Source: Lysobacter lycopersici
Lineage (GTDB): Bacteria; Pseudomonadota; Gammaproteobacteria; Xanthomonadales; Xanthomonadaceae
NCBI RefSeq assembly: GCF_007556775.1
Contig: NZ_CP041742.1
Coordinates: forward strand, 310,001 to 374,000
DNA length: 64,000 bases
Reading direction: 5' to 3'
Positions 1 to 64,000 of the stretch are shown here, piece after piece. The position numbers and the translations under genes are program-made. The notes under the pieces are model-generated. The model did no database searches, was not told where the DNA came from, and saw only the letters and a list, made by a program, of their open reading frames with translations. The first letter of the stretch is position 1. The number at the start of each line of letters is the position of its first letter.

Positions 1-843
1 CTCGACGCCTGGCGCCGCCTGTTGCAGGCGCAGCTCGATGGCGGCACGCAGGCGCTGGTCGTCGCCGGTTCCACTGGCGAGGCTGCGGCGCTGCACGACG
101 TGGAATACGACGCGATCCTGCGCAGCGCGGTGGAATTCGTCGCCGGTCGCGTGCCGGTGCTCGCCGGTACCGGTTTGTCGAACACGGCGAAGACCATCGA
201 ACAGACCCGTCGCGTCGCCGCGCTCGGCGCCGATGCCGCGCTGGTGGTGACGCCGCCGTACGTGCGCCCCACGCAGGAGGGCCTGCTCGCGCATTACCGC
301 GCGGTCGCGGACGACGGCGCGTTGCCCATCGTGCTTTACAACGTGCCCGGTCGTACCGGCTGCGACCTGCTGCCCGAAACGGCCGCCGCGCTCGCGCCGC
401 ATCCGCGCATCGTCGGCATCAAGGAAGCGCGCAGCGAAGCCGAACGCATGGATGCATTGCTGCCGTTGAAATCGAAGGAATTCGCGGTGTTGAGCGGCGA
501 CGATCCCACCGCCTGCCGCGCCATGCTCGCCGGCGCCGATGGCGTGGTGTCGGTGGCGTCGAACGTGTTGCCGCGCAGCTTCCGACGGCTTTGCGACCTC
601 GCCCGTGGCGGTGATGCCGATGCCGCGAACGCGCTCGATGCGCGCTTGCGCCGCAGTTACGACTTCCTCGGCATCGAACCGAACCCGATCCCGGTGAAGG
701 CGATCCTCGCGCGCAACGGCATCGGCCACGGCCTGCGCCTGCCGCTGACGCCGCTTTCGCCGCAACATGCGGAATCCGCCGCCTCGATCGCCGCGGAAAT
801 CCGCGACCTCGAATCATCCTGCCGCGACGCGTTCGCGGCCTGA
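1..843 (+). CDS. dapA: 4-hydroxy-tetrahydrodipicolinate synthase, 5' end missing
   Basis: DapA condenses pyruvate with aspartate semialdehyde in the cytoplasm, the first committed step of lysine and diaminopimelate synthesis. The frame is open from base 1, so the start lies outside the window. About 280 codons are present of the usual 290-300. Visible family motifs are GSTGEA near the start (pyruvate-binding loop), LYNVPGRTG carrying the catalytic tyrosine, and GIKEA carrying the Schiff-base lysine. The 3' half is intact and ends 15 bases before a BamC-like lipoprotein gene, an order shared with the dapA-bamC pair of enterobacteria. The pathway's preceding enzyme, Asd, is encoded at 46300 in this same window. 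Confidence 0.95.
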
Positions 844-858
844 ACCCAGGAGCCACCG

Positions 859-1362
859 ATGTCCACGTTCCGTCCCTCGCGTACCGCCGCCGCCGTCCTG
901 CTCGCGGTCGCCGCGCTCGGCACCGCCGGTTGCCACTGGTTCCATCGTGGCGAAACCGACGCCTACCGCAACAGCCCCGAGAGCCGGCCGCTGGAAGTGC
1001 CGCCGGACCTCGACCAGCCCGACACCAGCAGCGCGATGGCGTTGCCTGCCACTGGCGGTTCGGTGATGCGTTCGCAGGTCGGGGCGCAGCAGGCGCCGGG
1101 ATTCACGGTCCCCGGCCAGCGCGACGCGGTGTTCGCCAAGATCGGCGACGCGCTCGCCGCGATCCCGGGCCTGACCATCGCGACCAAGGCGCCGCTGCTG
1201 GGCAGCTACGACGTGAGCTACGAAGGCAGCGACTTCCTGGTGCGCCTGGTGCAGAACGGCGACAACGTGCAGGTGTCGACGGTCGATCCGCGCGGCGTCG
1301 CCGCCAACGGCCCGGCGCAGCAGAAGGTGCTGGACGCGCTCAAGACCGCATTGGGCGGCTGA
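859..1362 (+). CDS. bamC: Short BamC-like outer-membrane lipoprotein
   Basis: This 167-residue protein begins with a lipoprotein signal (hydrophobic stretch about residues 9-23, then TAGC lipobox with Cys at about 25). After it comes a segment rich in proline with LEVPPDL, which resembles the start of mature BamC. The C-terminal half (about residues 90-165) resembles one BamC globular domain. E. coli BamC is about twice as long with two such domains, so this is a short form. BamC is an accessory part of the BAM complex that inserts outer-membrane proteins. A good ribosome site (AGGAG) precedes the ATG, and the gene directly follows dapA, as in E. coli. The assignment rests on the N-terminal motif, length of domain and context; function in BAM is inferred. 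Confidence 0.7.
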   Translation: MSTFRPSRTAAAVLLAVAALGTAGCHWFHRGETDAYRNSPESRPLEVPPDLDQPDTSSAMALPATGGSVMRSQVGAQQAPGFTVPGQRDAVFAKIGDALAAIPGLTIATKAPLLGSYDVSYEGSDFLVRLVQNGDNVQVSTVDPRGVAANGPAQQKVLDALKTALGG

Positions 1363-1368
1363 TCGGGC

Positions 1369-1374
1369 TACAAT
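1369..1374 (+). promoter_or_regulatory. Possible -10 box for tRNA-Glu
   Basis: TACAAT sits 21 bases before the tRNA, between the bamC stop and the tRNA 5' end. No convincing -35 was found at 16-18 bases upstream, so the tRNA could also be read through from bamC. Confidence 0.35.
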
Positions 1375-1394
1375 CGCGCCCCGCGAAGGTCATT

Positions 1395-1470
1395 GCTCCC
1401 TTCGTCTAGAGGCCCAGGACGTGGCCCTCTCAAGGCTAAAACACGGGTTCGAATCCCGTAGGGAGCGCCA
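1395..1470 (+). tRNA. tRNA-Glu (anticodon CTC)
   Basis: A 76-base cloverleaf: 7-bp acceptor pair GCTCCCT/AGGGAGC, anticodon stem TGGCC/GGCTA around the loop CTCTCAA (anticodon CTC, reading GAG), and a T-arm with GGTTCGAATCC. The discriminator base G and an encoded CCA end it. A strong terminator follows at once. Confidence 0.95.
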
Positions 1471-1476
1471 CACAGG

Positions 1477-1505
1477 AAAACCCCGTGCCTTGCACGGGGT
1501 TTTTT
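1477..1505 (+). terminator. Rho-independent terminator of tRNA-Glu
   Basis: A-tract, perfect 8-bp stem CCCCGTGC/GCACGGGG with loop CTT, then a run of six T. It lies 10 bases after the tRNA CCA end and isolates the following gene from tRNA transcription. Confidence 0.92.
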
Positions 1506-1543
1506 CTTGCCGCCCGGCATTAACCATCAATCAGGAAATCCCA

Positions 1544-2092
1544 ATGCGCTCCCATCACGTTTCCTTCGGTTCGGTCTGCCTAGTGACCCTTCTGGGTCTG
1601 GCGATCGCGCCGCACGCACGTTCCGCTACCACGGAGGGGTGGATCATTGTTCCTGGCGGGAATTGCCAATTGAGCATTCCGACCACGAACACGGCATTCC
1701 GTCCCAAGGCAACGGGCGCCCGGAACGAATCCGCCAGCATCAGCAATTTCGTCATTTGTCCGTTCGTAGTCGCTCCTTCGGACGACCTGGCTTCGCCAAT
1801 CACGGGCATCGGTATGTGGATGCAGTCACTCGACGGTACCGCGCACAGCGTGACTTGCACGGCAGTTGTGGGTGCCCTCGGCAATGCACCCATGAAATAT
1901 TCCAGCAAGACCGTGGACTTGCCCGCCTCCACGACCGCGGCTGGACAGCTGAGTTGGTTCCCCGCCGATTTCGGCTATGCCCAAGGCGCCCCGATCCCGG
2001 GGAGCGGATATTTGACCATCACTTGCAACTTGCCGCCCCAAACCAGCATCAACTACCTCTACGCCAGCTATTACTACGAAATCGGTTCCTGA
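1544..2092 (+). CDS. Secreted protein of unknown function
   Basis: I do not recognise this 182-residue protein. The ATG at 1544 is preceded by AGGAAA at good spacing; an upstream extension of the frame would run through the tRNA and terminator and is rejected. Residues 1-24 form a Sec signal peptide ending near ARSA. The mature part contains four cysteines (NCQ, ICP, TCT, TCN), enough for two disulfides, and is rich in Ser, Thr, Gly and aromatic residues, suggesting a beta-rich exported fold. Base composition is visibly lower in GC than the neighbours (32 G/C in the 60 bases 1741-1800). Its place just behind a tRNA gene fits an acquired gene, but no integrase or att repeat is visible. Confidence 0.75.
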
Positions 2093-2111
2093 CCCTGCAT
2101 CGTTTCAAGGC

Positions 2112-2137
2112 CGAAGGGCGCCTGCGGGCGCCCTTCG
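2112..2137 (+). terminator. Strong hairpin after the secreted orphan gene
   Basis: Perfect 11-bp stem CGAAGGGCGCC with loop TGCG, 20 bases after the stop codon at 2092. Only CGTTT follows, so the U-tract is weak; it may be a terminator or just an mRNA 3'-end structure. Confidence 0.5.
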
Positions 2138-2246
2138 CGTTTCCGGACCCGGTCGGCTGCCGGCCGCAGCCATCCCGCGGAGCCATGCTGGATTCCGGCT
2201 TTCGCAGGAAGGACAATCGCGCCAAGCCGCAAAGGAAACCACCGCC

Positions 2247-2570
2247 ATGCCCTTCGTCGTCACCGAGAACTGCATCAAGTGCAAGTACACCGACTGCGTC
2301 GAGGTGTGCCCGGTCGACTGTTTCCACGAAGGCCCGAACTTCCTCGTCATCGACCCGGACGAGTGCATCGACTGCACCCTGTGCGAGCCGGAATGCCCGG
2401 TCAACGCGATCTATCCCGAGGACGACGTGCCCGCCGGGCAGGAAGGCTTCATCGCGCTCAACGCGGAGTTGGCGAAGGACTGGCCGGTGATCAGCGTGCG
2501 CAAGGATCCTCCGGCCGACGCGGCGGACTGGGAAGGAAAATCCGGCAAGTTGCCGTTGCTGGAACGTTGA
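2247..2570 (+). CDS. fdxA: 7Fe ferredoxin
   Basis: A 107-residue soluble electron carrier of the FdxA type. Nine cysteines are in the typical 7Fe arrangement: an N-terminal group (C9, C13, C17 region with CVEVCPVDC) binding a [3Fe-4S] and part of a [4Fe-4S] cluster, and the second motif [12 protein letters not shown]. The C-terminal half, with [13 protein letters not shown], is the tail typical of proteobacterial FdxA. It starts at an ATG preceded by AAGGAAA. It stands alone, with a tail-to-head gap to pcnB, and the partner enzyme cannot be told from context. Confidence 0.93.
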
Positions 2571-2621
2571 CGCTTCCTGCGGGATCGGCGAGGCACGTCC
2601 CGTGCCGCATGGCTTGTTAAG

Positions 2622-4013
2622 ATGCCGCAATCCCGCGGCCACCGAGGCCGCCCCGCGGCGCATGCGCCGCCCGAGACCCGCCAGGACCCGACCCTGAGTT
2701 CCGTCCCCGCCCCGACAGCCGTGCCCCGGGTCATCCCGCGCGACCAGCATCCGATCTCGCGCCGTTCGATCAGCCCCAACGCCCTGCGCGTGCTCTATCG
2801 CCTGCGCGATGCCGGCCACGCCGCCTATCTCGTGGGCGGAGCGGTGCGCGACCTGCTGATCGGCGTCCAGCCCAAGGATTTCGACGTCGCCACCGACGCG
2901 ACGCCCGAACAGGTGCGCCACCTGTTCCGCAATTGCCGCCTGATCGGCCGGCGATTCCGTCTCGCGCACGTGGTGTACGGGCGCGAGATCATCGAAGTCG
3001 CGACGTTCCGCTCCGCGGGTGGCGACGACGGCGAGGGCGACCGCGAAGTGCATGCCGACGGCCGCGTGCTGCGCGACAACATCTACGGCACCATCGAGGA
3101 AGACGCGGTCCGCCGCGATTTCACCGCGAACGCGCTGTACTACGCCATCGAGGATTTCTCGGTGCGCGACTACGTCGGCGGCTTCGACGACGTGCAGGCG
3201 CGGGTGCTGCGCCTGATCGGCGATCCGGAAACGCGTTATCGCGAGGATCCGGTGCGGATGCTGCGCGCGGTGCGCCTCGCGGCCAAGCTCGGTTTCAGCA
3301 TCGATCCTTCGGCTGCGGCGCCGATGCCCGGGCTGGCATCGCTGCTGCACGACGCGGCGCCGGCGCGGCTGTTCGACGAATGCCAGAAGCTGTTCCTTTC
3401 CGGCCACGCGCTGGCGAGCTTCGAGGGGCTGGAAGCGCACGGCCTGCTCGGCGCGCTGTTGCCGGAAACCGCGCGCGCGCTGGCCAGCAACCGCAGCGGC
3501 GCGTTGCGCAAGATGCTGGTCGAGGGCCTGCAAGGCACCGATGCGCGGGTCGCGCGCGGCGAACCGGTGTCGCCGGCATTCCTGTTCGCGCTGCTGCTGT
3601 GGCCGGGCTATTGCCGCGAGCTGATGCAGTTGCAGGGGCAGGGCGTGCACGCGATCGAGGCCGAGCGCCGCGCCGCCGACCGAATCACCCTGCAGCAATC
3701 CACACGGATCGCGCTGCCGCGGCGTTTCTCGCTGCCAATGCAGGAGATCTGGCTGCTGCAGTCGCGCCTGCGCCAGCGCAAGCGCAGCCAACGCCTGCTC
3801 GCGCACCCGCGGTTCCGCGCCGCGTTCGATTTCCTCGTGCTGCGCCAGGCCGCCGCGCCAGAACACGCCGCGGACGTCGAATACTGGCGCGCGTTGCAGG
3901 CGGGCATGCCGCCGCCGGAAGCGGGCGAGGAAGAACTGGCGCAAGTCGAATCGACCGATGCCGCACCCGCGCGCAAGCGCCGCCGTCGCCGGCGCGGCGG
4001 CGGGGCGGGGTGA
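2622..4013 (+). CDS. pcnB: Poly(A) polymerase I
   Basis: PcnB adds A tails to RNA 3' ends, marking RNA for decay. The 463-residue protein has the class II nucleotidyltransferase signature GGAVRD at 72-77 and the metal-binding DFDVATD at 86-92 (D86, D88). RRDFT, REDPVRMLRA and the helical RNA-binding region follow. The last 15 residues are a basic tail (RKRRRRRR), as is usual in PcnB rather than CCA-adding enzymes. The first 45 residues are poorly conserved, so a later start is possible. The stop overlaps the GTG start of folK (GTGA), the pcnB-folK-panBCD order being common in gammaproteobacteria. Confidence 0.93.
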   Translation: MPQSRGHRGRPAAHAPPETRQDPTLSSVPAPTAVPRVIPRDQHPISRRSISPNALRVLYRLRDAGHAAYLVGGAVRDLLIGVQPKDFDVATDATPEQVRHLFRNCRLIGRRFRLAHVVYGREIIEVATFRSAGGDDGEGDREVHADGRVLRDNIYGTIEEDAVRRDFTANALYYAIEDFSVRDYVGGFDDVQARVLRLIGDPETRYREDPVRMLRAVRLAAKLGFSIDPSAAAPMPGLASLLHDAAPARLFDECQKLFLSGHALASFEGLEAHGLLGALLPETARALASNRSGALRKMLVEGLQGTDARVARGEPVSPAFLFALLLWPGYCRELMQLQGQGVHAIEAERRAADRITLQQSTRIALPRRFSLPMQEIWLLQSRLRQRKRSQRLLAHPRFRAAFDFLVLRQAAAPEHAADVEYWRALQAGMPPPEAGEEELAQVESTDAAPARKRRRRRRGGGAG

Positions 4014-4498
4014 GCGTCCGCGCCTTCGTCGGCCTCGGCGGCAACGTGGGCGATGTCGCCGCGGCCTTCGCCTCCGCGGTCGCGCAAACGGATGCTTTGC
4101 CGGGTACGCAGTTGTTGCGCGTCTCGCGCCGTTACCGCACGCCGGCCTGGGGCATGGCCGCGCAACCGGATTTCCTCAATGCCGTGGCCATGCTGGAAAC
4201 GACCTTGCCCGCGCGCGAGCTGCTCGAAGCGCTGCTCGCCATCGAGCGGGCGCACGGCCGCGACCGCGCCAACGAAACCCGCTGGGGTCCGCGCACGCTC
4301 GATCTCGACCTGCTGCTTTACGGTGACGCGGTCATCGACGAACCCGGCCTGCGCGTGCCGCACCCGCACCTGCACGAGCGCGCGTTCGCGTTGCGGCCCA
4401 TGCTCGAAATTGCGCCGGGGGTTTCGATTCCCGGCCATGGCCTCGCGCGCGACCTGCCGGCGGCGATGGCTGCCGACGGCATCGAGGCGTTAGGCTAG
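4010..4498 (+). CDS. folK: HPPK, 6-hydroxymethyl-dihydropterin pyrophosphokinase
   Basis: FolK transfers pyrophosphate from ATP to 6-hydroxymethyl-7,8-dihydropterin in folate synthesis. The 162-residue frame starts with GTG at 4010, overlapping the pcnB stop; this puts VGLGGNVGD right at the N terminus, where HPPK proteins have it. The family signature [12 protein letters not shown] lies at 91-102 and contains the two magnesium-binding aspartates. [13 protein letters not shown] follows. Length and motif order match the family. Confidence 0.94.
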
Positions 4499-4527
4499 CC
4501 GCCCCACGCCGCACTTCCGGAGGCGCC

Positions 4528-5346
4528 ATGAGCTACGGCGCGGACAAAGCCGCCACCATCACCGTGCCGATGCTGGCCGAGGCCAAGCGCGAAGGCCGCA
4601 AGCTGGCGATGCTCACCGCCTACGACGCCGGTTTCGCGCGCGTGTTCGACGCCAACGGCGTCGACCTGATCCTGATCGGGGATTCGCTGGGCATGGTGGT
4701 GCAGGGCCACGATTCCACCCTGCCGGTGCGCGTGGACGACATCATCTACCACACGGCCGCCGTTGCGCGCGGGGCGAAGCGTGCGCTGAAAATCGCGGAT
4801 TTCCCGTTCGGCAGCGACGCCACGCCGGAACAGGCGCACGCGGCGGCGGTGCGCTTCGTCCAGGCCGGCGCGGGCATGGTCAAGCTGGAGGGCGCGGGCT
4901 TCAAACTCGACGTCATCCGTTTCCTGGTCGAACGCGAAATCCCGGTGTGCGCGCATCTCGGGCTGACGCCGCAATCGGTGAACCGTTTCGGCGGCTTCAA
5001 GGTGCAGGGCCGCGACGAGGCTGCGGCGAAGCAGCTGCGTGCGGATGCGCGCGCGGTGCAGGAGGCGGGCGCTTCGCTGCTGGTGCTGGAATGCGTGCCG
5101 TCGGCGCTCGCGGCCGCGATCAGCGCCGACCTCGCGATTCCCACGATAGGCATCGGCGCCGGACCCGGCTGCGACGGTCAGGTGCTGGTGCTGCACGATT
5201 TCCTCGGCCTCGACAGCGGCCATCGCCGGCCGAAGTTCGTCAAGGATTTCCTTGCCGAAGGCGGATCGGTCGCCGGCGCGGTGCAGGCTTACGTCGCCGC
5301 GGTGCGTGATGGATCGTTCCCGGACGAAGCGCATTCCTACGCATGA
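4528..5346 (+). CDS. panB: Ketopantoate hydroxymethyltransferase
   Basis: PanB makes ketopantoate from 2-oxoisovalerate and 5,10-methylene-THF, the first step of pantothenate synthesis. At 272 residues it is full length. GDSLGM (51-56) holds a metal ligand; [10 protein letters not shown] and the C-terminal stretch with [17 protein letters not shown] are family signatures. It follows folK by 29 bases with GGAGG ahead of the ATG. Its stop overlaps the panC start by four bases (ATGA), so the two are likely coupled in translation. Confidence 0.96.
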
Positions 5347-6206
5347 TCGAAACCCTCACCGAACCCGCGGCACTAAGAGCGACCGTCGACGCATGGAAAC
5401 GCGCCGGCCTGCGCGTCGGTTTCGTGCCGACCATGGGCAACCTGCACGCCGGGCATTTCTCATTGGTCGAAATCGCGAGACAGCACGCGGATCACGTGAT
5501 CGCGAGCGTGTTCGTGAACCCCACGCAGTTCGGCCCGAACGAGGATTTCGCGCGTTACCCGCGCACGCCGGAACAGGACTCGGCCGGGCTCGAAGGCGCG
5601 GGTTGCGACGCGCTGTGGCTGCCGTCGGTCGAGGCGATGTATCCGTTCGGCACCGACGGCGCCGTGCGCATGCACGTGCCGAACGTGGGCGACACGCTGG
5701 AAGGCGCGCATCGCCCCGGGCATTTCGACGGCGTCGCGACCGTGGTCGCGCGGCTGTTCAACCAGGTGCAGGCCGATGTCGCCGTGTTCGGGCGCAAGGA
5801 CTACCAGCAGCTCGCGGTGATCCGGGCGATGGCGCGCGACCTCGCGTTCGCGCTGGAGATCGTCGCCGGGCCGACGCTGCGCGAAGCCGACGGCCTGGCC
5901 ATGAGTTCGCGCAACCAGTACCTGTCGGCGGAGGAAAGACCAGTCGCGGCCACGATCTTCCGCACCCTGCAGGCGATGCGCGATGCGGCCCTGGCCGGGC
6001 GCCCGCGCGCCGACATCGAGGCGAAGGCGGATGCCGAACTGCGCGCCGCCGGCTTCGTCCCGGATTACGCCGTCGTCCGCCGCCCCGACCTGTCCGAACC
6101 GGCGGACGGCGAGCCCGGGCCGCGGGTGGCGCTGGTCGCGGCCAGGCTGGGTCGGACCCGGCTGATCGACAACCTCGAATTCGACCTTGGCGGCAGCGCC
6201 GGCTGA
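5343..6206 (+). CDS. panC: Pantothenate synthetase
   Basis: PanC joins pantoate and beta-alanine using ATP. The 287-residue protein has the adenylate-forming signature MGNLHAGH at 31-38 (HIGH-like), [20 protein letters not shown], and SSRNQYLS near the expected place. It overlaps panB by four bases and is followed by panD after 85 bases, giving the full panB-panC-panD set needed downstream of ketoisovalerate and aspartate. Confidence 0.96.
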
Positions 6207-6291
6207 ACGCATCGGGCGGTTTTGTTGCAGCGCGGAAACGCGGCTCCTACACTTTTCTCGCCCGCACCTCCCGCGGGCGCCGGAAGATGCC

Positions 6292-6672
6292 ATGCAACTC
6301 ACGCTGCTCAAAGCCAAGATCCACCGCGCCACCGTCACCCACGCCGAGCTGCACTACGAAGGCTCCTGCGCCATCGACGGCCGCCTGCTCGACATCTCCG
6401 GCATCCGCGAGTACGAGCGGATCGAGATCTACAACGTCAACAACGGCAAGCGCTTCGCCACCTACGCCATCCGCGGCGAGGAAGGCAGCGGCATCATTTC
6501 GGTGAACGGCGCCGCTGCGCACCGCGCGTCGGTCGGCGACCTGGTGATCATTTGTGCCTATGGCCACTGCGAAGAAGCCGAGGCTGCGGAATTCAAGCCG
6601 ACGCTGGTGTACGTCGATCGCCACAACGCGATGACGCACACGAATCGTTCGATCCCCAAGCAGGCCGCGTGA
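6292..6672 (+). CDS. panD: Aspartate 1-decarboxylase precursor
   Basis: PanD makes beta-alanine for pantothenate. It is a pyruvoyl enzyme: the chain is cleaved at Gly24-Ser25, visible here in YEGSCAIDG with serine as residue 25 when the ATG at 6292 is used. This fixes the start; the upstream extension of the frame is not part of the protein. Length is 126 residues, the usual size. [14 protein letters not shown] and [16 protein letters not shown] are conserved blocks. Its stop overlaps the GTG start of pgi. Confidence 0.96.
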
Positions 6673-8174
6673 ATCGCGGCCTCGCCAGCCTCGACGCGCA
6701 TGCGCAACGGCTGGCGAACGCCTCGCTGAAGGATCTTGTCGCGGCCGATCCGGCGCGCGCCGGCGATTTCGCGCTGCGTATCGGCTTGCTGTACGCCAGT
6801 TTCGCCCGCCAGCGCATGGACCGGGACGCACTGGCCGCATTGTTCGAAATCGCGCGCGAACGTGATTTCGCAGGTGCGTTGCGGCGCTTGTTCGACGGCG
6901 AGCCGGTGAACGCCACCGAGGGCCGCGCCGCGCTGCACACCGCGTTGCGCGGCGACCTTTCGACCGCCGCGGCCTCACGCGACGCGCATGCCGAGGCCGT
7001 GAAGGCGCGGTTACGTATGGCGGAACTGGTCGCGCAACTCGAAGCCAGCGGCGTCACCGACATCGTCAGCATCGGCATCGGCGGTTCCGACCTCGGCCCG
7101 CGGCTCGCCGTCGACGCGCTGGCCGATGCCGATGCACGGTTCAAAGTGCATTTCCTGTCCAACGTCGACGGCCATGCCGCGCAACGCACGCTGGCCGGGC
7201 TCGATCCCGCGCGCACCGCTGCCATCCTGGTTTCCAAGACATTCGGTACCCAGGAAACCCTGCTCAACGGCGGCATCGTCCGCGACTGGCTCGGCGGCGA
7301 CGAACGCCTGTTCGCGGTCAGCGCGAACGTCGAGCGCGCGACCGCGTTCGGCATTCCGGCCGAACGCATCCTGCCGATGTGGGATTGGGTCGGCGGTCGT
7401 TATTCGCTGTGGTCGGCGGTCGGATTCCCGATCGCCCTGGCCATCGGCATGGATCGCTTCGAACGCCTGCTCGCCGGTGCCGCGGCGATGGACGCGCACG
7501 TGATCGAGGCGCCGGTCGAACGCAACCTCGCCGCGTGGCATGCGCTGGTCGCGGTCTGGAACCGCAATGCGCTCGGCGCCGCCACGCAGGCGGTGCTGCC
7601 CTACGACGAGCGCCTCAGGCTGCTGCCGAACTACCTGCAGCAACTGGTGATGGAAAGCCTCGGCAAGTCGGTACGGTCGGATGGCGGAACGGCGTCCGCG
7701 CAGACGGTGCCGGTGTGGTGGGGTGGCGCCGGCACCGATGCGCAGCACAGTTTCTTCCAGGCCCTGCACCAGGGCACGCAGCGGGTGCCCGCGGATTTCA
7801 TCGGCGTGGTCCGCGGCGACCACGCGCACGCCGGCAACCGTGACGCGCTGCTCGCCAACCTGCTGGCGCAGACCGAAGCGCTGGCGAACGGACAATCGCA
7901 CGACGATCCGCATCGCGCCTATCCCGGTGGCCGCCCGAGCACCATGCTGCTGCTCGATGCGCTGACGCCGGAAACGCTGGGCATGCTGATCGCCATGTAT
8001 GAACACAGCGTCTACCTGCAGGCGGTGTCCTGGGGCATCAACGCCTTCGACCAGTTCGGCGTGGAACTCGGCAAGCAGGTCGCGAACCGCCTGCTGCCGG
8101 CGCTGAAGGGCGAGGTCGAGGCCGAGGATGCAGTGACGCGGGCGTTGCTCGAGGAAATCCGCGAGCGCAGTTAA
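6669..8174 (+). CDS. pgi: Glucose-6-phosphate isomerase
   Basis: Pgi interconverts glucose-6-phosphate and fructose-6-phosphate. The 501-residue frame begins with GTG overlapping the panD stop. Motifs include [29 protein letters not shown] and, near the C terminus, the signature [15 protein letters not shown] with the substrate-binding lysine. It is shorter than the 549-residue E. coli enzyme, like other Xanthomonas-group Pgi proteins. Its placement at the end of the pan operon joins glycolysis to cofactor genes in one transcript. A large palindromic repeat cluster follows its stop. Confidence 0.96.
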
Positions 8175-8178
8175 TGCT

Positions 8179-8291
8179 CTTTCCTCTCCCCTTGTGGGAG
8201 AGGATGCCCGAAGGGCAGGAGAGGGGTTGTTTTGCGATGGATTCCCCTCTCCCGGCGCTACGCGCCACCCTCTCCCACAAGGGGAGAGGGG
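8179..8291. repeat. Nested palindromic intergenic repeat (type A, full copy)
   Basis: Two identical 21-base arms, at 8183-8203 and 8269-8289, are in inverted orientation. Between them lie smaller hairpins: GCCC-GAA-GGGC (8206-8216), GGCGC-TAC-GCGCC near 8253-8265, and GAGAGGGG (ending 8226) facing CCCCTCTC. It fills the gap between the convergent ends of pgi and queG and may act as a two-way transcription barrier. A half copy lies at 28296-28347. Confidence 0.85.
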
Positions 8292-8295
8292 AAGA

Positions 8296-9360
8296 TCAAG
8301 AGCCGTGTCGTCGAAGCGCCCACTCCACGTGTTCGCGGACGATGGGCGACGGATCTTCGCGGCGCGATTGCAGCGCGGCGATCACGGACTCCGATTTCGG
8401 TGCATTGCCGAGCGCAACGGCGATGTTGCGCAACCAGCGGTCGTGGCCGCTGCGGCGGATCGCCGAGCCTTCGGTGCGCTGCAGGAATTCGTCCTCGCTC
8501 CAGGCGAACAGTTCCGCCAGCGTGGCCCTGTCGAGATCGTTGCGTGCGCGGAAATCCGGCTCGTCGGTGCGTTTCGCGAACTTGTTCCAGGGGCAGACCA
8601 GCTGGCAGTCGTCGCAGCCGAAGATGCGGTTGCCGATCAACGGGCGCAGTTCCTCGGCGATGCTGCCTTCGTGCTCGATGGTGAGGTAGCTGATGCAGCG
8701 CCGTGCGTCGAGCCGGTGCGGCGCGACGATCGCCTGCGTCGGGCAGATCTCGATGCAGCGCGTGCAGGTGCCGCAATGTTCCGTCGCCGGCGGATCCACG
8801 GCGAGCGGCAGGTCGAGGTAGATCTCGCCGAGGAAGAACCAGCTGCCGCCATCCTTGTCGATCAGGCAGGTGTGCTTGCCGATCCAGCCGACGCCCGCGT
8901 CGCGCGCCAGCGCGCGTTCCAGCACCGGCGCCGAATCGACGAACACGCGGTGCCCGAACGGGCCGATTTCACCGGCGATTTCGTCGGCGAGTTTCTGCAG
9001 GCGGTTCCGCATCAGCTTGTGGTAGTCGCGGCCCAGCGCGTAGCGCGCGACGTAGGCGCGTTCGCCGTCGCGCAGATTGTCCCACGCGGCGGCCTCGTCC
9101 TGGCCGTAGTCGAGCCCGACCGAAAACACGCGCAGTGTTCCAGGCACCAGCTCCGCCGGCCGCGTGCGCTTCTCGCCATGGCGCGCCATCCAGTCCATGG
9201 TTCCGTACAGGCCACGCGACAACCAGTCGCGCAGATGCGATTCGTCCGCAGCCAGTTCGATCCCGGAGATGCCGCAACGCTGGAACCCGTGCTCGCGCGC
9301 CAGCGCCTTGAAGCGCAAGGCGAGCGCGGGGTAATCGGGTTTTGCGGCGGTTTCCGGCAT
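8296..9360 (-). CDS. queG: Epoxyqueuosine reductase
   Basis: QueG reduces epoxyqueuosine to queuosine in tRNA, using cobalamin and two [4Fe-4S] clusters. With ATG at 9360 the protein has 354 residues. VDSAP at 141-145 carries the proton-donor aspartate D142. The ferredoxin motifs are CGTCTRCIEICP (C196-C206) and CDDCQLVCPWN (C249-C256), with C222 between them. LRNIAVALGN near the end belongs to the short HEAT-like tail. An in-frame ATG at 9390 would add ten residues but overlaps nnr. The gene diverges from nnr, and the two starts are only 23 bases apart. Confidence 0.93.
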   Translation of the reverse strand: MPETAAKPDYPALALRFKALAREHGFQRCGISGIELAADESHLRDWLSRGLYGTMDWMARHGEKRTRPAELVPGTLRVFSVGLDYGQDEAAAWDNLRDGERAYVARYALGRDYHKLMRNRLQKLADEIAGEIGPFGHRVFVDSAPVLERALARDAGVGWIGKHTCLIDKDGGSWFFLGEIYLDLPLAVDPPATEHCGTCTRCIEICPTQAIVAPHRLDARRCISYLTIEHEGSIAEELRPLIGNRIFGCDDCQLVCPWNKFAKRTDEPDFRARNDLDRATLAELFAWSEDEFLQRTEGSAIRRSGHDRWLRNIAVALGNAPKSESVIAALQSRREDPSPIVREHVEWALRRHGS

Positions 9361-9369
9361 GGACGCAAG

Positions 9370-9375
9370 TATAGA
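9370..9375 (+). promoter_or_regulatory. Possible -10 box of nnr
   Basis: TATAGA lies only 8 bases before the nnr ATG at 9384, so a transcript from it would have a leader of a few bases or none. It is inside the N-terminal alternative start region of queG. Confidence 0.3.
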
Positions 9376-9383
9376 ATCGCGCG

Positions 9384-10871
9384 ATGCCATCGCCCCTCCC
9401 GCTGTACGACGTCGCCGCATTGCGCGCCATCGAGGCGCGCGCGACGGTCGCGCTCGGCGACGAATTCGCGCTGATGCAGCGCGCCGGCGCGGCGGCCTGG
9501 CGCGAACTGCTGGCGCAGTGGCCGCAGGCGCGGCGGATCGCGGTCGCCTGCGGGCCGGGCAACAACGGCGGCGACGGCTACGTCCTCGCAAGGCATGCGC
9601 TCGAATCCGGGCGCGAAGTGCGCGTGTTGCAACTGCAGCCGCCACGCACGGAATCCGCGAAGCGTGCTTGTGACGAATGCGTGCAGGCGGGTGGTCGTGT
9701 CGAAAACGATGTGTCCGCGCTCGCCGAGTCCGGCCTGATTGTCGACGCGCTGTTCGGCATCGGCCTGTCGCGCGCGCCGGAAGGCGATGCGGCGGCGTGG
9801 ATCGATGCGATCGATTCCGCGAATGTGCCGATACTTGCGATCGATGTTCCCAGTGGCGTCGATGCCGACCGCGGTTCGGTGCCGGGAATCGCGGTTCATG
9901 CGACGCGCACGCTGGAATGCATCGCGCCGAAAGCGGGGTTGCGCACCGGCGCGGCGCTGGATCATGTCGGCGCGCTGTCGCTGGCCACGCTCGACGTGCC
10001 GGCATCCGCGTTCGGCGACATCGAACCAGCGGCGGAATGGTTCGATGCCGATTGCCTCGCCGGCTTCCTGCCGAAACGGCGCCGCGACAGCCACAAGGGC
10101 GATCACGGGCGCGTGCTGTGCATCGGCGGCGACCACGGCATGGGTGGCGCAGTGTTGCTGTGCGCGGAAGCCGCGTTGCGCGCTGGTGCCGGGCTGGTGC
10201 GCGTGGCCACGCGCGAAGCGCATGTCGCGCCGTTGCTCGCGCGCTGCCCGGAAGCGATGCCGGTCGGCATCGACGATTCGCATTCGTTCGCCTCGCTGCT
10301 CGAACGTGATGGCGTGTTCGCGCTCGGCCCTGGGCTGGGGCAGGGCGAATGGGGACGGGCCTTGTTTTCGGCCGCGATTTCCAGCGGAAAACCGCTGGTC
10401 GTCGATGCCGATGCGCTGAACCTGCTCGCGCAGTCGCCGCGTGCGTGGCCAGACGCGGTGTTGACGCCGCACCCGGGCGAGGCGGCGCGTTTGCTCGGTT
10501 GTTCGAATGCGGAGATCCAGCGCGACCGCATCGATGCCGCGAAGCGGATCGCGGAACGATTCGACGCGGTGGTCGTGCTGAAGGGCGCGGGCAGTGTCAT
10601 CGCAGCGCCGAATCGCATTCCGCGCATCATCGGCGCGGGCAATCCGGGCATGGCGGTCGGCGGCATGGGCGACGTGCTCACCGGCGTGGTCGCGGCCTTG
10701 CGCGCACAGGGACTCGATGCCTTCGATGCCGCGACCGCGGGCGCGTTGCTGCATGCCGTGGCCGGCGATGTCGCCGCGCAGGATGGCGAACGCGGTCTGT
10801 CGCCGCGCGACGTCATCGCACGATTGCGTCGCGTCGCGAATGCCGGACAATCCGCGCATGCACCTGCCTGA
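9384..10871 (+). CDS. nnr: Bifunctional NAD(P)HX epimerase/dehydratase
   Basis: This enzyme repairs hydrated NADH and NADPH. The N-terminal YjeF_N epimerase domain (about 1-210) contains CGPGNNGGDGYV. The C-terminal ADP-dependent dehydratase domain (about 225-490) contains GDHGRVLCIGG, DADALNLLA, LTPHPGEAARLLG and GAGNPGMAVGGMGDVLTG. Both catalytic halves look complete at 495 residues. It overlaps tsaE by 14 bases, and nnr-tsaE-amidase-mutL is the same order as yjeF-tsaE-amiB-mutL in E. coli. Confidence 0.95.
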   Translation: MPSPLPLYDVAALRAIEARATVALGDEFALMQRAGAAAWRELLAQWPQARRIAVACGPGNNGGDGYVLARHALESGREVRVLQLQPPRTESAKRACDECVQAGGRVENDVSALAESGLIVDALFGIGLSRAPEGDAAAWIDAIDSANVPILAIDVPSGVDADRGSVPGIAVHATRTLECIAPKAGLRTGAALDHVGALSLATLDVPASAFGDIEPAAEWFDADCLAGFLPKRRRDSHKGDHGRVLCIGGDHGMGGAVLLCAEAALRAGAGLVRVATREAHVAPLLARCPEAMPVGIDDSHSFASLLERDGVFALGPGLGQGEWGRALFSAAISSGKPLVVDADALNLLAQSPRAWPDAVLTPHPGEAARLLGCSNAEIQRDRIDAAKRIAERFDAVVVLKGAGSVIAAPNRIPRIIGAGNPGMAVGGMGDVLTGVVAALRAQGLDAFDAATAGALLHAVAGDVAAQDGERGLSPRDVIARLRRVANAGQSAHAPA

Positions 10872-11334
10872 AGAAACCGCGACCGTCGAACTCGCGCGCG
10901 CGCTGGAACGCACGCGCAAGGGCAGGGCGGTGGTATTCCTGCAGGGCGAACTCGGCGCGGGCAAGTCCACCCTCGCACGCGCGTGGTTGCGCGCCTGCGG
11001 CGTCGAGGGCGCGATCCGCAGCCCGACCTACACACTGGTCGAGCACTATCCGCTCGCGGGTGGCGGCAACGCGTTGCACCTCGACCTGTATCGCATCGGC
11101 GCCGCGGGCGAACTCGAATTCCTCGCGCTCGACAGCGACGATGCCGAACTGTGGCTGGTCGAATGGCCCGAACGAGGCGCCGGCGCCTTGCCAGTCCCAG
11201 ACCTGAGCCTGGCGCTGGCCATCGAGGGGGACGGGCGCTCGGCCATCCTGACACCGGGCACCCCGGCGGGTGAGGCCTGGCGAACCCGACTGCTGGCGGA
11301 CAGTGGCTTGAAGCCCTTTCTTGCTGCCAGCTGA
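10858..11334 (+). CDS. tsaE: tRNA threonylcarbamoyladenosine biosynthesis ATPase TsaE
   Basis: TsaE is the ATPase that drives the TsaBD complex in making the t6A base of tRNA. The 158-residue frame has the Walker A motif GELGAGKST at 30-38, the conserved SPTYTLVEHY, and HLDLYRI and EWPERG typical of the family. Start is the ATG at 10858, inside the end of nnr (14-base overlap). The upstream frame extension overlaps nnr deeply and is not used. Confidence 0.93.
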   Translation: MHLPEETATVELARALERTRKGRAVVFLQGELGAGKSTLARAWLRACGVEGAIRSPTYTLVEHYPLAGGGNALHLDLYRIGAAGELEFLALDSDDAELWLVEWPERGAGALPVPDLSLALAIEGDGRSAILTPGTPAGEAWRTRLLADSGLKPFLAAS

Positions 11335-11411
11335 AAGGAAGGTTCCCCAGGTCACGGATTCATAAGGGAAAACCTATTGCAATCCACCCCGGCCGGTGCT
11401 TAACTCCGGCC

Positions 11412-12815
11412 ATGCGCGTAAAGGGGACCGCAATCCAGCAGACCTTGCTCGGTGCCGCACTGTTGCTGGCGCTGCTCTGGAACCTTGCCCACGCCGCGGA
11501 AATCAGCCAGTTGCGGCTGGAAAGCGGCCCGACCGGCACCCGCGCCGAACTGCGCCTCGATGGCGTCGCGGACTACCAGGTCCTCAGCCTCGCCAATCCC
11601 GACCGGCTGGTGCTCGATCTTCCCGGCAGCGCCTTGCGCCGTGGCACCCCCCTGCCTGCCGCCACCGGCGTGGTGCGCGGTGTCCGCGCCGGCCAGCCCA
11701 GCCCGGGCGTGACCCGGATCGTGTTCGATCTCGCTTCCCCAGTCGTGGCGCTCAAACCGCGGGTGGAAAGCGGCGCCGACGGCCCGCGCCTGGTGCTGGA
11801 ATGGCCGGACGACGGCCCGGCGCCCGCGATCGCGAACTCGGCGCCGGCGTCCGTGCCTCCGTCCCCCGTCACCGCGCCAGTCGTTTCGAACACGCAGCCC
11901 ACCCAGAGCCCGCTGGACCGTGCGGTCGGCACCATCGCGACCGGCGTTCCGACCCGGGTCGCGACCGGTGAGCCGCAGCCGGCGACGCCCCCGGCTTCCT
12001 TGCCGCCACCGATCAAGTCCATGCGCGATGCCGGCGGCACGCGTCCGCTGGTCGTCGCCATCGACGCCGGCCACGGCGGGCAGGACACCGGCGCGCTTGG
12101 CCGTGGTGGCGCCCGCGAGAAGGACGTCACCCTCGCCATCGCCCGCGAACTCGCGCGCCAGGTCGACGCCACGCCCGGGCTCAAGGCCTACCTGACCCGC
12201 GATTCCGACTATTTCATCCCGCTGCCGCAGCGCGCGCGCAAGGCGCATGCGGCGCGCGCCGACATCTTCGTTTCCATCCACGCCGACTCCTTCACCAGCC
12301 CGGATGCGCGCGGCGCAGGCGTGTTCGTGCTCTCCACCCGCGGCGCCTCGTCGCAGCGCGCGCGCTGGCTGGCGGACAAGGAGAACGCGGCCGACGTGAT
12401 CGGCGGCAACCGCGTGCGCGGCGGCGACAGCGTGCTGACCTCGGTGCTGCTCGACCTTACCCAGAGCGGCAACCTCAAAGCCTCGGAGGACGCCGCTGGC
12501 TACGTGCTCGGCAACCTCGACGCCATCGGCAACCTGCACAAGGGTGAAGTCGAGCGCGCGAACTTCGCGGTGCTGCGCACCTCCGACAACATGCCGGCGA
12601 TGCTGGTCGAAACCGGCTTCATCTCCAACCCGGGCGAGGAAGCCAGGCTGCGCAGCAAGGATTACCAGCGGCAGCTCGCGACCGCGATCCTCGGCGGCAT
12701 TAACCGCTACTTCACCACCCAGCCGCCGCCGGGCACGCTGTATGCGATGCGTGCGCAGGCCACGAATGATGGCGGCGGCGCCGGTGCCGGTGTCGGTGCG
12801 GGTGGAAGCCCGTAG
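11412..12815 (+). CDS. amiC: N-acetylmuramoyl-L-alanine amidase with AMIN domain
   Basis: A periplasmic zinc amidase that cuts septal peptidoglycan. The 467-residue chain has a signal peptide (about 1-28), an AMIN targeting domain (about 30-130), a Pro/Thr/Ala linker (about 140-205), and an Amidase_3 catalytic domain (about 210-440). Zinc and catalytic residues are visible: H221 in DAGHGG, E236 in the AREKDVT segment, a later histidine in SIHADSF, and the final glutamate in MLVETGFISN. The symbol could equally be amiB; E. coli keeps amiB at this position before mutL. There is no LysM domain. A short Gly/Ala-rich tail ends the protein. Confidence 0.9.
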   Translation: MRVKGTAIQQTLLGAALLLALLWNLAHAAEISQLRLESGPTGTRAELRLDGVADYQVLSLANPDRLVLDLPGSALRRGTPLPAATGVVRGVRAGQPSPGVTRIVFDLASPVVALKPRVESGADGPRLVLEWPDDGPAPAIANSAPASVPPSPVTAPVVSNTQPTQSPLDRAVGTIATGVPTRVATGEPQPATPPASLPPPIKSMRDAGGTRPLVVAIDAGHGGQDTGALGRGGAREKDVTLAIARELARQVDATPGLKAYLTRDSDYFIPLPQRARKAHAARADIFVSIHADSFTSPDARGAGVFVLSTRGASSQRARWLADKENAADVIGGNRVRGGDSVLTSVLLDLTQSGNLKASEDAAGYVLGNLDAIGNLHKGEVERANFAVLRTSDNMPAMLVETGFISNPGEEARLRSKDYQRQLATAILGGINRYFTTQPPPGTLYAMRAQATNDGGGAGAGVGAGGSP

Positions 12816-12821
12816 GAGCCT

Positions 12822-12909
12822 GTCATCCTGAGGCGAAGCCGAAGGACCCGCTGTTGCCTTTCCTGCGGATAATCCAAAAAAGCAGGTCCTTCGCTGCGCT
12901 CAGCATGAC
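12822..12909. repeat. Intergenic palindromic repeat (type B)
   Basis: Imperfect inverted arms at 12822-12848 (starting GTCATCCTGAGG) and 12885-12909 (ending CTCAGCATGAC), spaced by 36 bases. It fills almost the whole amiC-mutL gap. This pattern matches a widely spread bacterial intergenic palindrome with GTCAT...GAAGGACC ends. Confidence 0.8.
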
Positions 12910-12919
12910 AACGGGAACG

Positions 12920-12925
12920 TAAAAT
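12920..12925 (+). promoter_or_regulatory. Possible -10 box of mutL
   Basis: TAAAAT lies just after the type B repeat and 7 bases before the mutL GTG. Transcription from it would give an almost leaderless mRNA. No clear -35 outside the repeat. Confidence 0.3.
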
Positions 12926-12932
12926 CCCGGGC

Positions 12933-14708
12933 GTGACCATCCGCCTGCTCCCCGATGTCCTCGTCAACCAGATCGCCGCAGGCGAAGTGGTCGAACGGCC
13001 CGCGTCGGTGGTCAAGGAACTGGTCGAGAACGCGCTCGATGCAGGCGCCAGCCGCATCGACATCGACCTCGAGGAAGGTGGCGCGCGCCTGATCCGCGTG
13101 CGCGACGACGGCGGCGGCATCGCGGCCGCGGAACTGCCGGTCGCGGTGCAGCGCCACGCGACCAGCAAGATCGCCTCGCTCGAAGACCTCGAAGCCGTCG
13201 CCACCCTCGGTTTCCGCGGCGAAGCGCTGCCGTCGATCGCCTCGGTCAGTCGTTTCCGCATCGCTTCGCGCCGCAATGGCGACGACAACGGCAACGCGCT
13301 GCAGGTCGAAGGCGGGCGCGTCGGCGAGGTCGCGCCCAGCGCGCAGCCGCAGGGCACCACGGTCGAGGTGCGCGAACTGTTCTACAACGTGCCCGCTCGG
13401 CGTCGCTTCCTGCGCGCGGAGCGCACCGAGCTCGGCCACATCGAGGAATGGCTGCGCACGCTGGCGCTGGCGCGGCCCGACGTGGAAGTGCGCATCAGCC
13501 ACAACGGCAAGCCGCTGCGGCGCTATCGCGGCGATTCCGCGTCGGAAACCGGTGCGCGATTGGTGGATGCGCTGGGCGAGGAGTTCTCGCGCAACGTGCT
13601 GCGCATCGACCACGCCGGCGCGGGCCTGCGACTGCACGGCTGGATCGCACAACCGAGCTACAACCGCGCCAGCGCCGACCAGCAATACCTGTTCGTCAAC
13701 GGCCGCGGCGTGCGCGACCGCAACGTCGCGCATGCGGTGCGGCAGGCGTATTCCGATGTCCTGTTCCACGGCCGGCATCCGGCCTATGTGCTGTTCCTCG
13801 AACTCGATCCGCGCGCGGTGGACGTGAACGTGCACCCGGCCAAGCATGAAGTGCGCTTCCGCGATTCGCGCCTGGTGCACGATTTCGTCTATCGCACCTT
13901 GCAGGAAGCGCTGTCGGGGACGCGCGCCGGTGCACAGGCGGGAATGCCGGTCGAATCGCATTCGCCGAAAGTCCCCGCGTCGATCCCGAACCTGCCCCCG
14001 CGACAGGGCGACATGGCGTTGAAGCTGGCCGAGGCGCCGGCGCAATACGCCGCCTTGTATGCACCGGCACATCCGGGCCCGTCGTTGCCGGTGTTGTCGC
14101 TGCCCGCCGCGGGCGAAGGCAAGGTGCCGCCGCTCGGGCATGCGCTGGCGCAACTGCACGGCATCTACATCCTCGCCGAAAGCGCCGAAGGTCTGGTCGT
14201 CGTCGACATGCACGCCGCACACGAGCGCATCGGCTACGAGAAGCTCAAGGCCGCGCACGACGGCGCCGGCGTGCGCGTGCAGCCGCTGCTGGTGCCGCAG
14301 TCGTTGGCCGTGTCGGTGCGCGAGGCCGAGGTCGCCGAACGCGAAGCCGCGACGCTGGCCGCGCTGGGCTTCGAGCTGACCCGCAGCGGGCCGCAGTCGC
14401 TGCTGCTGCGCAGCGTGCCGGCCCTGCTCGCCGATACCGATGTCGCCGCATTGCTGCGCGACGTGATCGGCGACCTGCTCGAACACGGCCAGACGCGTCG
14501 CGTCGAGGAAGCCCGCGACGAACTGCTCGCGACCATGGCCTGCCACGCCGCGGTGCGCGCGCACCGGCGCCTGACCGTTCCCGAAATGGATGCGCTGTTG
14601 CGGGAAATGGAATCGACCGAGCGCTCCGGACAATGCAATCATGGTCGCCCCACCTGGGCCCGGTTCGGCCTGGCCGAGATCGACGCATGGTTCCTGCGAG
14701 GACGCTGA
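12933..14708 (+). CDS. mutL: DNA mismatch repair protein MutL
   Basis: MutL links mismatch recognition by MutS to strand removal. The 591-residue protein has the GHKL ATPase motifs: ENALDAGA (33-40), DDGGGI (58-63) and TLGFRGEAL (91-99). The central transducer region ends with [12 protein letters not shown] near 298-309. The C-terminal domain keeps [12 protein letters not shown] at 425-436, the metal-binding endonuclease motif form known in Pseudomonas-type MutL, plus ACHAAVRA and CNHGRP near the end. GTG at 12933 puts the conserved [17 protein letters not shown] at the N terminus. Only an NTP-independent search of the genome could say whether MutH is missing. Confidence 0.95.
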
Positions 14709-14710
14709 CG

Positions 14711-15682
14711 ATGAAACCTTCGATCCGTATCGCCGCTGCGACAGCCGTCCTGCTCGCGGCGGGATGCCATCGCGGCCCGCAAACGGCGACGATGGCGCAG
14801 GTCCCCAGCAACGAAGCGAGCAAAACCATGGCGAAACAGGACCAGAGCTTCCTGCTCGAGGAACAGGCCTGGCGCGAACAGCGCCGCGAACGCTTGCTCA
14901 AGCCCGACGGCTGGACCAGCCTGATCGGCCTGCACTGGATCGACCAGGGCCCGCATTTCGTCGGCAGCGCCGGCGACAACGGCATCCGCCTGTCGATGGG
15001 GCCGGAACACTTCGGCATGATCGACCTGCGCAAGGACGGAAGCGTGCATTTCGTGCCGGGCAAGGACGCCGCGCTCACGCTCGACGCACAGCCGTTGAAG
15101 GGCGCAGCGATGCTGCGCACCGACGCGGACCCGAACGGCCCGAACGTGATCGGTTTCGACGACGGCAAGGGCGAGGCGACGGTGATCCAGCGCGGCGATC
15201 GCTACGGCCTGCGCGTGAAGCACGCGGATGCGCCAACGCGCCTGCAGTTCGCCGGACTCGAATACTGGCCCGCGGACGCGGCCTGGCGCATCGCCGGCAA
15301 GTTCGTGCCGCATCCGGAAGGCACCACCATCCAGGTCGCGAACATCATCGGCGGGCTCGACGATGCGAAGAACCCGGGCGCGGTCGAGTTCGAACGCGAC
15401 GGCAAGACCTACCGCATCGAAGCCATCGACGAAGGCGAGGGCGAGTTGTTCCTGGTGTTCGCCGACCGCACCAACGGCCACGGCAGCTACGGCGCCGGTC
15501 GATTCCTGTACACGCCGATGCCCGATGCGCAGGGTCGGGTGACGGTGGACTTCAACCAGAGCTACAACCCGCCTTGCGCGTTCACCTCCTTCGCGACCTG
15601 CCCGCTGCCGCCGGCGCAGAACCGGCTGGACCTCGCCATCACCGCGGGCGAGAAGGCCTATGCCGGGAACCACGGCTCGTGA
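14711..15682 (+). CDS. DUF1684 lipoprotein
   Basis: A 323-residue exported protein with a lipobox (LLAAGC, Cys about residue 19) and, from about residue 40, the DUF1684 pattern: an early WREQRRERLLKPDGWTSLIGLHW block, and a C-terminal block with DFNQSYNPPCAF and YAGNHG. Members of this family are widespread but lack a proven function. It starts two bases after the mutL stop and overlaps the next gene by four bases (GTGA), so mutL, this gene and the TraB-like gene are probably one transcript. Confidence 0.85.
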   Translation: MKPSIRIAAATAVLLAAGCHRGPQTATMAQVPSNEASKTMAKQDQSFLLEEQAWREQRRERLLKPDGWTSLIGLHWIDQGPHFVGSAGDNGIRLSMGPEHFGMIDLRKDGSVHFVPGKDAALTLDAQPLKGAAMLRTDADPNGPNVIGFDDGKGEATVIQRGDRYGLRVKHADAPTRLQFAGLEYWPADAAWRIAGKFVPHPEGTTIQVANIIGGLDDAKNPGAVEFERDGKTYRIEAIDEGEGELFLVFADRTNGHGSYGAGRFLYTPMPDAQGRVTVDFNQSYNPPCAFTSFATCPLPPAQNRLDLAITAGEKAYAGNHGS

Positions 15683-16689
15683 GTAACGTCGAGCGGTCGC
15701 GGTTCGCACGCGTCGCGGCTTTGGTCGGGCTGTTCGCGGTCGTCGCGCTGTGGTCGGCGCAGGCCGCGGCGCCAAGGAAGGCCTCGACACCCATGCACAA
15801 GCCCGCGGCGGTTCCGGTCGCGAATGCGCCGCCGGTGCCGCTGCTTTGGAAGGTCTCCGACGCCGACAGCAGCCTGTACCTGCTCGGATCGTTCCACATG
15901 CTGCTGCCCGGCGACTATCCCCTGTCGAAGGAAGTGGACGCTGCGTTCGCCGATTCGAAGGACGTGGTGTTCGAAATCCCGCCCGAGGAAATGAGCTCGC
16001 CGACCCTGGCGATCCGCATGGGCCAGGCGGCGCTGCGCGGCGATGGCAAGCAACTCGACGCGAGCCTGCCGCCAGCCACCACGAAACGGCTGGACGCATG
16101 GGTGGATGCGAACGAAGGCGCGCTGCAGAAGGCGGGGATTCCGGGGCAGATGCTGCAACTGTTCGAACCCTGGTTCGTTGGCCTGACCGTGAGCATCGTC
16201 GAGATGAGCAAGCAGGGCCTCGACCCGAAGCTCGGCCTCGACCAGCATTTCTCCGCAGATGCGCAGGCGGCGAAGAAGCCGACCTCGGGGTTGGAGACCG
16301 GCGACGAGCAGATCGCTTTCCTCGACGGCATGGGCGAGGCCGAGCAGGTCCAGTTCCTCGACGAAACGCTGCAGGAAGCGGCCGAAGGCAGCAAGGAAGT
16401 CGCGCGCCTGCACTCGGCGTGGCGCGCCGGCGATGCCGACACGCTGTGGAACGGCATGGCGGTCGAGATGCGCGACGAATACCCGGCGCTGTACAAGCGC
16501 ATCAACGTCGCGCGCAACGATGCATGGGTGCCGAAGCTGGAACAGCGGCTACGCGCTTCCCACGACGGGAACACCCTCGTCGTGGTCGGCAGCCTGCACC
16601 TGATCGGCTCCGACGGCGTGGTCGAGAAGCTGCGCGCGAAGGGCTACAAGGTCGAGCGGATATGCAGCGCATGCAAATCCGTGCACTGA
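15679..16689 (+). CDS. TraB/GumN family exported protein
   Basis: A 336-residue protein starting with GTG at 15679, overlapping the previous stop. Residues about 10-30 are a hydrophobic signal segment. The TraB/GumN domain shows the paired motifs LYLLGSFHMLLPGDYPL near 75-92 and VVVGSLHLIGSDGVVEKLRAKGY near the C terminus; the GxxH histidines are the putative metal ligands shared with the TIKI protease group. The closing CSAC pair may form a disulfide or bind metal. In Xanthomonas, gumN is in the xanthan cluster, but no other gum gene is present here. Substrate unknown. Confidence 0.85.
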   Translation: MSNVERSRFARVAALVGLFAVVALWSAQAAAPRKASTPMHKPAAVPVANAPPVPLLWKVSDADSSLYLLGSFHMLLPGDYPLSKEVDAAFADSKDVVFEIPPEEMSSPTLAIRMGQAALRGDGKQLDASLPPATTKRLDAWVDANEGALQKAGIPGQMLQLFEPWFVGLTVSIVEMSKQGLDPKLGLDQHFSADAQAAKKPTSGLETGDEQIAFLDGMGEAEQVQFLDETLQEAAEGSKEVARLHSAWRAGDADTLWNGMAVEMRDEYPALYKRINVARNDAWVPKLEQRLRASHDGNTLVVVGSLHLIGSDGVVEKLRAKGYKVERICSACKSVH

Positions 16690-16690
16690 C

Positions 16691-18277
16691 GTGCAGGCGA
16701 CAGCGAATGCGTTGAAGGAAAGGTTCGGCGCGGCGGTGGCGGCGCTTCGCAAGGGCGATTGGCCGCAGGCTCGAAAGCTCGCGCTGGACCTGATTCCGGA
16801 AATGCCGTCGTCCGCCGTCCTGTATTTCATCGCAGGGGCCGCGGCGCTCGAGCTTCGACAAACGCCTTCGGCGATCGAATACCTATCCCGTGCAGTCAAT
16901 CTCGATCCGGCCAGGGCCGACTACCTCGTTCAACTCTCGAGGGCACTGACTGCCGTCCGCAGGTACGCCGATGCCTCGGTGGTTGCGGGGAAAGCCTGGG
17001 CGCTCCTGCCTCGGGATCCAATAGCGCTCGATATGCTCGGCGTGGTCTTTTCCCGATTGAACGAGCACATCAAGGCGGTGGAGGTTTTCCAGCGGCTGGT
17101 CGATTCGAATCCGCAAAGTGCCGGTTACCGTTTCAACCTCGCCACTTCACTCATCTTCACGGGCAGTATTGCGGCCGCCGAGGTGCAGTTGGAGGAGTGC
17201 CTGAAACTCGACCCCGGTTTCTGGAAGGCCTACCCTGCGTTGGCGAAACTCCGGAAGCAGACCGACGATCGCAATCACGTCGAGCGCCTGTTGGCGGTCC
17301 TTCCAGATGCGCAAGGCCCGGACGCCGCGACCTACGTGCACATGGCCCTTTCGAAGGAATTCGAGGACCTCGGCCAATATCCCGATGCCTTCGAGCACCT
17401 CGTCCTGGGCAAGACTCCCCTCCGGATCGCCAAGGGATATTTGATTTCCCGCGACGAGGCCATGTTCGAAGCCATCGAACGGAATTTCGGCGGAGCGGTT
17501 CCGTCGACATCCGGCCACCCAAGCAGCGAGCCGATCTTCGTTTTCGGGATGCCTCGTTCGGGAACGACGCTGGTCGAGCGGATCCTCTCCAGTCATTCCC
17601 ATGTGCAGTCAATGGGGGAGTTGGAAAATTTCGGTTTCGTGCTGAAACGGGCTTCCGGCAGCGCCACGTCGTCCATGCTCGACCCCGATACGATCATGCG
17701 ATCACGCCGGCTGGATTGGGCCGGGTTGGGCGGCGATTACCTTGCGAGCACGAGGCCGGGCACGGGAAAAAAGCCCAGATTCGTGGACAAGCTGCCCCAG
17801 AATTTCCTTTATGCCGGGGATATCGCCAATGCGTTGCCGATGGCGAGGATGATCTGCGTCCGCCGCCACCCGATGGATACCTGCCTGGGCAATTTCCGGC
17901 AATTGTTTGCGCTGGCGTCGCCGTACTACGACTATTCCCTGGACATCCTCGATACGGGGCGTTACTACATGCTCTTCGATCGATTGATGGCGTACTGGGA
18001 ACGGATGCTCCCGGGGCGGATCCTCACGGTGGAATACGAGGCTCTGGTGCACGATCAGGAAAGGTGGACACAGCGGCTCCTGGAGTTCTGCGGCCTTCCT
18101 TGGGAGGAAGCATGCCTGCGGTTCAACGACAACGCAGCGCCGGTCGCGACCGCGAGCGCGTTGCAGGTGCGCGAGCCGATGAACTCGAATTCGATCGGCC
18201 GCTGGAAAAATTACCGGCCGCAGCTGGCGCCGTTGCGACGCATGCTCGAGGATGCGGGTATCGAAATCCGCGATTGA
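16691..18277 (+). CDS. TPR-containing sulfotransferase
   Basis: A 528-residue two-part protein. Residues about 10-235 are tetratricopeptide-like helical repeats; residues about 280-510 are a PAPS-dependent sulfotransferase domain with the 5'-phosphosulfate loop GMPRSGTTLVERIL starting at 286, a later RHPMDTCLGNF (3'-phosphate binding region), and a C-terminal WKNYRP. No signal peptide or membrane helix is seen, so it should act in the cytoplasm. Start is GTG two bases after the TraB-like stop. Base use is less GC-biased than in the neighbours. Related TPR-sulfotransferases include tyrosine-protein sulfotransferase-like enzymes, but the acceptor cannot be read from sequence. A paralogue faces it. 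Confidence 0.87.
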   Translation: MQATANALKERFGAAVAALRKGDWPQARKLALDLIPEMPSSAVLYFIAGAAALELRQTPSAIEYLSRAVNLDPARADYLVQLSRALTAVRRYADASVVAGKAWALLPRDPIALDMLGVVFSRLNEHIKAVEVFQRLVDSNPQSAGYRFNLATSLIFTGSIAAAEVQLEECLKLDPGFWKAYPALAKLRKQTDDRNHVERLLAVLPDAQGPDAATYVHMALSKEFEDLGQYPDAFEHLVLGKTPLRIAKGYLISRDEAMFEAIERNFGGAVPSTSGHPSSEPIFVFGMPRSGTTLVERILSSHSHVQSMGELENFGFVLKRASGSATSSMLDPDTIMRSRRLDWAGLGGDYLASTRPGTGKKPRFVDKLPQNFLYAGDIANALPMARMICVRRHPMDTCLGNFRQLFALASPYYDYSLDILDTGRYYMLFDRLMAYWERMLPGRILTVEYEALVHDQERWTQRLLEFCGLPWEEACLRFNDNAAPVATASALQVREPMNSNSIGRWKNYRPQLAPLRRMLEDAGIEIRD

Positions 18278-18293
18278 CCCGCTTGGTATCGAG

Positions 18294-19874
18294 TCATCCG
18301 AGGAGGGCCGTTCGGAGTCCTTGCAGCCGCTGGGCATACTTTTCCCATTCCCCGAGGCCGCGCGAGTGGATTGGTTGCCGGACCTGTGCACTGCTGAGCG
18401 TCGCCACGCTGGCCTTGTTGCGGGTATGGTCGAGGCATCCCTCCTCGAACGTAAGGCCGCAGGCGGCGATGAGTTCTCGACAGGTGCGCTCCGTGTCCAG
18501 CACCAGGTTCGAGTAGGGAACGTCTATCACGAAGCCGGGCATGGTCTCGCGCCAATGCTGCATCAGGCGGTCGTACTGGCGGTAATGGTGCGATAGCGCA
18601 TCGAGGTCGTAGCTGTAGGCATACGAATCGCCGAACATCGCGCGATAGTTGGAAAAGCACACATCCATCGGGTCACGCGCCATGTGCACGACCCTGGCGT
18701 GCGGAAGCGCGCGCCGGATGCAGCCGATCAACATGAAGTTCGGCGGAAGCTTGTCGATGTAGAACGGCTTGCCATTCGCGCGCCATTGACTCTGCTGCAG
18801 GTAGCGCCGGCCCAGAAGCGCGAAGTCGATTCCCGGCATGGCGTTTAGCAGGTCTTCGTCCACTACCGGATGCCCGTGGCGATCCGCGACCCAGCGCAGT
18901 TGCCGCGGCAGGTCGCTCAGTTCGCCGGCGGATGCGACTTGCGAATGGCTGCCGAGCACGCGTTCGAGCAGGGTGGTGCCCGACCGTGGCATGCCGACGA
19001 TGAAGATCGGCATCGGCCCGGGCGGAATTCCCGTTTCGCCACGGGGCGCGTCCGAATCGAAGCGCTGGATGAGCAGGTCGAACAGTTTTTCCTCGCTGGC
19101 GGCGTCGTAGGGAACCCTCGCCGCCATGACCGCGTTCGCTCGCTGCAATGCGGACCACGCGGCATCCAGGTCGCCAAGGTCCTCGTATTCCTTGTACAGG
19201 GCGAATTCGAAGGCCGCATGGTCTTCGCTGCCCTTCGGAACCGACTGCAGGCGTTCCTGCAGGAACGCGACGTGGTTCGAGTCGGCGGTTTGTTTCCGGA
19301 TGCGCGCGAGCGAAAGCGATGCGCGGCCGAAGGTGGGGCCGAGCTTCAGGCAGCTTTCCATTTCGGCCTCGGCTTCGCCGAGGCGGCCATTGAACTGCAG
19401 CTGTAGCGCGTGGAAATAGCGGAAGTCGGCATTGTCGTAGCCAGTACGCTTCGCGCGTTCCATCATTGCCAGCGCTTCGGCATTCAGCCCGATCCCCTGG
19501 TAGACATGCCCGATCGCGGTCAGCATCGGGCCGTTCTGCAGTCGGGGTATCAGCGGGTGGCGAAGGCACATGCGCGTGTCGTTGGTTTCCCCCAGGCGCG
19601 ACATGGCCTGCATGACCTGGATCAGCAGCGCCGGATCGTTCTGAATCGACATGGCCGCTGCACGGAGTTCGGCTGTCGCTCGCTGCAGCTTCCCGGATGC
19701 GAGGCTGGTCCCGGCCAACAGCATGTGGACCGGCGCGTTGCGCGGCTGCGTTTCCAGTATCGCAAGGAGACGGGCGCGGCCTTCTTCGACACGGTTTTCG
19801 AGGATGAGGCGTTGCGCTTCCTCCCACAGCACTGCGGGCCCTGCGCTCTGGTGTGGACTCTTGGCCTGATCCAT
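18294..19874 (-). CDS. TPR-containing sulfotransferase, paralogue
   Basis: A 526-residue paralogue of the gene facing it, with the same plan: TPR-like helices in about 15-250, then the sulfotransferase domain with GMPRSGTTLLERVL starting at 294. RDPMDVCFSNYRAMFG is the second co-substrate motif, and WEKYAQRL is near the end. The block LARIRKQTADSNHV is shared with LAKLRKQTDDRNHV of the partner, which shows common descent. Their stop codons are only 16 bases apart. No signal peptide. No glycan, lipid or peptide-precursor genes lie next to the pair, so the sulfated target is unknown. Confidence 0.87.
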   Translation of the reverse strand: MDQAKSPHQSAGPAVLWEEAQRLILENRVEEGRARLLAILETQPRNAPVHMLLAGTSLASGKLQRATAELRAAAMSIQNDPALLIQVMQAMSRLGETNDTRMCLRHPLIPRLQNGPMLTAIGHVYQGIGLNAEALAMMERAKRTGYDNADFRYFHALQLQFNGRLGEAEAEMESCLKLGPTFGRASLSLARIRKQTADSNHVAFLQERLQSVPKGSEDHAAFEFALYKEYEDLGDLDAAWSALQRANAVMAARVPYDAASEEKLFDLLIQRFDSDAPRGETGIPPGPMPIFIVGMPRSGTTLLERVLGSHSQVASAGELSDLPRQLRWVADRHGHPVVDEDLLNAMPGIDFALLGRRYLQQSQWRANGKPFYIDKLPPNFMLIGCIRRALPHARVVHMARDPMDVCFSNYRAMFGDSYAYSYDLDALSHHYRQYDRLMQHWRETMPGFVIDVPYSNLVLDTERTCRELIAACGLTFEEGCLDHTRNKASVATLSSAQVRQPIHSRGLGEWEKYAQRLQGLRTALLG

Positions 19875-19927
19875 GCCGTGGAATGAGTTGGTGGCGGCGG
19901 GAGTGCCGGTACGCTAGCACGATCCGG

Positions 19928-20383
19928 TCACGCCGGGCTCGAGCGATCTCGGGCGTCGGTGTTACGCAATTCGATGCAATCCACCGGGCAGGCGGGCACG
20001 CACAGCTCGCAGCCGGTGCACAACGGTTCGACCACGACGTGCATCAGCTTCGATGCGCCGATGATCGCGTCCACCGGGCAGGCCTGGATGCATTTCGTGC
20101 AGCCGATGCAGTCGGCTTCGACGACGACGGCGACCTGCGCGGGTTTGTGTTCGCCGCGGCCGCGGTCGTAGGGCTTCGCTTCGATGCCGAGCAGTTTCGC
20201 CAATGCGCGCGCACCGGCATCGCCGCCGGGCGGGCAATGGTCGATGCCCGCTTCGCCGCGTGCCATCGCTTCCGCGTATGGTCGGCAACCCTCGAAACCG
20301 CATTGCCCACACTGGGTCTGCGGCAGGATGCGGTCGAGGCGTTCGACCAGATCGATGGAATCGAGCGGCGCGCGTGCGCTCAC
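19928..20383 (-). CDS. rnfB: Solo RnfB-like ferredoxin protein
   Basis: A 151-residue protein with an N-terminal Fe-S domain ([16 protein letters not shown]) followed by two 4Fe-4S motifs, [15 protein letters not shown] and [15 protein letters not shown]. This is RnfB without its N-terminal membrane anchor. The GTG start at 20383 overlaps the metG stop (GTGA). No other rnf gene is nearby, so the protein probably works as a free electron carrier and not in an ion-pumping Rnf complex. Xanthomonas-group genomes carry similar solo copies near metG, as far as I recall; the electron partners are unknown. Confidence 0.85.
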
Positions 20384-22470
20384 TTCACCGGCATGCCCGG
20401 TTGTGCGCCGGCATCGACATCGAGCAGCGACAGCGAACCGCCATCGAAGCCCGCGGACAGGATCATCCCCTCGCTTGTGCCGAAGCGCATCTTGCGCGGC
20501 GCGAGGTTGGCGATGAACACCACGTTGCGGCCGACGAGTTTTTCCGGCTCGCCGTAGCTGGCGCGGATGCCGGAGAAGATCTGGCGCTGGCCGAGTTCGC
20601 CGGCGTCGAGCAGGAAGCGCAGCAGCTTGTCGGAGCCTTCGACGAAGCCGCATTCGAGCACCTTGCCGATGCGCAGGTCGAGTTTGGCGAAATCGTCGAT
20701 GCCGATGGTCGCGCTCGTGGGAGCGACGGAAGTCGCGACGGGCGTGGCCGCGTTTGCGGGGGAGTCCTTGCCGGTTTCGATCATGGCGTCGATGTGCTTG
20801 GGGTCGATGCGGGTGAAAAGCGGGGAGTACGGGTTGAGCGTGCGACCCCAAAGTTCGACGAGGCGATCGTTGCCAACGTCCGCTTGCAGGACGACGCCGA
20901 GATAACCCTCGATCCCCTGCGTGGTGCGGGGCAGGACGGGTTTCAGCGCGGAGGCGATATCGGCGAACGCCTGCAATGCAGTCGATAGCACCAGATGCAG
21001 GTCGCCGCGCCGCGCCGGATCCTTCGCCAAGGCCCATGGGGCGGTACGCGCGATGTACTCGTTAGCCAAGTCCGCCGCTGCCATCGCGTTCCGCGCCACT
21101 GCGGCAGGATTGTTCTCCGAGTAGAGCGCGTCCGAAAGCTGGACAAGAGCGCGCACGTTCGACAGCAGCGATACGGCATCGGCCTGCCATCCGTCGCTGG
21201 TATTGGTCGCATGTCCCGAAAGCGGAGAGGGACCGACCGTATTCTCGAAGTGCGTTTCCAGCAGCTTCGCGCAGCGACTTGCGAGATTGACGAACTTGCC
21301 GACCACGTCGCTGTTCACCCTGGCGATGAAGTCGCCGAGGTTGAGGTCGAGGTCGTCGACGCCGCCGCTGGTCTTGGTCGCGAAGTAATACCGCAGCGCT
21401 TCCGGATCGAGCCCGGCATCGAGGTAGCTGCGCGCCATCACGAAGGTGCCGCGCGACTTCGACATTTTCGCGCCATCCACGGTCAGGTAACCGTTGACGT
21501 GCAGTCGCGTCGGCGCGCGCTGGCCGGAACCGTGCAGCACCGCCGGCCAGAACAGGCCGTGGAAATTGACGATGTCCTTGCCGATGAAATGGTGCATCTC
21601 GGTTCGGTTCGGGTTTTCGTCGATTCCTTTGCGCAGGAAGGCGTCGTAGTCGATGCCGCGCTGTTCGCACAGCGCCTGGAAGCTGGACAGGTAGCCGATC
21701 GGCGCATCCAGCCAGACGTAGAAGTACTTGCCGGGCGCGCCGGGGATTTCGAAGCCGAAGTAGGGTGCATCGCGCGAGATGTCCCAGGCGCGCAGCCCGC
21801 CCTCGGCGTCCAGCCATTCTCGCAACTTGGCTTTCACCCCAGGCGCGGCGACGTCGCCGTCCAGCCATTCGCGCAGGAAATCGGCGAAGCGCCCGACTTC
21901 GAAGAAGAAATGCCCGGATTCGCGCAGTTCCGGCGTCGCACCCGACAGCACCGATTTCGGTTCCTTCAGGTCCGTCGGCGCATAGGTTGCGCCGCAGTTC
22001 TCGCAGTTGTCGCCGTACTGGTCCGGGGTACCGCAGTTCGGGCAGATGCCCTTGACGTAGCGATCGGGCAGGAACATGCCCTTCACCGGATCGTAGAATT
22101 GTTCGACCGACCGTCGCGCGATATGGCCGTTGCCCTCGAGCCGGCGGTAGATGTCTTCGGTCAGCGCGCGGTTGCGCGGTGAGTTGGTCGAGTCGTAATG
22201 GTCGACTTCGACGCCGAACGCACGCAGGTCGCGTTCGTGCGATTCCTGCATGCCGGAGATGAAGGTTTCCGGCGTCAGCCCGGCTTTTTCCGCGGCCAGC
22301 ATGATCGGCGCGCCGTGGGTGTCGTCGGCGCTGACGAAATGCACGGTATCGCCGGCCATGCGCCGCGCGCGCACCCAGATGTCGGCCTGGATGTAGCCCA
22401 CTAGGTGGCCCAGGTGCAGGGCGCCGTTGGCGTAGGGCAGGGCGAAGGTGGTGAAGATGTCGCGTGGCAT
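20380..22470 (-). CDS. metG: Methionyl-tRNA synthetase
   Basis: MetG charges tRNA-Met. With ATG at 22470 the protein has 696 residues. [12 protein letters not shown] at 11-22 contains the HIGH-like motif; a CPNCGT...CENC zinc knuckle follows around 145-165; KMSKSRGTF is the second catalytic motif; and residues about 590-696 form the EMAPII/Trbp111 tRNA-binding domain ([31 protein letters not shown]). Upstream in-frame codons extend far beyond but are not conserved sequence. It overlaps the RnfB-like gene by four bases. Confidence 0.96.
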
Positions 22471-22541
22471 GGAGGCAACAAGGCGCCGCGAGCGCGGCCG
22501 ATGATGAATTATCGCATGCGCCCCGTAGGCGTTCCGGGCGC

Positions 22542-22979
22542 TTATTCGCGCTGCCAGACCTGGGTGCGGCCGACCATCGGAACGCCGACATAGCCGCGTA
22601 CTTCGAGCTTGCGCCCACCATCGACCGGCGTGAATTTCACCGCATATTCCTTGCCGTTGTCCGGATCGAGGATGCGGCCGCCGCTCCAGCCGCCATCGTC
22701 CGCATGCAGGCCCCAAGCGATCACCATGCCGACCACGGGTCTGCCGTGGAGTGCGCCGCGGCAGGCATCGCACGGCGGATTCGCGCCCTTCGACAGGTCC
22801 AGCAGGCGCAGGATCCGCGCGGACAGCGAGCCATCCGCATTCGCGTACACCTCGACGATCGAGCGCGGCTTGCCACTGTGGTCGTCGATGGTGCGCCATT
22901 GCCCGATCGGCGATGCCTGTTGCGCGTATGCGCCGCATGGCAGCAACAAGGCGAACATGAGCAGAACGAACGATCGCAT
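22542..22979 (-). CDS. DUF2147 secreted protein
   Basis: A 145-residue exported protein. Residues 1-19 are a signal peptide ending in AYAQ. The mature part follows the DUF2147 plan: SPIGQWRTIDDHSGKPRSIVEVY at the start of the fold, a CDAC cysteine pair mid-chain, GGRILDPDNGKEY, and a lipocalin-like beta C terminus with LEVRGYVGVPMVGRTQVW. Family function is not established. It has a tandem neighbour of the same family 65 bases upstream; the pair may be one operon. Confidence 0.88.
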   Translation of the reverse strand: MRSFVLLMFALLLPCGAYAQQASPIGQWRTIDDHSGKPRSIVEVYANADGSLSARILRLLDLSKGANPPCDACRGALHGRPVVGMVIAWGLHADDGGWSGGRILDPDNGKEYAVKFTPVDGGRKLEVRGYVGVPMVGRTQVWQRE

Positions 22980-23044
22980 CGGATTCTCCGGTGGCGTAAA
23001 TGCGAACGGCCCGCAGCGCGGGCCGTTCGGCGGCAGGCGCTGCG

Positions 23045-23482
23045 TCAATGTACCCGCACCCATTCCGCCTTCTTGCAGATGAAGAGGACGCAGCCGGTGA
23101 CCTGCACGCGTTCGCCATTGTCGATCAGCTCCACCGACTTCACCTTGAAGTGGCGGTCCTCGGAAGGCTTGTAGCCGTTGCCGTTGCCCCACTTGCCGTT
23201 GCTGGTCGGGCTGAGGTTCCACAGCGTGACGATGCCGACGAAGGGCTTGTTGTGGTATTCGCCGCTGCAACCGGTGCAGGTTTCCGGCAGGCCGAGGTTC
23301 TCGGTGATGCGCGCGGCGAGCTTGCCGTTCTTGGCCATGTAGATCTCGCTGATCGTCATGGGCTTGCCGGATTCGTCGTCCAACGTCTTCCATTTGCCGA
23401 TCAACGGGTTGCTCTGGGCCATGGCCAGCGAGGTCGCGAACGACGCGACGGCGAGCACGGTGGCGACGAGAAGCTTGCGCAT
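23045..23482 (-). CDS. DUF2147 secreted protein, tandem copy
   Basis: Also 145 residues, with a signal peptide (about 1-22, ending AMAQ) and the DUF2147 start NPLIGKWKTLDDESGKPMTISEIY. The cysteine pair is CTGC; two further cysteines lie near the end (GCVLFICKK). The middle, GNGNGYKPSEDRHFKV, and the C terminus differ clearly from the downstream copy, so the duplication is old or the genes came together separately. GGGAGGGGATC precedes the ATG. Confidence 0.88.
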   Translation of the reverse strand: MRKLLVATVLAVASFATSLAMAQSNPLIGKWKTLDDESGKPMTISEIYMAKNGKLAARITENLGLPETCTGCSGEYHNKPFVGIVTLWNLSPTSNGKWGNGNGYKPSEDRHFKVKSVELIDNGERVQVTGCVLFICKKAEWVRVH

Positions 23483-23538
23483 GTGGATCCCCTCCCAGGG
23501 TGTTCGTGGCCCGGGGCGGAAGCCGCCGGTTCCCGGCT

Positions 23539-23544
23539 GTTATA
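23539..23544 (-). promoter_or_regulatory. Possible -10 box upstream of the DUF2147 pair
   Basis: Read on the - strand, TATAAC lies 57 bases before the ATG at 23482, with TTCCAT 17 bases further upstream as a weak -35. The rest of the 23483-23686 gap holds only the terminator of the TonB receptor gene. Confidence 0.35.
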
Positions 23545-23629
23545 CCGGCATTCGGATGGGTATGGAATCACGGTGGCCGGCGGGTTCAGCCAGCGATGGG
23601 GTCGAGAAGAAGTTGATGGCCCGGGCAAT

Positions 23630-23655
23630 AAAAAAGCCCCGCCTTGCGGCGGGGC
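23630..23655 (-). terminator. Rho-independent terminator of the TonB receptor gene
   Basis: On the - strand: stem GCCCCGCC/GGCGGGGC (8 bp) with a 4-base loop, then a run of T's. It lies 32 bases after the receptor stop codon at 23687. Confidence 0.92.
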
Positions 23656-23686
23656 TTCAGACGACTCAAGGATGGAACAACGGCAA

Positions 23687-26587
23687 TCAGTCCTTCTTGC
23701 CGAAGTTCCAACGGGCTTCGAGGTAGTACGCGCGGCCGTACGGGTCGAACGCATCGTTGAAGGGCGCGCCGCTCGTGCCCGGATAGTTCTGCACGTCCAT
23801 GTCGGGCATCTTGTTGGCCAGGTTGGTGACGATGAACGAGAGGCCCAAGTCCGAAGTGGCCTGCCAGTTCACGCTGGCGTTGAACGTCGTGTACGAACCA
23901 CTTTCCTCGCACCGGCTCGTCTGGCAGGCAGACGTAGTCCACGAGGTGTAGTTCGGGGTCGGGCCGATGATGTTCGCATACAGCGTGGTGACCCAATCGC
24001 CCTTGCTCCAGCCCAGCGAGGCATTGCCGCGCCAGATCGGGTCGCGGTTGTTGTAGCCGCTATTGAGTAGGTCGATCACCGGGTCGGTCGGATACGTCTG
24101 CTGCTCGTGCTTCAGGTTCTTCGTCCACGAGGTCTTGAACGATAGATCGCCTGCGTTGCCGATGCTCTGGTCGTAATTCACGTCCAAGGTCAAGGCGTTC
24201 AGTTCTTCGCGGGCGACATTGATCTTGCCGACGTAGATCGACTGGAGTGCACCGGCGCCGTTACGCACGACCTGGTTGAACACGGCCTGGCAGGTGCCCG
24301 AGTTGGGATCCAGCGTGCCAGTACCGCCATCGGCCACCGAGGTGCAGTTCAGGTCGTCGCGCATGATCTGGTCGACGCTTTGCTGTGCGACCTCGTTCTC
24401 GATGTTCCAGTGGTGGTAATCGAGGGCGATAGAGAACTTGGCCGTTGGCGCCCACACCACGCCGTAGCTCCACACCTTGGCGGTGATCGGCTCCAGCTCG
24501 GGGTTGCCCGAGGTGGTGCCGAAGTACTGCGGCTGCGTATTTTGCGGAAGCAGGGTCGGATCCGAGGTGCAGTCGTCGAAGTTGTCGACGCCGTAGGCGG
24601 GGTTCTGCGAGTGGCAGTACAGGTAGTCGTTGGTGCTGCTGTAGAAGCCGCTCAGGCCCTGGAATTGGTCGCCGAGGGTCGGGACCTTGAACGCTGTGCC
24701 GTACTGGCCGCGGAACAGCAGGCTTTCGATCGGACGGAATTCCAGGCCGACGTTGTAGGTCGGCTTCGAAACCTTCTCGCCAGACACTTTGTAGCTGTCA
24801 TAGCGAGCCGAGAGGTTGGCGGTCAGCATCGAGAACACCGGCAGGCGCAGTTCGCCGAGGACGGCATAGCGGCTGCGCGAACCATTGCCGCTGATCGCGG
24901 TGGTGCCCCAAATTTCCGATTCCAGCGTCACCGGATCCGGAACGAGGCGCGCATCGGGGCTGTAGGTCCAGCCTTGCGTGCCGGTCTCCACTGCCAGCGC
25001 GATACCCGCATCGCCACCCGGGAGGCTGAACAGCGAACTGTTCGTCACCTGCGCGCGCAGCATGTTGTCGTAGGTCTTGCTGTGCGAATGGGTGTAGTCG
25101 GTGAAGCTGTTCATGTCGGCGGGCGTGAGCAGCTGGTAGAACGCAGCGTAGTCCGGGGTGAAGACCGGATAGCCGTAATAGGTGCCCTGCTGCGGGCCGA
25201 GGATATGGCTGTTGAACCAGTTGTTGATCGGGTCCTTGAGCCGCGCCCATTGGTTCTCAGTCAGCTTGTACTCGGTGCGGGTGAAACCGACGTCGTAATC
25301 CCAGTTCGAACCACCGAAGGTGCCGTTCGCGCCCAGGGTCAGCGCGTACGAACTGCTGTCATCGCGGCTCATCGAGCGCTCGTAGCCGCCCATGTCCTCG
25401 GGCATGAAGCCGCGCTGCAACGCCATGAAGTTGCCCAGGTTCGGATCGAAATACACACCGGAGGTGCTGGAGAACTCGCTGCTGCTGCCCCACCAGGTGA
25501 AACCCGAGCCCACGTGGTAACGGGTCGACTCCTGGCTGTACAGGAGGTCTCCGTACAACTGCAGGTTGTCGTTCACGTCGAAGGTGGCATGGGTATAGAC
25601 CTGCGTGCTCTCGCCACCGTTCTTGATGGTCCGGTAGCCGGGGCTGAAGAGCGAACCGCAGTAAGGCTCGTTACGGCCTGGGCGGTACTGCACGCCTTCC
25701 GTGCCACCGAAGCCGCTGGATACGCCGGCGCAATCGTTCGGATCCAGGAAGTAGTAAGACGTGCTCGCGGGATTGTACGGAGCATAGACCAGCACATCGC
25801 GGCCCGAGACCGGTGCGCTGTAACCTTCGGTGTTGTACTGCTTGGTCAGGTCGCGCTGATAGCCCCAGATCGGGTCGGTATGCTCGAACTGACCGCCCAG
25901 CAGCATGTGGAAGCGGCCATCGTCGCTGCCGAAATCGGTCGCGGCGCTGATGCGCCGGCTTTCGCCGCCGCCTTCGTCGTAATCGCCGATACGCGCGCTG
26001 ACAACCGAGCCATCCATGTTCTTCTTGAGGATGATGTTGACCACGCCGGCGAGGGCGTCGGAGCCGTACAGCGAGGACTGGCCGCCCGGCAGGATCTCGA
26101 TGCGTTCGACCAGGTCGATCGGGATGCCGCTGATGTTGTTGAACACATCGGTGCCGTTGTACAGCGCCGGGTAGTTCGCCATCGGGCGACCGTCGATCAG
26201 GTACTTGGTGTAGCCAGGATTCAAGCCGAACAAGCTGTTGGTCTCCGCACCTTGGGTAAAGGAGGCGGAGGTCTGGTTGCCCTGCACGGCACCGGTCGAG
26301 AACGAGCTCTGGTGCAGCGCGTCCTGGACGTTGGTGTAGCCGCGGGTCTTCAGGTCCTCGGCAGAGATCACCAGGACCGGCTTGGCGGTTTCAAGCGAGG
26401 TCTGCGGGATCAGCGAACCGGTGACGATGACCTTGTCGAGGGTCTCGGCCTTCTTCTCGGTCGTCGTGGCTTGATCGGTGGTGGTTGCGTCCTGTGCGAA
26501 CGCGGTGCCGGCGAGCGGCATGACGAGGGCGGCAACCAGGGCCGCGCTCAGGCGGCTAGGCTCCATCCGGAAACGCTTTGCAGACAT
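23687..26587 (-). CDS. TonB-dependent outer-membrane receptor
   Basis: A 966-residue active-transport receptor of the outer membrane. A signal peptide occupies about 1-32 (cleaved near AFAQ). TLDKVIVTGSLI around 50-61 is the TonB box region. A plug domain follows (about 65-190, with SAEDLKTRGYTNVQDALHQ and LVERIEILPGGQSSLYGSDALAGVVNIILKK), then the 22-strand barrel, ending in YYLEARWNFGKKD. Final aromatic residue is four from the end rather than last. Large loops carry several cysteine pairs. No enzyme or regulator for a given substrate lies beside it, so iron-siderophore, carbohydrate or peptide uptake are all possible. Its codon use is less GC-rich than the metabolic genes. A terminator follows. 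Confidence 0.92.
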   Translation of the reverse strand: MSAKRFRMEPSRLSAALVAALVMPLAGTAFAQDATTTDQATTTEKKAETLDKVIVTGSLIPQTSLETAKPVLVISAEDLKTRGYTNVQDALHQSSFSTGAVQGNQTSASFTQGAETNSLFGLNPGYTKYLIDGRPMANYPALYNGTDVFNNISGIPIDLVERIEILPGGQSSLYGSDALAGVVNIILKKNMDGSVVSARIGDYDEGGGESRRISAATDFGSDDGRFHMLLGGQFEHTDPIWGYQRDLTKQYNTEGYSAPVSGRDVLVYAPYNPASTSYYFLDPNDCAGVSSGFGGTEGVQYRPGRNEPYCGSLFSPGYRTIKNGGESTQVYTHATFDVNDNLQLYGDLLYSQESTRYHVGSGFTWWGSSSEFSSTSGVYFDPNLGNFMALQRGFMPEDMGGYERSMSRDDSSSYALTLGANGTFGGSNWDYDVGFTRTEYKLTENQWARLKDPINNWFNSHILGPQQGTYYGYPVFTPDYAAFYQLLTPADMNSFTDYTHSHSKTYDNMLRAQVTNSSLFSLPGGDAGIALAVETGTQGWTYSPDARLVPDPVTLESEIWGTTAISGNGSRSRYAVLGELRLPVFSMLTANLSARYDSYKVSGEKVSKPTYNVGLEFRPIESLLFRGQYGTAFKVPTLGDQFQGLSGFYSSTNDYLYCHSQNPAYGVDNFDDCTSDPTLLPQNTQPQYFGTTSGNPELEPITAKVWSYGVVWAPTAKFSIALDYHHWNIENEVAQQSVDQIMRDDLNCTSVADGGTGTLDPNSGTCQAVFNQVVRNGAGALQSIYVGKINVAREELNALTLDVNYDQSIGNAGDLSFKTSWTKNLKHEQQTYPTDPVIDLLNSGYNNRDPIWRGNASLGWSKGDWVTTLYANIIGPTPNYTSWTTSACQTSRCEESGSYTTFNASVNWQATSDLGLSFIVTNLANKMPDMDVQNYPGTSGAPFNDAFDPYGRAYYLEARWNFGKKD

Positions 26588-26679
26588 GTCTATCCCCTAT
26601 TGGAATGTTGGGATGCCGGGTTCCCGGCAGCGAACACTTGACTCAAATTGCCGTGGAGCTTTGCCCTCGGACAACCCGA

Positions 26680-26698
26680 AGTTAACATGAGTTTAACT
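26680..26698. promoter_or_regulatory. 19-bp AT-rich dyad between the TonB receptor gene and mrp
   Basis: Arms AGTTAA (26680-26685) and TTAACT (26693-26698) flank CATGAGT. It is an island of AT in a GC-rich genome, 93-111 bases before the receptor ATG, and could be an operator or promoter element for the receptor gene. The rest of the 26588-26767 gap shows no clear -35/-10 pair. Confidence 0.4.
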
Positions 26699-26767
26699 GT
26701 GGTGTCATGGCCCATGACTAAGGGCATAGTGACCCCTCCATCCCTGAATACAGTGGTGTCTCAGCGC

Positions 26768-27613
26768 ATGTCGAGATCGGTTCCTGCCCGCGCGCCTCAG
26801 GGCGAACTCAGGCCCTTGCCGCAGGTACGCAACATCATCGCGGTCGGCTCCGGCAAGGGCGGGGTGGGCAAGTCCACGGTCGCGGTGAACCTGGCGCTGG
26901 CGCTGGCGGCCGAAGGCGCCTCGGTGGGCGTGCTCGACGCCGACATCTACGGCCCCAGCGTACCGATGATGCTGGGCCTGTCCGGCCGCCCCGACAGCCC
27001 GGACGGCAAGACCATCGAGCCGATGCGCACGCACGGGCTGCAGGCGATGTCGATCGGCCTGCTCGTCGACCAGGACACGCCGATGATCTGGCGCGGGCCG
27101 ATGGCGACCTCGGCGCTGACCCAGTTGCTGGGCGAAACCCGCTGGGAGGCGCTCGATTACCTCGTCGTCGACCTGCCGCCGGGGACGGGCGACATCCAGC
27201 TGACCATGGCGCAGAAAATCCCGGTCGCGGGCGCGGTGATCGTGACCACGCCGCAGGACATCGCCACCCTCGACGCGCGCAAGGCGCTGAAGATGTTCGA
27301 GAAGCTCGGCATCGCCGTGCTCGGGCTGGTGGAAAACATGGCGGTGCACGTGTGCTCGAACTGCGGCCACGCCGAACACGTGTTCGGCGAAGGCGGTGGC
27401 GAACGCATGGCTGCGCAATACGGCGTGCCATTGCTCGGCAGCCTGCCGCTGGACGCATCGATCCGCGAACAGGGCGATGCGGGAATACCCATCGTCGCCG
27501 CGCAGCCGGATTCGCCGCTGGCGGTGCAATGGCGGGCGTTGGCGGTCCGGGTCGTCGAGGAGCTGGAGAAGCGTCCGCGCGCACCGGCCGGGATCGACCT
27601 GTCCCTGCGGTAG
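26768..27613 (+). CDS. mrp: Mrp/ApbC family iron-sulfur carrier ATPase
   Basis: Mrp-type proteins bind and transfer Fe-S clusters. With ATG at 26768 the protein has 281 residues; the Walker motif GKGGVGKST is at 29-37, [14 protein letters not shown] follows, and [12 protein letters not shown] and [15 protein letters not shown] are typical. CSNCGH near 198 holds the CxxC pair that ligates the bridging cluster. There is no N-terminal MIP18/DUF59 domain, as is common in this bacterial group. Start is uncertain: in-frame ATG at 26714 and 26687 and TTG at 26648 exist, none with a clear ribosome site; 26768 best fits the alignment start of related proteins as I remember them. Confidence 0.9.
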
Positions 27614-27675
27614 GGCGGGTCTCGACCCGCCATCATCGAGCCGCGGATGTCTGTGGCGGGCCAAGGCCCGCCCTA
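27611..27675. repeat. Intergenic palindromic repeat (type C)
   Basis: Outer arms TAGGGCGGG (27611-27619) and CCCGCCCTA (27667-27675). Each side also folds on itself: GCGGGTCTCGACCCGC (27615-27630) and GGCGGGCCAAGGCCCGCC (to 27672). The element begins within the last bases of mrp and fills the mrp-dcd gap. Confidence 0.85.
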
Positions 27676-27679
27676 CAAT
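27674..27679 (+). promoter_or_regulatory. Possible -10 box of dcd
   Basis: TACAAT, whose first two bases are the last two of the type C repeat, lies 26 bases before the dcd ATG. If used, the repeat end helps form the promoter. Confidence 0.35.
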
Positions 27680-27705
27680 ATCGGCATCATTTCCGGGAAC
27701 ACCGC

Positions 27706-28293
27706 ATGAGCATCAAGAGCGACCGCTGGATCCGCCGCATGGCCGAACAACACGGCATGCTGGAGCCGTTCGAGCCCGGTCAGGTCCGGTTCGCCGATAA
27801 CGGCGGGGTCGACGGCAGCCGCATCGTCAGCTACGGCACGTCCAGCTACGGCTACGACGTGCGCTGCTCGCGCGAGTTCAAGGTGTTCACCAACATCAAC
27901 TCGACCATCGTCGATCCCAAGCACTTCGACCCGAAGAGCTTCGTCGACGTGGTCGCGGACGAGTGCATTATCCCGCCGAATTCCTTCGCGCTGGCGCGCA
28001 CGGTCGAGTACTTCCGCATCCCGCGCGACACGCTCGTTGTCTGCCTCGGCAAGAGCACCTACGCGCGCTGCGGGGTCATCGTGAACGTCACGCCGCTGGA
28101 GCCGGAGTGGGAAGGCCATGTGACCCTGGAATTCAGCAACACCACGCCGCTGCCGGCGCGCATCTATGCCAACGAAGGCGTGGCGCAGATGCTGTTCTTC
28201 CAGGCCGATGCCGATGATGTGTGCGAAACCTCGTACAAGGACCGCGGCGGCAAGTACCAGGGGCAGACGGGCGTCACGCTGCCGAAGACCTGA
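27706..28293 (+). CDS. dcd: dCTP deaminase
   Basis: Dcd converts dCTP to dUTP, feeding dTMP synthesis. The 195-residue protein starts at the ATG at 27706 and is full length. Characteristic blocks: [51 protein letters not shown] (containing the catalytic arginine and glutamate), and the C-terminal [12 protein letters not shown] lid. The frame is open further upstream through the mrp region but has no conserved sequence there. A half copy of the type A repeat follows the stop codon. Confidence 0.95.
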
Positions 28294-28295
28294 TG

Positions 28296-28347
28296 CTTTT
28301 TCCTCTCCCCTTGGTGGGAGAGGATGCCCGAAGGGCAGGAGAGGGGA
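28296..28347. repeat. Half copy of type A intergenic repeat
   Basis: Matches 8176-8226 almost base for base, including the GCCC-GAA-GGGC hairpin, with one extra G in CCTTGGTGGG. In both places it starts right after a stop codon (TAATGCT or TGATGCT). It sits between the convergent ends of dcd and the small secreted protein gene. Confidence 0.85.
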
Positions 28348-28359
28348 ATTGATTTCGCC

Positions 28360-28650
28360 TCAACGCTTCTCGTAGGTCACGAAAAAGCCCTGCAAATCGC
28401 CGTTCTCGATGTAGGGCTGCACGCCGACCACGTGGTAGCCGTGTGCGTAGAAGGCCTTGTGCGCGGCGCTGAGGTCGTTGGCCGCGCCGCTCTTGCGGAA
28501 ACCCCAGGTCGCATCGACCCAGATCGTGACCGCCGGCAACTGTTCGCGCTCGGCTTCGGTGGCGGCCTGCTCGGGTGACTTGCCGAACAAGCCGGCATGC
28601 GCGGGAACGGCGACGGCGAGCAGCAGGGCGAGCAACAAGGTGCGGGTCAT
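28360..28650 (-). CDS. Small secreted protein of unknown function
   Basis: A 96-residue protein with a clear signal peptide (about 1-19, VPAHA). The mature part is about 75 residues, with no cysteine, containing GLFGKSPEQAATEAEREQLP followed by ITIW-like beta segments and ending YIENGDLQGFFVTYEKR. I do not recognise the family. Start is the ATG at 28650, preceded by GGAAGGAACC; a longer frame would overlap pcp. It is last in the run of - strand genes containing pcp and pxp, 19 bases after pcp, so it may be co-transcribed with them. Confidence 0.75.
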   Translation of the reverse strand: MTRTLLLALLLAVAVPAHAGLFGKSPEQAATEAEREQLPAVTIWVDATWGFRKSGAANDLSAAHKAFYAHGYHVVGVQPYIENGDLQGFFVTYEKR

Positions 28651-28669
28651 CGCGGGGTTCCTTCCTGTT

Positions 28670-29308
28670 TCAGTCTTCGGCGCCGGCGGCGATGCGCGCA
28701 TCTTCGTTAGTGGTCGCCGCGACGCGCAAGGCGATGCGCAGGCCTTCGGCGATGTCCTCCAGCGGCATGCCGCCGCGACCGGCGTTCGGAACGTGGATGA
28801 AACCGCCGCGCACGTCGCGCTTGTTCCGCAATGCGTGCATCAGCCCGTAGAACACGTGGTTGCAGACATAGGTGCCGGCGGTCTGCGACACCTGCGCGGG
28901 AATGCCGTGCTTCCGCAGCGCGGCGAGCATCGCCTTGATCGGCAGGGTCGAGAAATACGCGGCGGGTCCGCGCGCAGCGATCTTCGCATCGACCGGTTGC
29001 GCGCCGGCATTGTCGGGAATGCGTGCGTCGTCGATGTTGATCGCGACGCGTTCCAGCGACAATTCCTTGCGCCCGCCGGCGAGTCCGAGGCACACCACGA
29101 GCGACGGTGCGGTTTCGCGGATCGCGGCGCGCAATGCGCGTAGCGAGGCATCGAACTCGGTCGGCAACTGCCGCGCGACGATGCGATGCCCGCCGACGAT
29201 GCGGCCGTCGAGCGCGGACGCGGCGTCCCAGCTCGGGTTCGACTTCGCCCCGTCGAACGGGTCGAAACCGGTGAGCAACAGCGTTGGCCGCACGGTCGCG
29301 CGCTTCAC
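28670..29308 (-). CDS. pcp: Pyroglutamyl-peptidase I
   Basis: Pcp removes an N-terminal pyroglutamate (5-oxoproline) from peptides. The 212-residue cytoplasmic cysteine peptidase (family C15) shows LLTGFDPFDGAKSNPSW at the start, GLAGGRKELSLERVAIN, the catalytic cysteine in TAGTYVCNHVFYGLMH and the catalytic histidine in GGFIHVPN. The GTG start at 29308 overlaps the stop of the DUF979 gene (GTGA). Its product, 5-oxoproline, is the substrate of PxpABC encoded in the same gene run. Confidence 0.94.
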   Translation of the reverse strand: MKRATVRPTLLLTGFDPFDGAKSNPSWDAASALDGRIVGGHRIVARQLPTEFDASLRALRAAIRETAPSLVVCLGLAGGRKELSLERVAINIDDARIPDNAGAQPVDAKIAARGPAAYFSTLPIKAMLAALRKHGIPAQVSQTAGTYVCNHVFYGLMHALRNKRDVRGGFIHVPNAGRGGMPLEDIAEGLRIALRVAATTNEDARIAAGAED

Positions 29309-30270
29309 CGGAACACCAGCAGCGCCATCAGCGCGATGTTGACCGCGAGCAGCGGCACGGCGGTGGCCCATTGCGCGCGAATCACGCCGTTGGGATCGTC
29401 GAGTTCCAGCAGCGCGGCCGGCACGAGGTTGAAGTTCGCGGCCATCGGCGTGAGCAGCGTGCCGCAGTAACCGGTGAGCATGCCGAGCGAACCGAGGATC
29501 GCCGGGTCGGCGCCGTGCCGCTGGATCAGCAAGGGCAAGCCGATGCCGGCGGTCATCACCGGGAACGCGGCGAAAGCGTTGCCCATGATCATGGTGAACA
29601 GCACCATGCCCAGCGCGTAGGCGAGCAGGCATGCGATGCGGCTGTCGGTGGGAATGACCATCGAGACCAGCGAGGCGACCGATTCGCCGACGCCACTCGC
29701 AGCGAACACGCCGCCCAGCGTCGCCAGCACGATCGGCAGCAATGCGGCCCAGCCGAGCGTGTCGAGCAGGCGCCGGTTTTCGACGAAAGCCATCGCGGGC
29801 ATTTCGCGGGTGACGCGCAGCGCGGCGAGCGCGGCGACCACGCAGGCGAGGCCGAGGCCGACCAGGGTCGGGCTGCCTTCGCCGAGGAATTTCGTCGTAC
29901 CGAACGCGAGCTTCGGCCCGAACATCACCACCAGCAACGTGACCAGCGGGATCAGCAGCGCCGGCCACAGCAGCCGATGGCCGAGTCGTTGCGCGGAAGC
30001 GAGGCGCTGTTCGCGCGGCGCTTCGGCGATGTGCATCCGGCGCATGCGCAACGACAGCAGCGCGAGCGCGACCACGCCGACGCCGGCGAGTTGCGCGGGA
30101 AAAGGATTCCCGGCCTTGCGCGCGGCGAGGATCCAGTCGCCGCCGGCGAACAGCAACGCCAGCACCGCCCAGAAACAGGCCTGCGCGAAACGCCGTTCGC
30201 GCGCGTTGCGCCAGGCCGCGGCCGCGAGCAGCAGCGCCAGCAGCCAGTAGAACGGCGCGAGCTCAAGCAT
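29305..30270 (-). CDS. DUF979 membrane protein, permease-like
   Basis: A 321-residue polytopic membrane protein: about eight to ten hydrophobic helices, from FYWLLALLLAAAAW at the N terminus to PLLAVNIALMALLVF at the C terminus. It matches the DUF979 family, which pairs with DUF969. Polar stretches inside the membrane part (AYALGMVLFTMIMGNAFAAFPVMTAGIGLPLL; YCGTLLTPMAANFNLVPAALLEL) look like an ion-transporter superfamily core. It overlaps the DUF969 gene by 8 bases and pcp by 4. Context suggests uptake of 5-oxoproline or pyroglutamyl peptides; this is inference. Confidence 0.85.
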   Translation of the reverse strand: MLELAPFYWLLALLLAAAAWRNARERRFAQACFWAVLALLFAGGDWILAARKAGNPFPAQLAGVGVVALALLSLRMRRMHIAEAPREQRLASAQRLGHRLLWPALLIPLVTLLVVMFGPKLAFGTTKFLGEGSPTLVGLGLACVVAALAALRVTREMPAMAFVENRRLLDTLGWAALLPIVLATLGGVFAASGVGESVASLVSMVIPTDSRIACLLAYALGMVLFTMIMGNAFAAFPVMTAGIGLPLLIQRHGADPAILGSLGMLTGYCGTLLTPMAANFNLVPAALLELDDPNGVIRAQWATAVPLLAVNIALMALLVFR

Positions 30271-30955
30271 CGCTGCGTTCCCGGCGCAGGCGCCGCGCGA
30301 ACAGCATGATGCGCAGCGTGTGGATGGCGAATGCGGCGACCGCGGTGGGCAGCGCCCACAGCGCGATGTGCAGCGGTTCGAGCACGATGCCGTTCTGCGC
30401 GTAGAAGCCCTGGATCAGCAGCACCGCGCCGACGGCGACGAACACGTCCTCGCCGAAGAACAGGCCGACGTTGTCGGTGGCGGCGTCCAGCGCCAGCACG
30501 CGCTGGCGTTGTTCGTGCGTCAGTGGCCCCGTCTCCTTTTCGGCCGCGGCCTCGCTCATCGGTGCGAGCAGGGGACGCACGGTCTGCGCGTGGCCGCCGG
30601 CATTGGTCAGGCCGACCATGCTCAGCAGCTGGCGCAGGCCGAGGTAGCCGATGAGCAGGCGCGCGAAGGTCATGCGCTGCATGTGCAGGATCCACGCGTG
30701 CATGTGCTCGCGCAGGCCGGCGCGTTCGAGCAGGCCGATGGTCGGCAACGTCAGCACGAACAGCATCAGCGCGCGATTCGAAACGAAGGACTCGCCGAGC
30801 AAGGCCAGCAGTTCGCCCAGCGGCTTGCCCGCGAGCAGGCCGCTGGTCAGCCCGGCGCCGACCACGACCGCGATCGGGTTCAGCCGCAGCACGAAGCCGA
30901 CGACCACGACGGCGATGCCGAGCAGTGGCCAATAGTTGATCAACACCTCGTTCAT
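30263..30955 (-). CDS. DUF969 membrane protein, permease-like
   Basis: A 230-residue membrane protein of the DUF969 family. N-terminal helices (YWPLLGIAVVVVGFVL; IAVVVGAGLTSGLLAG) are followed by ALMLFVLTLPTIGLLERAGLREH and a loop with LLSMVGLTNAGGHAQTVRPLLAPM, the family's conserved polar signature. A final helix (PLHIALWALPTAVAAFAIH) precedes a basic C terminus. The ATG at 30955 overlaps the pxpA stop by four bases, and its own end overlaps DUF979, so the two halves are likely made together as one transporter. Confidence 0.85.
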   Translation of the reverse strand: MNEVLINYWPLLGIAVVVVGFVLRLNPIAVVVGAGLTSGLLAGKPLGELLALLGESFVSNRALMLFVLTLPTIGLLERAGLREHMHAWILHMQRMTFARLLIGYLGLRQLLSMVGLTNAGGHAQTVRPLLAPMSEAAAEKETGPLTHEQRQRVLALDAATDNVGLFFGEDVFVAVGAVLLIQGFYAQNGIVLEPLHIALWALPTAVAAFAIHTLRIMLFARRLRRERSDA

Positions 30956-31704
30956 GCGTCGCGTCCCGGTGCGCGGATCGACACGCTTTCGGCTTCGAGC
31001 GCCGCGCGCAGGCCGCGCGCGAACTCCGCGGCATCGCTGCGGTCGCCGTGCAGGCACAGGGTGTCGGCGCGGATCGGCACGCGCGTGCCGTCGCGGGCAA
31101 CCACGACCCCGTCGCGGACGAAACCACGGACCTGTGCGAGCGCATTGTCGAAACTTTCGATCACCGCGCCCGGCGTGCCGCGCGGGGCGAGGCGGCCGTC
31201 GGCGTCGTAGGCACGTTCGGCGAAGGCTTCGTGCGCAACCCGCAAGCCCGCGGCTTCACCAGCCGTAGTGAGTTCCGAATTCGCGAGTCCGTACAACACC
31301 AAGGCCGGATCGGATTCGCGCACCGCTTCGGCGATGGCCGCGGCGACATCGCGGTCGCGCGCGGCGAGGTTGTACAGCGCGCCGTGCGGCTTGACGTGGT
31401 GCAGGCGCGCACCGGCCTCGACGCATGCATTCGCCATGAGCGTGATTTGCCGCGCGACCAGCGCGTGGATCTCGGCGGGTGCAAGCGCGAGCTCGCGCCG
31501 GCCGAAATGTTCGCGGTCCTCGAACGAGGGATGCGCGCCGATCGCGACGCCGTGCGCGAGGCAGAGCGCAACCAATTCGCGCATCGTCGCGGCATCGCCT
31601 GCGTGCGCGCCGCAGGCGATGCTGGCCGAACTGATGTGCGAGACGATGGCTGCGTCCTGGCCGCAGCCTTCGCCGAGGTCGCAGTTGAAATCCAGCGACG
31701 GCAA
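30952..31704 (-). CDS. pxpA: 5-oxoprolinase subunit A (LamB/YcsF family)
   Basis: PxpA is one of three subunits of the ATP-dependent prokaryotic 5-oxoprolinase, which opens 5-oxoproline to glutamate. The 250-residue protein has the family start DFNCDLGEGCGQD, IACGAHAGDAATM, GAHPSFEDREHFGRREL, the central HVKPHGALYN, and near the end TLCLHGD. All are usual YcsF signatures. It overlaps the DUF969 gene and follows the DUF885 gene by 9 bases. pxpA is separated from pxpB and pxpC only by the DUF885 gene. Confidence 0.93.
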   Translation of the reverse strand: MPSLDFNCDLGEGCGQDAAIVSHISSASIACGAHAGDAATMRELVALCLAHGVAIGAHPSFEDREHFGRRELALAPAEIHALVARQITLMANACVEAGARLHHVKPHGALYNLAARDRDVAAAIAEAVRESDPALVLYGLANSELTTAGEAAGLRVAHEAFAERAYDADGRLAPRGTPGAVIESFDNALAQVRGFVRDGVVVARDGTRVPIRADTLCLHGDRSDAAEFARGLRAALEAESVSIRAPGRDA

Positions 31705-31713
31705 CGCGAAGCC

Positions 31714-33549
31714 TCAGCCCCCGCTCGAGGCCGGCGTCGCCATGCTCGAAGGCGCCGGCGGCGTTTCGCTCGCTGCGGGCGCAGGCGCGGTCCACAGCTT
31801 CGCTTCCGGCGCGCCGCCGAGCATCTGCGCGCGCACCAGCGGGATCGGCGGACCGCCGTAGCTGAGGAACTGGTCGTGGAACTGCTTCCACGCCTTGCGC
31901 CCGCCCTTGTCCTTGGTCCAGTCCTCGCGCAGCTGCATGATCATCAGCTTCCCGAGCGTGTAGTTGAGGTAGGCCGGATCGTAGGTGCCGCGCGCGGCCT
32001 GCTGGCGCGCATTGCCCGGATCCTGCAGGCCTTGTTCGCGGAACATCTTTTCCGACTGCGCCATGGTCATGCCGCCGGTGTGCATGCCGATGGCGGAGAG
32101 GAAGCGCACGTCGCGCAGCAACGCCTCGCTCAACTGGCCGATGTGCGTTTCCGGCGTCGCGCCGTCGAGGCCGGCGTCGAACATCATTTCCTCGCAGTAA
32201 TGCGCCCAGCCTTCGGCGAAGGCGTAACCGACGAACAACTGCCCGAACTTCCATCCGGCGCGGTTCGAATGCAGGAATTGCAGGAAGTGGCCCGGCCACA
32301 CTTCATGCGCGGAAGTGAACAGCAGCACCGACTTGCCGGGCACGTAGGCGTCCTGCTCGGCCTTGGGCCAGGTCGGGTCGGGCGGGGCGATGTAATAGAC
32401 CGACGGCAGGTTCTTCTCGTACGGGCCGGGAATCTCGATATAGGCGAAGTTCCAGCGGTTGAACGGCGGTGCTTCTTCCACCTTTGCCTGCTCGGGGCCG
32501 GGAATGGTGACGAGGTCCTTGTCGACGATGAACTGGCGCAGGCCTGCGAGTTGCGCACGCGCGCCTTCCACCGCGCCGCCCTGCGGCTTGTCGGCGGCTT
32601 CCTTCTCCACGCACTGTTGCAGCGTCTTGCCGGGTGCGAACTGGCCGCAGGCCGCCTTCATCGCGGCGAGGTTGCGCGCAAGGTCGGCTTCGCCCGCGGC
32701 CTTCAACTGGTCGAGCGGGATGTCCACGCGTTCGGTCGCGTGCAGCATCTTCGCGAACTTCTCCGCGCCCAGCGCGAAGTCCTGCGTCGCCTGCGGCTTC
32801 TGCGCCTTCAGCCAGTCGGCCATGTCCTGCGTGGCCTTGATCGCGGCCGCGTTGCTCGCCTTCAGCCGTGCCTGCAGCGCGTCGTCCTTCACTTCGGCGA
32901 AGATCTTCGGCACGTCGCTTTCGAAGAAGCTGGCGTAACCGCCGAAGGAATTGACGCCGAGGTCGATGTAGGACGCCGGCAGCGGCAGCTTGAAATTGGC
33001 CTTGATCTGTTCGACCGCCTTGGGCAGCGCCTCCTGGTAGCGGATGAACGCGTCCATGCGCGTCGCGAGCGGCGCGTACGGGCGGGTGAGGTACATGCTC
33101 GGCGACAGGTCGCCGGTGTAGAACGCCGGGTTCTTCCAGGCGAAGCCGGAATCCTCGAGCCAGAAGAGATTCCCGTCGATCACCGCCAGCGCGTAGTCGC
33201 GGCGGAAGCGGCCCTGCTCGTCGAGCTTGTCGTCGCCGAACTTCGCGAAGGCGTCGCGCTGCGCGTGCAGCCAGTCGGTGGTGGCCTTCAGGCCCTCGGG
33301 GCTGTAATCCGGCAGCTTGCCGTCGTATTCGTGCTTGCCGGCGCTGGCGGCGAACACCGGGTTGTGCTGGAAGTAGCCATCGATGAAGGCGTCCACGGCC
33401 TTGTCGAGCGCGGCGTCGTCGTTCGCGGCGGCAGTCGCGGCCGGCGCTTCGCCCGAAGCGGGTGCGGTGGCGTTCTGCTTGCAGCCGGCGAGCGCGGCGG
33501 CGACGCAGGCGGTGAGGGCGAGGACACGGACGGTGTGCTTCTGGCGCAT
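31714..33549 (-). CDS. DUF885 metallopeptidase-like lipoprotein
   Basis: A 611-residue exported protein with a lipobox (ALAGC, Cys 23) and the DUF885 domain (about 45-580). The zinc-binding pattern HEVWPGH is at 415-421 and the downstream EGWAHYCE at 446-453 could give the third ligand, the arrangement expected for a gluzincin-type peptidase. The residues before the domain are Ala/Pro/Thr rich. Cell location should be periplasmic, anchored to a membrane. It sits between pxpC and pxpA, so its peptide products might feed the pyroglutamate pathway. Peptidase activity in this family is not something the sequence alone proves. Confidence 0.85.
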   Translation of the reverse strand: MRQKHTVRVLALTACVAAALAGCKQNATAPASGEAPAATAAANDDAALDKAVDAFIDGYFQHNPVFAASAGKHEYDGKLPDYSPEGLKATTDWLHAQRDAFAKFGDDKLDEQGRFRRDYALAVIDGNLFWLEDSGFAWKNPAFYTGDLSPSMYLTRPYAPLATRMDAFIRYQEALPKAVEQIKANFKLPLPASYIDLGVNSFGGYASFFESDVPKIFAEVKDDALQARLKASNAAAIKATQDMADWLKAQKPQATQDFALGAEKFAKMLHATERVDIPLDQLKAAGEADLARNLAAMKAACGQFAPGKTLQQCVEKEAADKPQGGAVEGARAQLAGLRQFIVDKDLVTIPGPEQAKVEEAPPFNRWNFAYIEIPGPYEKNLPSVYYIAPPDPTWPKAEQDAYVPGKSVLLFTSAHEVWPGHFLQFLHSNRAGWKFGQLFVGYAFAEGWAHYCEEMMFDAGLDGATPETHIGQLSEALLRDVRFLSAIGMHTGGMTMAQSEKMFREQGLQDPGNARQQAARGTYDPAYLNYTLGKLMIMQLREDWTKDKGGRKAWKQFHDQFLSYGGPPIPLVRAQMLGGAPEAKLWTAPAPAASETPPAPSSMATPASSGG

Positions 33550-33582
33550 GGCGACGGCTCTCCGTGGGGGAAAGCGTCGAGA

Positions 33583-34557
33583 CTAGGCGCTCGCAGACGG
33601 GGGCGCAACGCCGATTCGTCCCGCGACGGCCAGCGCGATCCGCGCCAGCGTGTGCGCACGTTCGCGGCTCGCCGCCAGCGCCTCGGCGGGCGTGCATGGC
33701 GCGAAGCGGATCGCGTCGCCGGCGCGCAACTGGGCGAGGCGGCCGCGGTCGGCGCGGATCGCGTGGCCGATGCGTGGATAACCGCCGTGGGTCTGCGCGT
33801 CGGCCAGCAGCACGATGGGTTGCCCGCCCGGCGGCAATTGCAGCGTGCCGGGAACGATGGGCTCGGAAACGTATTCGCGCGCATCGCGCAGCGCGAGCGG
33901 CGTTCCGGTCAATCGCAAACCCTGGCGGTCGCTGGCCGGCGCGATGGTCCATGCATTCGCGAACAGGCCATCAGCGGGATCGGTCGCGTCGCTGCCGGGC
34001 AGCACGCGGATCGACGACGACGGATCCGGGTCCAGCGCCAGCGGATCGATCCACCACGGCGCGATGCGCACGCGTTCGACGGTTTCGGCGAATGGTTCCA
34101 CGTGCAGGCGGTCGCCAGCGCGCAGCGCGCGCCCTTCGACGCCGCCGAAACCGCCGCGCAGATCGGTACTCGCGCTGCCGAGGATGTCGGCAACGCGGAT
34201 GCCACCCGAAACCGCGAGCCACGCGCGCGCACCTTGGCGGCAACCGCCGATGCGCAGCACGCTGCCTCCGGGCAGGTCGGCGCGACGCCAGCCCGGAAAC
34301 GTTTCGCCGTCGATGTCGGCATCGAAGTTCGCGCCGCACAACGCGATGCGGGTCGCGCGTTCGAAGCGCAGGGTCGGGCCGGCGAGGGCGATTTCCAGCG
34401 TCGCCGCGGAAACCGCATTGCCGACCAGCAGGTTGGCGATGGCCTGCGCGTCCGGATCGAGCGCGCCGCCGAAACCGACCCCGAGATGCCGGAAACCTTC
34501 GCGCCCACGGCCCTGCACCGTGGTGAGCAGGCCCGGTGCGAGCACTTCGATGCTCAC
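33583..34557 (-). CDS. pxpC: 5-oxoprolinase subunit C (biotin-dependent carboxyltransferase family)
   Basis: A 324-residue protein of the KipA/AHS2 type. VLAPGLLTTVQGRGREGFRHLGVGFGGALD at the N terminus is the family signature, ANLLVGN follows, and GPTLRFE, LCGANFDADIDG and the C-terminal HGGYPRIGHAIRADRGRLAQL are also typical. It overlaps pxpB by four bases. With PxpA and PxpB it forms the ATP-dependent 5-oxoprolinase. Older annotation of such genes as urea or allophanate hydrolase is not supported by this context. Confidence 0.93.
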   Translation of the reverse strand: MSIEVLAPGLLTTVQGRGREGFRHLGVGFGGALDPDAQAIANLLVGNAVSAATLEIALAGPTLRFERATRIALCGANFDADIDGETFPGWRRADLPGGSVLRIGGCRQGARAWLAVSGGIRVADILGSASTDLRGGFGGVEGRALRAGDRLHVEPFAETVERVRIAPWWIDPLALDPDPSSSIRVLPGSDATDPADGLFANAWTIAPASDRQGLRLTGTPLALRDAREYVSEPIVPGTLQLPPGGQPIVLLADAQTHGGYPRIGHAIRADRGRLAQLRAGDAIRFAPCTPAEALAASRERAHTLARIALAVAGRIGVAPPSASA

Positions 34558-35225
34558 GGCAGTTTCCCGGTCGGAACGAAGCGCAGGCGGTCGCCGGGCG
34601 CGAGCAGCGATGGCGGATCGCGCGCCGGATCGAACAGCACGACCTCGGTGCGGCCGATGATGCGCCAGCCGCCAGGGCCGGGGCGCGGATAGATCCCGGC
34701 CTGTTCGCCACCGATGCCGACGCTGCCGGCTTCGACCCGCGTGCGCGGCGTTGCCAGGCGCGGCATCGACAGCGCCGGGTCGAGGCCGAGCAGGTAGGGG
34801 AACCCGGGCGCGAAGCCGAGCATCGCGACGCGGTATTCACCGTCCGCGTGGAGTTCGATCACTTGCCGGGGCGACAATCCCGCGTGTTCGGCCACCGCAT
34901 CGAGGTCGGGGCCGTGTTCGCCGCCGTAGCGCACCGGGACTTCGTGCAACGCGCCTTGCGACGATGCCGGATCGCCATCGTCCGGCGGCAATGCGTGCAA
35001 CCATGCTTCCGCATCCGCCAGCGGATCGTCGCCGTCGCATGCGGATGCGTCGACGAACAGCGCGAGGCTGGCGTAGGCAGGGACGAGGTCGCGCAGCCAC
35101 GGCGGCCGCGCCGCGTCGATGCGCGCGGCCAGCGCGTGCACGCGTGCGTTGGTATCGGCGTCGATGCCGTCGCCGAGGCGAAGCAGCAGGGCATCTTCGC
35201 CCAGCCGCATCGCGCACCAGCGCAT
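34554..35225 (-). CDS. pxpB: 5-oxoprolinase subunit B (KipI/AHS1 family)
   Basis: A 223-residue protein with the KipI/allophanate-hydrolase subunit 1 signature: LLRLGDGIDADTNARVHAL near the N terminus, EVPVRYGGEHGPDLDAVA, and FAPGFPYLLGLDPAL followed by VGIGGEQAGIYPRPGPGGW. Start ATG 35225 is used; a GTG six bases upstream (35231), overlapping the stop of the HIT gene, is equally possible given how often this genome uses GTGA overlaps. Partner of PxpA and PxpC. Confidence 0.93.
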   Translation of the reverse strand: MRWCAMRLGEDALLLRLGDGIDADTNARVHALAARIDAARPPWLRDLVPAYASLALFVDASACDGDDPLADAEAWLHALPPDDGDPASSQGALHEVPVRYGGEHGPDLDAVAEHAGLSPRQVIELHADGEYRVAMLGFAPGFPYLLGLDPALSMPRLATPRTRVEAGSVGIGGEQAGIYPRPGPGGWRIIGRTEVVLFDPARDPPSLLAPGDRLRFVPTGKLP

Positions 35226-35227
35226 GT

Positions 35228-35656
35228 TCACTTGGGCAGCCGGTCCCGCAACAGTCGCACGCGTTCGACCAGCGTTTCCGGCGGATACGGCCGCGCGGCC
35301 ACGCGTCCCCATACCGGCGCGGGCCAGGCGGGGTCGTTTTCCTCGCGCGCGATCACGTGCACGTGCAGTTGCGGCACGATGTTGCCGAGCGCGGCGACGT
35401 TGAGCTTGTGCGGGCGGAACGCATCGCGCAACAGGCACGCGGCGAGGTCGATCTCGTCGGTGAGCTGGTGGCGTTGCGCGGCGTCGAGGTCGACCAGTTC
35501 GCGCGCCTCGGCCACGCGCGGCACCAGTACCAGCCACGGATAGTTCGCGTCGTCCATCAGCCGCAGTTCGCACAGGCCCAGCGTTCCCAGCGGATGCGTC
35601 TCCGCGGCCAGTTGCGGGTGCAGTTCGTAGCGGGCGGGCGGCGCGTGGCGGCTCAT
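35228..35656 (-). CDS. HIT-family nucleotide-binding protein
   Basis: A 142-residue HIT-domain protein; the histidine triad is seen in PQLHVHVIARE near 108-118, with DANYPWLVLVPR in the first half and a C-terminal YPPETLVERV. HIT proteins hydrolyse or transfer nucleotides from phosphoanhydride or phosphoramidate compounds; the class without a named substrate fits best here. It is close to the dienelactone hydrolase gene (10 bases) and touches pxpB, so it may ride on the same transcript without belonging to the pathway. Confidence 0.88.
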   Translation of the reverse strand: MSRHAPPARYELHPQLAAETHPLGTLGLCELRLMDDANYPWLVLVPRVAEARELVDLDAAQRHQLTDEIDLAACLLRDAFRPHKLNVAALGNIVPQLHVHVIAREENDPAWPAPVWGRVAARPYPPETLVERVRLLRDRLPK

Positions 35657-35666
35657 GGCGGAATCC

Positions 35667-36335
35667 TCATCCGAGCGCGGCGGCGAAGAAGTCCAGCGTG
35701 CGGCGCAGCGCCAGCGCCGCGCTGTCGGCGTGGTAGTGCGAGGGATCGATGTCGCGGTTGAACGCATGGCCCGCGCCCGGATACACGTGCACCGGCGCCT
35801 GCGGATACGCCAGGCGGATTTTCGCGATCGATTCCGGGGGGATGCCGGCATCGTCGGCGCCGAAGTGGAACAGCATCGGCGCGCGCAGCGGTTCGCCGAG
35901 GAAATCCACCACCCGCCCGCCGTAATAGGCGACCGCCGGCAGGCCGAAACGGGTGTTGGCGAGGAAGGCGAGGGTGCCGCCCCAGCAGTATCCGACCACG
36001 CCGACCTTGTGGCCTTCGTCCTGCAACAGCTTCGCGGCCGCACCGACGATGGCAATGGCGCGATCCGTGCCGACTTCCGCGCGCAGTTCGATGCCGCGCC
36101 GCATGCCGGCGTCGTCGTAGCCGAGCTCGATGTTGCGTTCGGCCGGGTCGAACAGCGCCGGCGCGACCGCGATGTAGCCCTTGGCGGCGAAGCGGTCGGC
36201 GACGCTGCGCATGTGCGCGTTCACCCCGAAGATCTCCTGCACCACGACCAGCGCGCCCAGCGGTGCGCCTTCGGGGTCGGCGCGCCAGGCATCGGTCTTG
36301 CCTGCGGGCGTATCGATGATGATGTCGCGGCCCAT
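35667..36335 (-). CDS. Dienelactone hydrolase family protein
   Basis: A 222-residue alpha/beta hydrolase. The nucleophile is cysteine in VGYCWGGTLAF, as in dienelactone hydrolases; the acid is in the FGADDAGIP block and the histidine in YPGAGHAFNRD. The N terminus (DIIIDTPAGKTDAWRADPEGAPLGALVVVQEIFGVNAHM) is the normal family opening. No aromatic-degradation genes are near, so a general ester or lactone hydrolase is more likely than chlorocatechol breakdown. First gene of the - strand run that continues into pxp; it diverges from rimO. Confidence 0.9.
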   Translation of the reverse strand: MGRDIIIDTPAGKTDAWRADPEGAPLGALVVVQEIFGVNAHMRSVADRFAAKGYIAVAPALFDPAERNIELGYDDAGMRRGIELRAEVGTDRAIAIVGAAAKLLQDEGHKVGVVGYCWGGTLAFLANTRFGLPAVAYYGGRVVDFLGEPLRAPMLFHFGADDAGIPPESIAKIRLAYPQAPVHVYPGAGHAFNRDIDPSHYHADSAALALRRTLDFFAAALG

Positions 36336-36375
36336 GCGTCGTCTCCTCGCGGCGTGGGTCGATCCCGGCCCCGAC

Positions 36376-36381
36376 TATAAT
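36376..36381 (+). promoter_or_regulatory. -10 box of rimO
   Basis: A perfect TATAAT lies 38 bases before the rimO ATG in the divergent gap between the dienelactone hydrolase gene and rimO. No good -35 at 16-18 bases upstream. Confidence 0.5.
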
Positions 36382-36418
36382 GCGCAACCCGTAAAAAGCC
36401 GCGAAACCGGCCGCAGCC

Positions 36419-37750
36419 ATGTCCCTCGACAGCCCGAAAGTCGGATTCGTCAGCCTCGGCTGCCCCAAGGCGCTGGTCGATTCCGAGCGCATCCTCACCC
36501 AGTTGCGGGTCGAGGGTTACGACCTGGTGCAGAGCTACGACGATGCCGACGTGGTCGTGGTCAACACCTGCGGCTTCATCGACAGTGCCGTGGCCGAATC
36601 GCTGGACGCCATCGGCGAGGCCATGGCCGAGAACGGCAAGGTCATCGTCACCGGCTGCCTCGGCAAGCGCAGCGAGGTGATCCGCGAGGCGTATCCGGAC
36701 GTGCTCTCGATCAGCGGCCCGCAGGATTACGCGAGCGTGATGGAGGCGGTGCACGTCGCCTTGCCACCGAAGCACGATCCGTTCGTGGATCTCGTCCCGG
36801 ATTACGGCCTCAAGCTCACGCCGAAGCATTACGCCTACCTGAAGATTTCCGAGGGCTGCAACCACCGCTGCAGCTTCTGCATCATCCCGTCGATGCGTGG
36901 CGACCTCGTTTCGCGCCCGGTCGACGACGTGCTGCGCGAGGCCGAGAAACTGGTACGCGGCGGGGTGAAGGAACTGCTGGTCGTGTCGCAGGACACCAGC
37001 GCCTACGGCGTCGACGTGAAATACGCCGAACGCACCTGGCGCGAGAAGTCGTATCAAACCCGCATGAAGGCGTTGTGCGAAGGCCTGTCCGAACTCGGCG
37101 CGTGGACGCGGCTGCACTACGTCTATCCGTACCCGCACGTGGACGACATCATCCCGCTGATGGCGGAAGGGAAATTGCTGCCGTACCTCGATATCCCGTT
37201 CCAGCACGCCAGCCCGCGCGTGCTGAAGCTGATGAAGCGCCCCGGCGCGGTCGACAAGACGCTGGAACGCATCCAGCGTTGGCGCGGCATTTGTCCCGAA
37301 TTGACAATCCGTTCTACCTTCATCGTCGGTTTCCCCGGCGAAACCGAAGCCGAATTCGAGGAACTGCTGGATTTCCTCGACGAAGCGCAGCTCGACCGCG
37401 TCGGCGCCTTCGCCTATTCGCCGGTGGAGGGCGCGAAGGCGAACGATCTTCCCGATCCCGTCGATGAAGGCGTGAAGCAGGAACGCCTCGCGCGCTTCAT
37501 GGAAAAGCAGGCCGCGATCAGCGAAGCACGATTGGCTGCGAAAGTCGGCACGGTGCAGCAGGTGATCGTCGATGCCATCGACGGCGAACTCGCCATTGCG
37601 CGTTCGATGGCGGATGCGCCGGAGATCGACGGCCTGGTGCAGGTGCAGGACGGGCGGGAAGCCGGCTTGAAGCCTGGCGATTTCGCGTTCGTGCGGGTCA
37701 TGGGCAGCGACGAGCACGACCTGTACGGCGAAGTGGAATACAACGCCTGA
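36419..37750 (+). CDS. rimO: Ribosomal protein S12 methylthiotransferase RimO
   Basis: RimO adds a methylthio group to an aspartate of ribosomal protein S12. The 443-residue radical-SAM enzyme has the N-terminal UPF0004 domain with cysteines C15, C51 and C80 for the auxiliary cluster, the radical-SAM CNHRCSFC (C147, C151, C154), and a C-terminal TRAM domain ending in [22 protein letters not shown] near the start separates RimO from MiaB. The gene stands alone behind its own -10 box. Confidence 0.95.
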
Positions 37751-37793
37751 TCGCGGGCGCATACTCCGCGCATTTCCGAACGGGAACGTGCGC

Positions 37794-38231
37794 ATGTCCG
37801 CCGCCAGCCTCTTCACCCGCATGGCCAAGTGGGCCTCGCGCTTCACCGGCCGGCCGTTGTGCTTCGCGCTCGCGCTGCTGGTGGTGCTGGCCTGGATCGT
37901 CACCGGTCCGATCTTCCATTACAGCGATACCTGGCAACTGGTGATCAACACCGGCACCACCATCGTCACCTTCCTGATGGTGTTCCTGATCCAGAACTCG
38001 CAGAACCGCGACACCGAGGCGATCCAGCTCAAGCTGGACGAGCTGATCCGGGCGACGCGCGGCGCGCACAACGCGCTGCTGGACCTGGAGGAACTCGAGG
38101 AAAACGAGCTCGATGCGTTCCGCGGTCGCTACATCGCGCTGGCGAAGGCCGCGCGCGAATGCATGGATGACGATGAGACCGAGCGCGGTACACCCGATGT
38201 CGACGGGCTGCGTCGTCACCCGCCTGCGTAG
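37794..38231 (+). CDS. Low-affinity iron permease family protein
   Basis: A 145-residue membrane protein. Two hydrophobic helices ([45 protein letters not shown]) are followed by a cytoplasmic coiled segment with [31 protein letters not shown]. This is the pattern of the small bacterial family named after low-affinity Fe(2+) permease (Fet4-like), in which iron transport has not been shown by the sequence itself. ATG 37794 is chosen; a GTG at 37788 lies too near the ribosome site. Its last 16 bases overlap the end of greB, which is on the opposite strand. Confidence 0.85.
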
Positions 38232-38722
38232 CGCACGCCGACGATCGCGAAGCGCACCGCGCCGCCGGGAAGTTGCGCCTCGAATTCGTCGTCCACGCGC
38301 TTCTTCAGCATCGCGCGGGCGAGCGGGGCGTCGATGCTGATCCAGCCGCGCTGCGCATCGGTCTCGTCCGGGCCGACGATGCGGTAGGTCGCGATTTCGC
38401 CGTTGGCGACGTTCTCCACCTCGACCTCGGCGCCGAAGAACACCGCTTCGCGGTCCGTCGGCGCGTCGTCGACCACGCGCAGGGCTTGGAGCCGCTTCGA
38501 CAGGTAGCGCACGCGGCGGTCGATTTCACCGAGCTGTTTCTTGCGGTAGGTGTATTCCGCGTTCTCGGAACGGTCGCCCTCGGCCGCAGCGGCGGCCAGC
38601 GCCTTCACCACTTCCGGGCGTTTCACGCGCCACAAGTCGTCGAGTTCTGCCTTCAGGCGGTCATGGCCTGCACGCGTGATCAGTGCGGTGCTTTTCTCGC
38701 CAGGCGGACGCCAGCGCGACAT
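38216..38722 (-). CDS. greB: Transcription elongation factor GreB
   Basis: GreB rescues backtracked RNA polymerase by promoting cleavage of the transcript 3' end. The 168-residue protein has an N-terminal coiled coil (about 15-90) with [38 protein letters not shown], which is closer to GreB than to GreA, and a C-terminal FKBP-like domain with [11 protein letters not shown] and the domain end [15 protein letters not shown]. Start ATG at 38722 overlaps the stop of the upstream secreted-protein gene (TGATG). Confidence 0.93.
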
Positions 38723-39249
38723 CAGCGATTCCCGCTCCCGGCATCGAAAGGAAAGGGAACTCGCCTCAGTCCGACGTTTGCATCGCGCTCATCCGCGGCC
38801 TCGCAGCTGCCGCCATCCTGGTACAGGGCACTGGCATCATCCTCGATGCGGAATCCGAACAGTTTTCCTTCGTTCCACGGGTGCTCGGGATTCGGCCCCA
38901 GCTCCGGCTGCAAAATCAGGCAGTCGCCGGCGATGACATCGTCCCACCACGTACTTTCCAGCTTCCGATTCATGGCCGGGTCTTCCGGACATTTCAGTAC
39001 CAACAAATAGGTGCGTTCGATTTCGTCGTCCCTACGCGAAAAGCGCAGATCAAGGTCGGCATCCAGGTATTCGCAGGGCTGATTTTCGCGATCAGAGTCG
39101 CGAACCTGTCCGATGTAATGGCCGGCGAGCAGATGCTGTCGTTGATCCGGCCAGCGTTGGGAACTGACGACCTCTTGCGCATGCGCCGGCCATGCGGTTG
39201 CCAGTACGGTGACCATGAAGATCGCGACGACCCGGAATCGACGGCCCAT
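38722..39249 (-). CDS. Secreted protein of unknown function upstream of greB
   Basis: A 175-residue protein I do not recognise. Residues 1-24 are a signal peptide (cleaved after AHAQ). The mature chain is acidic and has four cysteines (QPCEYL, LKCPED, GDCLIL, GSCEAA), likely two disulfides, with [24 protein letters not shown] and [18 protein letters not shown] as the most protein-like blocks. It starts 16 bases after the end of the HerA-like gene and its stop overlaps the greB start by one base, so translation of GreB is probably coupled to this exported protein. Confidence 0.78.
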
Positions 39250-39264
39250 GTGTCGATCCGCCGT

Positions 39265-40794
39265 TTACTTGCGCCCACCGAAGATGCTGCCGAGCACGCC
39301 GCGCAAGATCTGCCGGCCGACCTGCGAACCGACGGTGCGCGCGGTCTGCTTGGCCATGGTCTCGATCATGCCCTGGCGGCGCTTGGTGCCGAACAGTGCG
39401 TCCTTGACCGCGCCGCCGATGCCGCCGCCTTCGTCCTGTTGCTGGGGCGAGGTAGCGCGGGCATTGCCGGCATTCGTCGCCGGAGCCTGCGCACTCGCGT
39501 CTCCGGTGCCGTGGCGCGCACTGAGTTTCTCCGCGGCGGATTCGCGGTCGATGGTCTTGTCGTACTTCGCGCCGACCGGACTGCCGGCGCGCACCTGCGC
39601 GCGTTCGGCCTCGGTGATCGCGCCCATGCGGCAACGCGGCGGCGCGACAAGGGTTTTTTCCACCGGCATCGGCACGCCCTTGTCGAGCAGCATCGATACC
39701 AGCGCCTCGCCCACGCCGAGCTGGCCGATGGCCTTCGCCACATCCAGGCTCGGGTTCGCGACGAAAGTCTCGGCCGCGGTCTTCACCGCCTTCTGGTCGC
39801 GCGGGGTGAACGCGCGCAACGCGTGCTGCACGCGATTGCCGAGCTGGCCGAGCACGTTGTCGGGCACGTCGTCGGGGAATTGCGAGCAGAAATACACGCC
39901 CACGCCCTTGGAGCGGATCAGGCGCACGACCTGCTCGATGCGCTGCTGCAGCGCCGGCGGCGCGTCGTCGAACAGCAGGTGCGCCTCGTCGAACACGAAC
40001 ACCAGCTTCGGTTTGTCGAGGTCGCCGACTTCCGGCAGGGTTTCGAACAGCTCCGACAGCAGCCACAGCAGGAAGCTGGAATATAGCCGCGGCTTGAGGA
40101 TCAACTGGTCGGCGGCGAGGATGGAGATCACGCCGCGCCCGTCCTGCGTCGTGCGCATGATGTCCGACAGTTCCAGCGCCGGTTCGGCGAAGAACGCATC
40201 GCCGCCCTGTTGTTCGATCTGCAGCAATGCGCGCTGGATCGCGCCGATCGACTGGGTGCTGACCAGCCCGTATTTCCCGGAAATGTCCTTGCGATTCTCG
40301 CTCACGTAGTTGAGCAGCGCGCGCAGGTCCTCGAGGTCGAGCAGCAGCCAGCCGTTGTCGTCGGCCAGCTTGAACACGATTTCCAGCACGCCTTCCTGGG
40401 TGTCGTTGAGTTCGAGGATGCGTCCGAGCAGGGTCGGGCCGATCTCGCTCACGGTGCCGCGCACCGGGTGCCCGAGCTTGCCGTACAGGTCCCAGAAGAT
40501 GACCGGGTTCTCCTCGTTGCGGTAATCCTTCACGCCGATCTCGGCGACGCGCTGTTGCAGTTTGTCGCTGCTCGTGCCCGCGACCGCGAGCCCGGCGACG
40601 TCGCCCTTCACGTCGGCCATGAACACCGGCACGCCGAGCCGCGAGAAGCCTTCGGCCAGCGTCATCAGCGTGACCGTCTTGCCGGTACCGGTGGCGCCGG
40701 CGACGAGGCCGTGGCGGTTGCCGTACTTCGGCAGCAGGAACACCTGTCCGCTGTCCGGAGTGGTGACGGCCTTGCCGACGAGGATGGGGTCCAT
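39265..40794 (-). CDS. HerA-like ATPase (DUF853 family)
   Basis: A 509-residue P-loop ATPase. Near the N terminus, VAGATGTGKTVTLMTL is Walker A; LVFVFDEAHLLF is Walker B; DVKGDVAGLA and YFCSQFPDDVP are family motifs. It corresponds to the YjgR/DUF853 group, related to the HerA/FtsK DNA-pumping ATPases; the E. coli member's role is not settled. The C terminus is Ala/Gly rich and ends GVLGSIFGGRK. The ATG at 40794 starts it; the frame upstream is not conserved. No NurA or defence partner is next to it, so HerA-type DNA end processing is not implied. Confidence 0.88.
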   Translation of the reverse strand: MDPILVGKAVTTPDSGQVFLLPKYGNRHGLVAGATGTGKTVTLMTLAEGFSRLGVPVFMADVKGDVAGLAVAGTSSDKLQQRVAEIGVKDYRNEENPVIFWDLYGKLGHPVRGTVSEIGPTLLGRILELNDTQEGVLEIVFKLADDNGWLLLDLEDLRALLNYVSENRKDISGKYGLVSTQSIGAIQRALLQIEQQGGDAFFAEPALELSDIMRTTQDGRGVISILAADQLILKPRLYSSFLLWLLSELFETLPEVGDLDKPKLVFVFDEAHLLFDDAPPALQQRIEQVVRLIRSKGVGVYFCSQFPDDVPDNVLGQLGNRVQHALRAFTPRDQKAVKTAAETFVANPSLDVAKAIGQLGVGEALVSMLLDKGVPMPVEKTLVAPPRCRMGAITEAERAQVRAGSPVGAKYDKTIDRESAAEKLSARHGTGDASAQAPATNAGNARATSPQQQDEGGGIGGAVKDALFGTKRRQGMIETMAKQTARTVGSQVGRQILRGVLGSIFGGRK

Positions 40795-40911
40795 GTGCTG
40801 CGGCTTCCTTGGGCGGGAAGGCGATTCTATGCGCCGCGTCACACTGCGGCGAGCGGGTTGCGGCGCTTCGCGCGGGGCGGCTACCCTGCGTTCATTCCCC
40901 GCATTTCCTCC

Positions 40912-42438
40912 ATGCCCATGCCGATTCCGTCCCATCGCCCCGCGCACGTCGTGGCGTGCCTGCTGCTTGCCGCATCGTTCGCCATTCCCGCGCTAGCCCG
41001 CGACAACAGCCGGGTGGAAGCGCTGAACCAGCGCATGGCGCAGGCGGAAACGCAGTACACGCAAGCGCTGGACGACGCCGACGCCGGCGACGAGGGCGCG
41101 AAACCGCGCGCCGACGCCGCGCTGAAGCAGATGGAATCGGTGGTGTCGGACTGCGGCCGCACCCGCGGCTGCGACCTGCAGGCGATCCTCGCCACCTACA
41201 AGCGCCTGCTCGAACGCCCGGTCGCCGACGACATGGACGACGAGGACGACGACCTCGATCCGGTCGACGTCACCGGCAACGGCGTGCCCGCGAATGCCAA
41301 CGCGGACGCATTGCTCGACGCGGACAACCGTCGCTTCGTGCAGCGCGTGCAGTTCAATCCCGCGGTGCAGGCCGGCATCCGCCGCTGGCTCACCGACATG
41401 CGCCCGGCGCTGCTCGCGAGCTACGAGAACTTCGAATACCTGAAACCGCAGATGGCGCCTGCGTTCCAGCGCGCCGGGCTGCCGGAAGCGCTGCTGTTCG
41501 GGATCATGGCCAAGGAATCCAACGGCAAGGTGCACGCGGTATCGCGCGCCGGCGCCGCGGGCCCGCTGCAATTCATGCCCTCGACCGGCCGCACCTACGG
41601 CCTCGGCAACGACGGCAGCGGCTTCGATACGCGCTACGACCCGCGTTCGGCGGCGCAGGCGGCGGCGAGCTACCTGCAGCAACGTTACCTCGAATTGAAC
41701 AACAGCATCGAACTGTCGCTGGCCGCGTACAACGGCGGCGAGGGCCGCGCGCTGCGCGTGTTCCAGTCCAGCGGCGGGCGCAGCTTCTGGGATTCGGACG
41801 TGTACGACCAGTTCCCGGCCGAAACCCGCGACTACGTGCCGATGGTCATCGCCGCGGCGTGGCTTTACCTGCATCCGCGCGAATATGGTTTGCGCTGGCC
41901 GCGCGTGTCGTCGAATCCTTCGTCGATGCGCCTGCAGCGCCCGACCTCGCTCAACGAGCTCGGCATCTGCCTCGGCAACGCGCGCTACAACGACGGCTAC
42001 CTGCGCGCGCTGCGCAACCTCAACCCGCGCTACGACGTGAACGCGCCGTTGCCCGCTGGAACGATGCTCACCGTCACCACCCGCATCGCGGGCCTGTACG
42101 GCCGTTATTGCGTGCAAGGCGAACGCGCCGACCTCGCGCGCCAGTTGATGGCCAGCGATGCGCGCACCGCGGTGGTGCAGGTCGGCGACATCGCGCCGGT
42201 GCCGGGCCCGGACTCGAACGGCGTGCCGACCACGATCGCCACCGGCAAGCCGACGGCGGCGAAGCCGAAACCGGCGAAGGCGAAAACCCATACGGTTCGC
42301 CGCGGCGAGACCCTGACCCAGGTCGCGCAGCAGTACCAGTGCGACATGCGCGAGCTGGCGAAGGCGAACGGCATCAAGCCGCCGCGCTACATGGTGCGGC
42401 CGGGGCAGAAGTTGAAGCTGGAAGGGTGCAGGAATTGA
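40912..42438 (+). CDS. Membrane-bound lytic transglycosylase (MltD-like) with LysM
   Basis: A 508-residue exported enzyme that cleaves peptidoglycan. A signal peptide takes about 1-29. An acidic coiled region (about 35-140) precedes the SLT domain, where GIMAKESNGKVHAVSRAGAAGPLQFMP carries the catalytic glutamate and the binding groove, and AYNGGEGRALRVF follows. A single C-terminal LysM module (about 462-505, with HTVRRGETLTQVAQQY and MVRPGQKLKL) binds glycan. E. coli MltD has two LysM copies. The type D repeat follows its stop codon after a few bases. Confidence 0.92.
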   Translation: MPMPIPSHRPAHVVACLLLAASFAIPALARDNSRVEALNQRMAQAETQYTQALDDADAGDEGAKPRADAALKQMESVVSDCGRTRGCDLQAILATYKRLLERPVADDMDDEDDDLDPVDVTGNGVPANANADALLDADNRRFVQRVQFNPAVQAGIRRWLTDMRPALLASYENFEYLKPQMAPAFQRAGLPEALLFGIMAKESNGKVHAVSRAGAAGPLQFMPSTGRTYGLGNDGSGFDTRYDPRSAAQAAASYLQQRYLELNNSIELSLAAYNGGEGRALRVFQSSGGRSFWDSDVYDQFPAETRDYVPMVIAAAWLYLHPREYGLRWPRVSSNPSSMRLQRPTSLNELGICLGNARYNDGYLRALRNLNPRYDVNAPLPAGTMLTVTTRIAGLYGRYCVQGERADLARQLMASDARTAVVQVGDIAPVPGPDSNGVPTTIATGKPTAAKPKPAKAKTHTVRRGETLTQVAQQYQCDMRELAKANGIKPPRYMVRPGQKLKLEGCRN

Positions 42439-42446
42439 ACCTGCTC

Positions 42447-42541
42447 TTGTAGGAGCGACGGAAGTCGCGACATCGTTATCGTCGCAACCCCGTCGCGGCT
42501 GGGTTTTCAACAGCCGAATGGCTGTTTACCCGCTCCTACAA
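42447..42541. repeat. Intergenic palindromic repeat (type D, TGTAGGAGCG family)
   Basis: Arms TTGTAGGAGCG (42447-42457) and CGCTCCTACAA (42531-42541) are perfectly inverted, spaced by 73 bases with GTCGCGAC/GTCGCGGCT inner segments. It lies between convergent genes, and its right arm overlaps the last two codons of psd, whose TAG stop (42536-42538) is part of the repeat. Confidence 0.85.
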
Positions 42542-43378
42542 AAGCTTCGCGAGTCGCTGCCCCAACTTCACCGGCATTTCCGCCACCAATTGCGGCGCGA
42601 GTTCCGCCACGCCCGGCGGCAGCAGCACGATGGCGGTGCTGCCGTAGTTGAAGCGCGCCATCTCCGCGAAGCGTTCCAGCACGATGCCGCGCCCGCGGTA
42701 GTCCTTCGTCGTCACCGGGCCGCCGTAGGGCGGGATCTCGATGCCGCCCCAGACCGTTTCCACGCCGGACACGAGCAACGCGCCGACCATCACCACGCAC
42801 ATCGGGCCGAAGTCGGTATCGAAATGGCAGGCCACGCGTTCGTTGCGCGCGAACAGGCGCGGTACCGACGCGACAGCATCGGTGCCGACGGAAAACAATC
42901 GTCCCGGCACGTGCACGGTTTCGCGCAGGGTTCCGGTCCACGGCATGTGCACGCGGTGGTAGTCGCGCGGCGAGAGGTAGACGGTGGCGAACAGGCCGTT
43001 GGCGAACGGTTCCGCCGCGGCTTCGTCGCCGAGCAGTTCCGCGGCGGTGAACGATTGGCCTTTCGCCTGGAAAATGCGGCCATCCTCGATGTTGCCGCAC
43101 TGGCTGATGCGGCCGTCGGCAGGCATCAGCAATGCGCGCGGGTCGGGATCGGGCATGCGCGCGCCGGGCTTGAGCGCGCGGGTGAAGAAGGCGTTGAACG
43201 TGGGATACGCCCGTGGATCGGATTCCGCGGCTTCGGACAGATCCACGCCGAATTTCGCGACCACCGTGTCGATCAATCGTTGCGAAATCGCCGGGCTCGA
43301 CGAGTACGCGAGTTTCCGTGCCAGCGACGACAACGCGCGATGCGGCAATACGTACGTCAGTGCGGTCAGCGGACTCAA
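42536..43378 (-). CDS. psd: Phosphatidylserine decarboxylase proenzyme
   Basis: Psd makes phosphatidylethanolamine in the inner membrane. TTG at 43378, overlapping the upstream gene's stop (TTGA), gives 280 residues and puts [12 protein letters not shown] at the N terminus as in related proteins. [56 protein letters not shown] and [10 protein letters not shown] are all family blocks. The self-cleavage site that forms the pyruvoyl group is in the C-terminal [15 protein letters not shown] (Gly-Ser). Its last codons and stop come from the type D repeat. Confidence 0.92.
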
Positions 43379-44016
43379 CGCGACGGCATCCCGGTCAACG
43401 CCGCCATGTCCTTCGCGATCGCCTGCGGTTCCAGCGGCGGCTGGATCACCCCGGCCATGCGCGCCTGTGGGTCGAGAACCGCGATCGCGGCCGAATGGTC
43501 GACGCTGTACTGGTCGGCGGGCACACCCTCGGGCGCCGGCACCTTGGCGAACACCAGCGACAGCGATTTCGCGAAGGCTTCCAGCGCAGGCACGTCGGCG
43601 GTGGCGGCAAGGGTATCGGGGTCGAAGCCGTGCGCGTACTCGCCGATGCCGTCGGGCGTGTCGCGGTCCGGGTCGACCGACACGAACAGCAGGCGCGGCC
43701 GGGTGCTGTCGGGCAGGCTGCGCCACTGCTTCTGCGCTTGCGCCATCTGCGCCAGCGTGGTCGGGCAGACGTCCGGACAATGGGTGAAACCGAGGAACAC
43801 CAGGGTCCAGTGGCCCTTGAGCTCGCCCGGGACCAGCGCGGTGCCGTCGGACTGGCGCAGGTTGAACTCGGGCAGCACCCGCGGCTGCGGGAACAGGCTG
43901 ACGACCTGCAGCGCCGGGGCATCGGCGGGCGCGGCGCGGTGCCAGCGCAGGGCGATCGTGGCCAGCATGACCAGCATGGCGAGGCCGGCAAGGAGGAAGG
44001 GCAGGCGCTTGGACAT
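43375..44016 (-). CDS. SCO1/SenC-type copper chaperone
   Basis: A 213-residue membrane-anchored thioredoxin-fold protein that delivers copper to cytochrome oxidase in this family. An N-terminal helix ([19 protein letters not shown]) anchors it. The copper-binding CxxxC is in [11 protein letters not shown], and the third ligand, histidine, is in [14 protein letters not shown] possible earlier ATG at 44055 adds 13 residues; ATG 44016 is chosen because it begins at MSKR just before the anchor. It overlaps psd at its stop. No oxidase genes are in the window. Confidence 0.92.
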
Positions 44017-44072
44017 CGGATCCCCGACTTCAGAACGGACTTGAAGTTCGGCCATGATAGCCGCGCCGCCGC

Positions 44073-44078
44073 TATAAT
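44073..44078 (+). promoter_or_regulatory. -10 box of prmB
   Basis: A perfect TATAAT lies 41 bases upstream of the prmB ATG, in the divergent gap with the SCO1 gene. No good -35 is seen. Confidence 0.5.
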
Positions 44079-44118
44079 TCGCCGCCTGCCGCGCCTTCCG
44101 CGGCGACCGGGCCGGAGC

Positions 44119-45096
44119 ATGTCCCAGGAACTGCAGACGATCATCGACCTGATCCGCTACGGCGCCAGCCGTTTCAACGCGGCGGGCCTGACCTTCGGCC
44201 ACAGCTACGACAACGCGCTGGACGAAGCGACCCAGCTCACCCTGCACGCGCTGCACCTGCCGCACGACCTGCCGCCGGCCTACGGCAACGCGCGCATCAC
44301 CGAAGCGGAGAAGGAAGACGTGCTGGCGCTGTTCCTGCGTCGCATCGAGGAACGCATCCCGGCCGCCTATCTCTGCGGCGAAACCTGGTTCGCCGGGCTC
44401 AGCTTCAAGTCCGATGCGCGCGCGCTGGTGCCGCGTTCGCCCATCGCCGAACTGATCGAATCCGGCTTCGAGCCCTGGCTCGGCGGCCGCGAAGTGCGCC
44501 GCGCGCTGGACCTGTGCACCGGCTCGGGTTGCATCGCCATCGCGATGGCGCACCACAACCCGGACTGGCACGTCGACGGCGCCGACGTCAGCGACATGGC
44601 GCTGCAACTGGCGCGCGAAAACGAACAGCGCCTGCACGTGCGCAACGTGCGTTTCGTCCAGTCCGACCTGTTCGCCGGGCTGCAGGGCGAGCACTACGAC
44701 CTGATCGTCAGCAATCCGCCCTACGTCACCAACGACGAGACCGATACGCTGCCGCGCGAGTATTCCTACGAACCCGAGCTCGGCCTGCGCGCCGGCGACG
44801 ACGGCCTCGACATCGTGCTGCGCATCCTGCGCGATGCGCCCTTGCACCTCACCGACGACGGCCTGCTGATCTGCGAAGTCGGCGAAGCCGAGGAAGCGCT
44901 GGCGCGGCTGCTGCCGGAACTGCCGCTGATGTGGGTGGAGTTCAAGGTCGGGCAGATGGGTGTGTTCGTGGTCGAGCGCCACGACCTCGTCGCCCAGCAC
45001 GCGCGCATCCGCCAGCTCGCGGACCTGCGCGCGCCGGCGGCGGCGAAGGCAGCGGTGCCGGCCGCGGACGAAGAATCGTCGGCGAGCCTGTTTTGA
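44119..45096 (+). CDS. prmB: Ribosomal protein L3 N5-glutamine methyltransferase
   Basis: PrmB methylates a glutamine of ribosomal protein L3. The 325-residue enzyme has an N-terminal helical domain and a SAM-binding [15 protein letters not shown] with the catalytic NPPY in [29 protein letters not shown] follows, separating the PrmB/PrmC group from other NPPY methyltransferases; [21 protein letters not shown] near the start is typical for PrmB. The ATG at 44119 is preceded by GGAG. The extended tail past about 300 is Ala rich. Confidence 0.93.
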
Positions 45097-45103
45097 CCAA
45101 CGT

Positions 45104-46201
45104 TTGAACACCTTCGGCCAGCTGCTGCGCGTCACCACCTTCGGCGAATCGCACGGCCCGGCCATCGGTTGCGTGATCGACGGCTGCCCGCCCGGCATCG
45201 CGATTTCGCCGGAAGATTTCGCCCACGACCTCGCGCGGCGCGCGACCGGCCGCACCCGCCACACCTCGGCGCGGCACGAAGCCGACGAAGTCGAAATCCT
45301 CAGCGGCGTGTACGAAGGGAAAACCACCGGCACGCCGATCGCGCTGCTGATCCGCAACACCGACGCGCGCAGCAAGGATTACGCGAACATCGCCGCGCAG
45401 TTCCGCCCCGGCCATGCGGATTACACCTACTGGCAGAAATATGGCGCCCGCGATCCGCGCGGTGGCGGGCGTTCGTCGGCGCGCGAAACCACGATGCGCG
45501 TGTCCGCGGCGGTGATCGCGAAGAAATGGCTGGCGGAGAAATACGGCGTCAGCGTGCGCGGCCATCTCGCCCAGATCGGCGACGTGCTGCCACGCACATT
45601 CGATGTCGCCGCGATCGAAACCAATCCGTTCTTCTGGCCCGATGCGGGGCAGGTATCGGAACTCGAAAGCTTCATGGACGCGCTGCGCAAATCCGGCGAT
45701 TCGGTCGGCGCGCGCATCGTCGTCGTCGCCGACGGCGTGCCGCCGGGCTGGGGCGAACCGGTCTACGGCAAGCTCGACGCCGAACTCGCCGCGGCGATGA
45801 TGTCGATCAACGCGGTCAAGGGCGTGGAAATCGGCGACGGTTTCGCCAGCGTTGCGCAGAAGGGCAGCGAACACCGCGACGAAGCGACGCGCGGAGGTTT
45901 CCTCTCCAACCACGCCGGCGGCATCCTCGGCGGCATTTCCAGCGGCCAGCGCATCGTCGTGTCGGTGGCGTTCAAGCCGACCTCGAGCCTGCGCCTGCCG
46001 GTACGTGGCCTCGATGTCGACGGCAACGAAGTCGAAATCGTCGTCACAGGTCGCCACGACCCCTGCGTCGGCATCCGCGCCACGCCGATCTGCGAGGCGA
46101 TGCTGGCGCTGGTGCTGATGGACCAGGCTTTGCGGCATCGCGCCCAGTGCGGCGAAGTCGGCGAGGTCTCGCCGCGGATTCCGCCGGGAAAACCAGGATG
46201 A
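45104..46201 (+). CDS. aroC: Chorismate synthase
   Basis: AroC makes chorismate from EPSP with reduced FMN. The 365-residue frame starts at TTG 45104, because no ATG or GTG lies between the prmB end and the conserved start [50 protein letters not shown] and [14 protein letters not shown] are family motifs. It follows prmB by seven bases. The type E repeat starts two bases after its stop. Confidence 0.94.
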
Positions 46202-46203
46202 TG

Positions 46204-46274
46204 TTGTAGGAGCGGCTTACAGCCGCGATCGATTTAGGCGAAAAAACTGTCGCGGCTGTAAGCCGCTCCCACAA
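46204..46274. repeat. Intergenic palindromic repeat (type E, long-arm TGTAGGAGCG family)
   Basis: Two 25-base inverted arms, 46204-46228 and 46250-46274, with one mismatch and a 21-base AT-richer loop. Same family as the repeat at 42447-42541. It lies between aroC and asd in co-directional genes; as a long RNA hairpin it could trim or stop the aroC mRNA. Confidence 0.88.
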
Positions 46275-46299
46275 AAGCAAGAATCGGATCGAAGCAAGC

Positions 46300-47319
46300 A
46301 TGAGCAAGCAATACAAGGTCGCGGTCGTGGGCGCCACCGGCGCAGTCGGCGAAGCCATGCTGGCGGTGCTGGCCGAACGCAAGTTCCCGGTCGGCGAACT
46401 GGTCGCGCTGGCCAGCGAACGTTCGGCCGGCGATTACGTGCAGTTCGGCAACGACGAAGTGATGGTGCGCGATCTCGCGACCTTCGATCCGGCCGGCGTC
46501 GATATCGCGCTGTTCTCGGCCGGCGGTTCGATTTCGAAGCAGTACGCGCCGAAGTTCGCCGCCGCCGGTGCGGTGGTGATCGACAATTCCTCGACATTCC
46601 GCTACGACGACGACGTGCCGCTGGTGGTGAGTGAGGTCAATCCGCAGGAAGCGAGGAACCGCCCGCGCGGCATCATCGCCAACCCCAACTGTTCGACCAT
46701 GCAGCTGATGGTCGCGCTCAAGCCCATCCACGACGCCGCCGGCATCGAGCGCATCAACATCGCCACCTACCAGTCGGTGTCGGGTACCGGGCGCAAGGCG
46801 CTGGAGGAACTCGGCAAGCAGACCGCCGCGTTGCTCAACTTCCACGCCGCCGAGCCCGAGGTGTATCCGGTGCAGATCGCGTTCAACGTGATCCCGCACG
46901 GCGGCGACTTCAACGACAACGGCTACACCAGCGAGGAAATGAAGCTGGTGTGGGAAACGAAGAAGATCCTCGGCGACGACGCGATCCGGGTGAACGCGAC
47001 CGTGGTCCGGGTGCCGGTGTTCTACGGTCATTCCGAGGCGGTGAACATCGAGACCCGCGACAAGCTCGACGCCAGGGCTGCGCGCGCGCTGCTGGAGAAG
47101 GCTCCGGGCGTGGAAGTGGTGGACGAACACGCGCCGGGCGGTTATCCGACCCCGGTGACGCATGCCTCGGGCACGGATCCGGTCTACGTCGGCCGCATCC
47201 GCGACGATCTTTCGCACCCGCGCGCGCTCAACCTATGGGTGGTGTCCGACAACATCCGCAAGGGCGCGGCGCTGAACGCGGTGCAGATCGCCGAACTCGT
47301 GGCCGCGGAGCGCGCGTGA
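46300..47319 (+). CDS. asd: Aspartate-semialdehyde dehydrogenase
   Basis: Asd reduces aspartyl phosphate to aspartate semialdehyde, the branch-point for lysine, threonine and methionine. The 339-residue protein has the NADP-binding VVGATGAVGEAML near the start, the catalytic cysteine C131 in IANPNCSTMQ, and the histidine in the C-terminal half. QSVSGTGRKALEELGKQT is a conserved block. Its product feeds DapA, encoded at the left edge. The gene is followed by fimV and truA, an order also known in pseudomonads (asd-fimV-truA). Confidence 0.95.
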   Translation: MSKQYKVAVVGATGAVGEAMLAVLAERKFPVGELVALASERSAGDYVQFGNDEVMVRDLATFDPAGVDIALFSAGGSISKQYAPKFAAAGAVVIDNSSTFRYDDDVPLVVSEVNPQEARNRPRGIIANPNCSTMQLMVALKPIHDAAGIERINIATYQSVSGTGRKALEELGKQTAALLNFHAAEPEVYPVQIAFNVIPHGGDFNDNGYTSEEMKLVWETKKILGDDAIRVNATVVRVPVFYGHSEAVNIETRDKLDARAARALLEKAPGVEVVDEHAPGGYPTPVTHASGTDPVYVGRIRDDLSHPRALNLWVVSDNIRKGAALNAVQIAELVAAERA

Positions 47320-47383
47320 ATCCGTGGCCGTTGCGGATCGCCGCCGCGGGCCGCTAGAGTCGTCCGGGAACCGAGGGGGATTC

Positions 47384-49156
47384 GTGAGCCGCCGACCATC
47401 GTTCGTTCGCAGGATCGTTCCGCTGCTCGCCGCGGCGCTGCTGTTGTGCGCGTCGCTGCCCGCGTTCGCGCTCGGCCTCGGACAGATCGTGATGAAGTCG
47501 AAGCCGGGACAGCCCCTGGTCGCGGAAATCCCGATCATCAGCAGCGACCCCGAGGAACTGCAGGGCCTGCAGGCGCAACTGGCTTCGCCCGAGACCTTCG
47601 CCCGCGTCGGCCTCGCGCCGCCGGAAGGACTGGTCGCCGACCTCGATTTCTCCTTCGACCAGGACGCGGCCGGCCGGCCGCTGATCCGCGTCACCACGCA
47701 GCAGCCGGTGCAGCAGCCGGAGCTGGTCTTCCTGCTCGAGGTCGACTGGGGTTCCGGTCGCCTCGTGCGCGAATACTCCGCGCTGGTCGATGCGCCGCAG
47801 AGCGTGGCCGCGCCCGCGCCCGAACCGCTGCAGATGCCGACGCCGGCGCCGGCAGACACGGTCGAACGCACGCCACTGGCTGAAACGCAGCCTGCGCCGG
47901 TTGCGCAAACGCCAGCCCCGGCACCGACGCCTGCGCCGGAAGCGAACCCGACGAACGCGGTTCCGCCGAGTGCACCGGTCGCGCCGTCGGCACCCGCGCC
48001 TGCGCCGGTCACCGCGAGCGTGTCGAACGCGGGCGGATCGGTGTCCGTGCAGCGCGGCGACACCCTGGGCCGGATCGCCGCAGATCTCGGCAGTGGTCGC
48101 AGCCTCGAACAGACCATGCTCGCGCTGCTGCGCGCGAATCCGGATGCCTTCATCGACGGCAACGTCAACCTGGTGAAGGCGGGCGCGGTGCTGCGCGTGC
48201 CCGATGCCGGCGAATTCGACGCGATCGACCGCCAGCAGGCGGCGGCCATCGTGCAGCAACAGGTGCAACGCTGGCGCGGATTGCGGGCGGTGCGTGCGCA
48301 ACCGCAGCCGGAGGCCACCGGATCGGCGGTGGCTGCGGCAGGCGAAGCGCGCGAAGCGCACGCGACGGCATCGCGGACCGCAGGCGCACGCCTGGAAATC
48401 GCGCCGCCGTCGTCGTCCGATGCGAAGCGCGCGGGAACACGTTCCGGCATCGAGGCCGGGGGCGAGGGTGATGAGATGCTGCAACAGGAACTGCAACAGA
48501 CCAAGGAAACGCTGTCGGCGCGCGATGCCGAAGTGGCGGAGCTGAAGACGCGCGTGGCCGAACTGGAGAAGCTACAGAAGGACCAGCAGCAGCTGATCAG
48601 CATGAAGGACAGTGCGCTCGCGGGTGCACAGCAGGACCTGTCCAAGGCACGCGAGGCGCGCACCGCGCAGGAACCGGCATCGCCCGCGCAGAAGGCCGAC
48701 AACCCGATGTGGTGGCCGTGGCTGCTGGTGCCGGCGCTGGCGCTCATCGCGGGATGGTGGTTCCTGCGCCGTCGCCGCGCGCCCGCCTCGCCGTTGCCTT
48801 CGCGCTTCGACAGCGCAAGGCTGGCCGCGGCGGTGCCGGGCAAGCCGGAAACGAAACCGGAACCGAAAACCGAAGCCGCGACGCCGGCCTGGACGCGCGA
48901 CGAATCCATAGCGGCGAAACCGACGCCCGCGCCATCGCCCGCGGCGCCGGCGAAGCCGGTCTGGCAGGCGCCGCAGGCCGACACCATCGTGCCCTTGAAC
49001 ACCGCGCCCGCCGGCCGCGAACGCCTCGAACTGGCGCGCGCCTACCTCGACATGGGCGACCTCGCGACCGCCCGCAGCCTGCTGCAGGAAGTAGCCGACG
49101 GCGGCGATGCCGAAGCCCGTGCCGAAGCGCAGCGGCTGCTCGGGGGCATCGCCTGA
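47384..49156 (+). CDS. fimV: FimV-like cell-pole protein
   Basis: A 590-residue protein of the FimV/HubP type, which helps type IV pilus assembly and cell-pole organisation. It opens with a signal peptide (about 1-30) and the FimV N-terminal domain ([22 protein letters not shown]). A Pro/Ala-rich linker, a LysM-like block ([15 protein letters not shown]), a coiled coil near 370-420 ([19 protein letters not shown]), one membrane helix near 450 ([19 protein letters not shown]) and the C-terminal FimV domain ([20 protein letters not shown]) follow. Pseudomonas FimV is far longer in its cytoplasmic part. GTG 47384 has a good ribosome site, GAGGGGGA. Confidence 0.88.
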
Positions 49157-49161
49157 GTGCG

Positions 49162-49956
49162 ATGCGACTGGCGCTCGGCATCGAATACGACGGAAGCGGT
49201 TTCTCCGGCTGGCAGCGACTGACCCAGCCCGGCGAAACCGGGCTTCCGACCGTCCAGTCCGCGGTCGAGGACGCGCTGTCCACGGTCGCGGATCATCCGG
49301 TGCTGGTGACCTGCGCGGGGCGCACCGACGCCGGTGTGCATGCGGCCTGCCAGGTCGTGCATTTCGACAGCGATGCGACGCGCGAATCACGCGGCTGGAT
49401 GCTGGGCGCGACCAGTCGCTTGCCCGAAGCGGTGAGCGTGCGCTGGTGCATGCCGGTCGCCGGCGATTTCCATGCGCGTTTTTCCGCGGTCGCGCGGCGC
49501 TACCGCTACCGCCTGCTGAACCGTGCGGTGCGCCCGGCGCTGCAACGGCAGTGGTTGTCGTGGGAACGGCGCCCGCTCGATGCGGATGCAATGCACGCCG
49601 CGGCGCAGGCGCTGCTCGGCGAAAACGATTTCACCAGTTTCCGCACCGTGCATTGCCAGGCGCCGCACGCGCGGCGGAACCTGCAGCGGATTTCCGTGCG
49701 CCGCGACGGGGACGTGCTCGACATCGAGGTGCAGGCGAACGCGTTCCTGCACCACATGGTGCGCAACATCGTCGGTTCGCTGATCGAAGTCGGCGCCGGC
49801 GAACGGCCGCAATCGTGGATCGCCGAGGTGCTCGCCGCGCGCGACCGCACCTTGGCCGGCCCGACCGCGCCACCGCAGGGACTGGTGTTCGCCGGTCCGC
49901 TGTATCCCGGGAGCTGGAAGCTGCCGGCTGAAGTCACGATAGGACCGAACGCATGA
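49162..49956 (+). CDS. truA: tRNA pseudouridine synthase A
   Basis: TruA makes pseudouridine at tRNA positions 38-40. The 264-residue protein has the catalytic aspartate in [29 protein letters not shown] at the N terminus, and the [19 protein letters not shown] and [19 protein letters not shown] blocks. The ATG at 49162 lies five bases after the fimV stop. Its stop overlaps trpF by four bases. Confidence 0.95.
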
Positions 49957-50642
49957 ACAAGACCCTGTTCCGCACCCGCATCAAGTTCTGCGGCCTGACC
50001 CGACCCGGCGACGTGCGCCTCGCCAGCGAACTCGGCGCCGACGCGATCGGTTTCGTGTTCGCCGAGCGCAGTCCGCGCCGGATCGAACCGGAACAGGCGC
50101 GCGCAATGCGCAACGCGCTGGCGCCGCTGGTGAACGTGGTCGCGCTGTTCGCCGACACACCCGCGGCCGAGGTACGCGAGGCGATCAAGCAGGCACGGCC
50201 CACGTTGCTGCAGTTCCACGGCGACGAGGACGATGCCTTCTGCCGCGGCTTCGGCGTGCCCTGGATCAAGGCGATCGCGATGGGCGAAGCGGACATCGGC
50301 AGTGCGGCCGAACTGCAGGCGCGCTATCCGAACGCCGCGGCGTTCCTGTTCGATGGCCATGCGCAAGGCGGCAGCGGCGGGCACGGCGCGCGCTACGACC
50401 TGAAGCGCATTCCCACCGGCCTCGACCGGCCGTTCATCGTCGCCGGCGGCCTCGAGCCGGACAACGTGTTCGATGCGATCCAGGCCACGTTGCCCTGGGG
50501 CGTGGACGTGTCCAGCGGCATCGAATCCGCGCACGGCATCAAGGACGGAGAGAAGATGCGCAGGTTCGTCGAGGAGGTGCGCCGCGCCGACTGCCACGTG
50601 GACGACGACGACGGAACGAGCTGCGCCGCCTGCGGGCGCTGA
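49953..50642 (+). CDS. trpF: Phosphoribosylanthranilate isomerase
   Basis: TrpF performs the third step of tryptophan synthesis. The 229-residue TIM-barrel protein shows [12 protein letters not shown] (catalytic cysteine), [25 protein letters not shown], and near the end [16 protein letters not shown] and [19 protein letters not shown]. The last 16 residues ([16 protein letters not shown]) are a cysteine- and aspartate-rich tail that goes beyond the usual C terminus. It overlaps truA, and precedes trpB by 194 bases. Confidence 0.94.
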
Positions 50643-50681
50643 ACCCGGCGTTGCGTGGATGCGGTAGGCTAGCGCCACTCC

Positions 50682-50759
50682 ATGAACGCCCGCCGCCACA
50701 AGCATTCCGGTCGATCGCTGCGCCGCTGGCGCCGCGTACCCGCGGCTGCGGTCAGGTAA
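50682..50759 (+). other. Possible 25-residue leader reading frame before trpB
   Basis: ATG at 50682, stop TAA at 50757, encoding a very basic 25-residue peptide with one tryptophan in RRWRR. It follows a TAGGCTAG -10-like box at about 50665. The 194-base trpF-trpB gap also holds a GCCGCG-TACC-CGCGGC hairpin (about 50730-50745) and a larger imperfect hairpin, GCCGCGATTCG/CGATTCGCGGC (about 50766-50808), which resembles a decayed type D repeat. Only one Trp codon and no obvious paired attenuator make regulation by translation doubtful. Confidence 0.3.
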
Positions 50760-50836
50760 GCCGGCGCCGCGATTCGCGCCTTGCCGCCGCTCCCATGGGC
50801 GATTCGCGGCTGTCCTTCCGGTTCTGGAGATTCACC

Positions 50837-52065
<1,229 letters not shown>

Positions 52066-52069
<4 letters not shown>

Positions 52070-52878
52070 GCCGCATCGACGCCAAATTCGCTGCATTGAA
52101 GACCAACGGCCGCAAGGCGCTGGTGCCGTTCGTCACCGCCGGCGATCCCTCGCTGGAAGCGACGGTGCCGGTACTGCATGCGCTGGTCGCAGCGGGCGCG
52201 GACCTGCTCGAACTCGGCGTGCCGTTCTCCGATCCGATGGCCGACGGCCCGGTGATCCAGCGCAGTTCCGAACGCGCCTTGTCGCGCGGCGCGGGGCTGG
52301 CCTACGTGCTCGGCTGCGTGCGCGCGTTCCGCGATCGCGACGCGACCACGCCGGTGGTGCTGATGGGCTACCTCAATCCCGTCGAGATCCGCGGTGCGGA
52401 AACGTTCGCGCAGGATGCGGCGCAAGCCGGCGTCGATGGCGTGCTGCTGGTGGACCTGCCGCCCGAGGAAGCCGGCGATTTCGAAACCGCATTCGACGCG
52501 CATGGGCTCGCCTTGATCCGGCTGCTGGCGCCGACCACGCCGGCCGAGCGGGTCGACCGCATGCTCGAAGGCGCGCGAGGCTATCTCTATTACGTCAGCT
52601 TCGCCGGCGTCACTGGTGCGGATGCGCTGGATCCGGCCGCGGCCGGCGCGCGCATCGCCGCGCTGCGCGAACGCAGTCCGGTGCCGGTGCTGGCTGGTTT
52701 CGGGATCAAGGACGCAGCCTCGGCCGCGTGCATGGCGGAGCAGGCCGATGGCGTGGTCGTCGGCAGCGCCCTGGTCGCGGCGCTGGCCGTGGCCGCCGAC
52801 CCGGTGCGCGCTGCCGGCGAATTCCTCGCCCCGCTGCGCGCCGCCCTCGGCGCCGGCGCGGCCGGGTCGCTGCGCTAG
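52066..52878 (+). CDS. trpA: Tryptophan synthase alpha chain
   Basis: TrpA splits indole-3-glycerol phosphate and passes indole to TrpB. The 270-residue protein has both catalytic residues at the same numbers as the E. coli enzyme: E49 in [11 protein letters not shown] and D60 in [14 protein letters not shown] is the next block and VLAGFGIKD near 215 is the phosphate-binding part. ATG overlaps the trpB stop (ATGA), so the two subunits are likely made in equal amounts. Confidence 0.95.
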
Positions 52879-52914
52879 ACTGTCCGGCCTCCAGACCACC
52901 GAGCCGCCTGCCGC

Positions 52915-53798
<884 letters not shown>

Positions 53799-53802
<4 letters not shown>

Positions 53803-55169
53803 GCGCGCGCCGCTGGTTCGGCACCGACGGCATCCGCGGGCGCGTCGGCGAAAGCCCGGTTTCCGCCGATTTCGTGCTCCGCCTCGGCAATGCCTACGGC
53901 CATGCGCTGACCGCCGCCGCGCTGCAGCGTGATCGCGAATGGCGCAAGCCGGTAGTGCTGATCGGCAAGGACACGCGCATTTCCAACTACATGTTCGAAG
54001 CCGCGCTCGAGGCCGGCCTGGTCGCGGCGGGCGTCGACGTGCAGTTGATGGGTCCGATGCCGACCCCGGCGGTCGCGCACCTCACCCATTCCATGCGCGC
54101 CGACGGCGGCATCGTGATTTCCGCCTCGCACAACCCGCACCACGACAACGGCATCAAGTTCTTCTCGGCGCAGGGCGAGAAGCTCGACGACGCGACCGAA
54201 CTCGCGATCGAGGCCGCGCTCGACGAACCGTTCCGCACCGTGGCTTCGGAACTGCTCGGCAAGGCGGTACGCACCCGCGACACCATCGGCCGCTACGTCG
54301 AAGCCTGCAAGAACTCGGTGCCGCGTGGCTTCAACCTCGGCGGCATGCGGATCGTGGTCGATTGCGCGAACGGCGCGACCTACCAGCTCGGCCCGCTGGT
54401 GCTGCGCGAACTCGGCGCGCGCGTCGATGCCATCGGCGTGGAGCCGAATGGCCTCAACATCAACGACCGCATCGGTTCGACCCATCCGGAATTCCTGGCC
54501 GCGCGCGTGCGCGAAACCGGCGCCGACCTCGGCATCGCCTTCGACGGCGACGGCGACCGCGTGCTGTTCGTCGACGGCAATGGCAGGGTGCGCGACGGCG
54601 ACGACCTGCTGTACGTGCTCGCCTGCGACTGGAAGGAAAGCGGGCGCCTGCGCGGACCGGTGGTCGGCACCCTCATGACGAATTACGGCTTCGAGCGCGC
54701 GCTGGCCGAACGCGGCATCGGTTTCGTGCGCGCCAGGGTCGGCGACCGCTACGTGCACCAGCAACTGCTGGCGAACGATGCGGTGCTCGGCGGCGAAGCC
54801 TCCGGCCACATCCTGTGCCTGGATCGCGCGAGCACCGGCGACGGCATCGTCAGCGCGCTGCAGGTGCTGGAAGTGCTGCAGCGCCGCGGCATCGGCCTGG
54901 CGGATGCGCTGGACGGCCTGCACAAGGTGCCGCAGAAGACGGTGAACGTGCGCTACGACGGTGGCGCGAAGCCGGCCGAAGCCGACGGCGTGAAGGCCGC
55001 GCTCGCCGAAGCGCAGCGCGCGGTCGAAGGCCGCGGGCGCGCATTCCTGCGTCCCTCGGGGACGGAACCGGTGGTGCGGGTGACGGTCGAAGCCGACGAC
55101 GACGCATTGGTGCAATCCACCCTCGACACCCTTTCGGCCGCGGTGCGCGCGGCCGCGCAACAGGCATGA
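53799..55169 (+). CDS. glmM: Phosphoglucosamine mutase
   Basis: GlmM converts glucosamine-6-phosphate to the 1-phosphate for UDP-GlcNAc and the cell wall. The 456-residue frame starts with GTG overlapping the accD stop. [11 protein letters not shown] lies at the N terminus; the phosphorylated serine is S110 in ISASHNP; the magnesium loop is FDGDGDR; GEASGHI is the sugar-binding loop; and [13 protein letters not shown] near the end binds phosphate. E. coli places glmM after folP, so the position here is a lineage-specific arrangement. Confidence 0.96.
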
Positions 55170-56128
55170 CCGACATGACGTCCCGCATCCCCACCCTCGA
55201 CATCCGCCGCTTCACCCATCCCGTTTCGGCGGAGGATCGCCAGGCCTTCGTGGACGAACTCGGCGCGGCCTACCGCGAATGGGGTTTCGCCGGCATCCGC
55301 GGCCATGGCATCCCGCAGGCGCGGATCGACGAGGCCTACGACACCTTCCGCGAGTTCTTCGCGCTGCCGGAAGAAACCAAGAAGCGCTACCACGTGCCCG
55401 GCGGCGGCGGCGCGCGGGGCTACACGCCGTTCGGCGTCGAGACCGCGAAGGGCGCGAAGTATTCCGACCTCAAGGAGTTCTGGCACGTCGGTCGCGAGAT
55501 CCCGCGCGATTCGAAGTACGCCGCGGACATGCCCGCGAACATCTGGCCGGGGGAAATCCCGGAGTTCGAACGCGTCGGCTACGGCCTGTACCAATCGCTG
55601 GACGAACTCGGTTCGCAGGTGTTGCGCGCGCTGGCGCTGCACATCGACCTGCCCGAGGACTATTTCGCCGACAAAACGAACTCCGGCAATTCGATCCTGC
55701 GCCCGATCCACTATCCGCCGATCACCACCGACGACATCCCGAACGTGCGCGCCGGGGCGCACGAGGACATCAACCTGATCACGTTGCTGGTCGGGGCCAG
55801 CGCCGCAGGGCTGGAAGTGTTGTCGAAGAAGGGCGAGTGGGTGCCGTTCACCTCCGACGCCGACACCATCGTCGTCAACATCGGCGACATGCTGCAGCGC
55901 CTGACCAACCACGTGTACCCGTCGACCACGCATCGCGTGGTCAATCCGCCGGGCGAACAGGCGCGCCAGCCGCGCTTTTCCACGCCGTTCTTCCTGCATC
56001 CGAACCCGGATTTCCTGATCGACGTGCTGCCGTCGTGCACCAGCGCCGACAACCCCAGCCGTTATCCGCAGGCGATCACCGCGCAGGGCTACCTCGAAGA
56101 ACGCCTGCGCGAGATCAAGCTCAAGTGA
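55166..56128 (+). CDS. Isopenicillin N synthase family 2OG-Fe(II) oxygenase
   Basis: A 320-residue dioxygenase-fold protein. An N-terminal DIOX_N domain (about 8-120, [24 protein letters not shown]) is followed by the catalytic jelly roll. Iron ligands are H199 and D201 in [12 protein letters not shown] and H256 in TTHRVVNP; R270 and S272 in RFSTPFF form the RxS motif for 2-oxoglutarate binding. Substrate unknown: the family covers small-molecule hydroxylases, ring-forming and demethylating enzymes. The ATG overlaps the glmM stop, and tpiA follows 10 bases after. No biosynthetic cluster is around it, so a housekeeping role is likely. Confidence 0.88.
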
Positions 56129-56138
56129 GGAGTCCGTG

Positions 56139-56900
56139 ATGCGCCGCAAGATCGTCGCCGGCAACTGGAAACTGCATGGCGACCGCGCCTTCGCCACCGC
56201 CCTGGTCGATGCGATCGCCGCGGTCCCGGCACCGGCCGGGGTCGAGCGCGTGGTGATGCCGCCGTTCCCCTATCTCGCCGAACTCGCCTGGCAGTTCGCC
56301 GGCAAGGGTGTGGAACTGGGCGCCCAGGACGTCAGCGAACACGCCAAGGGTGCGTTCACCGGCGAAGTCGCCGCTTCGATGCTGGCCGACATCGGCGCCC
56401 GCTACGTCCTCGTCGGCCATTCGGAACGGCGCCAGTACCACGGCGAATCGAGCGACCTGGTCGCGCGCAAGTTCATCGCGGCCCGCGCCGCAGGGCTGGT
56501 GCCGGTGCTGTGCGTGGGCGAAACCCTGGCCGAACGCGAGGCGGGGCGGACCGAAGCCGTGATCGCCGCCCAGCTGGCGCCGGTGTTCAAGCTCGCGGGG
56601 GTCGGCGCACTGGACGGCGCCGTGGTCGCCTACGAACCGGTGTGGGCGATCGGCACCGGCCTGACCGCCACCCCAGGGCAGGCCCAGGCGGTGCACGCAT
56701 TCATTCGTGGCGAAATCGCGGGACGCGATGCTAAAATCGCGGATTCGCTGCCGATCCTCTATGGCGGCAGTTGCAAGCCCGACAATGCCGCCGCGCTGTT
56801 TTCGCAGGCCGATGTCGACGGCGGGTTGATCGGCGGGGCCTCGCTCGAGGCCGCCGGTTTCCTCGCCATCGTCGCGGCGGCCGCCCAGGAATCCGTCTGA
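56139..56900 (+). CDS. tpiA: Triose-phosphate isomerase
   Basis: TpiA interconverts dihydroxyacetone phosphate and glyceraldehyde-3-phosphate. The 253-residue protein has AGNWKLHG at the start (lysine K11), the catalytic histidine H94 in VGHSERRQYHGE, and the catalytic glutamate E166 in AYEPVWAIGTG. YGGSCKPDNA and GLIGGASL are the phosphate loops. ATG 56139, with GAGGAGT ahead, is preferred over GTG 56136. The stop overlaps the secG ATG by one base. Confidence 0.96.
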   Translation: MRRKIVAGNWKLHGDRAFATALVDAIAAVPAPAGVERVVMPPFPYLAELAWQFAGKGVELGAQDVSEHAKGAFTGEVAASMLADIGARYVLVGHSERRQYHGESSDLVARKFIAARAAGLVPVLCVGETLAEREAGRTEAVIAAQLAPVFKLAGVGALDGAVVAYEPVWAIGTGLTATPGQAQAVHAFIRGEIAGRDAKIADSLPILYGGSCKPDNAAALFSQADVDGGLIGGASLEAAGFLAIVAAAAQESV

Positions 56901-57358
56901 TGTTGATGCTCGCCCTGAATGTGGTCTATGTCCTGATCGCGATCGCCATGATCGCGATGATCCTGATGCAACGCGGTGCGGGTGCGCAGGCCGGTTCCGG
57001 CTTCGGCGGCGGCGCCTCGGCCACCGTGTTCGGCTCGCGCGGCGCCTCGAACTTCCTGTCCAAGAGCACCAAGTGGCTGGCGATCGTGTTCTTCGCGATC
57101 AGCCTGTTCATGGCGTACCACATCAACCATTCCGCGGTCGCGACGCCAGCGGCGCAGGACCTTGGCCTGATGGGCTCGGTTCCGGCCGCGAAGACGCCGT
57201 CTCCGTCCGCCCCGCTGCAGGAGATTCCGGCGGCGCCGGCTCCGGCCCAGCAGCAGGGCCCCGCGGTGCCGGCGCAGCAGGTTCCGGCCGCCCCGGCTCC
57301 GGCGCAACAGCAGGGCACGCCTCCGGCGCCGTCCCCGGTTCCTTCGCAAGGCGGTTGA
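56900..57358 (+). CDS. secG: Protein translocase subunit SecG
   Basis: SecG is the small helper subunit of the SecYEG channel in the inner membrane. The 152-residue protein has two membrane helices (about 3-22 and 55-73) joined by the conserved GGGASATVFGSRGASNFLSKST. Unlike a typical SecG of 75-115 residues, it has a long Pro/Ala/Gln tail (about 85-152) in which PAAPAPAQQQG is repeated twice. The tail faces the periplasm if the topology is normal. tpiA-secG-tRNA-Leu-nuo is a familiar gene order. Confidence 0.93.
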   Translation: MLMLALNVVYVLIAIAMIAMILMQRGAGAQAGSGFGGGASATVFGSRGASNFLSKSTKWLAIVFFAISLFMAYHINHSAVATPAAQDLGLMGSVPAAKTPSPSAPLQEIPAAPAPAQQQGPAVPAQQVPAAPAPAQQQGTPPAPSPVPSQGG

Positions 57359-57378
57359 GGCAACGGTTAAACTATCGG

Positions 57379-57402
57379 ACACGACGGCGCGAGTCGTCGT
57401 GT
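57379..57402 (+). other. Hairpin between secG and tRNA-Leu
   Basis: 8-bp stem ACACGACG/CGTCGTGT with an 8-base loop, 20 bases after the secG stop, 10 bases before the tRNA. A TAAACT -10-like box lies just upstream (57368-57373). There is no T-tract, so it is not a standard terminator. Confidence 0.45.
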
Positions 57403-57412
57403 GAACAGAATT

Positions 57413-57497
57413 GCCCAGGTGGCGGAATTGGTAGACGCACTACCTTGAGGTGGTAGCGGCTTCGGTCGTGGGGGTTCGAGTCCCCCCTTGGGCACCA
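57413..57497 (+). tRNA. tRNA-Leu (anticodon GAG)
   Basis: 85 bases with the long variable arm of class II tRNAs. Acceptor GCCCAGG pairs with CTTGGGC (one G-T); the anticodon stem CTACC/GGTAG holds loop TTGAGGT, anticodon GAG (reads CUC and CUU). T-arm GGTTCGAGTCC and CCA are encoded. Confidence 0.95.
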
Positions 57498-57504
57498 ACA
57501 ACGA

Positions 57505-57524
57505 GGCGGATGGAAACATCCGCC
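57505..57524 (+). other. GAAA-loop hairpin just after tRNA-Leu
   Basis: Perfect 8-bp stem GGCGGATG/CATCCGCC with a GAAA tetraloop, 7 bases after the CCA end; a second small hairpin, GCCGC-GCA-GCGGC, is at 57545-57557. Neither has a T-run, so read-through from the tRNA into nuoA seems possible. Confidence 0.55.
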
Positions 57525-57577
57525 GGCTCCATCCCAGAGCAACGGCCGCGCAGCGGCAAGTAGCCGAGAGAACACGA

Positions 57578-57934
57578 GTGCTGGCCGAATACCTGCCGAC
57601 CCTGCTGTTCCTGATCGTCGCCACCGGCATCGGCATCGCGCTGATCGTCATCGGCAACGTCCTCGGGCCCCGACGCCCGAACCCAGAGAAGCTCTCGCCC
57701 TACGAATGCGGTTTCGCCGCGTTCGAGGACGCGCGCATGCGCTTCGACGTGCGCTACTACCTGATCGCGATCCTGTTCATCGCCTTCGACCTGGAAATCG
57801 CGTTCGTCTTCCCGTGGGCGCTGGTGTTCCGCCAGCTCGGCGTGTTCGGGCTGGTCGAGATGGGCATCTTCCTCGGCCTGCTGCTGCTCGGGTTCATTTA
57901 CGTGTGGAAGAAGGGCGCGCTGGAATGGGAGTGA
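57578..57934 (+). CDS. nuoA: NADH-quinone oxidoreductase subunit A
   Basis: A 118-residue membrane subunit of respiratory complex I. GTG 57578 after GAGAGAAC is the start; the longer open frame would begin inside the tRNA. Three helices are seen ([63 protein letters not shown]). The loop with [22 protein letters not shown] contains the conserved cysteine near the quinone site. First of at least seven nuo genes, four bases ahead of nuoB. Confidence 0.95.
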
Positions 57935-57938
57935 CCGC

Positions 57939-58526
57939 ATGAGCCTGCTCGGTACCGTCCAGGGCCTGGTCGACAAGGCCAACAACCCGCTGCCGCAGGG
58001 GCAGGTTGACGACATCCTGCGCCCGGCCGGCGAGAACCCGCTGCTGGAGCAGGGGTTCCTGATGACGAGCTCCGACATCCTGCTGAACTGGGCGCGCACC
58101 GGTTCGATGTGGCCGATGACCTTCGGCCTGGCCTGCTGCGCGGTCGAGATGATGCATGCCGGCGCATCGCGCCTGGACCTGGACCGCTACGGCGTGGTGT
58201 TCCGTCCGTCGCCGCGCCAGAGCGACGTGATGATCGTCGCCGGTACCCTGGTCAACAAGATGGCCCCGGCGCTGCGCAAGGTCTACGACCAGATGCCCGA
58301 CCCGAAGTGGGTGATCTCGATGGGCAGCTGCGCGAACGGGGGCGGCTACTACCACTATTCCTATTCGGTGGTGCGCGGCTGCGACCGCATCGTTCCGGTG
58401 GACATCTACGTTCCCGGTTGCCCGCCGACCGCCGAGGCGCTGGTCTACGGCATCCTGCAGTTGCAGAAGAAGATCCGCCGCGCCAGCAACTTCGGCGAAA
58501 ACAAGACGGGGCTGCGCGATGCGTGA
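57939..58526 (+). CDS. nuoB: NADH-quinone oxidoreductase subunit B
   Basis: This subunit carries the N2 [4Fe-4S] cluster that reduces quinone. The 195-residue protein has [15 protein letters not shown] with the adjacent cysteine pair, [16 protein letters not shown] and [15 protein letters not shown], which supply the four cluster ligands. It overlaps nuoC by eight bases. The first 30 residues are less conserved and could be shorter. Confidence 0.96.
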
Positions 58527-59280
58527 GGCTCCCGCCGCATTCGCCGAACGCCTGCGCGCGCGTTTCCCTGGCGCCGAAGTCTCGGTCGACGAACCGCGCG
58601 GCGAAGTCGGCATCGTGTTCGATGCGGCCGAATCGCACGCGAACTGCAAGACCTTGCGCGACGAGTTCGGCTTCGAACAGCTGATCGACGTCGCCGGCAT
58701 CGATTACCTCGGCTACGGCAGCGACGAATGGGACACCGACGTGTCCTCGGAAGGCTTCAGCCGTGGCGTCGAAGGCCGCAATGTCGGCCGCTTCAAGTTT
58801 GGTGAAACCCCGAGCCAGCAGTTGCCCGAGCCGGACGGCGAGGGCGCGATCCCGGTGCCGCAACGCCGCTTCGCCGCGGTGCTGCAGCTGCTGTCCGTCG
58901 CCAACAACCGGCGCCTGCGCGTGCGCACGTTCGCGCCCGACGACGTGCTGCCGGTGGTGCCTTCGGTCGTCGACCTGTGGCCGGTGGCGAACTGGTTCGA
59001 GCGCGAGGCCTTCGACATGTTCGGCATCGTGTTCCAGGGCCATCCGGACCTGCGTCGCATCCTCACCGACTACGGTTTCGTCGGCCATCCGTTCCGCAAG
59101 GATTTCCCGCTGATCGGCAACGTCGAAGTGCGCTACGACGCGGACAGGAAGCGCGTGGTGTACGAACCGGTGACCAGCGTCGAGCCGCGGGTGAACGTGC
59201 CGCGCGTGGTCCGCGACGACGCGCGCTACGCGACTGCGGCGGGAGAGCAGGCGGGCCGCAAGGCAGGGGGCGTGAAGTGA
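58519..59280 (+). CDS. nuoC: NADH-quinone oxidoreductase subunit C
   Basis: A 253-residue peripheral-arm subunit. The signature [39 protein letters not shown] is nearly complete at about 155-195 (shown here by its parts EAFDMFGI and [12 protein letters not shown]). [15 protein letters not shown] follows. It is separate from nuoD, unlike the fused NuoCD of E. coli. The stop overlaps the nuoD GTG. Confidence 0.95.
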
Positions 59281-60596
59281 CCGCGCCGTCGATCCAGCAC
59301 CCGCCCGCGCACGCCGGTTTCGCCAGCAATCCGGCCGAAGCGAAGCAGGAAATCCGCAACTACACGCTGAACTTCGGTCCGCAGCATCCGGCGGCGCACG
59401 GCGTGCTGCGCCTCATCCTCGAGATGGACGGCGAAGTCGTGCAGCGCGCCGATCCGCACATCGGCCTGCTGCATCGTGGTACCGAGAAACTCGCGGAATC
59501 CAAGCCGTTCAACCAGTCGATCGGCTACATGGACCGACTCGACTACGTCTCGATGATGTGCAACGAGCACGCCTACGTGCGCGCGATCGAAACGCTGATG
59601 GGGATCGAGGCGCCGGAACGCGCGCAGTGGATCCGCACCATGTTCGACGAGGTCACGCGCATCCTGAACCACCTGATGTGGATCGGGTCGAACGCGCTCG
59701 ACCTCGGCGCGATGGCGGTGTTCCTGTACGCCTTCCGCGAGCGCGAGGAACTGATGGACTGCTACGAGGCGGTCAGCGGCGCGCGCATGCACGCGACCTA
59801 CTACCGCCCCGGCGGCGTCTACCGCGACCTGCCGAACCGCATGCCGCAGTACAAGGAATCGCCGTGGAAGAAGGGCGGCAAGCTCAAGCGCTTCAATTCC
59901 TGGCGCGAAGGCTCGCTGCTCGACTACCTCGAGCATTTCTGCGAGGACTTCCCCAAGCGCGTCGACGAGTACGAAACCCTGCTCACCGACAACCGCATCT
60001 GGAAGCAGCGCACCGTCGGCATCGGCGTGATCCCGCCGGAGCAGGCGCTGGCCTGGGGCATGACCGGGCCGATGCTGCGTGGTTCCGGCGTGGCCTGGGA
60101 CCTGCGCAAGAAGCAGCCCTACGCGAAGTACGCGGAAGTCGATTTCGACATCCCGGTCGGCGTGCAGGGCGACTGCTACGACCGTTACCTCGTGCGCGTC
60201 GCCGAAATGCGCCAGTCCACCCGCATCATCGAGCAGTGCGTGAAATGGCTGAAGGCCAATCCCGGCCCGGTAATGCTGGACAACTACAAGGTGTCGCCGC
60301 CGTCGCGCGAAGCGATGAAGGACGACATGGAAGCGCTGATCCACCACTTCAAGCTGTTCTCGGAGGGCTACAGCGTGCCCGCCGGCGAAACCTACAGCGC
60401 GGTGGAAGCGCCCAAGGGCGAGTTCGGCTGCTACCTGGTCAGCGACGGCGCGAACAAACCGTTCCGCTGCCACCTGCGCGCGCCGGGCTTCGCGCATCTG
60501 TCGTCGATGGACGCGATCGTCAAGGGCCACATGCTGGCGGACGTGGTCGCCATGATCGGCACCTATGACATCGTGTTCGGCGAGATTGACCGGTAA
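59277..60596 (+). CDS. nuoD: NADH-quinone oxidoreductase subunit D
   Basis: The 49-kDa type subunit, which with NuoB builds the quinone site. GTG 59277 overlaps the nuoC stop and gives 439 residues. Family blocks include [15 protein letters not shown] (quinone-site histidines), [24 protein letters not shown] and, near the C terminus, [32 protein letters not shown]. The [19 protein letters not shown] stretch is also typical. Six bases separate it from nuoE. Confidence 0.96.
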
Positions 60597-60602
60597 GGAT
60601 CG

Positions 60603-61130
60603 ATGAAAGCGACTGGCAACTTCGAAAACGCGCGCAACGTCGACCCGATGGTCGCGCTCTCGGCGGAAACGCGTGCGCACATCGACCACTGGCTGGCCAA
60701 GTTCCCGGCCGACCGCAAGCGCTCCGCCGTGCTGCAGGGGCTGTTCGCCGCGCAGGAACAGAACGGCGGCTGGCTGAGCGACGAGATCATCGCTGCGGTC
60801 GCGAAGTACCTCGACCTCCCGCCGGTCTGGGCCTACGAGGTCGCGACCTTCTATTCGATGTTCGAAACCGAAAAGGTCGGCCGCAACAACGTCGCCTTCT
60901 GCACCAACATCAGCTGCTGGCTCAACGGCGCCGAGCAACTGGTCGAACACGCGGAGAAGAAGCTCGGCTGCAGGCTCGGCGAATCCACCGCCGACGGCCG
61001 CGTCTACCTCAAGCGCGAGGAAGAATGCGTGGCCGCCTGCTGCGGCGCGCCGGTGGTCGTGATCAACGGGCATTACCACGAGAAGCTCGATGCGGCGAAA
61101 GTCGACGAGCTGCTGGACGGGCTGAAGTAA
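60603..61130 (+). CDS. nuoE: NADH-quinone oxidoreductase subunit E
   Basis: The 24-kDa type subunit with a [2Fe-2S] cluster. The 175-residue protein has [13 protein letters not shown], the first pair of cysteines in [11 protein letters not shown] and the second pair in [12 protein letters not shown]. It is full length. Its TAA stop overlaps the nuoF ATG by one base (TAATG). Confidence 0.96.
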
Positions 61131-62497
61131 TGGGCGGACATAGCCACTACTCGGAAGGCTACGGCCCGGTCGGACCGGCGCCGCAGGAGCACAACGTCGT
61201 CTATACGACGCTGCACTTCGACAAGCCGTGGTCGTACGAGAACTACCTCAAGACCGGCGGCTACAGCGCGCTGCGCAAGATCCTGAGCGAGAAGATCGAG
61301 CCGGCCGCGGTCGTCGACATGGTCAAGGCTTCCGGCCTGCGCGGACGCGGCGGCGCGGGTTTCCCGACCGGCCTGAAGTGGAGCTTCATGCCGAAAGGCC
61401 CGGGACAGAAATACATCCTGTGCAATTCGGACGAATCCGAACCGGGCACAGCCAAGGATCGCGACATCCTGCGCTACAACCCGCACGCGGTGATCGAGGG
61501 CATGGCGATCGCCTGCTACGCGACCGGTTCCAGCGTCGCCTACAACTACCTGCGCGGCGAATTCCACCACGAGCCGTTCGAGCACCTGGAAGAAGCGACG
61601 CGCGAGGCCTACGCCAACGGCTGGCTGGGCAAGGACATTCTCGGCAGCGGCGTCGATATCGACATCTACAACGCGCTCGGCGCGGGCGCCTACATCTGCG
61701 GAGAGGAAACCGCGCTGATGGAGTCGCTGGAAGGCAAGAAGGGCCAGCCGCGCTACAAGCCGCCGTTCCCTGCCAATTTCGGCCTGTACGGCAAGCCGAC
61801 CACGATCAACAACACCGAAACCTATGCCTCGGTGCCGGCGATCGTGCGCAACGGCGCGGAATGGTTCGCCAACCTCGGCAAGCCGAACAACGGCGGGCCG
61901 AAGGTGTTTTCGATTTCCGGCCACGTCAACAATCCGGGCAACTTCGAGATCCGCCTCGGCACGCCGTTCGCCGACCTGCTGGCCATGGCCGGCGGCGTGC
62001 GCAACGGCCACAAGTTGAAGGCGGTGATCCCGGGCGGTTCGTCGATGCCGGTGCTGCCGGCGGAGACGATGCTCGCCTGCACCATGGATTACGACTCCAT
62101 CCAGAAGGCCGGTTCCGGCCTCGGTTCTGGCGCAGTGGTGGTGATGGACGAAACCACCTGCATGGTCCGCGCCTGCCAGCGCATCGCACGCTTCTACTTC
62201 AAGGAAAGCTGCGGCCAGTGCACGCCGTGCCGCGAAGGCACCGGCTGGATGTACCGCATGCTCACCCGCATCGCCAACTTCGAGGCGACGGTGGACGACC
62301 TGAACATGCTCAAGGCTTCGGCCGGACAGATTGAGGGCCACACCATCTGCGCCTTCGGCGAAGCCGCGGCGTGGCCGGTGCAGGGCTTCCTGCGCCATTT
62401 CTGGCACGAGTTCGAATACGCCATCGTGAACAAGCGCTTCTACGTCGACGACGAACGCGCGGGCACGCTGGTGAAGCCGGTGGAGGTCGCGGCATGA
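61130..62497 (+). CDS. nuoF: NADH-quinone oxidoreductase subunit F
   Basis: The 51-kDa subunit, which binds NADH, FMN and cluster N3. The 455-residue protein has [16 protein letters not shown] (FMN/NADH loop), [15 protein letters not shown], and [11 protein letters not shown] (three cluster cysteines) with the fourth in [13 protein letters not shown]. Sequence before about residue 25 is variable. It overlaps nuoG by four bases. Confidence 0.96.
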
Positions 62498-64000
62498 GTG
62501 CGCAGCCGGTGAACCCGAAACTGCCGCCCGACCACGTCACCGTCTTCATTGACGGCGTGGAATGCGCCGCGCCCAAGGGTTCGATGATCATCCAGGCCGC
62601 GGACAAGGCCGGCATCCCGATCCCGCGTTTCTGCTATCACGACAAGCTGCCGATCGCGGCGAACTGCCGCATGTGCCTGGTCGAGGCGGAAATGGGCGGC
62701 AAGCCGCTGCCCAAGCCGCAGCCGGCCTGCGCCACGCCGGTCGCCGACGGCATGAAGGTGTTCACGCGCAGCGACAAGGCCCTGCAGTCGCAGCGCAACG
62801 TGATGGAGTTCCTGCTGATCAACCATCCGCTGGACTGCCCGATCTGCGACCAGGGCGGCGAATGCGAATTGCAGGACCTCTCGCTGGGCTACGGCCGTTC
62901 GGTGTCGCGCTTCTCCGAGCGCAAGCGCGTTGTGGCTGACGAGGATTTCGGGCCGCTGGTCGCCAGCGACATGACCCGTTGCATCCAGTGCACGCGCTGC
63001 GTGCGCTTCACCGCGGACATCGCCGGCACCTACGAACTCGGCGGCATGCAGCGCGGCGAGAACCTGCAGATCGGCACCTACGACGGCAAGCCGTTGACGA
63101 CCGAACTCTCCGGCAACGTCATCGACGTCTGCCCGGTCGGCGCGCTGACCAACAAGGTGTTCCGCTTCAAGGCGCGGCCGTGGGAACTGACCGCCAGGGA
63201 ATCGCTGGGCTGGCACGACGCGCTCGGTAGCAATCTGTTCCACCACGTGCGACGCGGCGAGATCCTGCGCAGCGTGCCGCGCGACAACGAAGCGGTGAAC
63301 GAGTGCTGGCTCTCGGACCGCGATCGTTACGCGCACCAGGGCCTGTACGCCGAGGATCGCGCGTCGGTTCCCCTGATCCGCGACGGCGAGAACTTCCGCG
63401 AGGCGACGTGGGACGAAGCGCTGGCGGAAGCGGCGAAGATCCTGCGCGAAAGCACGTCTTCGAACAGCGGCGGCGACGACCTCGGCGTGCTGGTGCATCC
63501 GGCGACCTCGAACGAGGAGGGCGCCTTGCTCGCGCGCCTCGCCGAAGCGCTCGGCAGCGGCAACCTCGACCATCGCATTGCGCAGATCGACCTGAGCGAT
63601 GGCGCGACGGCCGAAGCCTTCGGCATGCCGGTCGCCGAACTCGAACAAGCTGGCGCCATCGTCATCGTCGGCAGCAACCTGCGCCATGAAGTGCCGCTGC
63701 TGCACCATCGCGTGCGTCGGGCGACCCTGCGCGGGGCCAAGGTGCACGTGGTCAATCCGGTCGATTTCGAATTCGCGTTCCCGGTCGCTTCGAGCGGCAT
63801 CGTGCCGCCGTCGCAAATCGCGTCCGTGTTGGCGAACGTCGATGTCGGCGACGCGAACAGCGTCGCGGTGATCGTCGGTGGCGTGGCCGAAAACAGCCCG
63901 CATGCCGCGGCGATCCGCAAGGCCGTGGCCGATTTCGCCGCGGCGAAGAACGCGAAAATCTGCCGCATCCCGCAGGGCGCGAATGCGCTCGGCCTCGCGC
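62494..64000 (+). CDS. nuoG: NADH-quinone oxidoreductase subunit G, 3' end outside the window
   Basis: The 75-kDa subunit, the largest iron-sulfur protein of complex I. The frame starts with ATG at 62494, four bases into nuoF, and stays open to the window end (about 502 codons of some 750-900). An N-terminal [2Fe-2S] domain ([22 protein letters not shown]), [14 protein letters not shown], and [10 protein letters not shown] with [13 protein letters not shown] provide the clusters. The molybdopterin-oxidoreductase-like part starts near 220. Being unclosed, it is easily missed. Confidence 0.95.

Follow-up and report, generated by a model that had tools for sequence, protein, structure and literature searches.

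A probable 5-oxoproline scavenging operon in Lysobacter lycopersici, a mostly known system with a new accessory lipoprotein

5-Oxoproline (5-OP), or pyroglutamate, is a ring-shaped waste form of glutamate that forms spontaneously from glutamate and glutamine, and its uptake and reuse may therefore be common. The operons for the 5-oxoprolinase PxpABC (Niehaus 2017) encode the same three subunits as the locus described here; genes of the DUF969 and DUF979 families have previously been noted in such operons and, following the 2017 paper, proposed as a 5-OP transporter, as stated in the available parts of two later papers (PMC12795558, PMC11467057). The second of these, from 2024, models DUF969 and DUF979 as two interacting half-transporters (PMC11467057, in part). 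The cj0552-4 locus of Campylobacter jejuni contains the same two transporter families as ours but has DUF2891 as its third gene where ours has pcp, and no pxp gene is named there in the available part of the report; according to this preliminary 2026 account, a mutant of the locus, which also lacks DUF2891, has lost growth on 5-OP (PMC12795558). Dedicated 5-OP uptake together with PxpABC, as proposed for our locus, is likewise described in the accessible text on Corynebacterium glutamicum pxpTABC, although PxpT is an APC/NRAMP-type carrier rather than a DUF969/DUF979 pair, and a repressor, PxpR, is also present (PMC13274462).

We analysed a 64,000-nucleotide stretch of L. lycopersici DNA (the window), the minus strand of which carries a run of ten genes in the order DLH-HIT-pxpB-pxpC-DUF885-pxpA-DUF969-DUF979-pcp-small with gaps of at most 33 bases. 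The distances between consecutive genes from DLH to small are 10, 2, -4, 33, 9, -4, -8, -4 and 19 bases, where negative values are overlaps. A sequence-only reading had described the last eight of these genes as a closely spaced salvage locus; between 28360 and 35225 the minus strand has an open frame for each of the eight, seven of them with a Pfam match (CT_C_D, CT_A_B, DUF885, LamB_YcsF, DUF969, DUF979 and Peptidase_C15; E 5e-68 to 5e-101), and recomputing the gaps returned both the small spacings and the 8-base overlap of DUF969 with DUF979. The run, however, starts further upstream than had been thought, with a gene of the dienelactone hydrolase family (DLH, 35667..36335; Pfam DLH, E 4.5e-37) followed by a HIT-domain gene (35228..35656; Pfam HIT, E 4e-14). 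A promoter scan of the locus found none, and the three terminator-like sites at the locus are fewer than in shuffled sequences. Records whose titles name Lysobacter, Pantoea, Cupriavidus, Acidobacteria, Verrucomicrobia and others also contain the order pxpB-pxpC-pxpA-DUF969-DUF979-pcp, and the arrangement is thus not due to chance.

To place the locus in context we used 99 genomes of the window's family (54 genera; 40 with DUF979 and 59 without), a phylum sample of 150 genomes (6 with DUF979 and 144 without), and the best 80 of at least 598 loci ranked by likeness to the window's DUF979, a choice that under-samples far relatives. Comparison of the family genomes that carry either DUF979 or the small gene indicated that the pxp-DUF969-DUF979-pcp block is a cassette gained or lost between HIT and small. 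The small gene (28360..28650), which encodes a secreted protein with no match in Pfam or NCBIfam, is present in 28/99 family genomes, 12 of which have it in a slot devoid of the cassette, and in all 12 of these cassette-free genomes, where small lies outside any pxp context, the order is DLH-HIT-small-dcd. We found no association between small and DUF979 (Fisher 0.11, 99 family genomes). The small secreted protein, which had been listed with the salvage genes, is thus a fixed flank of the slot, an observation that is new here, and probably does not belong to the pathway.

The 5-oxoprolinase subunits of the window are all present as intact open frames with Pfam matches. PxpB (34554..35225; CT_C_D) scores above the NCBIfam cut-off (TIGR00370); PxpC (33583..34557; CT_A_B), the gene for which overlaps pxpB by 4 bases, is above the cut-off of a domain model (TIGR00724) and reaches 266.9 bits against the 500 of its equivalog; and PxpA (30952..31704, with a TTG start; LamB_YcsF) passes the thresholds of two subfamily models (including NF003814) and falls short of those of three equivalogs. 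pxpA occurs in 39/40 family genomes with DUF979 compared with 6/59 without, and the remaining DUF979 genome, G004, has a fused OPLAH-type enzyme (fused oxoprolinases were counted throughout as open frames of at least 1100 aa, a cut-off chosen in this analysis), so that an oxoprolinase accompanies DUF979 in 40/40. In G004, and also in G214 and G242, which likewise have no PxpA, the OPLAH-type gene, unrelated to PxpABC, lies directly before DUF969; two unrelated oxoprolinases adjoining one carrier provide independent support for the substrate of that carrier. The sequence-only reading had expected DUF969 and DUF979 to neighbour pxp and pcp genes rather than lie mainly away from them, and in the locus neighbourhoods of the best 80 of at least 598 loci a pxp gene is present at 66 and pcp at 67. 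Three of the 14 loci without a pxp gene were on short contigs and were dropped from a follow-up at the genome level; for the 11 that remained, pxpA was located at another place in the genome in seven cases, and in four the genome has a fused oxoprolinase-type gene. The phylum sample bears out the expectation more weakly: three of its six DUF979 genomes have pcp, two have pxpA and three more an OPLAH-type gene, giving an oxoprolinase in 5/6 compared with 60/144 of the other genomes (Fisher 0.085, not significant alone, and Fisher values overstate association because genomes share ancestry).

DUF969 (30263..30955; Pfam E 3.9e-80) and DUF979 (29305..30270; Pfam E 4.8e-101), both predicted transporter subunits, adjoin each other in the same operon as PxpABC; neither they nor the DUF885 protein matched NCBIfam in a profile search of the window's proteins. 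The pair had been called uncharacterised, which is not supported, as a transporter role is already in print (PMC12795558 and PMC11467057, in the parts available). A single-chain model of DUF979 (pLDDT 87.2) has its best structural matches among TRAP, INDY, NaS1, Pho90 and ArsB carriers, 18 of the first 19 rows being IT/TRAP carriers by title, at Z scores of 6.7-9.2, in the range below 13 where matches of helical models call for caution. Judged by its model, DUF979 shares, at modest Z, the fold of the ion-transporter (IT) superfamily (VcINDY, NaS1, TRAP SiaQM, ArsB), as has been published, and a likeness between DUF969 and DUF979 has been claimed from structure models (PMC11467057, in part). 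Whereas IT carriers consist of one two-repeat chain, DUF969 and DUF979 would be two separate single-repeat chains. The single-chain model of DUF969 (pLDDT 77.4) matches NaDC1 (Z 9.3) and YdaH (Z 9.0), mixed with unrelated helical bundles, and comparison of the DUF969 and DUF979 profiles with hhalign gave a probability of 0.48%. The available portions of three further papers (PMC9223772, PMC10653852, PMC10434189) contain nothing we found to bear on this transporter, and our literature search found no relevant paper for PDB entries 8ieu and 8iev.

It is likely that the locus, taken as a whole, is a 5-OP scavenging operon. DUF969 and DUF979 would each supply one half of a single membrane carrier, in line with the published model, and this carrier would import 5-OP, as the one published mutant supports. 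PxpABC would then open the ring to yield glutamate at the expense of ATP, the reaction established for the family, while cytoplasmic Pcp, by its family function, would supply further 5-OP from pyroglutamyl peptides that may enter by other routes. The system is mostly known and the idea of the carrier sound rather than new; the carrier is the least documented part of 5-OP uptake and reuse.

The sequence-only reading had allowed for import of 5-OP or of pyroglutamyl peptides. That DUF969/DUF979 instead brings in pyroglutamyl di- and tripeptides, from which Pcp then frees 5-OP for PxpABC, would account for the position of pcp on the same strand within 300 bases of DUF979 at 65 of the best 80 of at least 598 loci, and for the five family genomes with a pxp-only slot, all of which have neither DUF979 nor pcp. 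We nevertheless regard this as unlikely. pcp is found in 34/40 family genomes with DUF979 and 1/59 without, so that six keep DUF979 in its absence, as do G209, G214 and G242; Pcp is therefore an optional partner of the carrier, and oxoprolinase is the more constant one. Nor is pcp always tied to DUF979, which accompanies it in 34/35 pcp genomes of the family yet in 3/14 of the phylum sample; one genome that is 75% complete (G093) has pxpA and pcp with no DUF979. Moreover, the Campylobacter phenotype concerns free 5-OP (PMC12795558, in part). The counter-case is G109, which has DUF969-DUF979-pcp and in which neither PxpA nor a Hydantoinase_B enzyme was found, and which fits better either with peptide import or with the carrier exporting unusable 5-OP that was freed by Pcp or formed spontaneously. 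Export is highly improbable, given that every other DUF979 genome tested has an oxoprolinase-type gene and that the mutant lost growth on 5-OP (PMC12795558, in part). Because oxoprolinase is present in all DUF979 genomes tested except G109 and Pcp is optional, gene content favours 5-OP itself as the putative substrate, and a 5-OP importer working with 5-oxoprolinase is a part of the original proposal that is supported.

Compared with the known PxpABC operons, the window adds pcp and a DUF885 lipoprotein (31714..33549; Pfam E 1.3e-88) at a fixed site in its family. The protein, a predicted zinc metallopeptidase, has a lipobox (Cys23), HEVWPGH at 415 and EGWAHY at 446, and HEV(W/F/Y)PGH is present in 12/12 aligned orthologues; the DUF885/Peptidase_MA clan is described by an HExxH motif (PMC12572635, in the part available), and the spacing in these proteins is HExxPGH. 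Its orthologues (71-82% identity) occur in 10/99 family genomes, representing 6/54 genera and 0/59 genomes without DUF979, and 10/10 lie inside the cassette, either before pxpA or after pcp (L131); the next-best matches among those listed are at 29-32% identity. This confinement, new here and for which our literature search found no earlier study, makes the subfamily look dedicated to the pyroglutamate operon. It also counts against the view, which we hold to be rather improbable, that DUF885 is a passenger lipoprotein with no connection to 5-OP, a view with which its absence from 30/40 DUF979 family genomes would agree, as would its PDB relatives, which are unnamed lipoproteins or uncharacterized (3u24, "putative Lipoprotein", E 8e-39), and the literature matches listed, among which no title states a function. 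Judged by its sequence, the protein would be exported and lipid-anchored, as an accessory zinc peptidase of the operon, and might, as we tentatively suggest, act beyond the inner membrane to cleave or trim peptides whose N terminus is blocked by pyroglutamate and so feed the carrier. The periplasmic peptidase step proposed earlier gains support from the dedicated DUF885 subfamily, with its reaction putative.

At 7 of the best 80 of at least 598 loci the gene that follows DUF979 is DUF2891 instead of pcp, and the two never occur together in these neighbourhoods, a mutual exclusion that is a lead for DUF2891 as a stand-in for Pcp. A broader reading, in whose entirety we have little confidence, is that of a mix-and-match module in which the 5-OP carrier would be constant, PxpABC and the unrelated OPLAH-type enzyme would swap for each other, Pcp and the unrelated DUF2891 would do so after DUF979, and DUF885 of the window's family would be a dedicated surface peptidase freeing pyroglutamate outside the inner membrane. 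If this joint reading were true, DUF2891 would represent a new enzyme that either releases pyroglutamyl groups or handles 5-OP, and the window's DUF885 a new extracytoplasmic pyroglutamyl peptidase; the operon-bound DUF885 and the mutual exclusion of pcp and DUF2891 make two families of unknown function testable as enzymes with a defined substrate class. The window's own pcp (28670..29308), a pyroglutamyl-peptidase I gene above the cut-offs of TIGR00504 and NF009676, encodes LERVAIN at 85, VCNH at 148 and FIHVP at 170, which provide the Glu, Cys and His of the Peptidase C15 triad; as a point against the scavenging reading, the stretch that follows the catalytic-His motif, kept by most relatives, is shortened.

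The eight genes that a sequence-only reading had assigned to a complete pyroglutamate salvage locus (pxpB, pxpC, a DUF885 lipoprotein gene, pxpA, DUF969, DUF979, pcp and the gene for a small secreted protein, 28360..28650) are all minus-strand open frames at the coordinates claimed. Family scans gave a fitting Pfam family for seven of them and, in Pfam and NCBIfam, no match for the small secreted protein. The operon starts two genes upstream of where that reading placed it, with DLH-family and HIT-family genes; the run has intergenic distances of -8 to 33 bases and lies between a divergent rimO on one side and a convergent dcd on the other. The host genome is one contig of 2,596,073 bases, and Lysobacter records are the window's closest named matches among those listed. 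The core of the operon is ordinary and already known; what is new here is a dedicated DUF885 accessory, the corrected boundary, an argument for 5-oxoproline (5-OP) as the transported substrate, and a lead on DUF2891.

That reading was largely right about the core, but its label "uncharacterised" for the two-part transporter no longer holds because DUF969 and DUF979 have been published on. Following a 2017 paper, the pair was proposed as a 5-OP transporter. DUF979 is described as a single repeat of the ion-transporter superfamily and the complex of the Clostridioides DUF969 and DUF979 proteins is confidently predicted (PMC11467057), and a Campylobacter jejuni cj0552-4 mutant could not use 5-OP as a nitrogen source, a result its authors call preliminary (PMC12795558). 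For C. glutamicum a different 5-OP carrier, PxpT, has been described (PMC13274462). A table of halotolerance-linked clusters lists an oxoprolinase-family protein (113), DUF969 (115), DUF979 (116) and DUF2891 (117), with a DUF885 protein (12) as a separate entry, and the accessible text discusses no transporter (PMC10040529). For our DUF979 model (pLDDT 87.2), all but one of the first 19 structure matches, 18 in number, were TRAP, NaS1, VcINDY, Pho90, ArsB and related carriers (top Z 9.2), and the DUF969 model (pLDDT 77.4) matched NaDC1, YdaH, MtrF and VcINDY, mixed with unrelated helical bundles. On VcINDY (4f35), the DUF979 model covers residues 18-243 and the DUF969 model 259-462, as two halves of one transporter would, other matches giving other halves. 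Across 48 sequences of each protein, the invariant residues of DUF979 concentrate in GNxFAAF and CGTLxTPMAANFN and those of DUF969 in VRPL and FFGED, motifs that are candidates for the substrate site.

Among the best 80 of 598 DUF979 loci, 79 have DUF969 next to DUF979 and 67 have pcp, which in 65 of them lies on the same strand and within 300 bases of DUF979. One or more pxp genes occur in 66 loci, all of pxpA, pxpB and pxpC in 61, and DUF885 in 2; no locus lacks pcp, pxp and DUF2891 altogether. Across 99 family genomes (DUF979 in 40, pxpA in 45, pcp in 35), pxpA occurs in 39 of the 40 with DUF979 but in only 6 of the 59 without it, and pcp in 34 (a mere fragment in G060) as against 1 (G093).

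The single DUF979 family genome without pxpA, G004, carries, immediately ahead of DUF969, an enzyme that fuses Hydant_A_N, Hydantoinase_A and Hydantoinase_B; G214 and G242 of the phylum sample have the same arrangement. Among proteins of solved structure, the G214 enzyme has as its nearest relative a fused N-methylhydantoinase (7hk5) and as its second 6yra, filed as a 5-oxoprolinase, and the putative assignment of these enzymes as OPLAH-type (fused, unrelated oxoprolinases) therefore rests on architecture and context. Pxp genes are absent from 14 of the same 80 loci. Three of these, on contigs of 4.0 to 7.4 kb, were set aside; the other 11 genomes have pxpA elsewhere (seven) or a fused oxoprolinase-type gene (four; open frames of 1205-1245 aa). 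DUF979 occurs in six of the 150 phylum-sample genomes; pxpA accompanies it in two of these and the fused enzyme in three (away from DUF979 in the case of G209), and the sixth, G109, has neither. In this sample alone the link between DUF979 and an oxoprolinase is not significant (Fisher 0.085) because the background is high, pxpA or the fused enzyme occurring in 65 of 150 genomes. G109, which belongs to the same class as the window and whose genome of 2.0 Mb is rated 100% complete, has DUF969-DUF979-pcp (L158, 7284-9545), and searches of it for PxpA and for a Hydantoinase_B enzyme found neither; it is a case in nature on which peptide import or 5-OP export could be tested.

DUF2891 occurs in seven of the 80 loci, adjoining DUF979 in each, and never together with pcp (chance 5.4e-7 assuming independent loci, which these are not fully). 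Searches of the whole genomes of the four survey members in which DUF2891 adjoins DUF979 (G030, rated 87% complete, G209, G214 and G242) found no Pcp. It is possible that DUF2891, of which PDB 8ieu is a member, is a non-homologous substitute for Pcp; among the papers listed in literature searches on DUF2891 and on 5-OP or pyroglutamate transport, none was recognised as linking the two. DUF2891 directly follows DUF979, where pcp would be, in loci L036, L040, L062, L073, L076, L083, L084, L103, L159, L160 and L161.

The DUF885 subfamily is tied to the operon. Nine other family genomes encode orthologues 71-82% identical to the window protein, the next matches listed falling to 29-32% identity (E up to 1e-50), and all ten orthologues lie inside the cassette, nine before pxpA and one (L131) after pcp; named records L013 and L032 have two more at the equivalent position. 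The window genome's four other DUF885 proteins are 21-27% identical and lack the subfamily's shared motifs. A loose lipobox pattern is present in 11 of 12 orthologues (the L114 match uses an earlier Cys, and AAGC stands where the pattern would be expected), L132 having no such cysteine. In G061 (L105), DUF885 is present and a genome search found no Pcp, which makes DUF885 independent of Pcp in that genome. The substrate of DUF885 is inferred. Among the papers listed in literature searches on DUF885 and on 5-OP with pyroglutamyl peptidase, transporter or operon, none was recognised as linking DUF885 to this operon. Long open frames with similar N-terminal stretches precede DUF885 in two genomes of one genus (L105, 2279-4825; L114, 1046-4162), either inside the operon or next to it.

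The usual family order is rimO (divergent), DLH-HIT-[pxpB-pxpC-(DUF885)-pxpA-DUF969-DUF979-pcp]-small, then convergent dcd-mrp, some genomes having the cassette elsewhere or in part. Thirteen family genomes have the small gene without DUF979. Twelve show DLH-HIT-small-dcd free of cassette genes (L138-L149), with a non-cassette stretch between HIT and small in L144 (3.2 kb) and L146 (0.8 kb); in the thirteenth, G007 (L150), pxpA adjoins small on a short contig starting in pxpC. Five slots hold pxp genes without DUF969, DUF979 or pcp (L150, L152-L155), the slot having been examined, among genomes lacking both DUF979 and small, in those with pxpA. On its own, PxpABC would serve to repair 5-OP arising inside the cell; transporter and Pcp together would extend this to scavenging. 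On a flank-protein tree (44 rows, built by a quick method, with 15 of its 41 branches weak), the state of the cassette requires 12 changes, and well-supported branches force at least four changes of the full state. That state by itself clusters no more tightly than in shuffles, of which 119 in 500 scored as low, and gain is not distinguishable from loss on this tree.

Downstream of DUF979 in G060 (L119), all that remains is a 36-residue pcp match, as if pcp were being lost from the cassette. In G022 (L120) and G066 (L118), DUF969/DUF979 lie outside the usual slot, with pcp 1.7 Mb and 0.34 Mb from DUF979, respectively. The window Pcp (28670-29308) is missing about eight residues right after the catalytic-His motif FIHVP (residue 170), a stretch kept by most of 29 other family Pcp proteins aligned; the L098 Pcp is likewise shortened there, and that of L102 slightly.
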